Below are positions 1 to 51,884 of a stretch of DNA of 51,884 nt, piece after piece (the stretch's first letter is position 1; each line of letters opens with the position of its first letter). Source of the DNA: Methanoregula sp. Lineage in GTDB: Archaea; Halobacteriota; Methanomicrobia; Methanomicrobiales; Methanospirillaceae. The position numbers were made by a program, and so were the translations under genes. The stretch lies in the NCBI GenBank assembly GCA_026394655.1, contig JAPKXU010000063.1:1-51884 (forward strand), written 5' to 3'. The notes under the pieces were generated by a model that was given only the letters and a program-made list of their open reading frames with translations, searched no databases and was not told the origin of the DNA.

Positions 1-204
1 AGCCTGCGGGCAAAGCACCGTATCAGTGTTGCAGGAGGTGCCACCATTCACGGGAATGTCGAAGGCGGCGGAACAGTCTTTGTGAAAAAGGGCGCCCATA
101 TTTTAGGGGATGTCATTGCAAAGTCCCTCACACTCCACGAGGATGCAAAGATTGACGGCACTATCGAAGCCCCGCACGGGTTGCGGATCGAGCGTGGTGC
201 ATGA
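1..204 (+). CDS. Polymer-forming (bactofilin-like) protein, C-terminal part; 5' end outside window
   Basis: Open frame 1 from base 1 to TGA at 202-204; translation SLRAKHRISVAGGATIHGNVEGGGTVFVKKGAHILGDVIAKSLTLHEDAKIDGTIEAPHGLRIERGA has a beta-helix-like repeat pattern; ATGA overlap with the next gene. Confidence 0.6.
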   Translation, partial: SLRAKHRISVAGGATIHGNVEGGGTVFVKKGAHILGDVIAKSLTLHEDAKIDGTIEAPHGLRIERGA

Positions 205-1043
205 CGGTAAAGGAGATCCTTGGAGTAGACGAATTCACGTTTGTTGAACCCTCGTTTTCGGCACTGGCGGAACCGGGATACACCGCACTGCTTCTCGAAG
301 GTGAATGGGATGAAGGGCGCATGCTCCTTGATGAGAATGAAGAGCCGATTGCAGTGGCATTCCATGATTCCCTTGGTTGGGTGGGGGGCTCGTTTTTGTA
401 CAGGAACCTGATTGTCCCTTTAATCGAACGGTTCGAGGAGATGAATGGCGAGATCTTCCAGGAGGACCGGGCAGTCTGGGCGAGTGCGGTGCGGGAATAT
501 TTCTCGGAAAAACTCCGGCAGGAGACGCCCCCTGCATTCGATGACTTGAACCCGGTGAGAATGGGTATTCTTTCTTCCGTTCTCACCCGTGCGTGGGGCA
601 GGGGTTCCGGTGAAATTTGTATCGACTGCGGGTGCGGGTCGGGAGTGGGATCGCTCGTGCTCCGGCAGCTGGGATATACTCCGCTCTCGTTTGACAACGA
701 TCCGTCACTTATCTCGCGGGGACTTCTCGAAGAACGGCTCAAACCCGCAGAGACGATGTGCCTTGATGCTACCCTCGCCTCCGTTTATCTCGATCCGGTA
801 CCACGGGGCATCGGTATCATGATGGGGGAGATCAACACATTTTCACGCGAGATGTGGGAGCGGATCGTGACAGAACTGTTCTCGATTACCCGTGAAACCC
901 TGATCACAGTGGGTACTGAAGAAGAGGCACAGCTCATCCGTACCTGGGGAGACGCCCACAAGAGAGTTGTCGATGTGCAGGAAAGCCCCGGCGATTCATT
1001 CTATGATCACTGGGTCTGTATTGCTCACGACGAAAACCGGTGA
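201..1043 (+). CDS. SAM-dependent methyltransferase-like conserved protein
   Basis: 280 aa ORF; IDCGCGSGVGSLVLRQLGYTPLSFDNDPSL resembles class I MTase motif I; starts in ATGA overlap. Confidence 0.65.
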   Translation: MTVKEILGVDEFTFVEPSFSALAEPGYTALLLEGEWDEGRMLLDENEEPIAVAFHDSLGWVGGSFLYRNLIVPLIERFEEMNGEIFQEDRAVWASAVREYFSEKLRQETPPAFDDLNPVRMGILSSVLTRAWGRGSGEICIDCGCGSGVGSLVLRQLGYTPLSFDNDPSLISRGLLEERLKPAETMCLDATLASVYLDPVPRGIGIMMGEINTFSREMWERIVTELFSITRETLITVGTEEEAQLIRTWGDAHKRVVDVQESPGDSFYDHWVCIAHDENR

Positions 1044-1118
1044 ACTGATCCCGGCGACTCGCCCGTATCCTCTCTTCTGTGAAAACCGGCCCGGGATTTT
1101 AAGCTGCGGGTGATCCCG

Positions 1119-1271
1119 TCAAAAATCCCGCAGATCCCTGTCCGGCTCCGGTACATAGTGAGAGCCGTCCCCGGTGGATTTTGACGATGGTTGATGGATC
1201 ATCCGTTCCCAGAGTACGTCTGCCACTGCATCGGTCATTTTTTCCCGGAACCATTCCTTGTCTGTTTTCAT
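1119..1271 (-). CDS. Small hypothetical protein (50 aa)
   Basis: MKTDKEWFREKMTDAVADVLWERMIHQ...; divergent from the putative antitoxin at 1389; subframe of ORF 1119..1451. Confidence 0.35.
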   Translation of the reverse strand: MKTDKEWFREKMTDAVADVLWERMIHQPSSKSTGDGSHYVPEPDRDLRDF

Positions 1272-1388
1272 GCCATGCCTCGTTTTCGGTACGGGATGAT
1301 TGGTATGCAATTCTATTAAATGTATGCATTGTATACTCTCAATACAGTGACTATAAAATGTAGCGATGTGATATATTGTTATACTGAC

Positions 1389-1535
1389 ATGAAGAATGAA
1401 AAGAAATATACCTCGATCCGGCTGACAAAGGATACAGTGAAGCGGTTGCAATCGAGGGGCGGATTCAATGACAGCTATGAATCCATAATTAAAAACCTGC
1501 TCGATAAAACCGAATCAGGGAACGACACCAGATAA
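1389..1535 (+). CDS. Small antitoxin-like / ribbon-helix-helix-like protein (48 aa)
   Basis: MKNEKKYTSIRLTKDTVKRLQSRGGFNDSYESIIKNLLDKTESGNDTR resembles VapB/RelB-like archaeal antitoxins; internal ATG of ORF 1320..1535. Confidence 0.5.
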   Translation: MKNEKKYTSIRLTKDTVKRLQSRGGFNDSYESIIKNLLDKTESGNDTR

Positions 1536-1607
1536 CGTGTGAAGGTGCGTTCACAAAATAACAAAACGGGAAAAAATGCGTGACGAAATAACGGTGTGGT
1601 AATTGGT

Positions 1608-1871
1608 ATGAGTTCGGTCCTCCTCGCGATCATCCTTATTGTGGCAATTCTTGCCATCGCGTACTTCTTTGTAAAAAAATTCATGGTACTTCTCGTCAAT
1701 GCGGTACTTGGGCTTATCTTTTTGTTCGTTTTAAATACACTTCACGTCATGCAATGGATCGGCAAGCCGGATCTCGGGTACGACCTTGCGACAATCATCA
1801 TATGTGGAGTCGGCGGATTGCCCGGGGTGCTCGTTCTTGTCCTGTTGAATATCCTCGGGATAACCGTATAG
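1608..1871 (+). CDS. BofA-like (pro-sigmaK processing inhibitor family) membrane protein
   Basis: Small hydrophobic protein MSSVLLAIILIVAILAIAYFFVKKFMVLLVNAVLGLIFLFVLN...GGLPGVLVLVLLNILGI, pattern of archaeal BofA-family proteins. Confidence 0.6.
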   Translation: MSSVLLAIILIVAILAIAYFFVKKFMVLLVNAVLGLIFLFVLNTLHVMQWIGKPDLGYDLATIIICGVGGLPGVLVLVLLNILGITV

Positions 1872-1886
1872 GAAAAAAGTATTTTT

Positions 1887-2585
1887 TTAAAAGACATTTG
1901 CCTCTGAATAGACCATTACCTGGTCCTGTTGGATCTCGTAAGGTTTGATCTCACGGGAGTGGGCGGACATCCGCATCTTCACTACTTCGAGAGCGAGATG
2001 GACGTCCGTGAGATCGCTGGGGCGGATATACCGGAGCAGGATCACCGTATCAGCGAGATACTCGATCAGGGCATGCCGGCTCGAGAAGACATTATCCTTG
2101 TCGGTCTCGGATGTCATCATGATGGTGCACGGTTTGTCCCGCAGACCCTCGATGAACCGGAACATCTCCTGCCGTCTCTCGGAGTCTGTTGGGAACAGGT
2201 CTTCAAAGAGCGAGATGGGATCGATGACCACTCTGCTCGCTTTCACCTCGCTGATCAGGTTCGGGAGCTCGTTTTTGATCCTGTTATTGGCAAGATTGAA
2301 ATCTGTCGGATCGAGCTTAATGACAAAGAGGGCTTTGTTCAGGAACGGGGTGACATCCCAGCCTTTCATTTTCATGTATGTCATGATCCGATCTTCGCGT
2401 TCCTCAAGACTGATGTAGATCACGTGCTCCCCTTTCTTTAACCCGTCCCAGACAAATTCGAGGGAAAATGTGGTCTTTCCGGTACCATAGGTGCCGATGA
2501 TGGCACAGATGCTCCGCTGGATCAACCCTCCCCCGAGCATATCATCAAGCCCGGCGATTCCGACATTGACACGTTCAGCGCTCAT
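1887..2585 (-). CDS. KaiC/RAD55-family RecA-like ATPase (intact Walker A)
   Basis: 232 aa; GLDDMLGGGL and GTYGTGKTTFSLEFVWDGLKKGEHVIYISLEE are KaiC-like; ATGA overlap with upstream ATPase. Confidence 0.8.
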   Translation of the reverse strand: MSAERVNVGIAGLDDMLGGGLIQRSICAIIGTYGTGKTTFSLEFVWDGLKKGEHVIYISLEEREDRIMTYMKMKGWDVTPFLNKALFVIKLDPTDFNLANNRIKNELPNLISEVKASRVVIDPISLFEDLFPTDSERRQEMFRFIEGLRDKPCTIMMTSETDKDNVFSSRHALIEYLADTVILLRYIRPSDLTDVHLALEVVKMRMSAHSREIKPYEIQQDQVMVYSEANVF

Positions 2586-3409
2586 ATGACCACCCGGATG
2601 TTGCTGACCTCAAAACCACCGGTGGCGGAGATCCGTACCGCAAATTTTACGAGATCGTGTTCTTCCAAGTGGGGCATCACTCCCCGGAACTTCTCAAAGT
2701 ACATCACCCGTTGCCGGCGTGCACTCGCACTCTCTTCCCACTTGAAGAGAAGGACTGCATCGGCAATATCGGCAAGTTCCCGTTCCTGGACAGAATCGAG
2801 GATACCCTTACTGAGCAGGAGATAGGTTGTGACGTTCCGCTGTTTTGTCAAACGCTGGATACCCCGGAGGATTCCAGTCAGGTCCGTCCAGAGGTTGGGG
2901 ATGTTCGTCTGGGTGGCAATATCCGTGATCGAATCCAGGATGACGATGCTGTCCGGCTCTGCCGTATTGAAAACTTTGGACACCCGTAAGAAGATATTTT
3001 CCCGGTCTGATCTTTTCTGGAGTCGGGTGAGGGTGTCGCTGCCGCTGTACCATCCGTCAGGTACGATGCTGCGATCGAAATAACAGCTCGACAGGTCTTC
3101 AAACTCTATCGCGGAAATGGATTCGGCAAGTCCGTTGGCAGGAAAAGATTGAATGATCTCGTGTATAACATCCTCTCTCATCCGGGTAAAGGTGACATAC
3201 CGGATCTTTTTCGGCATGATAAGTCCAGGAGGTACAACACCTTTCATAAGCCCGAACGTGTTGACAATCGAACTGTATACAAACTCGTAGTTTCCTGCAC
3301 CCATCTCCCCCAGAAGAAGAATAAGTGACCCGGGAGGAACCCCCCCGTCAAGAATGGGATCCAGTGTTGAGATCCCGGTTGGCATCCTCAGTTGTACGGT
3401 CTCTGGCAT
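2582..3409 (-). CDS. RecA-superfamily/KaiC-like ATPase paralogue with degenerate Walker A (GEMGAGNYE)
   Basis: 275 aa; GISTLDPILDGGVPPGSLILLLGEMGAGNYEFVYSS; DSIVILDSITD Walker B-like. Confidence 0.75.
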   Translation of the reverse strand: MPETVQLRMPTGISTLDPILDGGVPPGSLILLLGEMGAGNYEFVYSSIVNTFGLMKGVVPPGLIMPKKIRYVTFTRMREDVIHEIIQSFPANGLAESISAIEFEDLSSCYFDRSIVPDGWYSGSDTLTRLQKRSDRENIFLRVSKVFNTAEPDSIVILDSITDIATQTNIPNLWTDLTGILRGIQRLTKQRNVTTYLLLSKGILDSVQERELADIADAVLLFKWEESASARRQRVMYFEKFRGVMPHLEEHDLVKFAVRISATGGFEVSNIRVVI

Positions 3410-3639
3410 CTGGCACCCACGTCAAAGGCGATTAATAGGATTCGCAATTGAAACTCTCTTGGATAGTATGATAAAGATATCTGTTCTCTGGGAGAAAAGA
3501 TGATCTTTAATAAATAAATGGACATTTGGCTGATATCAGCACAGCGGGCGTGTTACAAGATCGATCTTTTGTCGAGAGGGAAACTCTTGCAGTTCTCCCC
3601 GTCTGCAAATGCCCCGTTTTTCTTTCCGGAAGTGAGATT

Positions 3640-3660
3640 ATGTAAAACACTATATATAGA
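3640..3660 (+). promoter_or_regulatory. Candidate archaeal TATA box upstream of secretion ATPase
   Basis: AT-rich acactatatataga about 60 nt before the probable ATG at 3718. Confidence 0.4.
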
Positions 3661-3717
3661 ATGATCTCCCGAACTATAATCCGGGAGAACGATATTCTTC
3701 GGGTAGGAATCAGGTAT

Positions 3718-5640
3718 ATGCGAATATCAGATTTTTTTAAGTCCATACGAAAAAAGACCCCGGCACCTCAAACGGAGCATGAAGCATCGGATCTATTCGA
3801 ACCCATACCTGGATCATCTCCTGCAAAGGTATCTGAACTGTCGGGTAACGTAACGGAACCAGAACCTGGATTGGGGGACCTGTTGGAACCGTCGACTGCA
3901 CCATCTCCTGCAAAGGTATCTGAACTGTCGGGTAACGTAACGGAACCAGAACTTGGATTGGGGGACCTGTTGGAACCATCAACCGGACCCGCTCTTGAAA
4001 AAGCACCAGAACCGTCCGTCCCTGTCAAGGAACCCGAAGCACCAGAACCAAAAAAATCTGATTATTCCTACCGGCGATATTTTCAGATCCTCAGAAAAAA
4101 AGAAAAACGCGTCATTGACGAATATGATTTTGAGAAGCATGGACCTCTCGTTGGAGGGGATCTACCAGAAGGCTACACGCTTATTGACCAGTACTGGATC
4201 GACGAGGGGAGATCTCTAGTCTACATCGCGCTCAATAACACAAGCAACCTGATGGAGTATCTCCTCTACGAACCTGTCCTCTCGAATTTCGAATATGAGT
4301 TGCTCGAACGTCTTCACGAGGATCTGCGGGATGTCCTGATCCTGACTTCTGATGAAATCAGAAAGGATCGTAAATTAATTCTTTTAGAAAAGATGATGGG
4401 ACTCATCAATGAATATGGGCTTACTCTCGAACCCCTCACACTCTTTAAGATCGAGTATTACCTTATCCGGAATTTCCTCGGATGGTCCCGTATCGATCCC
4501 CTCATGAAAGATCCCCATCTTGAAGATGTCTCCTGTGATGGGAACCGGATCCCAATTTTTCTCTACCACCGGAAATATCGTAACATCAAGACCAATATTG
4601 CATTTGAAGCTAAAGTCTTAAACTCGCTCGCAATTACCCTTGCACAGCGCTCTGGAAAACACATCTCCACCGGCACTCCGATGCTGGATGCCACACTTCC
4701 TGAGGGCTCACGTCTTCAGCTGACACTGGGCACTGAGATAACAACACGGGGAACCTCCTTTACCATCCGAAAATTCCGGGAAGAACCGTATTCCCCGATC
4801 GAACTGTTAGAGTATGGCACATTCAACTCCGACGAACTCGCCTATTTCTGGCTAGCTATCGAAAACAACAAAAGCCTTCTTTTCATCGGAGGCACTGCAT
4901 CCGGAAAGACAACTTCCTTAAATGCAGTTTCGCTCTTTATCCCCCCTATTGCGAAAGTCGTGAGCATTGAGGATACACGGGAGATTACTCTCTTCCATGA
5001 CAACTGGATCGCGAGTGTGACCCGTGAAGCAATTTCCGAAGGCGGAAACGCGATCACCATGTTTGACCTGTTACGCGCGGCAATGAGACAGCGTCCTGAG
5101 TTCATCCTCGTCGGAGAAGTGAGGGGTGTTGAGGCACAGACACTTTTCCAGGCAATGAACACCGGGCACACTACTTTCTCCACAATGCATGCAGGGAGTG
5201 TCGATGCCGCCATTCACCGTCTCGAGAGTTCCCCATTGAACGTTCCGCGGAATATGATCCAGGCATTAAACATTATCAGCGTGCAGGCTATGATCTTCCA
5301 CGGAACAGAGAGGGTCCGTCGTGTTCAGGAGATTGTGGAGATCGCGGGGGTCGATCCGGGAACCGGCAACCTGCGCGTCAATAATGTTTTTGTATATGAC
5401 CCCATTCACGACCAGTTCGCATACACTGGCAGGTCCCAGATCTACGGAGATATCTCAGCGAAACGCGGCTGGACCCGTGAGAAACTTGATTCTGAAATCA
5501 ATATCCGCAAACAACTCCTTGATGAGATGCGCAAACAGGGTATTATTGATTACATCTCTGCAGCCTCCCTCTTCCATTCCTTCAATATTGATCGGGAAAA
5601 TGTGCTTGCCAATATTTCTGATTTGAAAAAGGTTCTGTAA
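3718..5640 (+). CDS. Type II/IV secretion (VirB11/GspE/ArlI-like) ATPase
   Basis: ORF 3661..5640, internal ATG 3718 preferred; GGTASGKTTSLNAVSLFIPP Walker A, VSIEDTREI, LRAAMRQRPEFILVGEVRGVEAQTLFQAMNTGHTTFSTMHAG Walker B/His box. Confidence 0.92.
   Translation: MRISDFFKSIRKKTPAPQTEHEASDLFEPIPGSSPAKVSELSGNVTEPEPGLGDLLEPSTAPSPAKVSELSGNVTEPELGLGDLLEPSTGPALEKAPEPSVPVKEPEAPEPKKSDYSYRRYFQILRKKEKRVIDEYDFEKHGPLVGGDLPEGYTLIDQYWIDEGRSLVYIALNNTSNLMEYLLYEPVLSNFEYELLERLHEDLRDVLILTSDEIRKDRKLILLEKMMGLINEYGLTLEPLTLFKIEYYLIRNFLGWSRIDPLMKDPHLEDVSCDGNRIPIFLYHRKYRNIKTNIAFEAKVLNSLAITLAQRSGKHISTGTPMLDATLPEGSRLQLTLGTEITTRGTSFTIRKFREEPYSPIELLEYGTFNSDELAYFWLAIENNKSLLFIGGTASGKTTSLNAVSLFIPPIAKVVSIEDTREITLFHDNWIASVTREAISEGGNAITMFDLLRAAMRQRPEFILVGEVRGVEAQTLFQAMNTGHTTFSTMHAGSVDAAIHRLESSPLNVPRNMIQALNIISVQAMIFHGTERVRRVQEIVEIAGVDPGTGNLRVNNVFVYDPIHDQFAYTGRSQIYGDISAKRGWTREKLDSEINIRKQLLDEMRKQGIIDYISAASLFHSFNIDRENVLANISDLKKVL
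3815..3988 (+). repeat. Two-copy tandem repeat, 87-bp unit, in frame within the ATPase N-terminal linker
   Basis: Copies 3815-3901 and 3902-3988, nearly identical; each encodes SPAKVSELSGNVTEPE(P/L)GLGDLLEPST. Confidence 0.92.
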
Positions 5641-7580
5641 TGAAAGTCAGGAATTTTGTAAAAAAATGGATCCAGCGGAATCCCATGCGATACCAGGATC
5701 TTCACAACGATCTGGTAGCTGCACGGGTGGGGATGACTCTTGATGAGTACCTGTGGAGAGCGGTACAGATCGCACTTCTGACCGGTGTCCTGTTTGCGAT
5801 TCTCGGGTTTTTTATCGGGACGTTTATCACCCTCACGATATCAATCGGGGCAGTTGGGATCTATAACATCTTTAATCTCCAGATCCCCACCACGTTCTTT
5901 AATGTCTCCACCCTCGTCTACATTAAATTCTTCAGCAGTCTCGTCGCGTTCATCGTGGGAACTTTCCTTGGCTATACCGTTATCCTCAAATTTCCGGGTA
6001 TCGAGAAGTCGAGCCGTTCGATCAAGATCAACCTGACGCTCCACAACACCGTCGCCTATATGTATGCGATGCGGAAGGGCGGGGCAGAACTGATGGTGAT
6101 CTTCCGTGCCTTGTCCGACAATGCAAACATCTATGGGGAGGTCGCTCTCGAGTTCCGGCAGGTAGTGAGAGATGCAGACTTTTTTGGTTATGACGTCGTC
6201 TCCGCGATGCGCCATCTTACAGAAACAACTCCCTCTGAAAAACTGAAAAACTTCCTTGAAGATCTCCTGTCCATTATTGAGAGCGGGGGAAATATGTCGG
6301 ATTTTTTCGCGAACAGGGTACGGATGTACCAGGAAGAGGCACGATTTGAACAGAAACAGTTTTTAAATATCCTGTCACTCGTTGCTGAATCCTATGTGAC
6401 GCTCTTTGTGGCAGGACCGCTCTTTTTGATCATCATCATGGTGGTGATGGGCATGATGGGGGGTTCTGCCGTCTTCCAGCTCACGATGGTGACCTATGCA
6501 TTTCTCCCGATTGGGTCCGTCATCTTCATCTTATTGATCGACTTGATCTCAATAAAAGCCGAGACTACCGAGCGGTATATGAAGATGAAGGTGCTCCATG
6601 AATATTCCGATGTTCGTGTCGTTCAGAAGTGTGGCGAAGAGGCACACTTTAAACAGTTGAAACGGTATGACCGGATGAGGAACTTCATTCATTTCCTTAG
6701 GCACCCATTCGAGAGTTTTGTGATAAACGTGAACCGTACGTTTTTTGTAACGGTTCCCATTGCCATCCTGTATGCCATCATGGTACTCTGGACGGTTCCT
6801 CACTATGCGAATCTTGAGACGTATATCGATGTAATCGATGATCACCTGATTATCGCGCTGTTGATCGTGCTCATCCCGTATGCCATCTTCTATTCTCTTT
6901 ATGCACGAAAAGTGCTGGCAATCCAGGGGTTGATACCGGATTTTCTTGAGCGGATGGCGGGAATCAACCAAGTGGGACTCACGATTGCCCAAGCTATCGG
7001 GATCATGGTGAACACGAACCTCGGGCTTCTCAGTTACGAGATCAAAAAGATCAAGTGCGACATGGACTGGGGGGCAAATTTTACCGAAGCCCTCATACGG
7101 TTTGAGGAGCGGATCAGTACACCCACGATTGCACGAACGGTCACCCTCATCACAAAAGCGAGCGAGATGAGCGGGCGTATCGGAGAAGTGTTGACGATCG
7201 CCGCGAGCGATGCCAACATGAGTGAAGTGCTGAAAAAAGAGCGCCTTGCCGAGATGTTCATCTACACGGCGATTGTCTATCTCTCGTTTTTGGTATTTAT
7301 CTTTGTGATTGGTGTCCTCACCACTCAGTTCCTGCCTGTCCTTGCTAATGTAAATACAGCAGGTGTTCCGGCAACTGGAGCGTTAAAAGGACTCGGACAG
7401 GTTCCGGTTAAGACGATCGGGCGTCTTTTGTACCATGCGTGTCTCGTGCAGGCAATCTTCTCGGGACTTATCGCGGGGCAGATGGGTGAATCTTCAATCT
7501 CTGCCGGTGTCAAACATTCATGTGTTCTCCTCATCATCTCGCTTATCACATTCAATTATTTCCTCGTAGTGCCTGGTTGA
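5640..7580 (+). CDS. Type II secretion system F / TadC / ArlJ-like membrane platform protein
   Basis: 646 aa with two T2SSF-like repeats and TM clusters; start overlaps the ATPase stop (TAATG). Confidence 0.88.
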   Translation: MKVRNFVKKWIQRNPMRYQDLHNDLVAARVGMTLDEYLWRAVQIALLTGVLFAILGFFIGTFITLTISIGAVGIYNIFNLQIPTTFFNVSTLVYIKFFSSLVAFIVGTFLGYTVILKFPGIEKSSRSIKINLTLHNTVAYMYAMRKGGAELMVIFRALSDNANIYGEVALEFRQVVRDADFFGYDVVSAMRHLTETTPSEKLKNFLEDLLSIIESGGNMSDFFANRVRMYQEEARFEQKQFLNILSLVAESYVTLFVAGPLFLIIIMVVMGMMGGSAVFQLTMVTYAFLPIGSVIFILLIDLISIKAETTERYMKMKVLHEYSDVRVVQKCGEEAHFKQLKRYDRMRNFIHFLRHPFESFVINVNRTFFVTVPIAILYAIMVLWTVPHYANLETYIDVIDDHLIIALLIVLIPYAIFYSLYARKVLAIQGLIPDFLERMAGINQVGLTIAQAIGIMVNTNLGLLSYEIKKIKCDMDWGANFTEALIRFEERISTPTIARTVTLITKASEMSGRIGEVLTIAASDANMSEVLKKERLAEMFIYTAIVYLSFLVFIFVIGVLTTQFLPVLANVNTAGVPATGALKGLGQVPVKTIGRLLYHACLVQAIFSGLIAGQMGESSISAGVKHSCVLLIISLITFNYFLVVPG

Positions 7581-7694
7581 TCGAACCGGTTCGGTAATGA
7601 TCGACAAGATGAATTTCAGGAAAGAGTCGAAAAATTCCCATTTTCGATACTCTTAAATAATCACATGAAGATTTCGTAGTGAGGTGATTGGAAG

Positions 7695-7850
7695 ATGTGT
7701 ACCGTAGGTGGACCCGTGGATATCGATCTCCCACCGGATCGCGTAATTGGAAAGGATTACCGGTGCAAGGAATGCGGCGAACGGTTCAAAGGGATTGGAA
7801 AACGACCGATGTGTCCCAGCTGCCAGTCAGAGTCTGTTACTGAACTATGA
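7695..7850 (+). CDS. Small zinc-ribbon protein (51 aa), not in ORF track
   Basis: MCTVGGPVDIDLPPDRVIGKDYRCKECGERFKGIGKRPMCPSCQSESVTEL; two CxxC pairs; ATGA overlap with the next gene. Confidence 0.7.
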   Translation: MCTVGGPVDIDLPPDRVIGKDYRCKECGERFKGIGKRPMCPSCQSESVTEL

Positions 7851-8320
7851 AGTATCCCCTCGAAGACGAGATGCTGCTTGTCAGGGGAAGCAGTTCTTTT
7901 TTACTTGCTGGCAGGGTAAAGACCTGCTTTTCGCTCTGTATTGAGACAACTCATGATGAATACTGCCAGACGCTCTCTTCCAGTGATCTGGTTGTCGTTT
8001 CTGCACCGGAAGGAGGGGAATTGGAACCGGCTGTGATGCTCATCGAATTGGTCCGGACGTACCGCATGCCGTTACTAGTACTCCCGAAGGATCACCCGGG
8101 ATCGCGAAGGATCGCGTACGTGGTTTCGGCAGGTGCGGAGATCCAGACCAACTGCGCCATCATCAGGGGGACGCATCCCGAGCAGCACCTGATCTGTGCA
8201 TCAGATGAACTATCCGGTTTACATTTGCAGGGATATGGGGGCGGTGTCGAAATCACCCCGGATCCAGAAAATCTGGTGGTCACGCGGGTAATGTGCGGGA
8301 TAAAAGCGGAGTCGAAATGA
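7847..8320 (+). CDS. Conserved hypothetical protein (157 aa)
   Basis: ORF coupled by ATGA to the zinc-ribbon gene; Rossmann-like hydrophobic pattern. Confidence 0.55.
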   Translation: MKYPLEDEMLLVRGSSSFLLAGRVKTCFSLCIETTHDEYCQTLSSSDLVVVSAPEGGELEPAVMLIELVRTYRMPLLVLPKDHPGSRRIAYVVSAGAEIQTNCAIIRGTHPEQHLICASDELSGLHLQGYGGGVEITPDPENLVVTRVMCGIKAESK

Positions 8321-8620
8321 AAACCGACCTGATGTCCGCGTGCTACAAATATTCAGCGGATTAAAAACAGCGAAATACATTTTCTCGGGAATCTCGTTTC
8401 TCCCTCCCCTCCTCCCCTTCAATAGCAGAGAATATCCAGAGTCTCAATGGTGTAAATTACAGCACCATGTTGACCCGCCATAGCGAGTATCTATCGGGAG
8501 TCTCTGGATTTTTTGCCGGGACCGGTTCCGGGTATTCTCATTGGGAAACCCTGCACCAGTGTTTACCCCTTGAAATACCCCGATCATTCTACGAATTGCC
8601 CAGCACAGGTCTCCTTCGCA

Positions 8621-8679
8621 TTACACCTGTAACGTGGTCATAAATCCGGTGTAAAAGGCAAATAACAATACATATAAGG
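8621..8679 (+). promoter_or_regulatory. Candidate atp operon promoter with upstream inverted repeat TTACACC-N20-GGTGTAA and TATA box
   Basis: TTACACC 8621-8627, GGTGTAA 8648-8654, tacatataag at 8669-8678, ATG at 8722. Confidence 0.5.
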
Positions 8680-8721
8680 CTTTTTTTACCAAATATTGTA
8701 GTGCCGTGAGAGGAGGGTTGG

Positions 8722-9051
8722 ATGAAAACTGAGGTCCTACAAGACATCAAGAAAACAGAAGAAGAGTACCAATCGATGATCAGTGCGGCTCAGGATGAGA
8801 AGAAGCGCAAACGATCTCAGGCTGAGCTTGAAGCTGATAATCTGATTACCAAAGCGCAGAGCAATGCAGAACAGTATAAAACGCTGAAACTGGAAGAAGC
8901 ACGGCACCAGGCAGCTCTTAAGCACGCTGAAATTATGACTGCGGGCAGGCAACGCGCAGCGGCAATCCAGGAAAAAGGAAAGAAGAACCTTTCAAAGGCG
9001 GTGCAACTGCTGGTTTCGCGGTTTAAGGAGCAGCTGCATGTTAACGCCTAG
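8722..9051 (+). CDS. ahaH: A-type ATP synthase subunit H
   Basis: Coiled-coil 109 aa first gene of the operon; gaggagg RBS. Confidence 0.8.
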   Translation: MKTEVLQDIKKTEEEYQSMISAAQDEKKRKRSQAELEADNLITKAQSNAEQYKTLKLEEARHQAALKHAEIMTAGRQRAAAIQEKGKKNLSKAVQLLVSRFKEQLHVNA

Positions 9052-11008
9052 GCAAATGAGCCGGCTGCTTATTGTTGCATCAAAAGACCGCATGGGTACG
9101 GTTGTAAATGAGCTTTATCGCCGTCATCTGTTTCACATCGAGGATTTTGTTGATCAGGCGAGTCCTGAGTATGAAGGTTTTAAGATCGGAACTCCTCTGG
9201 CAGGGGCAACCGAAGCTGCAACCGACCTCGTGAATGTCCGGGCGATTGAGAACACGTTCTCGATCGAGAGCGAAGCCATTGTGGCGAAGACGCGAGCCGC
9301 CCAGACGGATATGGTGGGAAGGATCGAGCATGAACTTCCTGCGATAACTAAAGAGGTTGAAGCGCTTACCGGCAGGCGTGCCCGTCTCGAGGCTGGCATA
9401 AAAGAGAATGAGCAGAAGATCGCCGAGATTACCCCATTTGCCAGCATTCCGCTGGACTTGGATCTCTATTATGGATATTCCCGGTTCGTTGTTTTTGCCG
9501 GCTATGTCGCACGCGATGTATCGATCGCAGTTCCGAACGAGAAGTTCTATCTTAAGGGCAAGAGCCAGAATTTCATTGTTGTGGTCGCGCCGTTAGAACA
9601 CCGGGCTGAGGTTGAACGGGTATTACAGGAGGCGTCGTACCAGGCAGTTACGATCCCGGCAGAGTCAGGCACTCCCCAAAGCCGCATTGACTTCTATTCC
9701 GGACAGATCTCGGCAGCAAAAAAAGAGATCGAAGAGATCCAGGTAAAGATCGACGGGATCAAGCAGAAGCACGCGGAGTTCCTTGTTGCGTGTGAAGAGA
9801 TCCTGAAATGCAAGGTTGAGCAGACCGAAGCCCCGTTGCGGTTCGCGACTACAAACGAGACATTCGTTGCGGAGGGTTGGGTGCCCACAGAGTCTGTCGC
9901 GGAAGTGACGCAGGCACTTGAACAGGCAACCGGGGGAAAGATCTTTGTCAAAGAACTTTCCGTCGATTACGAGCATGATTCCGTTCCGGTGGAGTACGAC
10001 AACCCGTCGTTTGCCAAACCGGCACAGATGCTCATGGACGTCTACTCCCGACCGAAATACACGGAACTTGACCCGACACTAATGGTTTCGATCGTATTTC
10101 CCATCTTCTTCGGGCTGATCCTCGGGGATGTGGGGTACGGGCTGCTCCTTCTCGTGATGTCCTTTGGGCTCCGGAAGTTTATGACCGGGGACGAAGGCAC
10201 CATGTTGCTTAAAGTGCTCCGGAATGCAAGCATATCGAGCATTTTCTTTGGGTTGCTTTACAGCGAATGTTTAGGATTCGCCCTCCCTTGGAGTCCGATC
10301 ATGTTCAGCCGGCACCTTAAGATCGGTGCCCATGCAGTCGGACATGGTCCAGAAGTTCCCGAACTCATGATCCTTGCGATCTGGATCGGTCTTTTGCATA
10401 TTACCCTCGGAAGGGTGCTGGGCATGGCAAACCATGCACGACAGGATCATGGCGCTCACCGGACAAAAGCGATCCTCGCAAACGCCGGCTGGATCTGTGT
10501 CATGTGGGGGATCCTCATGGTCATCTGGTCGATGGTGCCGATGCCGTATATGCCGAATTTCACTACATTGCCAAAGCTTGTTTTGACTTTAAATATTACA
10601 GCACTCATTGGTGTTGTGATGCTTGTCGCCGGAGTCCTGTTCATTGCACGGGAGTCTGCGCTTGAAATTGTTGAACTTCCAACAATCATCAGTCACGTGC
10701 TCTCGTATGCACGTATCGTGGCTGTGGGACTATCTTCAGTGGCAATTGCGATGGTGATCAACTTTATCGCCATCGGGATGCTCATAGAACCCCAGCTGAA
10801 GAGCCTCACGATCATCGGGGTGCTCTTTATTGTCATGGGTGTGGTCGTTTTCCTGATCGGGCATGCGCTGAACCTGGCGCTTGGCATTCTCGGGGGCGGT
10901 CTCCACTCTATCAGGTTGCATTATGTCGAATTCTTCACCAAGTTCTATAAAGGTGGAGGCAAGAAATACAGTCCGTTTGGACTTAAGAGAAGATTTACGG
11001 AGGATTGA
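9038..11008 (+). CDS. atpI: A-type ATP synthase subunit I (a)
   Basis: 656 aa; FPIFFGLILGDVGYGLLLL and HVLSYARIVAVGLSSVAIA typical of subunit a/I. Confidence 0.95.
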   Translation: MLTPRQMSRLLIVASKDRMGTVVNELYRRHLFHIEDFVDQASPEYEGFKIGTPLAGATEAATDLVNVRAIENTFSIESEAIVAKTRAAQTDMVGRIEHELPAITKEVEALTGRRARLEAGIKENEQKIAEITPFASIPLDLDLYYGYSRFVVFAGYVARDVSIAVPNEKFYLKGKSQNFIVVVAPLEHRAEVERVLQEASYQAVTIPAESGTPQSRIDFYSGQISAAKKEIEEIQVKIDGIKQKHAEFLVACEEILKCKVEQTEAPLRFATTNETFVAEGWVPTESVAEVTQALEQATGGKIFVKELSVDYEHDSVPVEYDNPSFAKPAQMLMDVYSRPKYTELDPTLMVSIVFPIFFGLILGDVGYGLLLLVMSFGLRKFMTGDEGTMLLKVLRNASISSIFFGLLYSECLGFALPWSPIMFSRHLKIGAHAVGHGPEVPELMILAIWIGLLHITLGRVLGMANHARQDHGAHRTKAILANAGWICVMWGILMVIWSMVPMPYMPNFTTLPKLVLTLNITALIGVVMLVAGVLFIARESALEIVELPTIISHVLSYARIVAVGLSSVAIAMVINFIAIGMLIEPQLKSLTIIGVLFIVMGVVVFLIGHALNLALGILGGGLHSIRLHYVEFFTKFYKGGGKKYSPFGLKRRFTED

Positions 11009-11010
11009 AA

Positions 11011-11274
11011 ATGGTAGATGTTCCAGTAGCAGCAGCAATTACAGATGTTGCATTAATGAACGCATCGCAGATGGGAATGAAGGCGCTTGGCGCCGGTATG
11101 GCAGTCGGACTGACTGGCATTGGAGCAGGAGTCGCCGAGATGGCAATTGGTTCTGCAGCAGTCGGTGCAACTGCTGAAAATAAAGATGTGTTCGGGCTTG
11201 TCCTGTTGCTCACCGTCATTCCGGAAACCATCGTTATCTTCGGGCTTGTCGTTGCGTTGCTGCTCATATTCTAA
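11011..11274 (+). CDS. atpK: A-type ATP synthase subunit K (c/proteolipid)
   Basis: Two-TM hairpin, GAGMAVGLTGIGAGVAEMAIGSAAVGA...LTVIPETIVIFGLVVALLL; ATG 11011 (ORF track extends to TTG 11005). Confidence 0.93.
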   Translation: MVDVPVAAAITDVALMNASQMGMKALGAGMAVGLTGIGAGVAEMAIGSAAVGATAENKDVFGLVLLLTVIPETIVIFGLVVALLLIF

Positions 11275-11288
11275 GCGTGGGGCAGACA

Positions 11289-11867
11289 ATGGGACTGGAA
11301 GCCGTTGTTGAAGAGATCAGGGATAAGGGCAAAACAGAGGCAGAAAAGATCCGTGCCGAATCAAAACTGGAAGTGGACAATATCCTCCTGGAAGCCAACC
11401 GGCGGGTTGGAGAGATCAAGCTCGCTGCGGAAGCTGACTATGAGAAGCAGAAGAGCCATCTCATCGCACAGGAAGGATCAGCGGCAAACCTGCTCGTGAA
11501 GCGTGAGCTCTTAAACACGCAGAAGGCACTGCTGGTGCAAGTCTATGATACCACCCGCACGGAGATCGCCAATCTCCCTGAAAGCTTCCATCGGGAAGCC
11601 ATTAAATTACTCCTTACCGAGGTGAAAAAAGAGGTTCCCGATGGGAAGATCCAATGCAATGCCCGTGATGTGGCAACACTGAAGTCGATTGTTGCCGGGC
11701 ATCCGGAATTTTCCGGGTTCACCATCGGGGCTCCTGTTGATATCGATGGGGGAATTATCGCCGAAGGTAAAGGGGGCGAGTTGCAGGTTGACTACAGTTA
11801 CCGCACATTCCTTGACAAAGTGTGGGAATCAAGGTTGAAGGATGCATCAGATATCCTGTTTGGCTGA
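11289..11867 (+). CDS. atpE: A-type ATP synthase subunit E
   Basis: MGLEAVVEEIRDKGKTEAEKIRAESKLEVDNIL...; operon position. Confidence 0.92.
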   Translation: MGLEAVVEEIRDKGKTEAEKIRAESKLEVDNILLEANRRVGEIKLAAEADYEKQKSHLIAQEGSAANLLVKRELLNTQKALLVQVYDTTRTEIANLPESFHREAIKLLLTEVKKEVPDGKIQCNARDVATLKSIVAGHPEFSGFTIGAPVDIDGGIIAEGKGGELQVDYSYRTFLDKVWESRLKDASDILFG

Positions 11868-11879
11868 GGAGGCACTCCG

Positions 11880-12935
11880 ATGGTTGCAGTGAAAAGCGTC
11901 TTTGCACCATACATCTATGTCTGCACAAGGATGCGGGTACGAAAGTCAAAACTCATCCCCCACGAGGAGTACATGAGGATGCTCAACATGAGCCTCCCCG
12001 AGATCACCCGTGTTATCCAGGAGACAGAGTACAAACAGGAGATTGACGAGCTCGGGACGGTCTTTAAGGGTATCGACTTAATAGAAGTCGCCCTCTCGTG
12101 GAACCTTGCAAAAGAGTACCAGAAGATCCAGGAGATCACGCCCGGGAACTTAAAAGAGTTCACCCGCTCATACCTGCGGCGCTGGGATATCCAGAACGTC
12201 CTTACTATCCTGCGGGGCAAGATGCAAGGGGAGAAAGTCGGGAAGATAAAAGAGATCCTGATCCCCGCAGGCAGTCTTGACCGTGTTATGTTGGACCGTC
12301 TGCTGGCAGAAGAGAACCCTGAACGGATCATCGAAGCGTTAAAGGGCAACCGGATGTATCCGGTCATCGCCCGCGAGTATCCGGTTGCAAAAGAGAGTGG
12401 ATCATTCTCCCATATGGAGAACGAGCTCTACAAGCAGTTCTTCTCAGAGATCATTGCAGAGGCAGAGAGCGGGATCAAAGGCGGGAACCAGTTCCTTGAC
12501 TTTATCCGGTTTGATATTGACATAAGGAATATCAAGACCCTCTTCCGGCTGCGTGCGGATAATTTTGAGGAAGATGCACTAGAGATGTTTATCCCCGGCG
12601 GGGTTCTTACCGCAATGGATTTTGCCAGCTTAAACGCGATCCGTGACCCGGGTGAATTTATCGAAATGCTCAAAGTGCGGATAAGAAACAAGTTTCTGGT
12701 GACACTCCTGGACGAACTAAAAGGAGAGACTGCAGTACGCGATGTGGAAGTCCGGCTGACACGTGTGCAACTGGACCAGATGGAGAGCCTCTCAAAAAGG
12801 AATCCATTCTCGATTCATCCGATCCTCGTCTACCTTGAAAAGAAGAAGTACGAGGTCATCAACCTGCGGGCGCTCGCACGGGGAAAAGAGTCAAAGCTCC
12901 CGTCTGAGAAGATAGCGGAATACCTGGTGGTGTAG
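11880..12935 (+). CDS. atpC: A-type ATP synthase subunit C (d)
   Basis: 351 aa; operon position; FDIDIRNIKTLFRLRA typical. Confidence 0.93.
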   Translation: MVAVKSVFAPYIYVCTRMRVRKSKLIPHEEYMRMLNMSLPEITRVIQETEYKQEIDELGTVFKGIDLIEVALSWNLAKEYQKIQEITPGNLKEFTRSYLRRWDIQNVLTILRGKMQGEKVGKIKEILIPAGSLDRVMLDRLLAEENPERIIEALKGNRMYPVIAREYPVAKESGSFSHMENELYKQFFSEIIAEAESGIKGGNQFLDFIRFDIDIRNIKTLFRLRADNFEEDALEMFIPGGVLTAMDFASLNAIRDPGEFIEMLKVRIRNKFLVTLLDELKGETAVRDVEVRLTRVQLDQMESLSKRNPFSIHPILVYLEKKKYEVINLRALARGKESKLPSEKIAEYLVV

Positions 12936-13241
12936 ATGGAGATTGCAGTTATCGGAAACAGTGAGTTCATCCTCGGTTTTCGGCTTGCGGGTATCCGTAA
13001 GACGTATGCAGCTGAGAGCGATGAGAAACTCAACGAGTGCATCACCAGCGTAATGCAGGACGGGCAGGTCGGCATTCTCGTCCTTAACAGCAGCGATATG
13101 GAGCGTATCCCCCGCAGGCTTCGTGCAACACTGGATAAATCCGTCAAGCCGACAGTCATCGCGATTGGCGGTGAAGAGGAAGGAGGGTTATCCATGAGAG
13201 AGAAAATCAAGAGATCGGTGGGTGTTGATCTGTGGAAGTGA
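12936..13241 (+). CDS. atpF: A-type ATP synthase subunit F
   Basis: 101 aa [24 protein letters not shown]... Confidence 0.95.
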
Positions 13242-14998
13242 AGAACCAGAAGACAAAGGACCAAAAACAAGGAGTCCTCAAAAGAATCGCCGGACCTGTA
13301 GTGACGGCAGTCAATCTTGACGCCCACATGTATGATGTGGTGAAAGTAGGTAAAGAAGCACTGATGGGAGAAGTCATCAAGATCCAGGGAGACAATGTCA
13401 TCATCCAGGTGTATGAGGATACATCTGGTATCAAGCCGGGTGAACCGGTAGTGAACACCGGATTGTCCCTCTCTGTTGAACTTGGTCCAGGACTTCTCAC
13501 GAGCATCTATGATGGGATCCAGCGTCCCCTTGCCGTGCTTGTGGAGAAGATGGGCAACTTTATCGAGCGCGGTGTTACAGCGCCCGGGCTCTCCCATGAC
13601 AAGAAATGGGGGTTTAAACCGCTCGTAAAAGCCGGTGACAAGGTCCAAGCCGGTTCCATCATTGGCGAAGTGCAGGAGACGAACATCGTTCACAAGGTAA
13701 TGATCCCCCCGACCGCAAAGCCGGGAGTCATCAAGGCGATGAAGAGCGGGGAGTTCACCGTTGATGAGATCGTTTGCACCCTTGAGGACGGCAGGGAATT
13801 TCCGATGATCCAGCGCTGGCCCGTACGGGTGCCGCGCCCTGTCATGGAGAAGATGAACCCGACCATCCCGCTGATCACTGGTCAGCGTATTCTTGATGGT
13901 CTCTTTCCCATTGCGAAAGGCGGGACTGCAGCTATTCCCGGTCCGTTCGGGAGCGGGAAGACCGTTACGCAGCAGCAGCTGGCAAAGTGGAGTGATGCGG
14001 AGATCGTGGTCTACATCGGTTGCGGCGAACGCGGCAACGAGATGACCGAAGTGTTAACCGAGTTCCCGCACCTTGAAGACCCTAAGTCAGGCAAACCGCT
14101 CATGGAGCGGACGGTCCTTATCGCGAATACTTCGAACATGCCGGTCGCTGCCCGTGAAGCTTCGGTGTACACCGGTATTACCATCGCCGAGTACTTCCGT
14201 GATATGGGGTATGATGTCTCGTTAATGGCAGACTCAACCTCACGGTGGGCGGAAGCGATGCGTGAGATCTCCTCGCGTCTCGAAGAGATGCCCGGAGAAG
14301 AAGGATACCCGGCATACCTTGCCGCACGTCTTTCTGAGTTCTACGAGCGTGCCGGATTGGTCAAAACCTTAAACGGGGCTCGTGGGTCAGTGTCGGTTAT
14401 CGGGGCAGTGTCTCCACCAGGTGGTGACTTCTCAGAACCCGTTACGCAGAACACGCTGCGTATCGTGAAGGTCTTCTGGGCGCTCGATGCAAAACTCTCC
14501 CAGCGCAGGCATTTCCCGGCGATCAACTGGCTGAACTCGTACTCGCTGTACCTGGACAGCCTCCAGGACTGGTACGACAAGGAAGTCTCCCCAGACTGGA
14601 ACCAGATCCGGTCATGGGCGATGGGAGTCCTCCAGAAAGAGGCAGAACTCCAGGAAATCGTCCAACTGGTCGGTTCGGATGCGTTGCCAGAGACGGAGCA
14701 GCTGACAATTGAGATTGCCCGTATGATCCGTGAGATCTTCCTCCAGCAGAATGCCTACGATGCGGTGGACACGTTCTGTGACATGAAGAAACAGTACGAC
14801 ATGATGAAATCGATCCGCCTCTATTCCGATCTTGCGTATGCCGCACAGGTTGCTGGCGTGAGCCCGGCGCAGATCATCGCGATCAAAGCGAAGAACGAAC
14901 TGCCGCAGATCAAGTTCATCAAGGACTATAAGCCCGAGCTTGCGAAGATCGAGAAGGATATGGATGCTGAATTCAATGCACTGAGGTCGGCAGCATGA
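13232..14998 (+). CDS. atpA: A-type ATP synthase catalytic subunit A (GTG start)
   Basis: 588 aa; P-loop [27 protein letters not shown]. Confidence 0.98.
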
Positions 14999-16383
14999 AG
15001 GAATACAGGACGATCAACAAAATAGCCGGTCCGCTCGTTTTTGTCGAGAAGACTGAGCCGATCGGGTACCAGGAACTCGTGAACATTGTCCTTGCCGACG
15101 GCACGATGAAGCGCGGGCAGGTGCTGGATACAAGCGACGATCTGGTCGTTGTCCAGATCTTTGAGATGACAACAGGTATAGGCAGGGACAGCGGAGTCCG
15201 GTTCACCGGCGAGACGATCAAGATGCCGGTGGGCAGGGAGATGCTTGGGCGTATCCTGTCCGGTGGCGGTAAACCGATCGATGGTGGTCCGGAGATCGTG
15301 CCGGAGAAACGGCTCGATATTACCGGTGCAGCCATCAACCCCTATGCACGTGCCAATCCCTCGGATTTCATCCAGACCGGTATCTCGACCATCGACGGCA
15401 CGAACACGCTCGTCCGTGGTCAGAAGCTCCCGATCTTTTCGGGTGCAGGTCTGCCGCACAACAACATCGCCCTCCAGATCGCACGGCAGGCAAAGGTGCC
15501 GGGTTCAACTGAAGGTTTTGCAGTGGTATTCGCCGCGATGGGTATCACAAAGGAAGAGGCAAATGCGTTCATGCAGGACTTCGAACGCACGGGCGCGCTC
15601 GAACGTGCCGTCGTGTTCCTGAACCTTGCAGACGACCCGGCTGTCGAGCGTATCATTACGCCCCGGCTTGCCCTCACCACCGCCGAGTACCTTGCATTCG
15701 AACTCGGGATGCACGTGCTTGTCATCCTCACGGATATGACGAACTATTGTGAAGCGCTCCGCCAGATTGGTGCTGCCCGTGAAGAGGTGCCGGGACGCCG
15801 TGGCTATCCGGGGTACATGTACACGGATCTCGCTTGCCTGTACGAGCGTGCCGGTATCATCAAGGGGCTGAAAGGGTCTGTGACGCAGATCCCGATCCTG
15901 ACCATGCCCGGTGACGATATCACCCACCCAATCCCTGACCTGACCGGGTATATCACAGAAGGTCAGATTGTCGTCAACCGTGATCTGCACCGTAAAGGCA
16001 TATATCCTCCCATCAACGTGCTACCCTCACTCTCCCGGCTGATGAACCTCGGTATCGGGAAAGGGCACACCCGTGAAGACCACAAGAAGGTCTCCGACCA
16101 GATGTATGCCGGGTATGCAGAAGGAAACGATCTCCGTGGACTGGTGGCAATCGTCGGAAAGGATGCGCTATCCGAACGTGACCGGATGTTCCTCGAATTT
16201 GCCGACCTCTTCGAGAACCGGTTCGTCCGGCAGGGATTTGATGAAGACCGGACGATCGAGAATACGCTGAACCTCGGCTGGGAACTGCTCTCGACACTGC
16301 CTGTAGAGCAGCTCGTCCGTATCGACCGTGAGTTAATCCAGAAATACCACCCGAAATTCCGAGCCGGAGCAAAGAAGGAGTAA
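14995..16383 (+). CDS. atpB: A-type ATP synthase subunit B
   Basis: 462 aa; [36 protein letters not shown]. Confidence 0.98.
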
Positions 16384-16390
16384 GGAATCC

Positions 16391-17020
16391 ATGGCGCTGC
16401 GTGATATCAAGCCAACCCGTTCTGAGCTGATCAACTTAAAACGGAAGATCCAGCTCTCGGAGCGTGGCTACAAGATCCTGAAAATGAAGCGCGATGGACT
16501 GATCCTTGAATTTTTCAAGGTGCTTGCGGAGGCAAAGGACACGCGGGGAGGGCTGCTGACCAAATACCAGCGCGCTGTCGAGATGATGGCGGTTGCGAAC
16601 ACCGTTGAGGGTGCGATTGGTGTGAAAGCAGCGGCATTGTCTGTTAAAGATGTGCCTGAGATTACCTTAAAAAGCAAGAACATCATGGGCGTGATAGTCC
16701 CGCAGATCGAATCGTCGAAGGTGAAAAAGAGTCTCGTTGATCGCGGGTACGGGGTGCTGGGCACCTCCACGGTCATTGATGAGACTGCATCTGCGTTCGA
16801 AGATCTCGTTGAATCGATCATCGAGAGTGCCGAGATCGAGACCACGATGAAACGCCTGCTTGATGAGATCGAGAAGACAAAACGGCGGGTGAACGCCCTT
16901 GAGTATAAGGTGATCCCTGAACTCACCGCAGCCCGGGACTTCATCAAGATGCGCCTTGATGAGATGGAAAGAGAAGAACTCTTCCGGATGAAGAAGATCA
17001 AAGCCCGGAGTACGGCGTAA
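16391..17020 (+). CDS. atpD: A-type ATP synthase subunit D
   Basis: 209 aa; coiled coil, RRVNALEYKVIPEL. Confidence 0.95.
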   Translation: MALRDIKPTRSELINLKRKIQLSERGYKILKMKRDGLILEFFKVLAEAKDTRGGLLTKYQRAVEMMAVANTVEGAIGVKAAALSVKDVPEITLKSKNIMGVIVPQIESSKVKKSLVDRGYGVLGTSTVIDETASAFEDLVESIIESAEIETTMKRLLDEIEKTKRRVNALEYKVIPELTAARDFIKMRLDEMEREELFRMKKIKARSTA

Positions 17021-17037
17021 CTTAAAAGCAGAAGGTA

Positions 17038-18258
17038 GTGCGGATGCCTATCGGTACAATCAGGGAACTGGGGTGCAGTAACAAGACGGTGCTCCTACGG
17101 CTTGATCTCAACTCCCCCATCGACCCCTCCTCCCACCTTATTCTGGACGACAAGCGTTTCCGGGAACACCTTCCTACCATCCGTGCACTTTCTGATAGTC
17201 GTGTCGTGATCGTCACCCATCAGAGTCGTCCGGGCAAGAAGGATTTTACGACTCTTGAAGCCCACGCGGAGAAACTGGAGAAGCTACTCGGGACTCCCGT
17301 TACTTATATTGACAGCATCTTCGGCAGCCATGCACGTACTGCGGTGCATGATTCAAAAGCCGGGGATGTGCTCATGCTTGAGAATGTGCGGTTCAATGCC
17401 GAAGAGAACCTGACTTTAAAACCCGATGAAGCAAAAAAGACGCATCTCGTCAGGAAACTCTCAAGTATGGCGGATGTCTTTGTCAACGATGCGTTCGGGA
17501 CTGCCCACCGGTCCCAGCCCACGGTTGTGGGACTGCCGCTGGTTATGCGATCAGCCGCCGGGCTCCTTATGGAGAAGGAAGTATCTACGCTGTCAAAAGT
17601 CTTCTCAGGAGCGCCCCGCCCGGTCTGCATGGTGCTCGGGGGCACCAAAGTGGATGACTCAATGGCGGTGGCGGAGCATGTGCTGGCTCGCGGTATCGCC
17701 GATCAGGTGATCGTGATCGGGGTCGTTGCCAATGTCTTTTTGATCGCGGCAGGGTATGATATCGGAAAACCCTCTACACAACTCATAGCCCAGTTGAAAT
17801 ACCAGCCGGAGATCGAGAAGGCAAAGGCGATCCTTTCCAAGTACAAAGACCGGGTGGTGATGCCAGAGTCGGTTGCCGTGCGGCAGGATAAGTGTCGTGC
17901 GGAATATCCAGTCACGAAGATTCCGGCAGACGTCCCGGTGCTCGATATCGGGATGGATGCGATCGCGTCCCTTACGCAATGTATAAAAAAGGCAGGGACT
18001 GTAGTCTTCAATGGTCCTGCCGGGGTCTTTGAAGAAGCTGACTTTGCCACCGGCACCTACGAACTGTTACGAGCAGCATCGCAGGTGGAGTTTTCTGTTG
18101 TTGGCGGGGGGCATACTGCGGTCGTCATCGAGAAACTTGGGATCGAGCAGGCATTCACCCACATCTCCACGGGTGGCGGTGCCTGTATCGAGTTTTTAAC
18201 CGGAAAGAAACTTCCCGCTGTGGAAGCGCTGGAAGAATCAAAAAAGATATTCGGATAA
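17038..18258 (+). CDS. pgk: Phosphoglycerate kinase
   Basis: RLDLNSPID, LMLENVRFNAEE, VFVNDAFGTAHRSQPT, VVGGGHTAVVIEKLG. Confidence 0.97.
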   Translation: MRMPIGTIRELGCSNKTVLLRLDLNSPIDPSSHLILDDKRFREHLPTIRALSDSRVVIVTHQSRPGKKDFTTLEAHAEKLEKLLGTPVTYIDSIFGSHARTAVHDSKAGDVLMLENVRFNAEENLTLKPDEAKKTHLVRKLSSMADVFVNDAFGTAHRSQPTVVGLPLVMRSAAGLLMEKEVSTLSKVFSGAPRPVCMVLGGTKVDDSMAVAEHVLARGIADQVIVIGVVANVFLIAAGYDIGKPSTQLIAQLKYQPEIEKAKAILSKYKDRVVMPESVAVRQDKCRAEYPVTKIPADVPVLDIGMDAIASLTQCIKKAGTVVFNGPAGVFEEADFATGTYELLRAASQVEFSVVGGGHTAVVIEKLGIEQAFTHISTGGGACIEFLTGKKLPAVEALEESKKIFG

Positions 18259-18266
18259 CTCTCTTC

Positions 18267-18749
18267 TCAATCTTTTTTTACGAGTGCGTCTACGAGGAAG
18301 TTTGCCGCTTGCCGTTTATATGGGCGACTGCCCAGCACCGGCTTTTCAAATCGGGGAGTGTTTGGAACTGCCGTTGTAGTTGCCGGGGCGACAGAAAGTA
18401 CCGCATCCCGTTGGGTTCTGTTTCTTTGTTTTATGGTGTTGAGCACGGCGAATGAGAAGACAAGTGCGGTAAAGACGAACATGCAGACGGCAAACATGGT
18501 TGTTATGCCGATGATGACGACAAACCTGCCATCCTGAAGGAGTGCCCACACGCCGGGAATGTAGAGTGCCCAGAGGATGATTGCTGCAAGTTTCGTTGCC
18601 TCTGCCGGACTTGCAAGACTGCGCTCACGGTCCTCCTCATTCTCAGCGGGACAACGGTCGATCATCTTTCCGAGAGCAATAAGTGCGACGCTGCACGCTG
18701 CTAAAAACATCCCGACGATCACTGCCAGGAAGAGATACATTTCATTCAT
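18267..18749 (-). CDS. Hypothetical membrane protein
   Basis: 160 aa with about 3 hydrophobic segments; convergent with pgk. Confidence 0.65.
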   Translation of the reverse strand: MNEMYLFLAVIVGMFLAACSVALIALGKMIDRCPAENEEDRERSLASPAEATKLAAIILWALYIPGVWALLQDGRFVVIIGITTMFAVCMFVFTALVFSFAVLNTIKQRNRTQRDAVLSVAPATTTAVPNTPRFEKPVLGSRPYKRQAANFLVDALVKKD

Positions 18750-18895
18750 CTGACAACCTCACGATATTCTCCTGTTACCCGCCGCGCCATAAATAGTATT
18801 CTATATGTATTACTTATGGAACACATTTGAAAAAATGGTATTACCTATGGGATATCGGCAGTCTATTTATAGTATTTTACCCAACGTTGTAGGGA

Positions 18896-19210
18896 ATGGT
18901 CGATAAGATACCGGCGATCCGGGGCGAGAGGGTGGCAATATCCTATAAAATGCCGCCGAATATCTACGAGAAGGTCAATAAACTCGTGTACGAGGAAAAG
19001 AAGTTCTCTACGGTCTCGGACTGTATTACGCAAGCTTTATTATCTTTCGTCGATAATCACCACGATATGGGGCAGTTCAAGGAGCTTTTCAAAGACTATA
19101 TGTCCTCAGAGGAGGGACGGGAAGTCATGAAAATGATGATGAAAGAAGTGCTCATGGATGTGCTCTCTTCCCAAAAAGTCGATTTAAAAGAGCCCAAACG
19201 TAATTCATAA
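18896..19210 (+). CDS. Ribbon-helix-helix-like small regulator (104 aa)
   Basis: ERVAISYKMPPNIYEKVNKLVYEEKKFSTVSDCITQALLSFVDNH pattern. Confidence 0.6.
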   Translation: MVDKIPAIRGERVAISYKMPPNIYEKVNKLVYEEKKFSTVSDCITQALLSFVDNHHDMGQFKELFKDYMSSEEGREVMKMMMKEVLMDVLSSQKVDLKEPKRNS

Positions 19211-19287
19211 GTAATATACTTCCACCCCCTGCTCTTTTATTTCTGATCCTTGCGATCGCTTTAACTTACAACGCCTAAAGGAGCACT

Positions 19288-19767
19288 ATGCAGATCCGGA
19301 TCCTCGCTGTCGGGAAGATCAAAGAAACGTATCTTCGGGATGGTATCGCGGAGTATGAAAAACGCCTCCGCCCGTACGTGAAGATCCAGATAATCGAGAT
19401 CGCGGATGAAAAACGGGCTCTCCATCCGTCGGCAGCACAGGAAGAGTTGATAAAAGAACGTGAAGGCGAGTGCATCCTCGCCGCCATCCCTCCGGAAACC
19501 TATGTGGTGGTACTGGATGTGCATGGATGTCTGAAATCGAGCAAAGAACTCGCCGCGCATATCCATAACTGGGAAATTGCCGGAAAAAACAACATTGTGA
19601 TGATCATCGGGGGTGATCTGGGGCTTTCCCCCGAAGTGATCTCACAAGCGCACATGCGAATTTCCATTTCTCCTATGACATTTACGCACCAGATGGTGCG
19701 GATGATCCTGCTCGAACAGATATACCGGGCGTACAAAATCAATCATCACGAACCGTATCATAAATAG
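19288..19767 (+). CDS. rlmH: 23S rRNA (pseudouridine1915-N3)-methyltransferase RlmH
   Basis: MQIRILAVGKIKETYLRDGIAEYEKRL...; FVIGGDLGLS-type knot motif (IGGDLGLSPEV), THQMVRMILLEQIYRAYKI. Confidence 0.95.
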   Translation: MQIRILAVGKIKETYLRDGIAEYEKRLRPYVKIQIIEIADEKRALHPSAAQEELIKEREGECILAAIPPETYVVVLDVHGCLKSSKELAAHIHNWEIAGKNNIVMIIGGDLGLSPEVISQAHMRISISPMTFTHQMVRMILLEQIYRAYKINHHEPYHK

Positions 19768-19952
19768 TCCGGTAGTCGACTGACTCCTGTTTTCACTTGC
19801 GGGGGAGTTGCCGGGATAAGGGGAAAAAAGATAACATCTTCCCGGTTCTCCGAGCGGGAAAACTCGTTACTGGTGCAAGGTAACCGGGATCGGACTTGAG
19901 ATTTTCCCGCAGACTGTTTTTTGTTTTTGGGTTTCCAATTGTTATTGGATTT

Positions 19953-20531
19953 TCACTTTTTGTGGGTTTTTTTGACGAACCATGCAATATTCTCGCCAAG
20001 CTGGCGCATTGTATCGATACCTTCCTCATCGGTCTCGACATCTCCGGGTTTGAGACCCATCGCGAGGTTCCAGTACCGCGATCCAGCGGTGAACATCCCG
20101 CTGATACTGAAGAAATGGTTGATCGTGTCAACTGCACAGACTGCCCCGGCCCGGCGCTGCGCTGCGATCCCTGCCCCGAGTTTCTGCCGGAAGAAGTCCC
20201 CGTTGGCTTTTGCGACAAAGAATGTCCGGTCCATGAATGCCTTGATCTCTGGTGATACACCGGCAAAATACGTGGGTGTCGCTATGATAATTGCGTCTGC
20301 TTCGATCATCTTCTCAATACAGTCGTTTACCATATCGGCTTCCTGCACGCACCGCTGGTCCTGGTTTTCAAAACATTTCCAGCAGGCAGTGCATGGATTG
20401 ATTTTCTTCCCGCCGATTTGGATGAGTTCTGTCTTTATTCCTTCCCTCTCAATCACCCTGAGTGTATGGTTGATCAGCAGGCTCGTATTTCCGTCCTTGT
20501 TGGGACTTCCGTTAAATGCAATGACTTTCAT
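19953..20531 (-). CDS. Iron-sulfur flavoprotein / NADPH-dependent FMN reductase family
   Basis: MKVIAFNGSPNKDGNTSLL; compact CTACWKCFENQDQRC cluster motif. Confidence 0.88.
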   Translation of the reverse strand: MKVIAFNGSPNKDGNTSLLINHTLRVIEREGIKTELIQIGGKKINPCTACWKCFENQDQRCVQEADMVNDCIEKMIEADAIIIATPTYFAGVSPEIKAFMDRTFFVAKANGDFFRQKLGAGIAAQRRAGAVCAVDTINHFFSISGMFTAGSRYWNLAMGLKPGDVETDEEGIDTMRQLGENIAWFVKKTHKK

Positions 20532-20591
20532 GGGGTATCACATCCGGGAATAAACCCGGTATGGTATAGTTTCAGTAGCGAGTATATTATA

Positions 20592-20622
20592 GTAACCAGT
20601 TATCATATTGTTACCCGGTAAC
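20592..20622. promoter_or_regulatory. GTAAC/GTTAC/GTAAC dyad cluster upstream of the HxlR-type gene
   Basis: gtaac 20592-20596, gttac 20610-20614, gtaac 20618-20622. Confidence 0.5.
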
Positions 20623-20967
20623 ATGAAGCGAAATGGCGAAATCTGCAAATATCATTGCGAGATCGAAGCGGGTTTCGCAATTATCGGCGGGAAGTGGAAA
20701 GCCCGGATCATTTGGCATATCGGGAATGAAAAACCCCGGTTCAACGCACTGAAGGAGGCACTGGTGAATGTCAGCCCACGGATGCTGGCAAAACAGTTGC
20801 GGGAACTGGAACGTGACGGGCTTGTCATCCGCACGCTACATCCTGAAATTCCCCCCCGGGTGGATTACCATCTGACGGATGCCGGAAAAGCGCTCATTCC
20901 CATTTTTGAGACGATCAGCACGTGGATTACGGAATACTGCCCCGAGGCTGCTGATAGGATCGAATAG
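20623..20967 (+). CDS. HxlR-family winged-helix transcriptional regulator
   Basis: IIGGKWKARIIWHI...RFNALKEALVNVSPRMLAKQLRELERDGLVIR; divergent from flavoprotein. Confidence 0.92.
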   Translation: MKRNGEICKYHCEIEAGFAIIGGKWKARIIWHIGNEKPRFNALKEALVNVSPRMLAKQLRELERDGLVIRTLHPEIPPRVDYHLTDAGKALIPIFETISTWITEYCPEAADRIE

Positions 20968-21069
20968 CCGGATTTTCCGTTACATTCGTGAGAGGTAATT
21001 TGGAATTACCTCCCGGTAATTGCACGTACGCTCCGGATCATTCAGCCAGCGATTCGTGGGGAGATCGGT

Positions 21070-21630
21070 TTAATGCTTGATTGCCGCTGCAAAGTAGACG
21101 TTTCTTCCTGAGGCTTTCAGGGGAATCCCGTACGCCATGCTGCACCCTTTTAACATCCCGAGTTTCATTGCGGCAACACCGGCGGAATACATGACACGGT
21201 TGTCCACGTTATGTATGCTTGCGGTTTTTACGGCTGATCCTACGGCAATGCCGAGATCGGTGACCTTAAACACGCAGTTCGGACCTTTGTAATCCGTTTT
21301 GTTGGATTTTGCTGCTGCACCGGCTTTTGCCATGTCTTTGCAGCTTGCATACCCGCATCCCCCACAGTTCAAGCCGAGCGTCTTCTTCTCCCCGCTTACC
21401 CCGATAAGGACCGTGGCATCGCTGTCTTTGACCTGTTCGCCATTGATCCGGAAAAAATCCATGCCGGTTTTGTCAGCGATTTGGAGCATCCTGTCGGCAA
21501 TCTTCTCCTGTTCCCTACCTGTAACGATCTCAATGGTAATTGAATCGAGTCCTACGGCTTTCGGTGCGGTTCATGCCGCGAGCGCCATGAGCCCGGCAAC
21601 GGTTTTCACTGCATCTGTTTCAGCAGACAT
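21070..21630 (-). pseudogene. DUF2148-family ferredoxin-like protein interrupted by in-frame TGA at codon 20
   Basis: MSAETDAVKTVAGLMALAA*TAPKAVGLDSITIEIVTGREQEKIADRMLQIADKTGMDFF...; TGA at 21571-21573; same frame continues to 21070. Confidence 0.8.
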
Positions 21631-21781
21631 ACCGGATTATTGGGATTCACGAAGGAAAAACCGGATGGTTGCAGGATTGTTATCAGCGCTCTTCCCGGTC
21701 CTTGTATAGTCCGGTCCGATATCCTTGGTCTTCTGGTCTGACCCTCCCCGCTTATCGCGTGGGTGGGGGACTACTCATTTT

Positions 21782-21824
21782 TGGGCTGTGGCACATACGG
21801 GATCGAACCGTATTCGACAACCCA
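21782..21824 (-). other. tRNA T-arm-like nested hairpin downstream of lysS
   Basis: Minus strand tgggttgt-cgaa-TACGG-TTCGATC-CCGTA-tgtgcc-acagccca; T-loop consensus with 5-bp stem, nested in an 8-bp stem with one G.U. Confidence 0.4.
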
Positions 21825-21858
21825 GTGAAAAAAGGTGCGAAGACCGTTCAGATTTTTT

Positions 21859-23382
21859 TTATTCCCTGGTCATTTCTGTATTGCTCTCGTCTTCGCCCGG
21901 CTGCACGTTCTTCATCGACGGGAACAGGATCACTTCCTTGATCGAATTATGGCCGGTGAGGAGCATGACGAGACGGTCAATGCCAATCCCCACACCGCCG
22001 GTTGGCGGCATCCCGTACCCGAGTGCATTGATGAAATCGTAATCGATCATCTGGGCTTCCAGATCGCCAAGCCGCCGTTTCTCGTCCTGTGCCTCGAAAC
22101 GCGTCTTCTGGTCGACCGGATCATTGAGTTCCGAGAACCCGTTTGCGATCTCCATACCGTAGATGAAGAGCTCGAACCGTTCGGTGAACCCTTCCTTCTC
22201 CCGGTGCCGTTTTGCAAGCGGGGAGTTCTCAACCGGGAAATCATAGATGAACGTCGGCTGGATCAGCTTCTCTTCGACTATGCCCTCAAAGAACCGGACC
22301 AAAAACTCGCGTTGTGTCTGTGGTTTTTCCCACTCATCAAGCTGGTTCTCCTTTGCCAGTTTCCGGAGTTCATCCACCGTATGGGCAAAGATATCGATAC
22401 CCGAGTACTCTTTTACTGCATCCACCATCGAGAGTTTCTTTAATGGCTTCTCGAAACTGATCGTGGTATTCTCAAAAGTGATCTGGCTCGTACTACAGAT
22501 GTCTTTTGCCAATGACACAAGGAAATCCTCGGTCATCGCCATCATGTCCCGGAAATCATGGTACGCCCAGTAGATCTCCACCATCGTGAACTCCGGGTTG
22601 TGGTGGGTGTCGATGTCCTCGTTACGGAAGTTCCGGGCGATCTCAAAGACTCTTTCGAATCCGCCAACAGCAAGGCGCTTGAGGTACAGTTCTGGAGCGA
22701 TCCTGAGGAAGAGTTTCTGTTCAAGACAGTTGTGGTAGGAGGTGAACGGACGTGCATTTGCTCCACCGTAGATGGGCTGAAGGATAGGTGTCTCAAACTC
22801 TAAAAATCCCCGGTCGTCGAGAAATTTCCTGATGAGCGTGATAATCCGGCTCCGGTTCCGGAACGTCTGCCGGCTCTCTTCATTCACAATCAAGTCCACG
22901 TACCGCTGACGGTACCGCTTCTCCACATCTTTCAAGCCATGGAATTTTTCGGGAAGGGAACAGACGGCTTTGCACAGGAGTGTGATCGTGTCCACCCAGA
23001 TGGTAATCTCTCCCAGTTTTGTCCTGAATACGTGACCGGTGACACCGACAAAATCCCCCCGTTCGATGAACTGGCTGAAGAGATCGAACTGTTCGTCACC
23101 GATATCATTCTTCCGGATATACAGCTGGATCTTGCCCCCCTCATCCCCCAGATCGGCAAAGAGGGTCTTGCCGTGGTTCCGGATGATATACAACCGTCCT
23201 GCGGTAGATACCTGTTCTGCACTTTTCTCATGGGTGATATCCGCAAACCGGGTCTTGATTGCCGAAATGGTATCCTTACGGTCAAAAGTGTGCGGGTAAG
23301 GGGTGATACCTTTCTCCCGCAACGCACGGACTTTTTCGAGCCGGGTCTCGTCAAATGCAAGGGTCTCTCTTTGGTCAGCCAT
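21859..23382 (-). CDS. lysS: Lysyl-tRNA synthetase, class II
   Basis: 507 aa; FRNEDIDTHHNPEFTMVEIYWAY, GMPPTGGVGIGIDRLVMLLT. Confidence 0.97.
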   Translation of the reverse strand: MADQRETLAFDETRLEKVRALREKGITPYPHTFDRKDTISAIKTRFADITHEKSAEQVSTAGRLYIIRNHGKTLFADLGDEGGKIQLYIRKNDIGDEQFDLFSQFIERGDFVGVTGHVFRTKLGEITIWVDTITLLCKAVCSLPEKFHGLKDVEKRYRQRYVDLIVNEESRQTFRNRSRIITLIRKFLDDRGFLEFETPILQPIYGGANARPFTSYHNCLEQKLFLRIAPELYLKRLAVGGFERVFEIARNFRNEDIDTHHNPEFTMVEIYWAYHDFRDMMAMTEDFLVSLAKDICSTSQITFENTTISFEKPLKKLSMVDAVKEYSGIDIFAHTVDELRKLAKENQLDEWEKPQTQREFLVRFFEGIVEEKLIQPTFIYDFPVENSPLAKRHREKEGFTERFELFIYGMEIANGFSELNDPVDQKTRFEAQDEKRRLGDLEAQMIDYDFINALGYGMPPTGGVGIGIDRLVMLLTGHNSIKEVILFPSMKNVQPGEDESNTEMTRE

Positions 23383-23539
23383 GAAAATACTCCCGTGTAC
23401 GCGGATGATCTGTAGCCATATAGTTCGATCTTGATCATAATAATAATAGCCGAATGGCGTTTTTTCGGCGATCGTATCGTCTGGTGACCGGAATTGGAGC
23501 TAAACGGGGATTGTTCTGAAAAGAGTAAGTCTTCAAGGG

Positions 23540-24874
23540 TCACAGAGCATTGCGCTTATTGAGGATCTCCGCGGTGTATTTCGCAAGCCCATACACCCCG
23601 TCAGTTGATGGGTGCACCTCGATAAACTCCTCGAAATCATGGACCGTGATATGGCGCTGCATGAGAAATGACAGGTAGCCGGCGATAAGCCCACCGCCGG
23701 GTCCGGCTGCACACATGCCGGTGATCTCACCGGTAATAGGATCTGCCATGATCTTCGCAAGCCCCGTATCCCCTGCGGGTACCGACCAGAACGTGCCCGG
23801 TCCCGCAGGTCCGGGAATGGCAAGGCTTGCACTCCCGTGAGCATTAGTGGTGCAATAGGCGAGTTCGTGGGCGAGGTTGATCGAACGGGGGATGAACTCG
23901 TAGTCCATCCGGTGGTCCCGTCCGAGGATGTTGTCTGCTGCGACCAGCCCTTCGTGGCGGGCAACCGGCGTGAGGTACGGGGGACCTGTCACATCGCCGC
24001 ATGCATAAACAAAAGGAACACTGGTCTGCATCCGGTCATTGACGATCACCTCTCCCATCGCACCTTTTTCCACGCCTTTGATCTGCTCTGAACGCGGCAC
24101 GAGCCCGGCAGCGATCAGCACCGAATCCGCATAGATGGAATCTGCTCTGCCCGCAATATCATAAACAACTGCCGTGACATGTGCCGATCCCTTGATTGAT
24201 AAGACGCGGGCGTTCTCCCGGATCTCTACACCCGAAAGCTCCGTTATCGCAATGGTACGGAGATGCTTGTCAAGAGTTTTTAATAAACCGCTCCGGCAGA
24301 GGATAGTCACATTGCTCCCTAACCTGCCGAAAATATAGGCGAACTCAGCTGCCATCACGCTGCCACCGATGATCACGAGATCTTTTGGGAGCGCTTGTAT
24401 CGCGGGAAGGGAATGGGGTGTAAACACGCCAGGCAGGCTGATGCCGTCAACCGACGGGATATTCGGGCGCGAACCGGTAGCGGCAATGACGGCGTCTGCC
24501 GTAACCAGTTCATCACCGACAAAAACCCGGTTACCGTCGATTTTGCCGGTCTTTCCATAGATAATATTCACGCCGGCAGCTACTGTCTCTGTATGAAGAA
24601 CACCTGCGATCTTCTGCTGGATCGCCTGCATCTCAGCGACCAGCCGGGGAAAATTAATTTCCGGAACAGCATCGATGATGCCGAGATGCTGGTACGTGCG
24701 AGCCGTATTGAGGGTGCGGGCGACATCGGTCAGGGCGCAGACCGGCATGCACCCGAAGTGGAGGCATTGCCCGCCGATCCCCCCGGATTCAACGAGCGTT
24801 ACCTCTTTTCCTGCTGAGGCAAGCCGGATGGATGCGATCCGTCCTGCCGGGCCTCCGCCCAGAACAACGATCAT
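23540..24874 (-). CDS. Pyridine nucleotide-disulfide oxidoreductase (dihydrolipoamide dehydrogenase-like)
   Basis: MIVVLGGGPAGRIASIRLASAGKEVTLVE; GGQCLHFGCMP redox Cys pair; YACGDVTG. Confidence 0.9.
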   Translation of the reverse strand: MIVVLGGGPAGRIASIRLASAGKEVTLVESGGIGGQCLHFGCMPVCALTDVARTLNTARTYQHLGIIDAVPEINFPRLVAEMQAIQQKIAGVLHTETVAAGVNIIYGKTGKIDGNRVFVGDELVTADAVIAATGSRPNIPSVDGISLPGVFTPHSLPAIQALPKDLVIIGGSVMAAEFAYIFGRLGSNVTILCRSGLLKTLDKHLRTIAITELSGVEIRENARVLSIKGSAHVTAVVYDIAGRADSIYADSVLIAAGLVPRSEQIKGVEKGAMGEVIVNDRMQTSVPFVYACGDVTGPPYLTPVARHEGLVAADNILGRDHRMDYEFIPRSINLAHELAYCTTNAHGSASLAIPGPAGPGTFWSVPAGDTGLAKIMADPITGEITGMCAAGPGGGLIAGYLSFLMQRHITVHDFEEFIEVHPSTDGVYGLAKYTAEILNKRNAL

Positions 24875-24883
24875 ATCGTGCGA

Positions 24884-25843
24884 TTAGAAGACTTCCACGC
24901 CTTCATCCATCGGTTCCGAGAGCAATTCCCCCGTGAAGGCATTCACTTCAACGATCTTCTTGCCCCGGATCTGCCATACCGGAATATAGACCTGCTTTGC
25001 GTCAATGGTAATGTTCTTCCGGTCAGGCTTGAGAGTTTTTTCCTCGTAAAATATCGCGTCCCCTTTCTCCTGCTTGATCCGGACTTTCTGGGTGAGCCTC
25101 TCAATGAGCTCGGTGACGATCCGTTCTGATGCCTCTTCTTTTCTGATATGCGGGTCTGCAACCTCGGCGTTACCTGGGATCTCCGTTTCCTCCAAAAGTT
25201 TCCCGTCAAGGTCAATCTTGATCCCGTTGATCGCGTTGATGGCGCCCCACCCGTCTGCGTCAAACGGAATCCGGCGATCTTTATAGACCTGTTCGCCGCT
25301 GCTGATATAATGGAACAGGAAATAGGGGATGAACCGGAGTTTCGCCGTGCCTTGTACCCCGCCGGTGCGCATCGCTGCCTGCTCGGTGATCTTGACCGGG
25401 TAATGGGAGATGGTGATACCTGAATGCTCCTCCTCTACCGGAGCCGGACTGGCGGCTGCGACAGCTGCCTTTTTTGCTTTTCCCGGGGTCAGGTCAAAGG
25501 TAAGTTCCCGGTCTACGATGTCCGCGAGGACTGCCTCTCCAGAATACCGGACGAATTCATCGATGCCCCACTGGATGCAGTTCTCGGTCACGATAGTTTT
25601 ATCGAGAGTGAAGAGCAGTTTCTTGCAGCTCATCTCCTGGTCATCCACCATCAGGCTGTAATTGGTCTTATCGAACTGCCCGATCAGCTCACTGTCGTTC
25701 GAACAGAGCACCAGGAGGCAGGCGCTATCGCGAACCGCAGACAGATCCAGAGGCTCATCCACCTCTTCAACCTCAAAACGTGCTGCCTCAAGAACGAGCC
25801 TCATCGCGTTCTTGGCTTTTTCCCGCATATCGTGTTCCATCAT
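24884..25843 (-). CDS. Conserved archaeal hypothetical protein (319 aa)
   Basis: Long ORF following the oxidoreductase codon pattern. Confidence 0.7.
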   Translation of the reverse strand: MMEHDMREKAKNAMRLVLEAARFEVEEVDEPLDLSAVRDSACLLVLCSNDSELIGQFDKTNYSLMVDDQEMSCKKLLFTLDKTIVTENCIQWGIDEFVRYSGEAVLADIVDRELTFDLTPGKAKKAAVAAASPAPVEEEHSGITISHYPVKITEQAAMRTGGVQGTAKLRFIPYFLFHYISSGEQVYKDRRIPFDADGWGAINAINGIKIDLDGKLLEETEIPGNAEVADPHIRKEEASERIVTELIERLTQKVRIKQEKGDAIFYEEKTLKPDRKNITIDAKQVYIPVWQIRGKKIVEVNAFTGELLSEPMDEGVEVF

Positions 25844-25903
25844 ATAGAGATTGCCATGGTCTTATAGAACAATTTTTCTATTGAAATATCCGAGATCACT
25901 ATC

Positions 25904-26650
25904 ATGACCGGTTCCCTCAAATTTGTCGATCATAGTATCGAAGATTTCGCCATGCAGGTAACGTATAACCCTTCAGAGGGAACTGGCAAGGTTGTGTACA
26001 ACCTCTCGCTTGTAAAAAACGAGGATCTCGAATATGCGATCTCGATTTTAAAGGATGCATACAAGACAGGTGTCTCGGTAAGCGGGCTTGTCAGGGTTTC
26101 TTCATCGGGGGAGAAGGTTTTCGACTACATTGTCCCTAAAGGACTCACTGCGATCTGTACCGTGTGCAGTACCACGTTCGATGGGCTCTTGATCCATCGG
26201 GGTGTTCCGTTAAACCCAATCGGGGGAGGGGTTGTTGAGATCGAGAACCGGGCGCCCATCCGGTTTACGCACATCATCCTCTATGAGCACACAACCATCG
26301 ATCCCCTTCAGGTGTTGATATCCCAGAAGATCACATCGGTTAATAACGTCATGCGCAAGGGGAGCGGAAATATCCTTGCGAATATCCGTGAGTTCCACAT
26401 GGAGGCAGAACCTCTGGTGGGTTCGGTGCTGGACGAATTGTCCAACAGCAGTTTTACCGGCATCCTTGAAGTGGGGATGCCAAACGTCCCCCTGCTTGGC
26501 GTGCCGGTAAGCCCGCAGTTCGTTGGCATCGCGGCAGTGGGGGGCACGAACCCGATGGCGGCAATCCGGGAAAGTGGGCGTCCTGTCCAGATGCAGGCGA
26601 TGAAAGGGCTGATGGACATAAGCGAGATGGTCGAGATAAGGGACTATTAA
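25904..26650 (+). CDS. NrpR regulatory-domain (DUF128) protein lacking the winged-helix domain (NrpRII-like)
   Basis: KVVYNLSLVKNEDLEYAISIL...GTICTVCSTTFDGLLIHRGVPLNPIGGGVVEIENRAPIRFTHIILYE-type signature; no N-terminal HTH. Confidence 0.85.
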   Translation: MTGSLKFVDHSIEDFAMQVTYNPSEGTGKVVYNLSLVKNEDLEYAISILKDAYKTGVSVSGLVRVSSSGEKVFDYIVPKGLTAICTVCSTTFDGLLIHRGVPLNPIGGGVVEIENRAPIRFTHIILYEHTTIDPLQVLISQKITSVNNVMRKGSGNILANIREFHMEAEPLVGSVLDELSNSSFTGILEVGMPNVPLLGVPVSPQFVGIAAVGGTNPMAAIRESGRPVQMQAMKGLMDISEMVEIRDY

Positions 26651-26795
26651 ACGAAACCCCCGGCACCAAATTTTCGTGTGAACCGGTTTCTGCGACAACG
26701 CTCCTGCGATGAAGCCCTGACAGCAGAAGTGATGATCCTACCAGATATTTTTTTAGCCTACATGCAGTTATAATAAGAGCAACAAGTGATCTCAG

Positions 26796-28085
26796 ATGGA
26801 ATATAAAAAATTGCTTGTCCTCCTCCTCACGGTGGCTGCCTGTTGCAGCTTACCCGTCTTGGGAGCGACAAAATATTTCGGTGCAAGCCCGGATATGTCT
26901 GCATCCATATCCGGTGTCAACGAGTTCTCGCCCGGAGATGACGCCACGATCAGCGTAATCGTACGGAACAACGGTGTCAATTTCATGGTTTTTAATAACT
27001 CCGGCGTCCTCCAACAGGAGGATCTCCCGACAACGGCAAAACTTGTCAGTATTGGGTTGTCTTCCCCTAGTGCCCCGATCACAATAAAAACCGATCCGAT
27101 CTCCGTTGGGGATGTCCTCAGGCAGGGAACAAAGACAGTACAGTTCAATGCGAAGATTTACTCCAATGCAACGATTGGGGAGTACCAGCTCCCGCTCACG
27201 ATCAAGTACAAATATCTCATTGTCCAGGACCAGGAAGTAAGCGATACCCTCCATATGCAGTACTATGATGTTACCGATACCATCCCGCTCACGGTAAAGA
27301 TCAAACCCACGCTCAAAATCTCTGTCCTTGAGGCAGTACCCGAGAACCTGATGGTCGGAACGGAAGGGTACCTGAACCTCACCATCAAAAATACCGGATC
27401 GGTTGATGGGAAGAAGGCGACGGTGAAGATCATACGGAACGGCAACAGTCCGGTTATACCCACGGACAGCAGTGTCTTTATTGGTGATTTCCCGGTGGGA
27501 AGTACCGTTACCTGCCGGTACAAGGTGGCAGCATCTAGCCAGGCTCAGTCGCAGACGTACCCGATTGATGTCGCTGTCACGTACATGAATGCACAGGGGG
27601 ACACGGTGACCTCCGTATCCGATACTGTGGGAGTGATGGTTGGAGGCAAGATCAACTTCAATATCAGCTCGGACGCCCCTACTTTGAACCCGGGAGAGAC
27701 GAACGTTGTCAGCCTTAACTATCAGAATACCGGAACAACCACGGCATACAACGCACAGGCGCGGCTCAATGCGGTGGCGCCTTTTTCCAGTACCGATACC
27801 AGCGCATATCTCGGGGATATCAAGCCCGGTGAACAGGCAACTGCCCGGTACGTGTTGACAGTCGATGGCACTGCAACCCCGGCTACCTATCACCTTGACA
27901 CCGAAGTCCGGTACCGGGATGTCCTTGACAACAGCCAGATCTCAGATTCGTTTACGGCTGACGTGCAGGTCATTTCCCGTCCGGCATCCGACACTATTGT
28001 CAGGATCCTCTCTATTATCGTAGTGGTTGCGGTCGTCGTGATCGGCGCCGGGTATTATGTACTAGTAAAAAGAAAAAAGAAGTGA
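26796..28085 (+). CDS. Secreted/anchored S-layer-like protein with CARDB-type repeats (COG1361-like)
   Basis: N-terminal signal peptide, LTIKNTGSVDGKKATVKI and LNYQNTGTTTAYNAQARL repeats, C-terminal TM and KRKKK. Confidence 0.8.
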   Translation: MEYKKLLVLLLTVAACCSLPVLGATKYFGASPDMSASISGVNEFSPGDDATISVIVRNNGVNFMVFNNSGVLQQEDLPTTAKLVSIGLSSPSAPITIKTDPISVGDVLRQGTKTVQFNAKIYSNATIGEYQLPLTIKYKYLIVQDQEVSDTLHMQYYDVTDTIPLTVKIKPTLKISVLEAVPENLMVGTEGYLNLTIKNTGSVDGKKATVKIIRNGNSPVIPTDSSVFIGDFPVGSTVTCRYKVAASSQAQSQTYPIDVAVTYMNAQGDTVTSVSDTVGVMVGGKINFNISSDAPTLNPGETNVVSLNYQNTGTTTAYNAQARLNAVAPFSSTDTSAYLGDIKPGEQATARYVLTVDGTATPATYHLDTEVRYRDVLDNSQISDSFTADVQVISRPASDTIVRILSIIVVVAVVVIGAGYYVLVKRKKK

Positions 28086-28792
28086 TGCTTGATTGGGAAG
28101 GGGAACTTCCTCCTCCAGCGGTACGTACCATAGAGGAGATGCGTCCCGTTCTCGCCAACCCTGCGTGTGCGTGCAGCGAACCACTCTATTTTATGTACCG
28201 CGATCTGGCACGATCCGACGCGGACTGGCGCTGGCTGCACAGGCACCACCTACGGTATGATATTACGGTCATCCCGCCCCGTGCGCTCTGCGGGGAGGAT
28301 GTCAAGACAAAAGGGCATTATCACCCGGTAGATCCCGCCGGCATCGGGTATCCCGAGATCTACGAGGTCCTCGAAGGAGAGGCATACTACTTGCTCCAGT
28401 CGCATCAGCTGGATGATGTGGTGCTGATCACCGCCGTTGCCGGCGATCATATCATCATCCCACCGGGCTACGGGCATATCACCATTAACCCATCTCCATC
28501 ATCAACACTTGTGATGGCAAATATTGTTTCGACAGAGTTTGCAAGCGAATACGGGGAATATGAGACGCACCACGGTGCCGCGTATTACGTGATGAGTGAT
28601 GGCACGACACAGAAAAATCCCCACTACCCCACAATGCCACCCGTACGGTGGTTGGATGCAGCATGCGGAAAAGGGGGACACCGGCTCTGCAACGCCCCGC
28701 TCTACAGCCTGATCGGGAATGAGGATGCCCTCCGGTTCCTCAACCACCCGGAGGAGTACAGCTCTATCTTTGCGGTGCTGCTAAAAGAGTAG
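28082..28792 (+). CDS. pgi: Glucose-6-phosphate isomerase, archaeal cupin type
   Basis: DVKTKGHYHPVDPAGIGYPEIYEVLEGEAYYLLQ, GDHIIIPPGYGHITIN. Confidence 0.93.
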   Translation: MMLDWEGELPPPAVRTIEEMRPVLANPACACSEPLYFMYRDLARSDADWRWLHRHHLRYDITVIPPRALCGEDVKTKGHYHPVDPAGIGYPEIYEVLEGEAYYLLQSHQLDDVVLITAVAGDHIIIPPGYGHITINPSPSSTLVMANIVSTEFASEYGEYETHHGAAYYVMSDGTTQKNPHYPTMPPVRWLDAACGKGGHRLCNAPLYSLIGNEDALRFLNHPEEYSSIFAVLLKE

Positions 28793-29516
28793 GCGCCGAC
28801 AGGCGCTTGTGCGTGCTCTTTTTTACGAGAGCCAGCACTTTTTCTTCTGCTGGGGTTGTGGCTGACCAGCCGTGGCTTTCGAGAGACTGGAGTGCGGTAT
28901 CAATCTCGCTATAGGGCATACCAATCTCGCCCTCGTCGCTCTGCCCTGCCCACAAACCGGCTGTGGGAACTTTTTTTATGATCGGTTCCGGGATAGAGAG
29001 TTCGCGTGCCACTTCATAGACTTCGGTCTTCTTCATGTGGAGAATTGGCTGGAGATCAGCTGCGTTGTCGCCATACTTCGTGCAGTACCCGAGCATGTAC
29101 TCGCTCCGGTTCGATGTCCCGCAGACGAGCCGGTGATCCCGGTTCGCGTTATAATACAAGACCGTCATCCGGATGCGTGCCATCAGGTTGCCCAGCAGGT
29201 ACGGGGTTTGTTGAAAATCCGGCATTGTCCTGAATGCCGCAAGCATTGGCTCGATAGTAACGATCCGGTGCTCCATGCCAAGAAGGGTGCAGAGTGTACG
29301 GGCATCGTCAGTATCTGCCGGGTTCGTTACTGTCGTAGGGAGCGAGAGCGCAAGTACCTTGTCTGCACCGATCACACGGCAGCAGAACGCCGCTGCCACT
29401 GCCGAGTCCACGCCACCACTTAACCCGATGACGATCCCATCACAGCCGCTGTTCCAGTAGGCATACCGGATCATCTGCTCTACCTGCCCCATTTTGCACC
29501 CAAGTTCCTGTGCCAT
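28764..29516 (-). CDS. nadE: NAD+ synthetase
   Basis: VIGLSGGVDSAVAA, GTSNRSEYMLGYCTKYGDNAADLQPI. Confidence 0.97.
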   Translation of the reverse strand: MAQELGCKMGQVEQMIRYAYWNSGCDGIVIGLSGGVDSAVAAAFCCRVIGADKVLALSLPTTVTNPADTDDARTLCTLLGMEHRIVTIEPMLAAFRTMPDFQQTPYLLGNLMARIRMTVLYYNANRDHRLVCGTSNRSEYMLGYCTKYGDNAADLQPILHMKKTEVYEVARELSIPEPIIKKVPTAGLWAGQSDEGEIGMPYSEIDTALQSLESHGWSATTPAEEKVLALVKKSTHKRLSAPTLLAAPQR

Positions 29517-29530
29517 TCCTGGCTCCCTCT

Positions 29531-31237
29531 TTATATTAGACGGATGAATTTTTTCAATTGTTCGGTATCTCCCACGACAATCAACGCATCCCCTTCACGG
29601 ACCAATTCGTCATCCGGTGGAGCAACGATGAGTCGTTCCGGCGCTTCGATCCCGATGATCCGCACCCCGCATCGTCGCGATACTTGCCGGACCGTGAACC
29701 CATAACTGGTCATGACATGTTTTAACACTACCATCTCGCCATCCGGCAGGTCTAACAGGATGGTCACAGTATCGGCAAGGATGATCCTGCCGATGGTCTG
29801 CCCGCCAATCATGGGCAACAGCGCTACGTAGTCCGCCCCGGCACGGTACAGTTTGTCGACCGACGCTGGTTCGTTTGCCCGTGCGAGGATCCTGATGCCG
29901 GGGTTCAGGTTGCGCGCCATCAGCGTCGTGAAGATGTTCACGTCATCGTTGTTTAACGCGACTATGCAGAACTGGGCGTCCTCGATGCGTGCCTGCTTTA
30001 AGACCTGCTCATCCTCGGCATTCCCGATCACCTGGTTGACATCATATTTCCGTAAATCTACCACGGTACAGGGAATCCCCGATGCCATCATCTCGTGATA
30101 CGCGGCAGATCCCACGTCCCCAAAGCCGGCAATGACGGCATGAGCCCGCGCCTTTCCTGCAATCTCAAACTCTTCGTGGACTGCGCTGGTGATTGCCCCT
30201 GCCCTGCCGAAGAGGAAGAGCGAACTTGTGGCATCAACGATCTCTTCTGGTTCCGGTTGGGGGATGAATGTGCCAGCCTTCCAGAGGTAGAGGACAAGGA
30301 TGCCAAACCGTTCATAGAGGTGCAGTTCCTGCAGGGACTTTCCCACCGCGACACACCCGGGCATTACCGGGATGTTGATCAGCCTGAGTTCCTTCTCCGG
30401 GTGCAGCTGCATGTTGATGTTGAGCCGGTCAAGCCCGGGGATCTCCGGCGCGGTATCACCGGTTGGGTTTAACACCGCGTGCCGGGCAAGAATCCTGCCC
30501 GTCGCATGTTTCGGGGAGAGCACGTACTCCGCCCCGGCATACCGCAGGTACCGGTCAAATGAGATCTTGTCCACCACCGCAGTGATGGGTGCTTTTGTCA
30601 TGCCCCGGATGCCTAGGATAATGCTTGCTGTGGTGCGCTCGTTCTCGGAGATGATCACGCTATCCGCGTTTTTTACCCATGCGTTCTCCCATGTCTGGAG
30701 ATTGTCGTAACTTCCCCAGATGACATACGCCCGTTTCCGGTTTTTTCTCGCGATCTCCCGTGCTTTAATCTCGTCTTTTTCGACAATCAGGATCTCCTTG
30801 TCCGAGATCATCAGGCTCTCGATCAGGGAACGGGTAAGTTCGTTATACCCGATGATGACGATGTGCCGGAAGAGTTCATGCGGCGCCTTCTTCGGTGGTG
30901 CAGAATGGAGAACGGCAACAAGATATGGGGTGAGGATAAGGGGAATGACCATGAAGATCATGATCACGCCCGTCATGAGGACGATGGTCGTAAAGAGGAT
31001 CGTCGTCTGGTTATGGAACGGCAGGAGTTCTCCGTATCCGGTGGTGGTGATGGTCTCGACGACAAACAAAAACGACTGTGGCCAGTCAATCGGTTTGCCC
31101 TCCAGCATGGGATAAATTGAGTGGAATATGGCGGTGAATATGATCACCTGCAGACCGAACAGCAAAAAGTACAGCAGGACCCGCAACTCGCTGGAAGTGT
31201 GGATGACCTGCCATAGGATGCCCTTCTTTGTTGTCAT
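29531..31237 (-). CDS. Potassium channel with tandem TrkA-N/RCK domains
   Basis: TITTTGYGELLPF filter; two Rossmann motifs (HIVIIGYNELTRSL, HAVIAGFGDVGSAA); C-terminal TrkA-C. Confidence 0.92.
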   Translation of the reverse strand: MTTKKGILWQVIHTSSELRVLLYFLLFGLQVIIFTAIFHSIYPMLEGKPIDWPQSFLFVVETITTTGYGELLPFHNQTTILFTTIVLMTGVIMIFMVIPLILTPYLVAVLHSAPPKKAPHELFRHIVIIGYNELTRSLIESLMISDKEILIVEKDEIKAREIARKNRKRAYVIWGSYDNLQTWENAWVKNADSVIISENERTTASIILGIRGMTKAPITAVVDKISFDRYLRYAGAEYVLSPKHATGRILARHAVLNPTGDTAPEIPGLDRLNINMQLHPEKELRLINIPVMPGCVAVGKSLQELHLYERFGILVLYLWKAGTFIPQPEPEEIVDATSSLFLFGRAGAITSAVHEEFEIAGKARAHAVIAGFGDVGSAAYHEMMASGIPCTVVDLRKYDVNQVIGNAEDEQVLKQARIEDAQFCIVALNNDDVNIFTTLMARNLNPGIRILARANEPASVDKLYRAGADYVALLPMIGGQTIGRIILADTVTILLDLPDGEMVVLKHVMTSYGFTVRQVSRRCGVRIIGIEAPERLIVAPPDDELVREGDALIVVGDTEQLKKFIRLI

Positions 31238-32139
31238 GGGGCACTCCCCCGGACGTACTCATCAATTATACCACAGCTCCGGCATGCTCCCGGTTCCGTG
31301 CCTAGTTCCCCGTAGCGGGGGCATGTCGGAATTGTCCCTGCCGCTGTGCACCCGGCACCGGACAGGTGCTCGCGAAGGTTGACAAGTGCGTGTTTTGTCC
31401 CGGGATGATTAAGGGTGTACTCGTCAAGCGCCGTATGGACGTCCGAATCAATTCCGGCGGCAGCATATGGGCAGGTTACGGGAGCGGGTGCGTTGGTGTG
31501 CATAGCAGCATAGATCTGGATCTCCGTTGCCGGCACATCGATAAATGGCTGGATGACCGGAACGCGCCCCGCAACCGGCGGGCGGGACAGGATTATCTGT
31601 TCCACGTTTCCGCATAAAAACTCCTTCAGGCACTCCTCTGCACCGTCATCAAGAGAGGTGCCAACGGCAAGTTTGGTGACGCCATGAGCACGGGCGAGTC
31701 TTTCCAGCAAGTGCCGGTGGAGAACACGGCAGTACTCGCAGGCTTGTGCAGCCCCTTTCTCGCAGCTGATTTCATCTATCGTGTGCCCGTACATCTCCGC
31801 AAACGATCCACGGATACAGGTAACACCAAGCGATGTTGCCATCCGCTCTGCCCGCACAGGATCGCGGAACCCCGCGATCCCTTCGTCAACCGTGATCGCG
31901 GATATCCGGATATCCCGGCGCTGTGCGGTGAGTCTCTTTAAAAAAAAGAGAAGGGTGCTCGTAGCAGCATCACCCGATAGTCCAACTGCGATATGATCGC
32001 CGGGGCTCAACCAGTGGTGGGTACGGATAGCCCGTTTTGCCTTAGTCTCCATGTCCCCCACAAAATGCTGCTGGCACAGGTGCTGCCCGGAATACTCCTG
32101 GTAGAGCACCGCTTCCTTCCCGCACTTGTCGCACCGCAT
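31234..32139 (-). CDS. TtuA/Ncs6-family tRNA 2-thiolation-like protein with atypical PP-loop
   Basis: MRCDKCGKEAVLYQEYSGQHLCQQHF zinc finger; GLSGDAATSTLLFFL in place of SGGxDS; ACEYC; C-terminal CPRYG...CRSCG. Confidence 0.85.
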   Translation of the reverse strand: MRCDKCGKEAVLYQEYSGQHLCQQHFVGDMETKAKRAIRTHHWLSPGDHIAVGLSGDAATSTLLFFLKRLTAQRRDIRISAITVDEGIAGFRDPVRAERMATSLGVTCIRGSFAEMYGHTIDEISCEKGAAQACEYCRVLHRHLLERLARAHGVTKLAVGTSLDDGAEECLKEFLCGNVEQIILSRPPVAGRVPVIQPFIDVPATEIQIYAAMHTNAPAPVTCPYAAAGIDSDVHTALDEYTLNHPGTKHALVNLREHLSGAGCTAAGTIPTCPRYGELGTEPGACRSCGIIDEYVRGSAP

Positions 32140-32263
32140 GGATACCGTCCAATCTATTCTCAGGGGTAAAAGATGTTTAAGGTTGTTGTGCGGGGACTTT
32201 TGTACCGCGGTTGTACCCGTAAGCCATGATTTTATAGTCTGCCACATAACCACTGTAGCAACC

Positions 32264-33118
32264 ATGGTCGTCTCCCCGGAGCGTATCCGCACGCTGCACA
32301 AATACGAGAAAGCCATACTCACTGCGCTGGAACGCTGGATGAAACGGTACGAGTGGGTACCGAAAGAGACCATTCAACAATCGACCGGGCTCTCTGAATC
32401 TGAAGTGATGTACCGGATTTCGAGGCTGATGGAATGGGGCATGGTGCGGTTTAATAAGGTGCCCTACGATGGCTATGCGCTGGTCTTTGGCGGGTATGAC
32501 ACGCTCGCGCTTGCCACGCTCACGCGGAAGGGAACCATTTCGGCACTCGGCTCTAAGATCGGTGAGGGCAAAGAGTCCGTCGTCTATGAAGCGCTGGGGC
32601 TGGGTCCTGTTGTAATCAAGTTCCATCGCGTCGGGGGGCGTTCGTTTGCTTCTGCCCGTGTCAACCGGGAATACATGCCCGAGGGTAATTGCCCGTGGCT
32701 CCTTGCATCCCGGCTCTCGGCAGAACGGGAGTATGCGGCACTTGTTGCACTCCACCCGAAAGTGAGTGTACCGCTCCCCATCGGGCAGAACCGGCATACA
32801 GTGGTCATGTCACTGGTTGATGGACCGAACCTGAACCGCTGCCAACTTGAAGAGCCGGTGACCATGCTTGACGAGATCCTCGCCCATGTGCATACTGCCT
32901 ACGGACTTGGCATCATTCACGCTGACCTGTCGGAATACAACGTCCTCATCGAAAATGGCAGACCGGTCATCATCGACTGGCCCCAGTGGGTAGAGACGAG
33001 CCACCCGAATGCCGAATCAATCGTGACCCGGGATATCGTAAACATCCTCACCTATTTCAAACGGAAGTACAAAGTGGAGTATGACTGCGGGGATGCAGTG
33101 CGATGCGTGATCAGCTGA
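32264..33118 (+). CDS. rio2: RIO-type serine/threonine kinase Rio2
   Basis: N-terminal winged helix; GEGKESVVYEALG; IIHADLSEYNVLIENGRPVIIDWPQ. Confidence 0.96.
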   Translation: MVVSPERIRTLHKYEKAILTALERWMKRYEWVPKETIQQSTGLSESEVMYRISRLMEWGMVRFNKVPYDGYALVFGGYDTLALATLTRKGTISALGSKIGEGKESVVYEALGLGPVVIKFHRVGGRSFASARVNREYMPEGNCPWLLASRLSAEREYAALVALHPKVSVPLPIGQNRHTVVMSLVDGPNLNRCQLEEPVTMLDEILAHVHTAYGLGIIHADLSEYNVLIENGRPVIIDWPQWVETSHPNAESIVTRDIVNILTYFKRKYKVEYDCGDAVRCVIS

Positions 33119-35067
33119 AGGTCTTTGGCATTGATATCATCAAAGGGTCGGTGCGGTCACGTTCCCGCCGCCCTATGTATGCCCTTGTACGGATGACCGG
33201 AAAGGTGATCGAGAGTGAGACCGAGGTCTCGATGTTCCGGCTCTTCCGCCTGCTCTCCGCTGAACAACCTGACATCCTTGCCGTTGACAGCCTCCAGGAA
33301 ATAGCCGCAGACCAGCACGAACTATTCTCCTTTTTACAGGGACTGCCCCCGACTACCCGGCTCGTGCAGGTGACCGGTGGCGAACGTAAGGAGACGCTTG
33401 GAAAGGTGGCAGCCCGGTACAATATCAGTTTCAACCGGTTCGATCCATTCGCTGAAGCCCGCACCACTGCACGGGTGGCATCGCTTGGCGCCGGCGCTGA
33501 AGTGATCGCTTTCGAGAACGAGAGTGTGGTCGTCGTGAGCCGGCACCGTTCTCCGGGCAGGGGGGGCTGGAGCCAGAACCGGTACGTGCGCAAGATCCAC
33601 GGTGCAGTCCAGTTGAAAGGGCGCGAGATCGAGCAGGCGCTCGTTGCCGCAGGACTCCGGTACGATAAGAAGGAGACGAAAGCCTTTGGCGGGTGCAGCC
33701 GGGTAGCGTTTCAGGTCTATGCCACCCGTGATCTGATACCCGTCTCCATGTACCGCGGTGCCGATGTGCAGGTGCGGATCAGCGGGAAGCATCTCGAACG
33801 GATCCGGTTCCGCCCGCTATCGGGCAAGCCACGGTACCTGATCGTGGGCATTGATCCGGGCACGACAACCGCTGTTGCCGCGCTCGATCTCGATGGCAAC
33901 CTGCTGCATCTCCAGAGTTCCCGGCAGATGAACATGGCTGACGTGATCGAGTCTCTCTTCCGGACGGGAAAACCACTTATCATCGCTTCCGATGTACAAC
34001 CTATGCCCTACTCGGTGGAGAAGATCCGGCGGTCGTTCTCCGCTGTTGCCTATTCACCCCGCCAGGACACCAGTGTGGAAACGAAGATGGAACTCACTGC
34101 GTCGTTCCAGTACGCAAACGATCATGAACGGGATGCCCTCTCTGCTGCGCTCGATGCATACCGCCAGTACCGGAACAAGTTCCAGAACCTCGCAAAACGT
34201 GTCCCGCCCGGGCACGATCTCGATGAGGTGCGGGCAGGCGTAATCCGGGGGCAGGCGCTGGAACTGGTTCTCGGAGAAATGAATGCCGTAGCACCGGAAC
34301 CGGTGACAGAAACACCTGCGATGCCCGTCGATGGAAAACATGATGAACGTGTCCGGATGCTCGACGGCATGGTGAAGCGTCTCCGTGCGTTTGCAGGGGA
34401 GCTGCAGGAAGAGATCAAGACCCGGGACTACGAGATCCACCGGCTCCAGGCGCGGTTGCGCACCAGCCATACCGAGCGGGACGTTCAGTTTGCGAAGGAT
34501 GCAGAGATCACCAAACGTGATGCGATTATCCAGAGCATAAAGAAGCGTCTCCGTAAGGAAGAGCGGCACAGCCGCACCCTGTCTAAGCGCCTGACCCGGA
34601 TCAAGAAGTTTGCTGAGCTCTCCATGGAAGGCGAGGTGATCCCGGTGAAGGTGATGGACGCGCTGACAAAAGAAGGCATGCGGCGCCTGTCTGATGATAC
34701 CGGGATCGATATAGGGGACATCATCTTTGTGAACCGCACTGATGGGTGGGGGAGAAGTGTGGTCAAGGATCTTGCCGCGATTCCCATTGCAGCCATCATT
34801 ACCGGGGTTTCCGCACTTGCTGCGAGTGACCCGCAGATGGTGCCGGCGTTCCGGGAAGCCAACATCCCGATCCTCTCCGACCGGGCTGCGGGTGTGCAGG
34901 TACGGGGAAAACAGGGGCTTGCCGCAAAAGATCAGCTGAATGCAGCGTTGCGCCGCTGGAATGATGAGCAGGCGCACAGCGAGCGGGAGAAGAAATCGGC
35001 GATGATCGAGCACATATTCAAGGAGTACCAGAGCGAACGGGGTAAGGAGGTGCGCAGGAGTGGATGA
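33103..35067 (+). CDS. DUF460 (COG2433) archaeal protein, RNase H-like fold
   Basis: IVGIDPGTTTAVAALDLDG; coiled coil; 654 aa. Confidence 0.88.
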   Translation: MRDQLKVFGIDIIKGSVRSRSRRPMYALVRMTGKVIESETEVSMFRLFRLLSAEQPDILAVDSLQEIAADQHELFSFLQGLPPTTRLVQVTGGERKETLGKVAARYNISFNRFDPFAEARTTARVASLGAGAEVIAFENESVVVVSRHRSPGRGGWSQNRYVRKIHGAVQLKGREIEQALVAAGLRYDKKETKAFGGCSRVAFQVYATRDLIPVSMYRGADVQVRISGKHLERIRFRPLSGKPRYLIVGIDPGTTTAVAALDLDGNLLHLQSSRQMNMADVIESLFRTGKPLIIASDVQPMPYSVEKIRRSFSAVAYSPRQDTSVETKMELTASFQYANDHERDALSAALDAYRQYRNKFQNLAKRVPPGHDLDEVRAGVIRGQALELVLGEMNAVAPEPVTETPAMPVDGKHDERVRMLDGMVKRLRAFAGELQEEIKTRDYEIHRLQARLRTSHTERDVQFAKDAEITKRDAIIQSIKKRLRKEERHSRTLSKRLTRIKKFAELSMEGEVIPVKVMDALTKEGMRRLSDDTGIDIGDIIFVNRTDGWGRSVVKDLAAIPIAAIITGVSALAASDPQMVPAFREANIPILSDRAAGVQVRGKQGLAAKDQLNAALRRWNDEQAHSEREKKSAMIEHIFKEYQSERGKEVRRSG

Positions 35068-35923
35068 CCGCGAATTGTTGAAGCTGGTGATGGGGATTGT
35101 CGGGCGGGAGAACTGCCTCGACGATTGCGCCGTGCTGCCATGCGGAGAACAGCAGATGGTGGTAACGACGGACATGCTCCACCAGACCACGGACTTTGTC
35201 ACGGGCATGACCGACTGGCAGATCGGCTGGATGAGTGCTGCGGTGACGCTTTCCGATATTGCGAGCATGGGTGCAGCGCCGAAATACCTGCTCATTGCTG
35301 TCGGTCTCGATAAGTGGGAGCAGATTTCGGGAGTGATGCAGGGCGCCAAAGACTGCTGCACGAAGTTCGGCGCTGCGATCATCGGAGGAGATATCGACCG
35401 GCATGGTGAGCTGACTGTTGTAACTACGGGTCTGGGGCTTGTGGATAAAGAGCATCTTGTCCGGCGCAGCGGAGCGCAGCCGGGTGATCTGGTCTGTCTC
35501 ACCGGCACGCCGGGTCAGGCGCAGGCATGGCTCGAAGGGTTCCTCCAGTACGAGAAGGCGCTATTTGAGCCGCAACCGAGAGTGGAGGAAGGGCAGACAC
35601 TTGCACGCGGCGGTATTACCGCAATGATGGATGACAGTGACGGGATTGCCCTCTCGCTCTATGATCTTTTGAGCGTGAATGACTATGGCTTTGCGATCGA
35701 TTCCTCCACGCTGCCGTTGCCCGCTGGCGTGCCGGGTGAAGGGGCACGCGAGCTTGCACTTTACGGTGGCGGGGATTACGAGTTGCTCTTCACCCTTCCC
35801 CCGGAACGCCACCCGGTGAAGGGAGTGCAGTACACGGTGATCGGCAAGGTCATTCCTGAACGGGTGGTGCTCGTTGATGGCGCTCCCCCGGAACGGCGCG
35901 GTTACCAGCACCGCTGGGGCTAA
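35060..35923 (+). CDS. thiL: Thiamine-monophosphate kinase
   Basis: DDCAVLPCGEQQMVVTTDMLHQTTDF; SDIASMGAAPKYLLIAVGL; GGDYELLFTL. Confidence 0.92.
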   Translation: MDDRELLKLVMGIVGRENCLDDCAVLPCGEQQMVVTTDMLHQTTDFVTGMTDWQIGWMSAAVTLSDIASMGAAPKYLLIAVGLDKWEQISGVMQGAKDCCTKFGAAIIGGDIDRHGELTVVTTGLGLVDKEHLVRRSGAQPGDLVCLTGTPGQAQAWLEGFLQYEKALFEPQPRVEEGQTLARGGITAMMDDSDGIALSLYDLLSVNDYGFAIDSSTLPLPAGVPGEGARELALYGGGDYELLFTLPPERHPVKGVQYTVIGKVIPERVVLVDGAPPERRGYQHRWG

Positions 35924-36012
35924 AATCCCTTTTTGAAGCATAGTGTGGGCGCATTTCTCTAAATACGATAAACAAGAGATATTTTATCATTAAGGTGACA
36001 GGGGGCAATCGT

Positions 36013-36471
36013 ATGGACTCGCTGGAAAGCAAACTGGACCGGCTGACACCCGGGCAACGCAGGGAAGTCGATGACTTTGTCGATTTTCTGCTCCAGCAGT
36101 CTGGCAGCAGTCCGGGTAGTTCAGTGCCCGTGTCCCGTGCACCACCCCTTCAGGCAATTGCTCCCCCCCCGTTTACCGTTGATGATTCTTTTCAGCAGCC
36201 GGAGACACCCCCCCGCAGTGTCCCGGATCTCACACGGGAAACGGGGGCATCTGTACCCCCTTCTGTACCCGCAGTGCCCCCGTCGCCAATACAGGAGATT
36301 ATTGTCGGTAGTGAGGATCTCCTCACCCGTGATTATATGGATTACGGGCGGTTTGACCCGTCGGCGAGGGAACCATCCCCCGCCGATGAAGCAGTAAGGA
36401 ACGTGAAAGAGAAGCTGAGCCGGAAGAATAAAGAGGACCGGACAAATCAGTTGCTCGACTGGGTCGATTAA
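36013..36471 (+). CDS. Hypothetical protein with DUF2281-like N-terminus and Pro-rich linker
   Basis: MDSLESKLDRLTPGQRREVDDFVDFLLQ. Confidence 0.6.
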   Translation: MDSLESKLDRLTPGQRREVDDFVDFLLQQSGSSPGSSVPVSRAPPLQAIAPPPFTVDDSFQQPETPPRSVPDLTRETGASVPPSVPAVPPSPIQEIIVGSEDLLTRDYMDYGRFDPSAREPSPADEAVRNVKEKLSRKNKEDRTNQLLDWVD

Positions 36472-36688
36472 AACGAGCAGTAACCCGAGGGATTATCGAT
36501 CCATATAAACCCCCGTCAGAATCGCGAGGGCTCTCCCTGTAGATGCTGGTGCGAACTGCGGTCATGGAAGAAGAGTAGAACCGACCAGAAATCCCCGGTG
36601 ACCGAAATAAACCGGTGAATGAAAACGGCGTAAGCCGATTTCGTATGAAATTCACATGAATGTAAACGCGAAAGATATGAAAAAATGA

Positions 36689-36760
36689 TGGACTCGACGG
36701 GATTTGAACCCGTGGCCTTCACGTTGCAAACGTGACGATCTACCCCTGATCTACGAGCCC
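36689..36760 (-). tRNA. tRNA-Ala (anticodon TGC)
   Basis: rc gggctcgtagatcaggggtagatcgtcacgtttgcaacgtgaaggccacgggttcaaatcccgtcgagtcca; full cloverleaf. Confidence 0.95.
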
Positions 36761-36894
36761 TTACTCATTCGGTTGTGGCATATACTTTTTCTGCACAATC
36801 CATATAGTTGTTACTGATCGGGAGCACCTTTTTTGACGAAAATTTCGGGATCTGGCGGAAATCTGGTATTATCTGGTCATTCCGACGCCGGCGA

Positions 36895-38163
36895 TCATGC
36901 GTTCTTATGCTTATGGTAGATCGTGAAGAGCGTTACCGCTGCCCCGATAATTGCGGTGAAAATGCCGAGCACAGCTGCAATGACACTGGGATTTTCCCAA
37001 AGTGGAGCCGGTGCTGTCGTCACAGTGGCATTGACCGTGACCGGTAATACGACGGTTGGCGTTGGCTGGACCTGCCCATTCTCCCGCGGCGGGAGGGTGC
37101 CAAACGCGGTCATGGTGCCTGTTCCCATCACGTAAATCGTCGTGTCGTAATCATAGTACCCTCCCATCGCCAGTTTCAGCGCATGATTGCCCGGAAGGAT
37201 CGCGGAAAGGTTCGCCGGGGTCGTTCCCCGATAAATGCCATCGATGAAGATGGCAGCTCCCAGCGGGGAAGAATAGACTGACACGTTTCCGAAGATCTGC
37301 ACCGGGAGTTCAGTCATGGTAGTATTCGACGCCAGGGTGAGATTTGCCGTGGTCACGGTGGTGGGGATTGCTGTGGTAATGATGGTGGTTGGCGGAACCG
37401 TGGTGACTGTAGGGCTCATTGGTGCCTGCCCCCGCAGTGCGAGCAGGTGAGTGATGAGGCGTTCGTTTATCCTGTCTGCTTCGGTACTGGTCAGGTAGGG
37501 CTCGATCGATGACGGTGCCCAGACAATCACGTACCCGTTCCCGTATTTCCCGTATGCGAGCGCGGGATTACCGTTGGAAAAACTGATGAGGGTGACTGCG
37601 TCCGGGTTTGCGACAAACTGTGTACGGCTGGTGACCGGGGTGGTGTTCGGGTATTGTGTGCGTAACCCGGAAAAAATGTCCTGCGAGAAAGTGGTGTTCG
37701 GACTGGTCACAGTGATATATGCACTTGCAGGTGCGGTGTCGGCAGTTGATACCGGGAGGCTGGCAGAAAAATTCTGGTAATTGGTATCGGCGAGAACAAG
37801 TATCTTTCCGGAAGCGACAGCATTTTCAATCTGTGCGGTGGTGGTGGGACCAAACGGCTCACCGCCATCGAAAAAGATGACATCGACTGATGTGTTGGTA
37901 TAGCGTAGAATGTTCGTGTCAAGTGCCGCCCCGGAAGTCCCCGGGAGCGAGTACACTACGGTGAAGGTATCACGGTGGAGGGCGGGGTCAAAACCGGCAG
38001 TCCCCCCGTAGACCGCAACATTGATGGCGGCGACTGGCATGATGATGAGCAGTGCAGCTACAATTGCCGTGCCAATTGCTGTCTTGGGAAACATTCGGAT
38101 GGACATTGAAGGCACCAGATCATTAATTCTGTTCCTGCCCTCTTTATTGGTCTTGATTCTCAT
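36895..38163 (-). CDS. PEGA-domain membrane/exported protein
   Basis: N-terminal TM, VSVYSSPLGAAIFIDGIYRGTTPANLSAILPGNHALKL, C-terminal TM anchor. Confidence 0.8.
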   Translation of the reverse strand: MRIKTNKEGRNRINDLVPSMSIRMFPKTAIGTAIVAALLIIMPVAAINVAVYGGTAGFDPALHRDTFTVVYSLPGTSGAALDTNILRYTNTSVDVIFFDGGEPFGPTTTAQIENAVASGKILVLADTNYQNFSASLPVSTADTAPASAYITVTSPNTTFSQDIFSGLRTQYPNTTPVTSRTQFVANPDAVTLISFSNGNPALAYGKYGNGYVIVWAPSSIEPYLTSTEADRINERLITHLLALRGQAPMSPTVTTVPPTTIITTAIPTTVTTANLTLASNTTMTELPVQIFGNVSVYSSPLGAAIFIDGIYRGTTPANLSAILPGNHALKLAMGGYYDYDTTIYVMGTGTMTAFGTLPPRENGQVQPTPTVVLPVTVNATVTTAPAPLWENPSVIAAVLGIFTAIIGAAVTLFTIYHKHKNA

Positions 38164-38275
38164 AAAAGCGATCTCTTGCCCCGGCTCTACGGCGTATGCT
38201 CCCCATGCGAAATGCGCAACATTAAAAACAGTGGCTTCCTAACTTTCCGGTATCCTGCTACGGAAGGATAGTGTT

Positions 38276-38461
38276 ATGGCAAAACTGATCATCGAACCAA
38301 AAAAAGGAAAGGAAGGGCAGATCGACTACATCGTCACGTACCACGATCCGAAGAGCGACAATCAGTTCATGGTCACGACAACCCCAGACATCGAGGAAGC
38401 CATCCGGCGACTAAAGGAAACGCTGGAGAACGAAGTGCTGGCGATGCAGCAGAAGAAGTGA
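38276..38461 (+). CDS. Small hypothetical protein (61 aa)
   Basis: MAKLIIEPKKGKEGQIDYIVTYHDPKSDNQFMVTTTPDIEEAIRRLKETLENEVLAMQQKK; followed by hairpin plus T-run. Confidence 0.6.
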   Translation: MAKLIIEPKKGKEGQIDYIVTYHDPKSDNQFMVTTTPDIEEAIRRLKETLENEVLAMQQKK

Positions 38462-38900
38462 GAACTGGATTTTTTTATGAAATTGCTGTGAGGCATTATC
38501 ATCACGTAAGCTTGCGACGCTATCGGCTCATCGGCGGTTGGTATGAAAGCCGGCAAGCTGGTTTTCATCATGTTTTTTTGGGGGGGTCAGGAATAGGGAA
38601 TCAACGGTTTCTATGAAAACCACTCTGCGTTTTTTGTGTCTTTCGCATGCGCACGGATACGCGTTCATGTGCATTTTTAAGAATCACACTGTCCCCTTTT
38701 AGTGACTGTTCTGGCTGGCGCCCGGTACCCTGACCGCGATGAAAAGGGGACGTACTGGAAATTTTTTCCGGAAGTAATTTTCGTAATATGGTACCAAACC
38801 GGTGCTGATGCACAACGTCAGGATTGTGACACTCATATCGGGCTTTTACCGATAGAAGGACAGATTGGCATCTGTGGTGTCAATAAAAGAAAACTGAAAA

Positions 38901-38972
38901 TGGACCCGGCGGGAATTGAACCCGCGGCCTTTACGTTGCGAACGTAACGATCTACCCCTGATCTACGAGCCC
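38901..38972 (-). tRNA. tRNA-Ala (anticodon CGC)
   Basis: rc gggctcgtagatcaggggtagatcgttacgttcgcaacgtaaaggccgcgggttcaattcccgccgggtcca; cloverleaf with wobble pairs in acceptor. Confidence 0.95.
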
Positions 38973-38987
38973 GAAAAATGGATTATT

Positions 38988-39998
38988 TTAAAGAATAATC
39001 TCGATATCTAATTTTTCAGCCAGTTCCTTATATCTGTTCCTGATGGTGACTTCCGTGACACCTGCCACCTCTGCCACCTCGCGCTGGGTGCGCCGTTCTC
39101 CACCGAGAATTGACGAGATGTAAATGGCGGCTGCTGCGACGCCGGTTGGTCCCCTGCCACTTGTTAATTCGCGCTCTCCCGCCTGCCGAAGGATCTCAAC
39201 CGCGCGGCTCTGAACTTCGCCTTTGAGCGTGAGCCCGGAGCAGAAGCGCGGGACGTAATCGATCGGGGATGTCGGGAGGAGCTTCAAGCCCAGTTCACGG
39301 GAGATAAACCGGTATGTCCTGCCGATCTCCTTTCTGGAGACACGGGACACTTCAGCGATCTCATCTAATGTACGCGGCACGCTGCACTGCCGGCATGCGG
39401 CATAGAGTGCTGCGGCGGCGACTCCTTCGATACTCCTGCCGCGGATCAGGTTCTTGTCCACTGCATCCCGGTACACCACTGCCGCAGTCTCCCGGACGTT
39501 TCTTGGCAGACCAAGTGCTGATGCCATCCGGTCCAGTTCCGAAAGGGCGAACGCAAGGTTGCGTTCCGTCGCGTTGCTCACGCGGATACGGCGCTGCCAC
39601 TTGCGAAGACGATAGAGCTGGGCGCGATTCTTGGATGAAATCGCCCTGCCGTATGAGTCGCGGTTGCGCCAGTCGATCATTGTTGACAGTCCCTTGTCGT
39701 GGATCGTAAAGGTCATCGGGGCGCCGACACGTGAGCGTTTCATGCGTTGATCGTGGTCGAATGCACGCCACTCCGGACCCCGGTCGATGAAATCATCATC
39801 GATCACAAGTCCGCATCCCTGGCAGACCAGTTCTGCACGTTCGTAATCGTGAACGAGTTGTCGCCCGCCGCACTCCGGACAAACCGTCTCCGTGTGGTTC
39901 TCGGCTTTCTTCTCGTGCTCTTTCACTTTCGTGCGTGACTTGAGCGCTTCCCTCTCATTCTGAAGGACTTTTAACTTCTCAACTTCCTGCATCCACAT
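38988..39998 (-). CDS. tfb: Transcription initiation factor B (TFIIB)
   Basis: [42 protein letters not shown]; two cyclin repeats. Confidence 0.97.
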
Positions 39999-40060
39999 TC
40001 ACCAAATTTGTAAAATGATGTTCTCTCTTGTTTGCACCCAGACATCGATGGAGTTGTATG

Positions 40061-40285
40061 TTATCTCGCGAAGAGTTTCTCGTTCGGCAGAACGCCGCAT
40101 GAACCCCCACAGAGAACGAGAGCATACGGGTTTTTTACGTTCCCAAAGACGTCCATGATCTTCCCCACCGGTCTCATCCGCCGATCGGTCACTTCGCTGT
40201 ATAATCCCGGCAGCTGGGCGGCATCTACCTGTATGACAAGCATCCGGCTTCCAAAGGTGCTCATCGCTCGACCAACAACCTTCAC
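40061..40285 (-). CDS. gar1: H/ACA RNP component Gar1 (GTG start)
   Basis: 74 aa MKVVGRAMSTFGSRMLVIQVDAAQLPGLYSEVTDRRMRPVGKIMDVFGNVKNPYALV; upstream of tfb. Confidence 0.85.
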   Translation of the reverse strand: MKVVGRAMSTFGSRMLVIQVDAAQLPGLYSEVTDRRMRPVGKIMDVFGNVKNPYALVLCGGSCGVLPNEKLFAR

Positions 40286-40309
40286 ACAACAACTCCGAAG
40301 ATATCTGAC

Positions 40310-40340
40310 ACTAAATTAATTTAGTAATCTATATATGTGA
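40310..40340 (-). promoter_or_regulatory. gar1-tfb promoter: TATA-like cacatatatag plus perfect 16-bp palindrome actaaattaatttagt
   Basis: Palindrome 40310-40325; minus-strand TATA around 40330-40340; gar1 start at 40285. Confidence 0.5.
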
Positions 40341-40385
40341 AACCTTACGGTACTTAAACCTTGTGTGAAAATTTATATAGAAATA

Positions 40386-41039
40386 TCAGGAACCGAGGAA
40401 CTGGTCAATATTTAAAGATATTACGCGGGTGCATTCAGCATCGGTTAGTCCCGCCCCTCTTCCAATCAAAAATTTCGCGCGCTCATCCAGTAAATCATGG
40501 GGAGCATGTGCATCTGAGTCTATCACCAACTGGCATGACGTTTCACGTGCCACCAGAGCCACATGCCCATTCGTACGGTTGTGCCCACCACGCGACGTGA
40601 GTTCGAGTGCGACTCCGTTCTTCGCAGCGAGTCGTGCATCCTCAAGCGTGATAAGCCCGGGATGGGCGAGCACATCCACATCCCGGCAGGTACAGGCAGC
40701 ATGGTTCGTCCCGGCGGCCACTGGTTCGACCGGAGTTTCGCCATGCACGATGACAATGTCCGCCCCCGCATTTTTTGCCCGTTTGGCGAGCCCGGAGATC
40801 TGGGTAGGTGGCACATGGGTGATCTCTACCCCGCACAGGAGCCGGACACCGAAGAGCTGTGCCGATTCCTTCACTTCGAGCAGGGTTGCGACGACAGAGG
40901 TGATATTCGAAGCATCCACATGATCGGTGATCGCGACGGTGGTGTATCCCAGCACCGCCATCCGGCGCACCAGTTCGGTAGGAAGCATCTCGCCATCAGA
41001 CAAGATCGAATGGGTGTGCAGGTCGTACATGCCGCTCAC
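40386..41039 (-). CDS. PHP-domain phosphoesterase / histidinol phosphatase-like
   Basis: MYDLHTHSILSDGEMLPTELVRRM...AITDHVD; GTG start at 41039 in GTGA overlap with srp19. Confidence 0.9.
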   Translation of the reverse strand: MSGMYDLHTHSILSDGEMLPTELVRRMAVLGYTTVAITDHVDASNITSVVATLLEVKESAQLFGVRLLCGVEITHVPPTQISGLAKRAKNAGADIVIVHGETPVEPVAAGTNHAACTCRDVDVLAHPGLITLEDARLAAKNGVALELTSRGGHNRTNGHVALVARETSCQLVIDSDAHAPHDLLDERAKFLIGRGAGLTDAECTRVISLNIDQFLGS

Positions 41040-41320
41040 CGTTTCACCTCCAGTTTGTGTGCTACTTTCTTTATGAGCGCTTCTTTGGACTCGTGCCATT
41101 CAGCAATGACGCGCCCCTCACGCCGTGCCCAGTGTGCCGGGTGGTGATGCACCTCAACCCTGAACTTCACGTTCGAGCGTTTCAGTGCGCGTTCGATATC
41201 ACTCAAAACCGGACCCTTCGCGCCAAGCGGGATGGAAACCCTTCGCCCAGCCTTCCGGGAAAGAGACGCGTTGAAGTAACACGGATACAGGATGCACTCG
41301 CCTTTTGTGCCTTTCACCAT
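41036..41320 (-). CDS. srp19: Signal recognition particle 19 kDa protein
   Basis: CILYPCYFNASLSRKAGRRVSIPLGAKGPVLSDIERAL. Confidence 0.93.
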   Translation of the reverse strand: MVKGTKGECILYPCYFNASLSRKAGRRVSIPLGAKGPVLSDIERALKRSNVKFRVEVHHHPAHWARREGRVIAEWHESKEALIKKVAHKLEVKR

Positions 41321-41374
41321 TGCGAAAAGGTTTGTGGGTCAAGGTATAAACAGTGTCCGCTCCCACCTTGTATT

Positions 41375-42022
41375 ATGCACCATATCGACGTCAGGATCGA
41401 GAAGGATGTATACGACGTCAACAACGCGATTGCCGAAGCGAACGCACGGCACTTAAAAGACCACAGAGTACGGGCGTTTGACCTGCTTGGCGCTATCGGA
41501 TCCGGGAAGACTGCACTCATCGAACGTCTCGTTCCGCTTTTAGTAAAAAAAGGATTGAAGGCGGGAGCGATTGCCGGGGATGTGTACGGAGATGACGATT
41601 TCAAACGGATCGTAGCGCTGGGCATCCCAGCATATAACGCGAATACTGGTAAGGAGTGTCACCTTGATGCCCATCTGGTCGAGCACGCGATTGATCATCT
41701 CCCGCTGGATGCAATCGATCTGCTCTTCATTGAGAACGTGGGCAATATGGTCTGCCCGACTGATTTCCGGCTCGGGGCGGAGAAACGAGTAGTGATCGTC
41801 AGTTCCACTGAAGGTGATGACGTAGTCAACAAGCACCCGATGATGTTCCGGGACTGCACAATTGGCGTGATCAACAAGGTGGATCTTGCACCGTTTGTCG
41901 GGGCAAATCTCAACCGGATGGAGACCGATATCCACCGGTACAACCCGCAGATGCCGGTCTTTAAGACCAACATGAAGACCGGTGACGGTGTTGCAGCACT
42001 GCTCGATGCCATCCTCACATGA
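41375..42022 (+). CDS. hypB: Hydrogenase nickel incorporation GTPase HypB
   Basis: LLGAIGSGKTALIERL, IENVGNMVCPTDFRLGAEKRVVIVSSTEGDD; ATG 41375. Confidence 0.96.
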   Translation: MHHIDVRIEKDVYDVNNAIAEANARHLKDHRVRAFDLLGAIGSGKTALIERLVPLLVKKGLKAGAIAGDVYGDDDFKRIVALGIPAYNANTGKECHLDAHLVEHAIDHLPLDAIDLLFIENVGNMVCPTDFRLGAEKRVVIVSSTEGDDVVNKHPMMFRDCTIGVINKVDLAPFVGANLNRMETDIHRYNPQMPVFKTNMKTGDGVAALLDAILT

Positions 42023-42125
42023 CCCGTACGCTGTCGGGAAATACTATAAATAATCCTGAAAGGAATATATAGAGCACCACTCTGGGACGGATTCCCGGAA
42101 TATATCATAAGGATTATGTGATACC

Positions 42126-42503
42126 ATGCTCTGGCAGGGAGAATCAGTACGAAAGGTAACCGGCGGCAGGCGCAGACCTGCTGCGGGAAAGCGGAGATCG
42201 GAGATCGGGTCTGCACCAGCGGATACGCACATTGGTGAGGACCGGAGAAAAGTTGTCCGCACGGTTGGCGGAAACACGAAAGTCCGCTCGATGCGTGCAG
42301 CGTTTGCCAACGTAACGAATCTTGCGAATGGTGAGACAAAGAAGGTTAAGATTGAGAATGTTGATGCGAACAGCGCAAACCCGAACTATGTTCGTCGAAA
42401 CCTGCTCACGAAAGGCGCCATTGTCAAGACCGAGATTGGACGCGCCCGTATTATGAGCCGTCCAGGTCAGGATGGCGTAATAAACGCGGTATTAGTCGAA
42501 TAA
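42126..42503 (+). CDS. rps8e: Ribosomal protein S8e
   Basis: MLWQGESVRKVTGGRRRPAAGKRRSEIG. Confidence 0.95.
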   Translation: MLWQGESVRKVTGGRRRPAAGKRRSEIGSAPADTHIGEDRRKVVRTVGGNTKVRSMRAAFANVTNLANGETKKVKIENVDANSANPNYVRRNLLTKGAIVKTEIGRARIMSRPGQDGVINAVLVE

Positions 42504-42513
42504 TTTTTTTATT

Positions 42514-42540
42514 AAAATGGCTTTCGCCATTTTCATTCCC
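42514..42540 (+). terminator. Hairpin downstream of rps8e (aaaatgg-ctttcg-ccatttt)
   Basis: Perfect 7-bp stem in a T-rich context. Confidence 0.4.
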
Positions 42541-42567
42541 GTATTTTTATGCCGTTGGCGGCTCTTT

Positions 42568-42621
42568 ACCGGTTTACACAAAAGTCGGCAATCCGACTTT
42601 TTTAGTTTAGTGTGAACCGGC
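42568..42621 (+). other. Long intergenic stem-loop
   Basis: ccggtttacac / gtgtgaaccgg outer arms enclosing aaaagtcgg-caat-ccgactttt (9-bp perfect stem). Confidence 0.5.
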
Positions 42622-42786
42622 ATGGGTTATCACGGGGGTATTCTTTTTTATCCCGTCACAAGACCGCGAATCAACAGTTTGATCTCAAACAGACCTGTTT
42701 ATCCTACACGCGGGGGTCTTTGTCCTGTTTGAATCCCGAAGGGTACCATGTACTTTTTTCTCTTAAGAGTGCTACATAGAATAACT

Positions 42787-43209
42787 ATGCGAAGGATCTA
42801 TTATCGTTTCCCGCAGCGGGTGGATCTCTCGTTTGCAATGGGAATGCCGTTTTTAGAGACCCTGAACTACATCGCGGATCTTGACCGGCAGGAGACCACG
42901 AAGACGACCGGGACGGAACTCGTGAAAGTGAAGACGACCGTCGCAATCGCGGTTGACCGTGCAACCTTTGGTGACATCACCCGTGACATCCTGCGTCCCG
43001 GGGTCATCACCGAGGCGGCGGATCTCCAAGTGTCGGTTCTCGCGCTGGCACTGCGTGGCGGAGGCAAGGTCCCGATAGCAAACGATATCTTCTATCTCCG
43101 GCTTACTGACCGTGGTACGAGGACGGATATTGATATTGCAAAGGAAGGCGGCGCACCGGGACTGGATGCACTCGACTTGAAAAATATCCTGCTTGGTACC
43201 TCAAAGTGA
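42787..43209 (+). CDS. Conserved hypothetical protein
   Basis: MRRIYYRFPQRVDLSFAMGMPFLETLNYIADLDRQ...; ATGA-type overlap with next gene. Confidence 0.65.
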   Translation: MRRIYYRFPQRVDLSFAMGMPFLETLNYIADLDRQETTKTTGTELVKVKTTVAIAVDRATFGDITRDILRPGVITEAADLQVSVLALALRGGGKVPIANDIFYLRLTDRGTRTDIDIAKEGGAPGLDALDLKNILLGTSK

Positions 43210-43670
43210 CCCTACAGACTACCATCGCAGCGCCGTTCCGTCATACCCGTAAGAAAGGGATGCGGAAGAACGAGCTCGTGTATTTTTATGCGCTTGACCG
43301 CAAATGGATGAGCTCCGACCAGGCAAACAGTCTTCTCCGGCGGGCTGAAGAGGACGGTCTTTTGAAACTGGAGAACGGGGTCTACTCAGTCCTTTTCGAT
43401 CCGGCTACGGTCACTATCCCGATCGGGTTCAAGCCAACATCCGCCATCTTTGAAAGAAACGATCCGATGCAGGAACTCATCTCGCAGATCGCAAAAGTGA
43501 GGGGGGTGCAGGAGACCGACGTTGTTGCGGAATTGAACAAGGTCATAAAAGAACAATTCGATGGTAACCTCCTTCCCCCAGCAGCGCTCGTCATTATCGC
43601 AAAAAAATACGGTGTTCCCTTTGAGCAGCACCTCGAAGCGTTCCGGGAGAATATAAAAAAGGGCAGATGA
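43206..43670 (+). CDS. DUF2240-family protein
   Basis: IAAPFRHTRKKGMRKNELVYFYALDRKWMSSDQANSLLRRAEEDGLL. Confidence 0.75.
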   Translation: MTLQTTIAAPFRHTRKKGMRKNELVYFYALDRKWMSSDQANSLLRRAEEDGLLKLENGVYSVLFDPATVTIPIGFKPTSAIFERNDPMQELISQIAKVRGVQETDVVAELNKVIKEQFDGNLLPPAALVIIAKKYGVPFEQHLEAFRENIKKGR

Positions 43671-43775
43671 GCGGCACCAGGTACGGAAACCCGGTGCTCA
43701 CGTTTTTTCCGGAGTAAGAGAGAGTATTTCTCTTTTTTATGACATACTCTTTAGTGCGAAGAGCAGGAACAGGCA

Positions 43776-44312
43776 TTGATGAGAGAACGAGGGCACAAGT
43801 CTGGGAAGATCCCGTGGCTCCTTGTCAGCACCGTTGCGGGGATTGTCATTGTTGTGGTGATGGCACTTTTGTATTTTTCCGGCAGTATCCCCGTCCCGGA
43901 TGAATCGGCACCTTCTGGTCTGATACCTGCAAAAACGGTTAGTACGACCCTTCGGCAAATCACCCCCGCCGTCACCGTCATTTCCTCCGGCACTACCCGC
44001 ACGCAAACCCCGGTTGTGACCGAGTCCACCCCCATTATCGTTCCTCCTGCCGGTGTATATGTCCGGGTCGATTATATCGGTTCCTTCAACGGGACATATG
44101 GCACGAACGGTATGCAGCAAACCGTGCGACAATCGGGAACCCGATGGTATCCGCTATCCAATGTCAGCGGAACGGTCTTTGCTACATTCCAGAAAGAGGA
44201 CGGGACAACGAAAAACGCATTGACCGTAGGAATTTACAAGGACGGGAAATTATTGCGATCCGATAAATCCTCCGAAGCATTTGGGAAGGTTGAGATCTCC
44301 GCGGATCTCTGA
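43776..44312 (+). CDS. Membrane-anchored hypothetical protein
   Basis: Single N-terminal TM (WLLVSTVAGIVIVVVMALLYF), Thr/Pro-rich linker, C-terminal beta-rich domain. Confidence 0.65.
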   Translation: MMRERGHKSGKIPWLLVSTVAGIVIVVVMALLYFSGSIPVPDESAPSGLIPAKTVSTTLRQITPAVTVISSGTTRTQTPVVTESTPIIVPPAGVYVRVDYIGSFNGTYGTNGMQQTVRQSGTRWYPLSNVSGTVFATFQKEDGTTKNALTVGIYKDGKLLRSDKSSEAFGKVEISADL

Positions 44313-44524
44313 TGAGCATATACTTGCGACACCAGTGCATCCTTTGTTGCATCACGGGAGCGACCCCGGAGTATTAGCCCTTTCATTCCTAGTCAAACCA
44401 CGAAACGCCCGGTAGCTTACCTATCGACAACCGTCTGCGAGCTAGAACGAAGGCTTTGATTATCGTATCCAGCTCGATAGAAAAAGAAACACGCTCCGTG
44501 CGTGAAAAAAAATAGTATCTGGAT

Positions 44525-44956
44525 TTATTTGCGCTGCTTGGCTTTTTTCTTGTTTTCTGCCGTTTCTGCGCCTTCAACTTTCGGGAAAAGCTCGTCAAGA
44601 GTCTTGTCGCCATAGGTTGTCACACGGGCATTCACTTGGACAAAGTCCTGAGTGATCTCATGGGAGCGGATTAGTTTTCTCTTGCGCTCGCCCTCTACTA
44701 CCGGATGGAATCCAACGCCACCGGCAAGCAGCAGGCGCTTGCGTCCTGAGCCGGGCAGACTCCTACGCGCGGGAGTCCCGGTGCGGTCAGAACCACCGGT
44801 GATCAGAATCTTATATCCCGCAAGCCCAAGCGTGCCTGCATCTACTTCATCCCCGATATTTCTGCCCACGATCGTCCCTGCTGCACCAGTACTGGCATCA
44901 ACATTATAGGCGCGACCAGTCTTTGGGTCAGATACTACAACCTTTAACTCAACCAT
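44525..44956 (-). CDS. rps6e: Ribosomal protein S6e
   Basis: MVELKVVVSDPKTGRAYNVDASTGAAGTIVGRNIGDEVDAGTLGLAGYKILITGGSDRTG. Confidence 0.94.
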   Translation of the reverse strand: MVELKVVVSDPKTGRAYNVDASTGAAGTIVGRNIGDEVDAGTLGLAGYKILITGGSDRTGTPARRSLPGSGRKRLLLAGGVGFHPVVEGERKRKLIRSHEITQDFVQVNARVTTYGDKTLDELFPKVEGAETAENKKKAKQRK

Positions 44957-45109
44957 TCTGTTTTCTCCTGATAATTATACGAAAGATCCACACATAGTGG
45001 TCTTTTATCCACTCTCCGGCTCATCGGCGCTATCGCCTATGCACGTGAAGTACCCATTTAATTATACCGGTACGCTATTAAATCCTCGCTAATCCCAGAC
45101 CGGAGCACC

Positions 45110-46888
45110 CTATTTGCCCCAGAAAGGCTCGCTCCGGCGCCGTAGTGCCGTGAACTCAGCGAGCACTTCAAGCGTGCCCACGTTGAGGCTTTTTGCCATC
45201 TCGCGTTCCAGCACCTTCACATGCCGTTCAGGAACATCGATGAGGAGATCGTCACCCACGCTTACCTGTCGCCCGATCGTTGCCCCTTCGATCGATATCG
45301 CAACTTCGAGCCCGGCTTCCGCCTCGCGAATCGTTTCCTGCCGGAGCTGCATGGTCTTTAAGTGCCCCACCTTCTTCCCGTCAAGCTTGATCAGGTCTAC
45401 GTCGCTTTTCAGTTTCCCGCCCAGCACCCGTACACCCACCACTGCCGGGTTGCTCTGCCGGAATACACAGTCCGGCAGGAGGCGGATCTTTGCCGGCATG
45501 ATAATATGCTCGAACTGCTGGCGCTCCGCGATGCGCTTCTGCTCGTCCCGCCATGCGACATACTGGTCGATCAGCTGGTAGATTACCTGCCCCTCGAACA
45601 CCCGTGCCAGGGTGTAGAGCGGGTCTTTGATTATCTCGGCAACATCGGGGAGAAGGGGGGTATTAAACGAGAGAAGCACCCGGTACATGGGGTTTTTTAT
45701 CGTCTCGGTATTGATCAGGTCATGCCGGCTCACCGGACCTACCTCCGCCCGCATCACGCCGATCCCCTTGCTGTCGAGCTCCTTGCAGAGTGCCTCAAGC
45801 CCCCCAATTGTATCCGCCTTGATCACGACACCCTCTTCCGCGAGGGTTACGTGGATTTCGCTCATCTCCTTTTTGATCCGCTCTTCGAGCTCCTCGCGGT
45901 TGCCCCGTATCACAAAGAGCGGCGAACCTGCGATTACGCGTTCAAGATTGGGGGCTGATACTTTGATCCCTGCCGCTGCCGCGACTGATTTCACGCGTTC
46001 GAACTTGTCTTCGATTAAAATCTCCTTTAAGGGATGGGGTTTTAAAAGCGACCGCACTTTCGTTGTCAACACGGCGTTCTGCGTTGCCATCATGATCTCA
46101 TCCCCGATGGAAAGTGTCCCATCGTAGAGGATTACGTCCAGCGTTGGTCCGAGCCCCCGTTCTTCCTTCACCTCAAGCACGGTGCCGGCGCCCGGACCTT
46201 CTACCGAGAGTGCGAGTGCATCTCCCATGTACCGTTGGGCGAGACCTATCATGACGAGGAGCAGGTCGCTGATCCCCTCACCGGTATGTGCGCTTACCGG
46301 CACGATGGCAAGGTTGCGCTGGAAGTCCGATACCCGATCGAACCGGTCGGCAGAAAACCCGAAATCCGAGAGTTTTCCTACAATCTCGTAGGTCTTGTTC
46401 TCGATGTCGGTCTTAACCCGGTCATTCTGTAAGGAGAATGTGGAGAGGAACGATTCGTTTGTGTTCACCCGCCAGCCGTGAATGCGGTCGATTTTGGTTG
46501 CAGCGATTACAAACGGCGTCCGGCAGTTGCGGAGAATCTGGAGGGCTTCAACCGTCTGGGGCTGGAACCCCTGGCTGATATCTACGACAAGAATTGCCAT
46601 GTCCGCGAGCGCTCCACCCCGCGCCCGCAGTGTAGTGAATGCATGGTGCCCCGGTGTGTCGATAAAGAGAAGCCCGGGGATATTGATGGGTGCTTTCTCC
46701 ATCGTCCCGCTCATCTGGCGGATCGCTTCGATAGGTACGACAGTCGCGCCAATATGCTGCGTGATCGCACCGGCTTCAGAAGAGACGACAGATGATCCCC
46801 GGATACGGTCTAAAAGCGAAGTCTTCCCGTGATCGACATGCCCCATGACGCAGACGATTGGGGTCCTGATCTTTGGGGTTGTCACCAT
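45110..46888 (-). CDS. infB: Translation initiation factor aIF5B / IF-2
   Basis: MVTTPKIRTPIVCVMGHVDHGKTSLLDRIRG; DTPGHHAF. Confidence 0.97.
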   Translation of the reverse strand: MVTTPKIRTPIVCVMGHVDHGKTSLLDRIRGSSVVSSEAGAITQHIGATVVPIEAIRQMSGTMEKAPINIPGLLFIDTPGHHAFTTLRARGGALADMAILVVDISQGFQPQTVEALQILRNCRTPFVIAATKIDRIHGWRVNTNESFLSTFSLQNDRVKTDIENKTYEIVGKLSDFGFSADRFDRVSDFQRNLAIVPVSAHTGEGISDLLLVMIGLAQRYMGDALALSVEGPGAGTVLEVKEERGLGPTLDVILYDGTLSIGDEIMMATQNAVLTTKVRSLLKPHPLKEILIEDKFERVKSVAAAAGIKVSAPNLERVIAGSPLFVIRGNREELEERIKKEMSEIHVTLAEEGVVIKADTIGGLEALCKELDSKGIGVMRAEVGPVSRHDLINTETIKNPMYRVLLSFNTPLLPDVAEIIKDPLYTLARVFEGQVIYQLIDQYVAWRDEQKRIAERQQFEHIIMPAKIRLLPDCVFRQSNPAVVGVRVLGGKLKSDVDLIKLDGKKVGHLKTMQLRQETIREAEAGLEVAISIEGATIGRQVSVGDDLLIDVPERHVKVLEREMAKSLNVGTLEVLAEFTALRRRSEPFWGK

Positions 46889-47189
46889 AATTCCTCTTCT
46901 GTGATCTTTGCTCTGGCACGGGATGAACAAATATCATCATCCCGGTTAAATCCGGTTTCGCATGAAACGTAATGTGCTGATTCGCTTCATACCTGTCTGG
47001 ATTTTTTCTCTCTGCCACCGGATATGTTATGGACGTCTGAGCCTATTAATAGTCACTCCCAAACCCTCCGGGATTTACCGGGGTATATCTTTTTTGGCGC
47101 ATGATCCTATGTGGCTGGAGCTGATGGGGCGGCGGACGAAACAGGAGATAAATTAATCAGAGTTCAGTTCCAAATTAGAAGGAATATCT

Positions 47190-47263
47190 GCCAGGGTAGG
47201 GTAGTCTGGTTATCCTAAGGGACTGTGGATCCCTCGACCCGGGTTCAAATCTCGGCCCTGGCC
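47190..47263 (+). tRNA. tRNA-His (anticodon GTG)
   Basis: gccaggg..ccctggc acceptor; anticodon stem aggga-ctGTGga-tccct; T-loop TTCAAAT; discriminator C73. Confidence 0.93.
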
Positions 47264-47400
47264 TCATCGTTGTACGTTTTTATCTTGATTTGCACGTATG
47301 TGCAATATGATATCCCCACGGAAAATGCCCAGTGCCCGCCGGCATAAATTCTTGAAGCCATCATCATAATAGTACACATAGGAATCTCAGGAGAACAAAG

Positions 47401-47655
47401 ATGGATACAACTATCGTGATCGGCTATATCGCCGGTTGCCTCACCACCCTCTCGTTCATCCCGCAGGTGATCCGCAGCTGGCGGCTCCGGGAAACGCGTG
47501 ATCTTTCGTTTTTGATGCTTCTTCTTTTTGCTGTCGGGGTCTGCCTTTGGGCAGTCTATGGAATTTGGATCGGATCCCTTCCCATCATTGCAGCAAACCT
47601 GATCACCTTTGTGTTGATCCTGTTCCTCGTCTGGATGAAGTTCCGGTTCAAATGA
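47401..47655 (+). CDS. SemiSWEET / PQ-loop family transporter
   Basis: 84 aa, 3 TM: IGYIAGCLTTLSFIPQVIRSWRLRETRDLSFLMLLLFAVGVCLWAVYGI. Confidence 0.88.
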   Translation: MDTTIVIGYIAGCLTTLSFIPQVIRSWRLRETRDLSFLMLLLFAVGVCLWAVYGIWIGSLPIIAANLITFVLILFLVWMKFRFK

Positions 47656-47941
47656 CGTTTTTCGATTCCTGCATCCCGTTTCAGGGCGAATGCCCCCCCG
47701 CACGCAGCCGATTGATAACATCCGTTTTGTTTGGGGGAGTTTAAAAACGCACACGAACGCGTACGCATATGCACCCGAAGACATGGTAAATGCGAAGCGT
47801 TTTTCAGAGGAACTCCCGATGAGCTGATGACGTTGCAAGTATACGTGATGAAAACAGCGGTAGCCGGTTTCTATGTGGAAGATGCAAGAGGGCTATATAA
47901 TGATCCGGACAAATACGTAAGAAGCACTCTGAGGGAGCAGC

Positions 47942-48547
47942 ATGTGGACGGATAGACGATCGCTCGGGTGGGTGTTCATTTCGCGGATGATTGGGATCAT
48001 CTGCTTTCTTATCGTTATCGTGTTTGCCAACATCCTCCTGTTCTATGTATCAAACCCGACATATCACGCAGCAGTCGAATTTCTCAACACTAACTTCTGG
48101 CTGCTTCTGATCATCGGGATCATCCTGTTTATTGGCGATATCTTTCGCGCCTTCCCATTTCCCCTTGATCTCCCGTACCCTGTCATAAAGGCAATCGGAA
48201 GCGTCTTTATCATCGCATTTGTCCTGCGCATTTTTGAGTGGGTTGACCATATCACTGCAAACAACCTGTACCATTATTTCTGGCTCATCTCCTTTGTGAT
48301 CGTGCCACTTGTGTTCATCGTTGTCATTGTCTCCGGTTACTACGAGATCCTCCGCGAGCTCTGGGCAAGATCCAAGTTTGAGCCTGATGATGGCGGGGCA
48401 GATGGGGCTGAGATCCCGGTTGCAGTATCTTCCTCACAACCAGGAACGGATGTAAAAACATGGGATGAGATCGGTGCCGAGTTCCGGCTGATGCTGTATG
48501 ACATCATCCACCGGTTCCGCGAGGAGATCCACCGGAAAAACCGGTGA
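47942..48547 (+). CDS. Hypothetical membrane protein
   Basis: 201 aa, several TM segments. Confidence 0.65.
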   Translation: MWTDRRSLGWVFISRMIGIICFLIVIVFANILLFYVSNPTYHAAVEFLNTNFWLLLIIGIILFIGDIFRAFPFPLDLPYPVIKAIGSVFIIAFVLRIFEWVDHITANNLYHYFWLISFVIVPLVFIVVIVSGYYEILRELWARSKFEPDDGGADGAEIPVAVSSSQPGTDVKTWDEIGAEFRLMLYDIIHRFREEIHRKNR

Positions 48548-48717
48548 CGTTCCCATTCAGATCAACTCTCTATCCGGCACCCGTTCTCTCTATGAAATTC
48601 GCATTCGCGACTTTCTTTTCGGCTGGGGCTCACCTGAATTGGCAGGGGCATCAGTTTTTTAATAATCAGGAACTGGCAATACGCCAAAAAAAAAGAAAGA
48701 TTGTGTAATTTAGGTAA

Positions 48718-48837
48718 TTAGAACCGCGGTTTTCTGTGCTTTGGGAGACAGTCCCGGCAGTATACTGGCCTTCCCTCTGTTGGTTTAAAGGGGACTTCGC
48801 ACTCTTTTCCACAGTCTGAACAGACTGTCTTTGTCAT
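48718..48837 (-). CDS. 39-aa CxxC-x17-CxxC zinc-ribbon mini-protein (not in ORF track)
   Basis: MTKTVCSDCGKECEVPFKPTEGRPVYCRDCLPKHRKPRF; start overlaps the radical SAM stop (ATGA). Confidence 0.8.
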   Translation of the reverse strand: MTKTVCSDCGKECEVPFKPTEGRPVYCRDCLPKHRKPRF

Positions 48838-49967
48838 TTCTCTGGGACCGAAGTTTCTCGGACCGCCAAATCCTTTTCTTTCCATTCGAGGGTTACCGTT
48901 CCATGGTTGATGAGCGACTGGACACGGGGTAAAGCATCCACAAGTGCAGAGTGCAGGTTTTTCACCGTGTCACAAACGACCCCGCGCTCCTCTTTTCTCC
49001 AGGGTTTCGTGATGTTCGAATACAGGCACCTCCCTCCACAGAATGTTTGGATTGAACATTGTGCACATTCCCCGTTCACCGAAATAACCGGGAGCCGGGT
49101 CGGGTCAGCATCGGCAATGTGCCCAACGTAATAGTGCATCATACCGATCATCACCGGGCAGGGTGCGATGTGCCCGTCCGTCTGGATGCTGTAATTGGCG
49201 TACCCGGAACCGCAACGAAGCCGGCTGGGACGGTTGAGGAGCAGATCTTCCATGGGATCTAAAAAGGGGTACCACCGTAGCACCTCTCCTTTATCCGCCA
49301 TCCGATCGACCCATGTCGTAACGAGCGCCCGGATGCCCGGGTTATACGAATCCTGTACCCAAGCAGTAAAGTTTCGGTGCCTAAAGTCACCGGCAAAATT
49401 GGCATCAAGCTGCCAGTGGATGGAAGAGAATGAGTAATCAGGATTATCCGCGAGGTAACTGACTGCATCAACAATATCCGTGCGCTCTGTGACAGTCATT
49501 CGTGCGATCAGTTCACCGGTAAATCCATTTGCCCGGATCCGTTTCACGTTCCGGATCACCTTCCGGTATACTCCCGTACCCCGGTTTGCATCAGTCAGCG
49601 CCTCGCGCCCGTCAATGGAGACGAGAATTGTTGAGAACCGGTTGACTGTACCAGGTGCAAGGCGGTCCAGAAGGAGGGCGTTTGTCTGGAGCATGAACCG
49701 CTGCACCGGAGCAGAACTCGTGATCGTTTCGATGAGATCTGCCTTCAACAGCGGTTCCCCCCCATAAAAGGTGAGGGTGACAGCAGGATCTTTTTTGAGG
49801 AATGCATAGAGCTGGGGGAGGTCAATATCCAGTTCTGTTGGGAGTACCGGATCGATCTCGACCGGTTCCGTCTCATCATCTCCGTTCCCTAGATCCTCGA
49901 ACGCTTTTGCCCGACAGTAACTACAGCAGAGGTTGCAGTTGTCCGTGAGGATGAGATGGAAGTACAC
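48834..49967 (-). CDS. Radical SAM/SPASM protein, putative peptide-modifying type
   Basis: Likely GTG start: MYFHLILTDNCNLCCSYCRAKAF; TLTFYGGEPLL; C-terminal Cys-rich SPASM region (CGSGYANYSIQTDGHIAPCP...CAQCSIQTFCGGRCLY). Confidence 0.88.
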   Translation of the reverse strand: MYFHLILTDNCNLCCSYCRAKAFEDLGNGDDETEPVEIDPVLPTELDIDLPQLYAFLKKDPAVTLTFYGGEPLLKADLIETITSSAPVQRFMLQTNALLLDRLAPGTVNRFSTILVSIDGREALTDANRGTGVYRKVIRNVKRIRANGFTGELIARMTVTERTDIVDAVSYLADNPDYSFSSIHWQLDANFAGDFRHRNFTAWVQDSYNPGIRALVTTWVDRMADKGEVLRWYPFLDPMEDLLLNRPSRLRCGSGYANYSIQTDGHIAPCPVMIGMMHYYVGHIADADPTRLPVISVNGECAQCSIQTFCGGRCLYSNITKPWRKEERGVVCDTVKNLHSALVDALPRVQSLINHGTVTLEWKEKDLAVRETSVPEK

Positions 49968-50145
49968 AAAAACCTTATTATTTTTGTATGTGCCTGCCGA
50001 TAAAACCCCCGGCACCCGGTAGCAGGGGCTGGTGAACGAACTTTTAACCCCCAGCCGTTCATAATCCTGTTGAGGGCAAGCAACAAAGCCTTGAATGCCT
50101 GCCAGTTTCGTAAGATATAACCGTGCCCTGCCATAATTCCTGTTC

Positions 50146-51507
50146 ATGCCCGATGGACCATTCTTCGCAAAGACGATCGAGACCCTGCCACGCAGTGAAC
50201 TCGATGCCATGATCGACGAGCGTATCCGCTACACCGTGCACTACGCTGCGGAGCACTCACCATTCTACCGGCACTGGTTCCATGAGAATAATATCAATCC
50301 GGATGAGATACGCGTCCATGAAGACCTGATCAGTCTTCCGGTAATATCCGGGAAAACGATCCGAGAGCACCAGCCTCCGAATACTCCTGACTTTGAGTTC
50401 CTGTCCGCGGGCTGGGATGATATCTTCTCTATACAGGAAACGAGCGGAACGAGCGGTATACCAAAGAGCTTCTTTCTGACTTGGGAGGACTGGAAGCGGT
50501 ACGCTGAAAAGTACGCACGAAGTTTTGTCTCGCAGGGATTCTTGAAGGGTGACAGAATTGTTGTCTGTGCATCGTACGGGATGAACGTAGGCGCGAATAC
50601 GATGACAATCGCTGCCCAGCGTATCGGTATGGGTATCATCCCGCTTGGCAAGTGCACGTTCGAATCACGGACACTCAAAAACTACAAACCGACAGCGATC
50701 GTGGGGAGCGTGTTCAAGCTGCTGCGGCTTGGACGCCGGCTTGCGGCTGAAGGGTTGAAACCCTCCGAGACCTCCATTGTGCGGTTGGTGGCGGGCGGCG
50801 AGAGCTTTGCCGATGAGTCACGCGCCTATATAGCAGAGCAATGGGGATGCCCGGTCTATAATACGTACGGGAGCACAGAGGGCACGATGTGCGGCGAGTG
50901 CACGCAGGTCACCGGGCTCCATGTGCCGGAGGATCTCGTTCACCTTGACGTTTACGATCCTACCCTGCAGGCATTTGTGAGGGATGGAGAATGCGGGCGC
51001 GGGATACTGACCACACTTCTGCCTGTCGGGGGGAAGTGCGGGACGCTCCTTATCAATTATGACACCGAAGACACAACAGTCGTGCTCTCACGGGAGCGGT
51101 GCGGGTGCGGCAGGACACACATGCGGATCATAAATCCCCAGCGGGAGGCAGAGACGGTCTGGGTTTCCGGCAATCCGTTCAACCGGGTCGATATCGAAGC
51201 GGCAGTTTTCCAGCCGGAGAACATGGAGCATCTTACCGGAGAGTACGAAGCGTTTGTGTATGATGGCGACTCCCCGAACGAAACTATTCTGCGGGTGAGC
51301 CTTGAGTGTCTTGTCCCTGACCAGTGCGACCGCACGCTTGTCGAAGAGCAGTTTATTACCCGGTTTTTAAAGTACAAGCACGGGCTTGCGGCGCTCTACC
51401 ATGACGGGGCATTGCAGGTGCACTTCAACTTCACCCCACCAGGTGGACTCGAACTCGCAAGACTAAAGGGGCGCCCGAAACGTCTCGTGGACCGAAGGCA
51501 ATCATGA
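50146..51507 (+). CDS. Coenzyme F390 synthetase (phenylacetate-CoA ligase-like)
   Basis: ETSGTSGIPKSFFLTWEDW; YGSTEGTMCGECTQ; PaaK-like length and motifs; TATA-like agatataacc upstream. Confidence 0.88.
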   Translation: MPDGPFFAKTIETLPRSELDAMIDERIRYTVHYAAEHSPFYRHWFHENNINPDEIRVHEDLISLPVISGKTIREHQPPNTPDFEFLSAGWDDIFSIQETSGTSGIPKSFFLTWEDWKRYAEKYARSFVSQGFLKGDRIVVCASYGMNVGANTMTIAAQRIGMGIIPLGKCTFESRTLKNYKPTAIVGSVFKLLRLGRRLAAEGLKPSETSIVRLVAGGESFADESRAYIAEQWGCPVYNTYGSTEGTMCGECTQVTGLHVPEDLVHLDVYDPTLQAFVRDGECGRGILTTLLPVGGKCGTLLINYDTEDTTVVLSRERCGCGRTHMRIINPQREAETVWVSGNPFNRVDIEAAVFQPENMEHLTGEYEAFVYDGDSPNETILRVSLECLVPDQCDRTLVEEQFITRFLKYKHGLAALYHDGALQVHFNFTPPGGLELARLKGRPKRLVDRRQS

Positions 51508-51801
51508 TGTGCAGCTCATCGGCAGTTGCAGCAATGACGGTGCCTCGGCTCGATATCCATATCCTGTCCATTCCTACTGGATAACCGGGTGCCCTGCCCC
51601 TGTAAATACCGGTCACACGGATCAGCGCAAGGATGCGCCGCCGTTCTCCGGTGACTCCCGCCGGGGTTACCCCGATATCGGGGTTAAAACCATAATGCGC
51701 CCGAATTTCAGCAAACCGGTCATTTAAAACAGGATTTCAATCGGAGTGATTAGTGCGGCAGAATGCCAAAAATACCCTTAAAATTCTGGCAAAAAAGGGT
51801 A

Positions 51802-51840
51802 CTTCGACGTTATTCGAAGGAAACTTTTTATATTATCAGT
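51802..51840 (+). promoter_or_regulatory. Operator-like dyad cttcga-N6-tcgaag next to a TATA-like ttttatatta
   Basis: Perfect 6-bp arms 51802-51807 / 51814-51819; TATA-like sequence 51826-51835. Confidence 0.4.
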
Positions 51841-51884
51841 CGGCAACTCTCATTATCAAAACCCGAATGTGGTTTTGAGGTGTT

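Follow-up and report, generated by a model that had tools for sequence, protein, structure and literature searches.

Previously, the archaellum core has been described as a combination of a KaiC-fold protein (ArlH), a VirB11-type motor (ArlI) and a TadC-type platform (ArlJ). ArlH binds ATP, forms hexamers and stimulates ArlI, and a switching role in assembly and rotation has been proposed for it (PMC8978795). Where ArlH came from, and how a KaiC-type switch was acquired by such a motor, have been called unknown (PMC9087265). Archaeal type IV pilus modules, including that of AfGspE, likewise pair a motor gene with a TadC gene, and their pilins are often encoded elsewhere. Makarova et al. 2016 (PMC4858521), who describe these modules, also mention in one sentence KaiC genes of arCOG01172 and arCOG01173 near VirB11/TadC operons of Methanomicrobia. 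The present study concerns the window, i.e., the whole stretch of 51,884 nucleotides analysed here, from a Methanoregula sp. genome (2.26 Mb, 82% complete). It has the same motor-TadC gene pair, with a motor of the same group, and its pilins are likewise encoded elsewhere in the genome. It differs in having a dedicated, divergent pair of KaiC genes (KaiC1 and KaiC2), and the four genes form a real conserved unit.

An initial annotation had described two overlapping RecA-fold ATPases, one intact and one degenerate, lying back to back with a VirB11-like ATPase and a T2SSF platform, and all four genes were recovered with the boundaries it had assigned within positions 1887-7580 (Table 1). KaiC1 scored 172 bits against Pfam KaiC and 348 bits against the NCBIfam model KaiC_arch_3 (TIGR03880), above the curated cut-off of 249. 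KaiC2 reached just 39 bits against Pfam KaiC, a match mostly to its first 30 residues. The corresponding scores were 121 bits (T2SSE) for the motor and 98 bits (T2SSF, two copies) for the platform. The KaiC2 and KaiC1 genes share a 4-nt overlap, ATGA, and the motor and platform genes overlap by TAATG; the TadC-type platform gene adjoins the motor gene, as in type IV pilus systems. The two pairs are divergent on opposite strands, and both promoters are presumably located in the intergenic region between them. A sigma-70-type promoter scan, a model unsuited to archaea, gave no matches above chance. Reading the sequence directly, we noticed a TATA-like element, ACTATATATAG, about 60 nt upstream of another ATG, at position 3718, and translation of the motor may in fact begin at this codon; homologues begin aligning at about residue 30-150 of the annotated motor ORF. 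The N-terminal extension of the motor, which is disordered-looking, also contains two tandem 87-nt copies that are 87% identical.

Table 1. Coordinates of the features discussed, in the window unless another locus is named
Feature	Positions	Strand	Description
BofA-like gene	1596-1871	+	BofA family membrane protein adjoining KaiC1
KaiC1	1887-2585	-	232 aa, single-domain KaiC-like ATPase, TIGR03880/KaiC_arch_3; active-site residues kept
KaiC2	2582-3409	-	275 aa, KaiC fold, apparent conserved pseudo-ATPase
Divergent intergenic region	3410-3660	.	about 250 bases, separating the two divergent gene pairs
Motor	3661-5640	+	VirB11/GspE-type secretion ATPase, AfGspE type IV pilus kind; N-terminal extension variable
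Tandem 87-nt copies	3789-3962	+	inside the N-terminal extension of the motor
Platform	5640-7580	+	TadC/ArlJ-like protein, two T2SSF domains
Zinc-ribbon-like ORF	7695-7850	+	51 aa
157-aa protein gene	7847-8320	+	follows the pilus unit, precedes the A-type ATP synthase
Second pilus motor locus (L035, contig C41)	2239-8734		window genome
Putative prepilin peptidase (L035)	2239-3429	-	
f6 pilin (L165)	3598-4176		archaellin-family pilin after TadC
f6 pilin (L166)	3421-4014		archaellin-family pilin after TadC
f6 pilin (L245)	6528-7115		archaellin-family pilin after TadC
f6 pilin (L263)	13456-14043		archaellin-family pilin after TadC
Four KaiC-like genes (L149, family f9)	8310-10999	-	consecutive, no motor
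PAS-DUF835 gene (L152, family f18)	9849-11417	-	adjoins the KaiC2-KaiC1 pair on its upstream side

The proposal of the initial annotation that the KaiC pair and the motor go together is borne out by their linkage and loss in relatives. Motor and KaiC2 stand head to head in all 43 genomes compared across the order Methanomicrobiales, with a gap below 1 kb in 40 of them. Among 108 genomes of the family, KaiC1 was found in 83 and KaiC2 in 84. Scoring presence of the KaiC pair against the platform orthologue gave 81 genomes with both, 21 with neither, four with KaiC only and two with the platform only (Fisher p 2e-16, a value that overstates independence as the genomes are related). The two platform-only genomes (G041 and G032) break off at a contig edge where the KaiC genes would follow and were ruled out as true exceptions; in the four KaiC-only genomes, the KaiC genes lie less than 2 kb from the contig start.

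In most sampled genera, the recurring order is BofA, KaiC1, KaiC2, motor, TadC, the gene for a conserved 157-aa protein and the A-type ATP synthase. In loss genomes, BofA (where recognised) is followed directly by the 157-aa protein gene and the synthase (L247, L248 and L250-L255), with about 290 bases between BofA and the 157-aa protein gene in one of these genomes (G058). Presence and absence of the unit require at least four changes on a tree of a neighbouring ATP synthase subunit, three of them forced by well supported branches, and joint loss of all four genes with retention of the flanking genes was found in several lineages. Since the four genes vanish together while their neighbours stay, the unit consists of exactly these four.

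Three candidate associations were rejected. The gene for the 157-aa protein was ruled out as a fifth member by its retention in loss genomes, the BofA-like gene by its retention in G058, G101 and G103, and a functional tie to the downstream A-type ATP synthase operon by the persistence of the synthase when the unit is lost. The BofA-like protein of the window scored 47 bits, and its gene occupies the same position in many relatives. The 157-aa protein has invariant motifs that include RGTHP and HPG and gave a model with pLDDT 92; it had no Pfam or NCBIfam match, and its best PDB fold match had an E of 0.28. Its start shares an ATGA overlap with a small zinc-ribbon-like ORF (CxxC..CxxC).

In a wider phylum sample of 246 genomes, 119 scored above the TIGR03880 cut-off; of the 185 genomes of the class, 138 carry KaiC2. 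All 12 order genomes of the phylum sample that have no KaiC1 also have no close motor homologue (best match no better than about 1e-150). The KaiC1 carriers of the order have one at 1e-216 or better, genus g24 excepted; there, pair and motor lie apart at two loci (L162 and L231) and together in two genomes (G124 and G134). The expected KaiC-motor linkage is complete within the order save for some g24 genomes, but it does not extend to all carriers outside, and the outcome that the initial annotation had named as refuting its reading is thus observed in part. Two families outside the order (f14 and f18) have the KaiC pair divergent from the motor, as in the window (L147 and L152). Two others (f9 and f23) have the pair with no adjacent motor, and families judged haloarchaea-like from their genome size and long open frames have KaiC1 alone, so the pair is able to act without a linked motor. 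One f9 locus (L149) has four consecutive KaiC-like genes, encoding KaiC1, KaiC2, a 186-aa KaiC fragment-like protein and a further KaiC.

The distinction between an intact and a degenerate ATPase holds across homologues. In KaiC1, the P-loop lysine (K37) and the Walker B aspartate (D122) are kept in 72 of 72 homologues, and Glu-Glu at 61-62 in 59 of 72, with conservative changes in the others. It aligns to both the CI and CII domains of cyanobacterial KaiC, sharing Walker A, Walker B and Glu-Glu. At the position of the KaiC Ser-Thr, which we take to be the CII phosphosites, KaiC1 has a CI-like Glu-Tyr (Glu175 in 72/72, Tyr176 in 71/72). In contrast to the KaiC clock autokinase, KaiC1 thus has neither the double domain nor the CII Ser/Thr phosphosites; KaiC2 is also single-domain and is without the residues of a normal ATPase. 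Specifically, the P-loop lysine is kept in one of 78 KaiC2 homologues, and the Glu-Glu site is Thr/Ser-Arg/Lys in 76 of 78, with Glu in none. Yet Trp174, Gly183, Asp217, Trp224, Arg234 and Phe241 are invariant in the same set. Because other residues remain invariant where the catalytic ones are lost, KaiC2 is, judging by its residues, a conserved pseudo-ATPase and not a product of decay. Its predicted monomer model (pLDDT 85) found its best fold match in the KaiC CI domain (4tl7).

Neither protein is ArlH. KaiC1 scored 57 bits and KaiC2 26 bits against the ArlH model, for which the cut-off is 215. On the KaiC tree, KaiC2 forms one clade (support 99), KaiC1 groups with haloarchaea-like TIGR03880 proteins, and ArlH, represented by only four rows, stands apart on a long branch (support 100). 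The term "ArlH-like" used in the initial annotation is therefore apt by analogy only.

We consider it likely that the four genes constitute a type IV pilus core in which the motor is under the control of a KaiC1/KaiC2 assembly, as ArlI is under that of ArlH, an arrangement that would have arisen independently. Pilins encoded elsewhere in the window genome would be assembled by the TadC platform together with the motor ATPase, which belongs to a family of hexamers. KaiC1 and KaiC2, whose genes overlap, are probably made from one message; co-expression of the pair with the motor is uncertain because the two lie on opposite strands. By analogy with ArlH on ArlI, we infer that KaiC1 and KaiC2 would form a mixed KaiC-fold hetero-oligomer seated on the motor. 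KaiC1 would bind ATP and hydrolyse it slowly, and KaiC2, probably unable to bind or hydrolyse ATP, would be a fixed adaptor contacting either the motor or the ring of KaiC1. In this way KaiC1, through its nucleotide state, could gate filament assembly by licensing or timing it. Such gating would resemble the action of ArlH on ArlI, but the KaiC proteins involved belong to other branches and lack phosphosites of the KaiC type.

Archaeal KaiC proteins in general have been proposed as signalling hubs. A signalling role without docking is the main rival to the model of KaiC seated on the motor: the pair would control the expression of pilus or other genes, and the divergent layout would reflect shared regulation. 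Besides the layout itself, the KaiC1 orthologues that occur without a motor in f9 and the haloarchaea-like families fit such a role. So does the sensor-like gene at the f18 locus (L152), where a PAS-DUF835 protein, possibly a sensor input, is encoded directly upstream of the KaiC2-KaiC1 pair. Furthermore, CirA, a KaiC homologue of Haloferax, influences cell shape as well as the control of motility genes (PMC13286277). However, what is jointly lost is exactly the pair, the motor and the platform, with no transcription factor among them, and we regard a hub acting without docking as rather unlikely.

The motor itself belongs among the type IV pilus motors of AfGspE type. Its nearest solved structure is AfGspE (2OAP; 470 bits versus 284 bits for ArlI), and on the motor tree the KaiC-linked motors cluster with AfGspE and a further two paralogue groups, and ArlI is separated from them (support 100). 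One of these paralogue groups sits in pilin clusters. The other is represented in the window genome on contig C41 (L035), where a second pilus motor, which falls in its own group on the tree, lies with a split TadC beside a prepilin-peptidase-like gene. This putative peptidase was picked by eye from its DIRDRRVP and GGAD motifs. A machine of pilus type had been proposed in the initial annotation, and this placement agrees with it; the machine need no longer be called "unassigned", since the motor is of the AfGspE type and pilins lie directly downstream in relatives.

The search around the locus within the window gave neither a pilin nor a prepilin peptidase, as had been noted earlier, and in most genomes of the order examined no pilin is linked to the motor. 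Within the family of the window genome, too, no motor-linked pilin with a class III signal peptide was seen. The window genome has seven Pilin_N pilin genes, all unlinked to the locus, and several unlinked pilins also occur in the carrier genomes sampled. Comparing pilin counts between loss and carrier genomes, in which other pilus motors are present, did not single out a pilin partner. For the system as a whole, however, the absence does not hold. In one family of the same order (f6), a pilin with an archaellin N-terminus, FTGLEAAIVLIAFVVVASVF, immediately follows TadC (L165, L166, L245, L259, L260, L263 and L265), and both of the two tested gave a Pfam Arch_flagellin match. These seven pilins form one clade (support 100) near the archaellins of f6 itself; hence, the TadC-adjacent site seems to have taken up a copy of an archaellin gene in this family. 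In f14 and f18, Pilin_N proteins come immediately after TadC. The missing local pilin is thus a trait of this lineage and not of the system.

The same observations bear on a reading in which the motor, controlled by the KaiC pair, powers secretion or a short pseudopilus instead of a surface filament. A platform and a motor alone do not distinguish a pilus from secretion, and a linked pilin is absent in most order genomes, that of the window included; nevertheless, the pilins that adjoin TadC in three families and the several unlinked pilins of sampled carriers make this reading very improbable. That the unit is an archaellum, with KaiC1 or KaiC2 as ArlH, the motor as ArlI and the platform as ArlJ, is almost certainly wrong: among named families, the motor does match the ArlI model best (384 bits) and the f6 pilin adjoining TadC is of the archaellin family, but that score lies below the cut-off of 550, the real ArlI genes of relatives reach about 700 bits as separate genes elsewhere in the genome, and the motor and KaiC trees set the unit apart from ArlI and ArlH. 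A second archaellum was likewise ruled out by these scores and trees. Pfam scans of selected neighbours recognised none of the stator genes (ArlF, ArlG, ArlC/D/E) and no ArlX.

Returning to the pilus motor under KaiC control, the unit differs from the archaellum core in having two KaiC proteins of other branches, one of them an apparent pseudo-ATPase, and a motor that is not ArlI; relatives carry the real ArlI and ArlH separately. The arCOG01172 and arCOG01173 genes mentioned by Makarova et al. may be KaiC1 and KaiC2 of the window, a putative correspondence. In the part of the literature examined, we found no account of the pseudo-ATPase partner, the four-gene co-loss or the archaellin-like pilin adjoining the motor.

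On balance, we lean towards the view that a type IV pilus motor independently gained an ArlH-like module, in which an active KaiC is joined by a dedicated pseudo-KaiC and which has been co-inherited with the motor across Methanomicrobiales and two outside families. If so, two recruitments of KaiC to a pilus-type motor would be known, that of ArlH in the archaellum being the other. A second KaiC-motor pairing, in a non-archaellum pilus and with one pseudo-ATPase partner, would provide an independent case for comparison as well as a testable protein pair. It would also offer a route to the partners of other orphan KaiC proteins. Our findings suggest that KaiC-type control may recur as a solution for archaeal filament motors.
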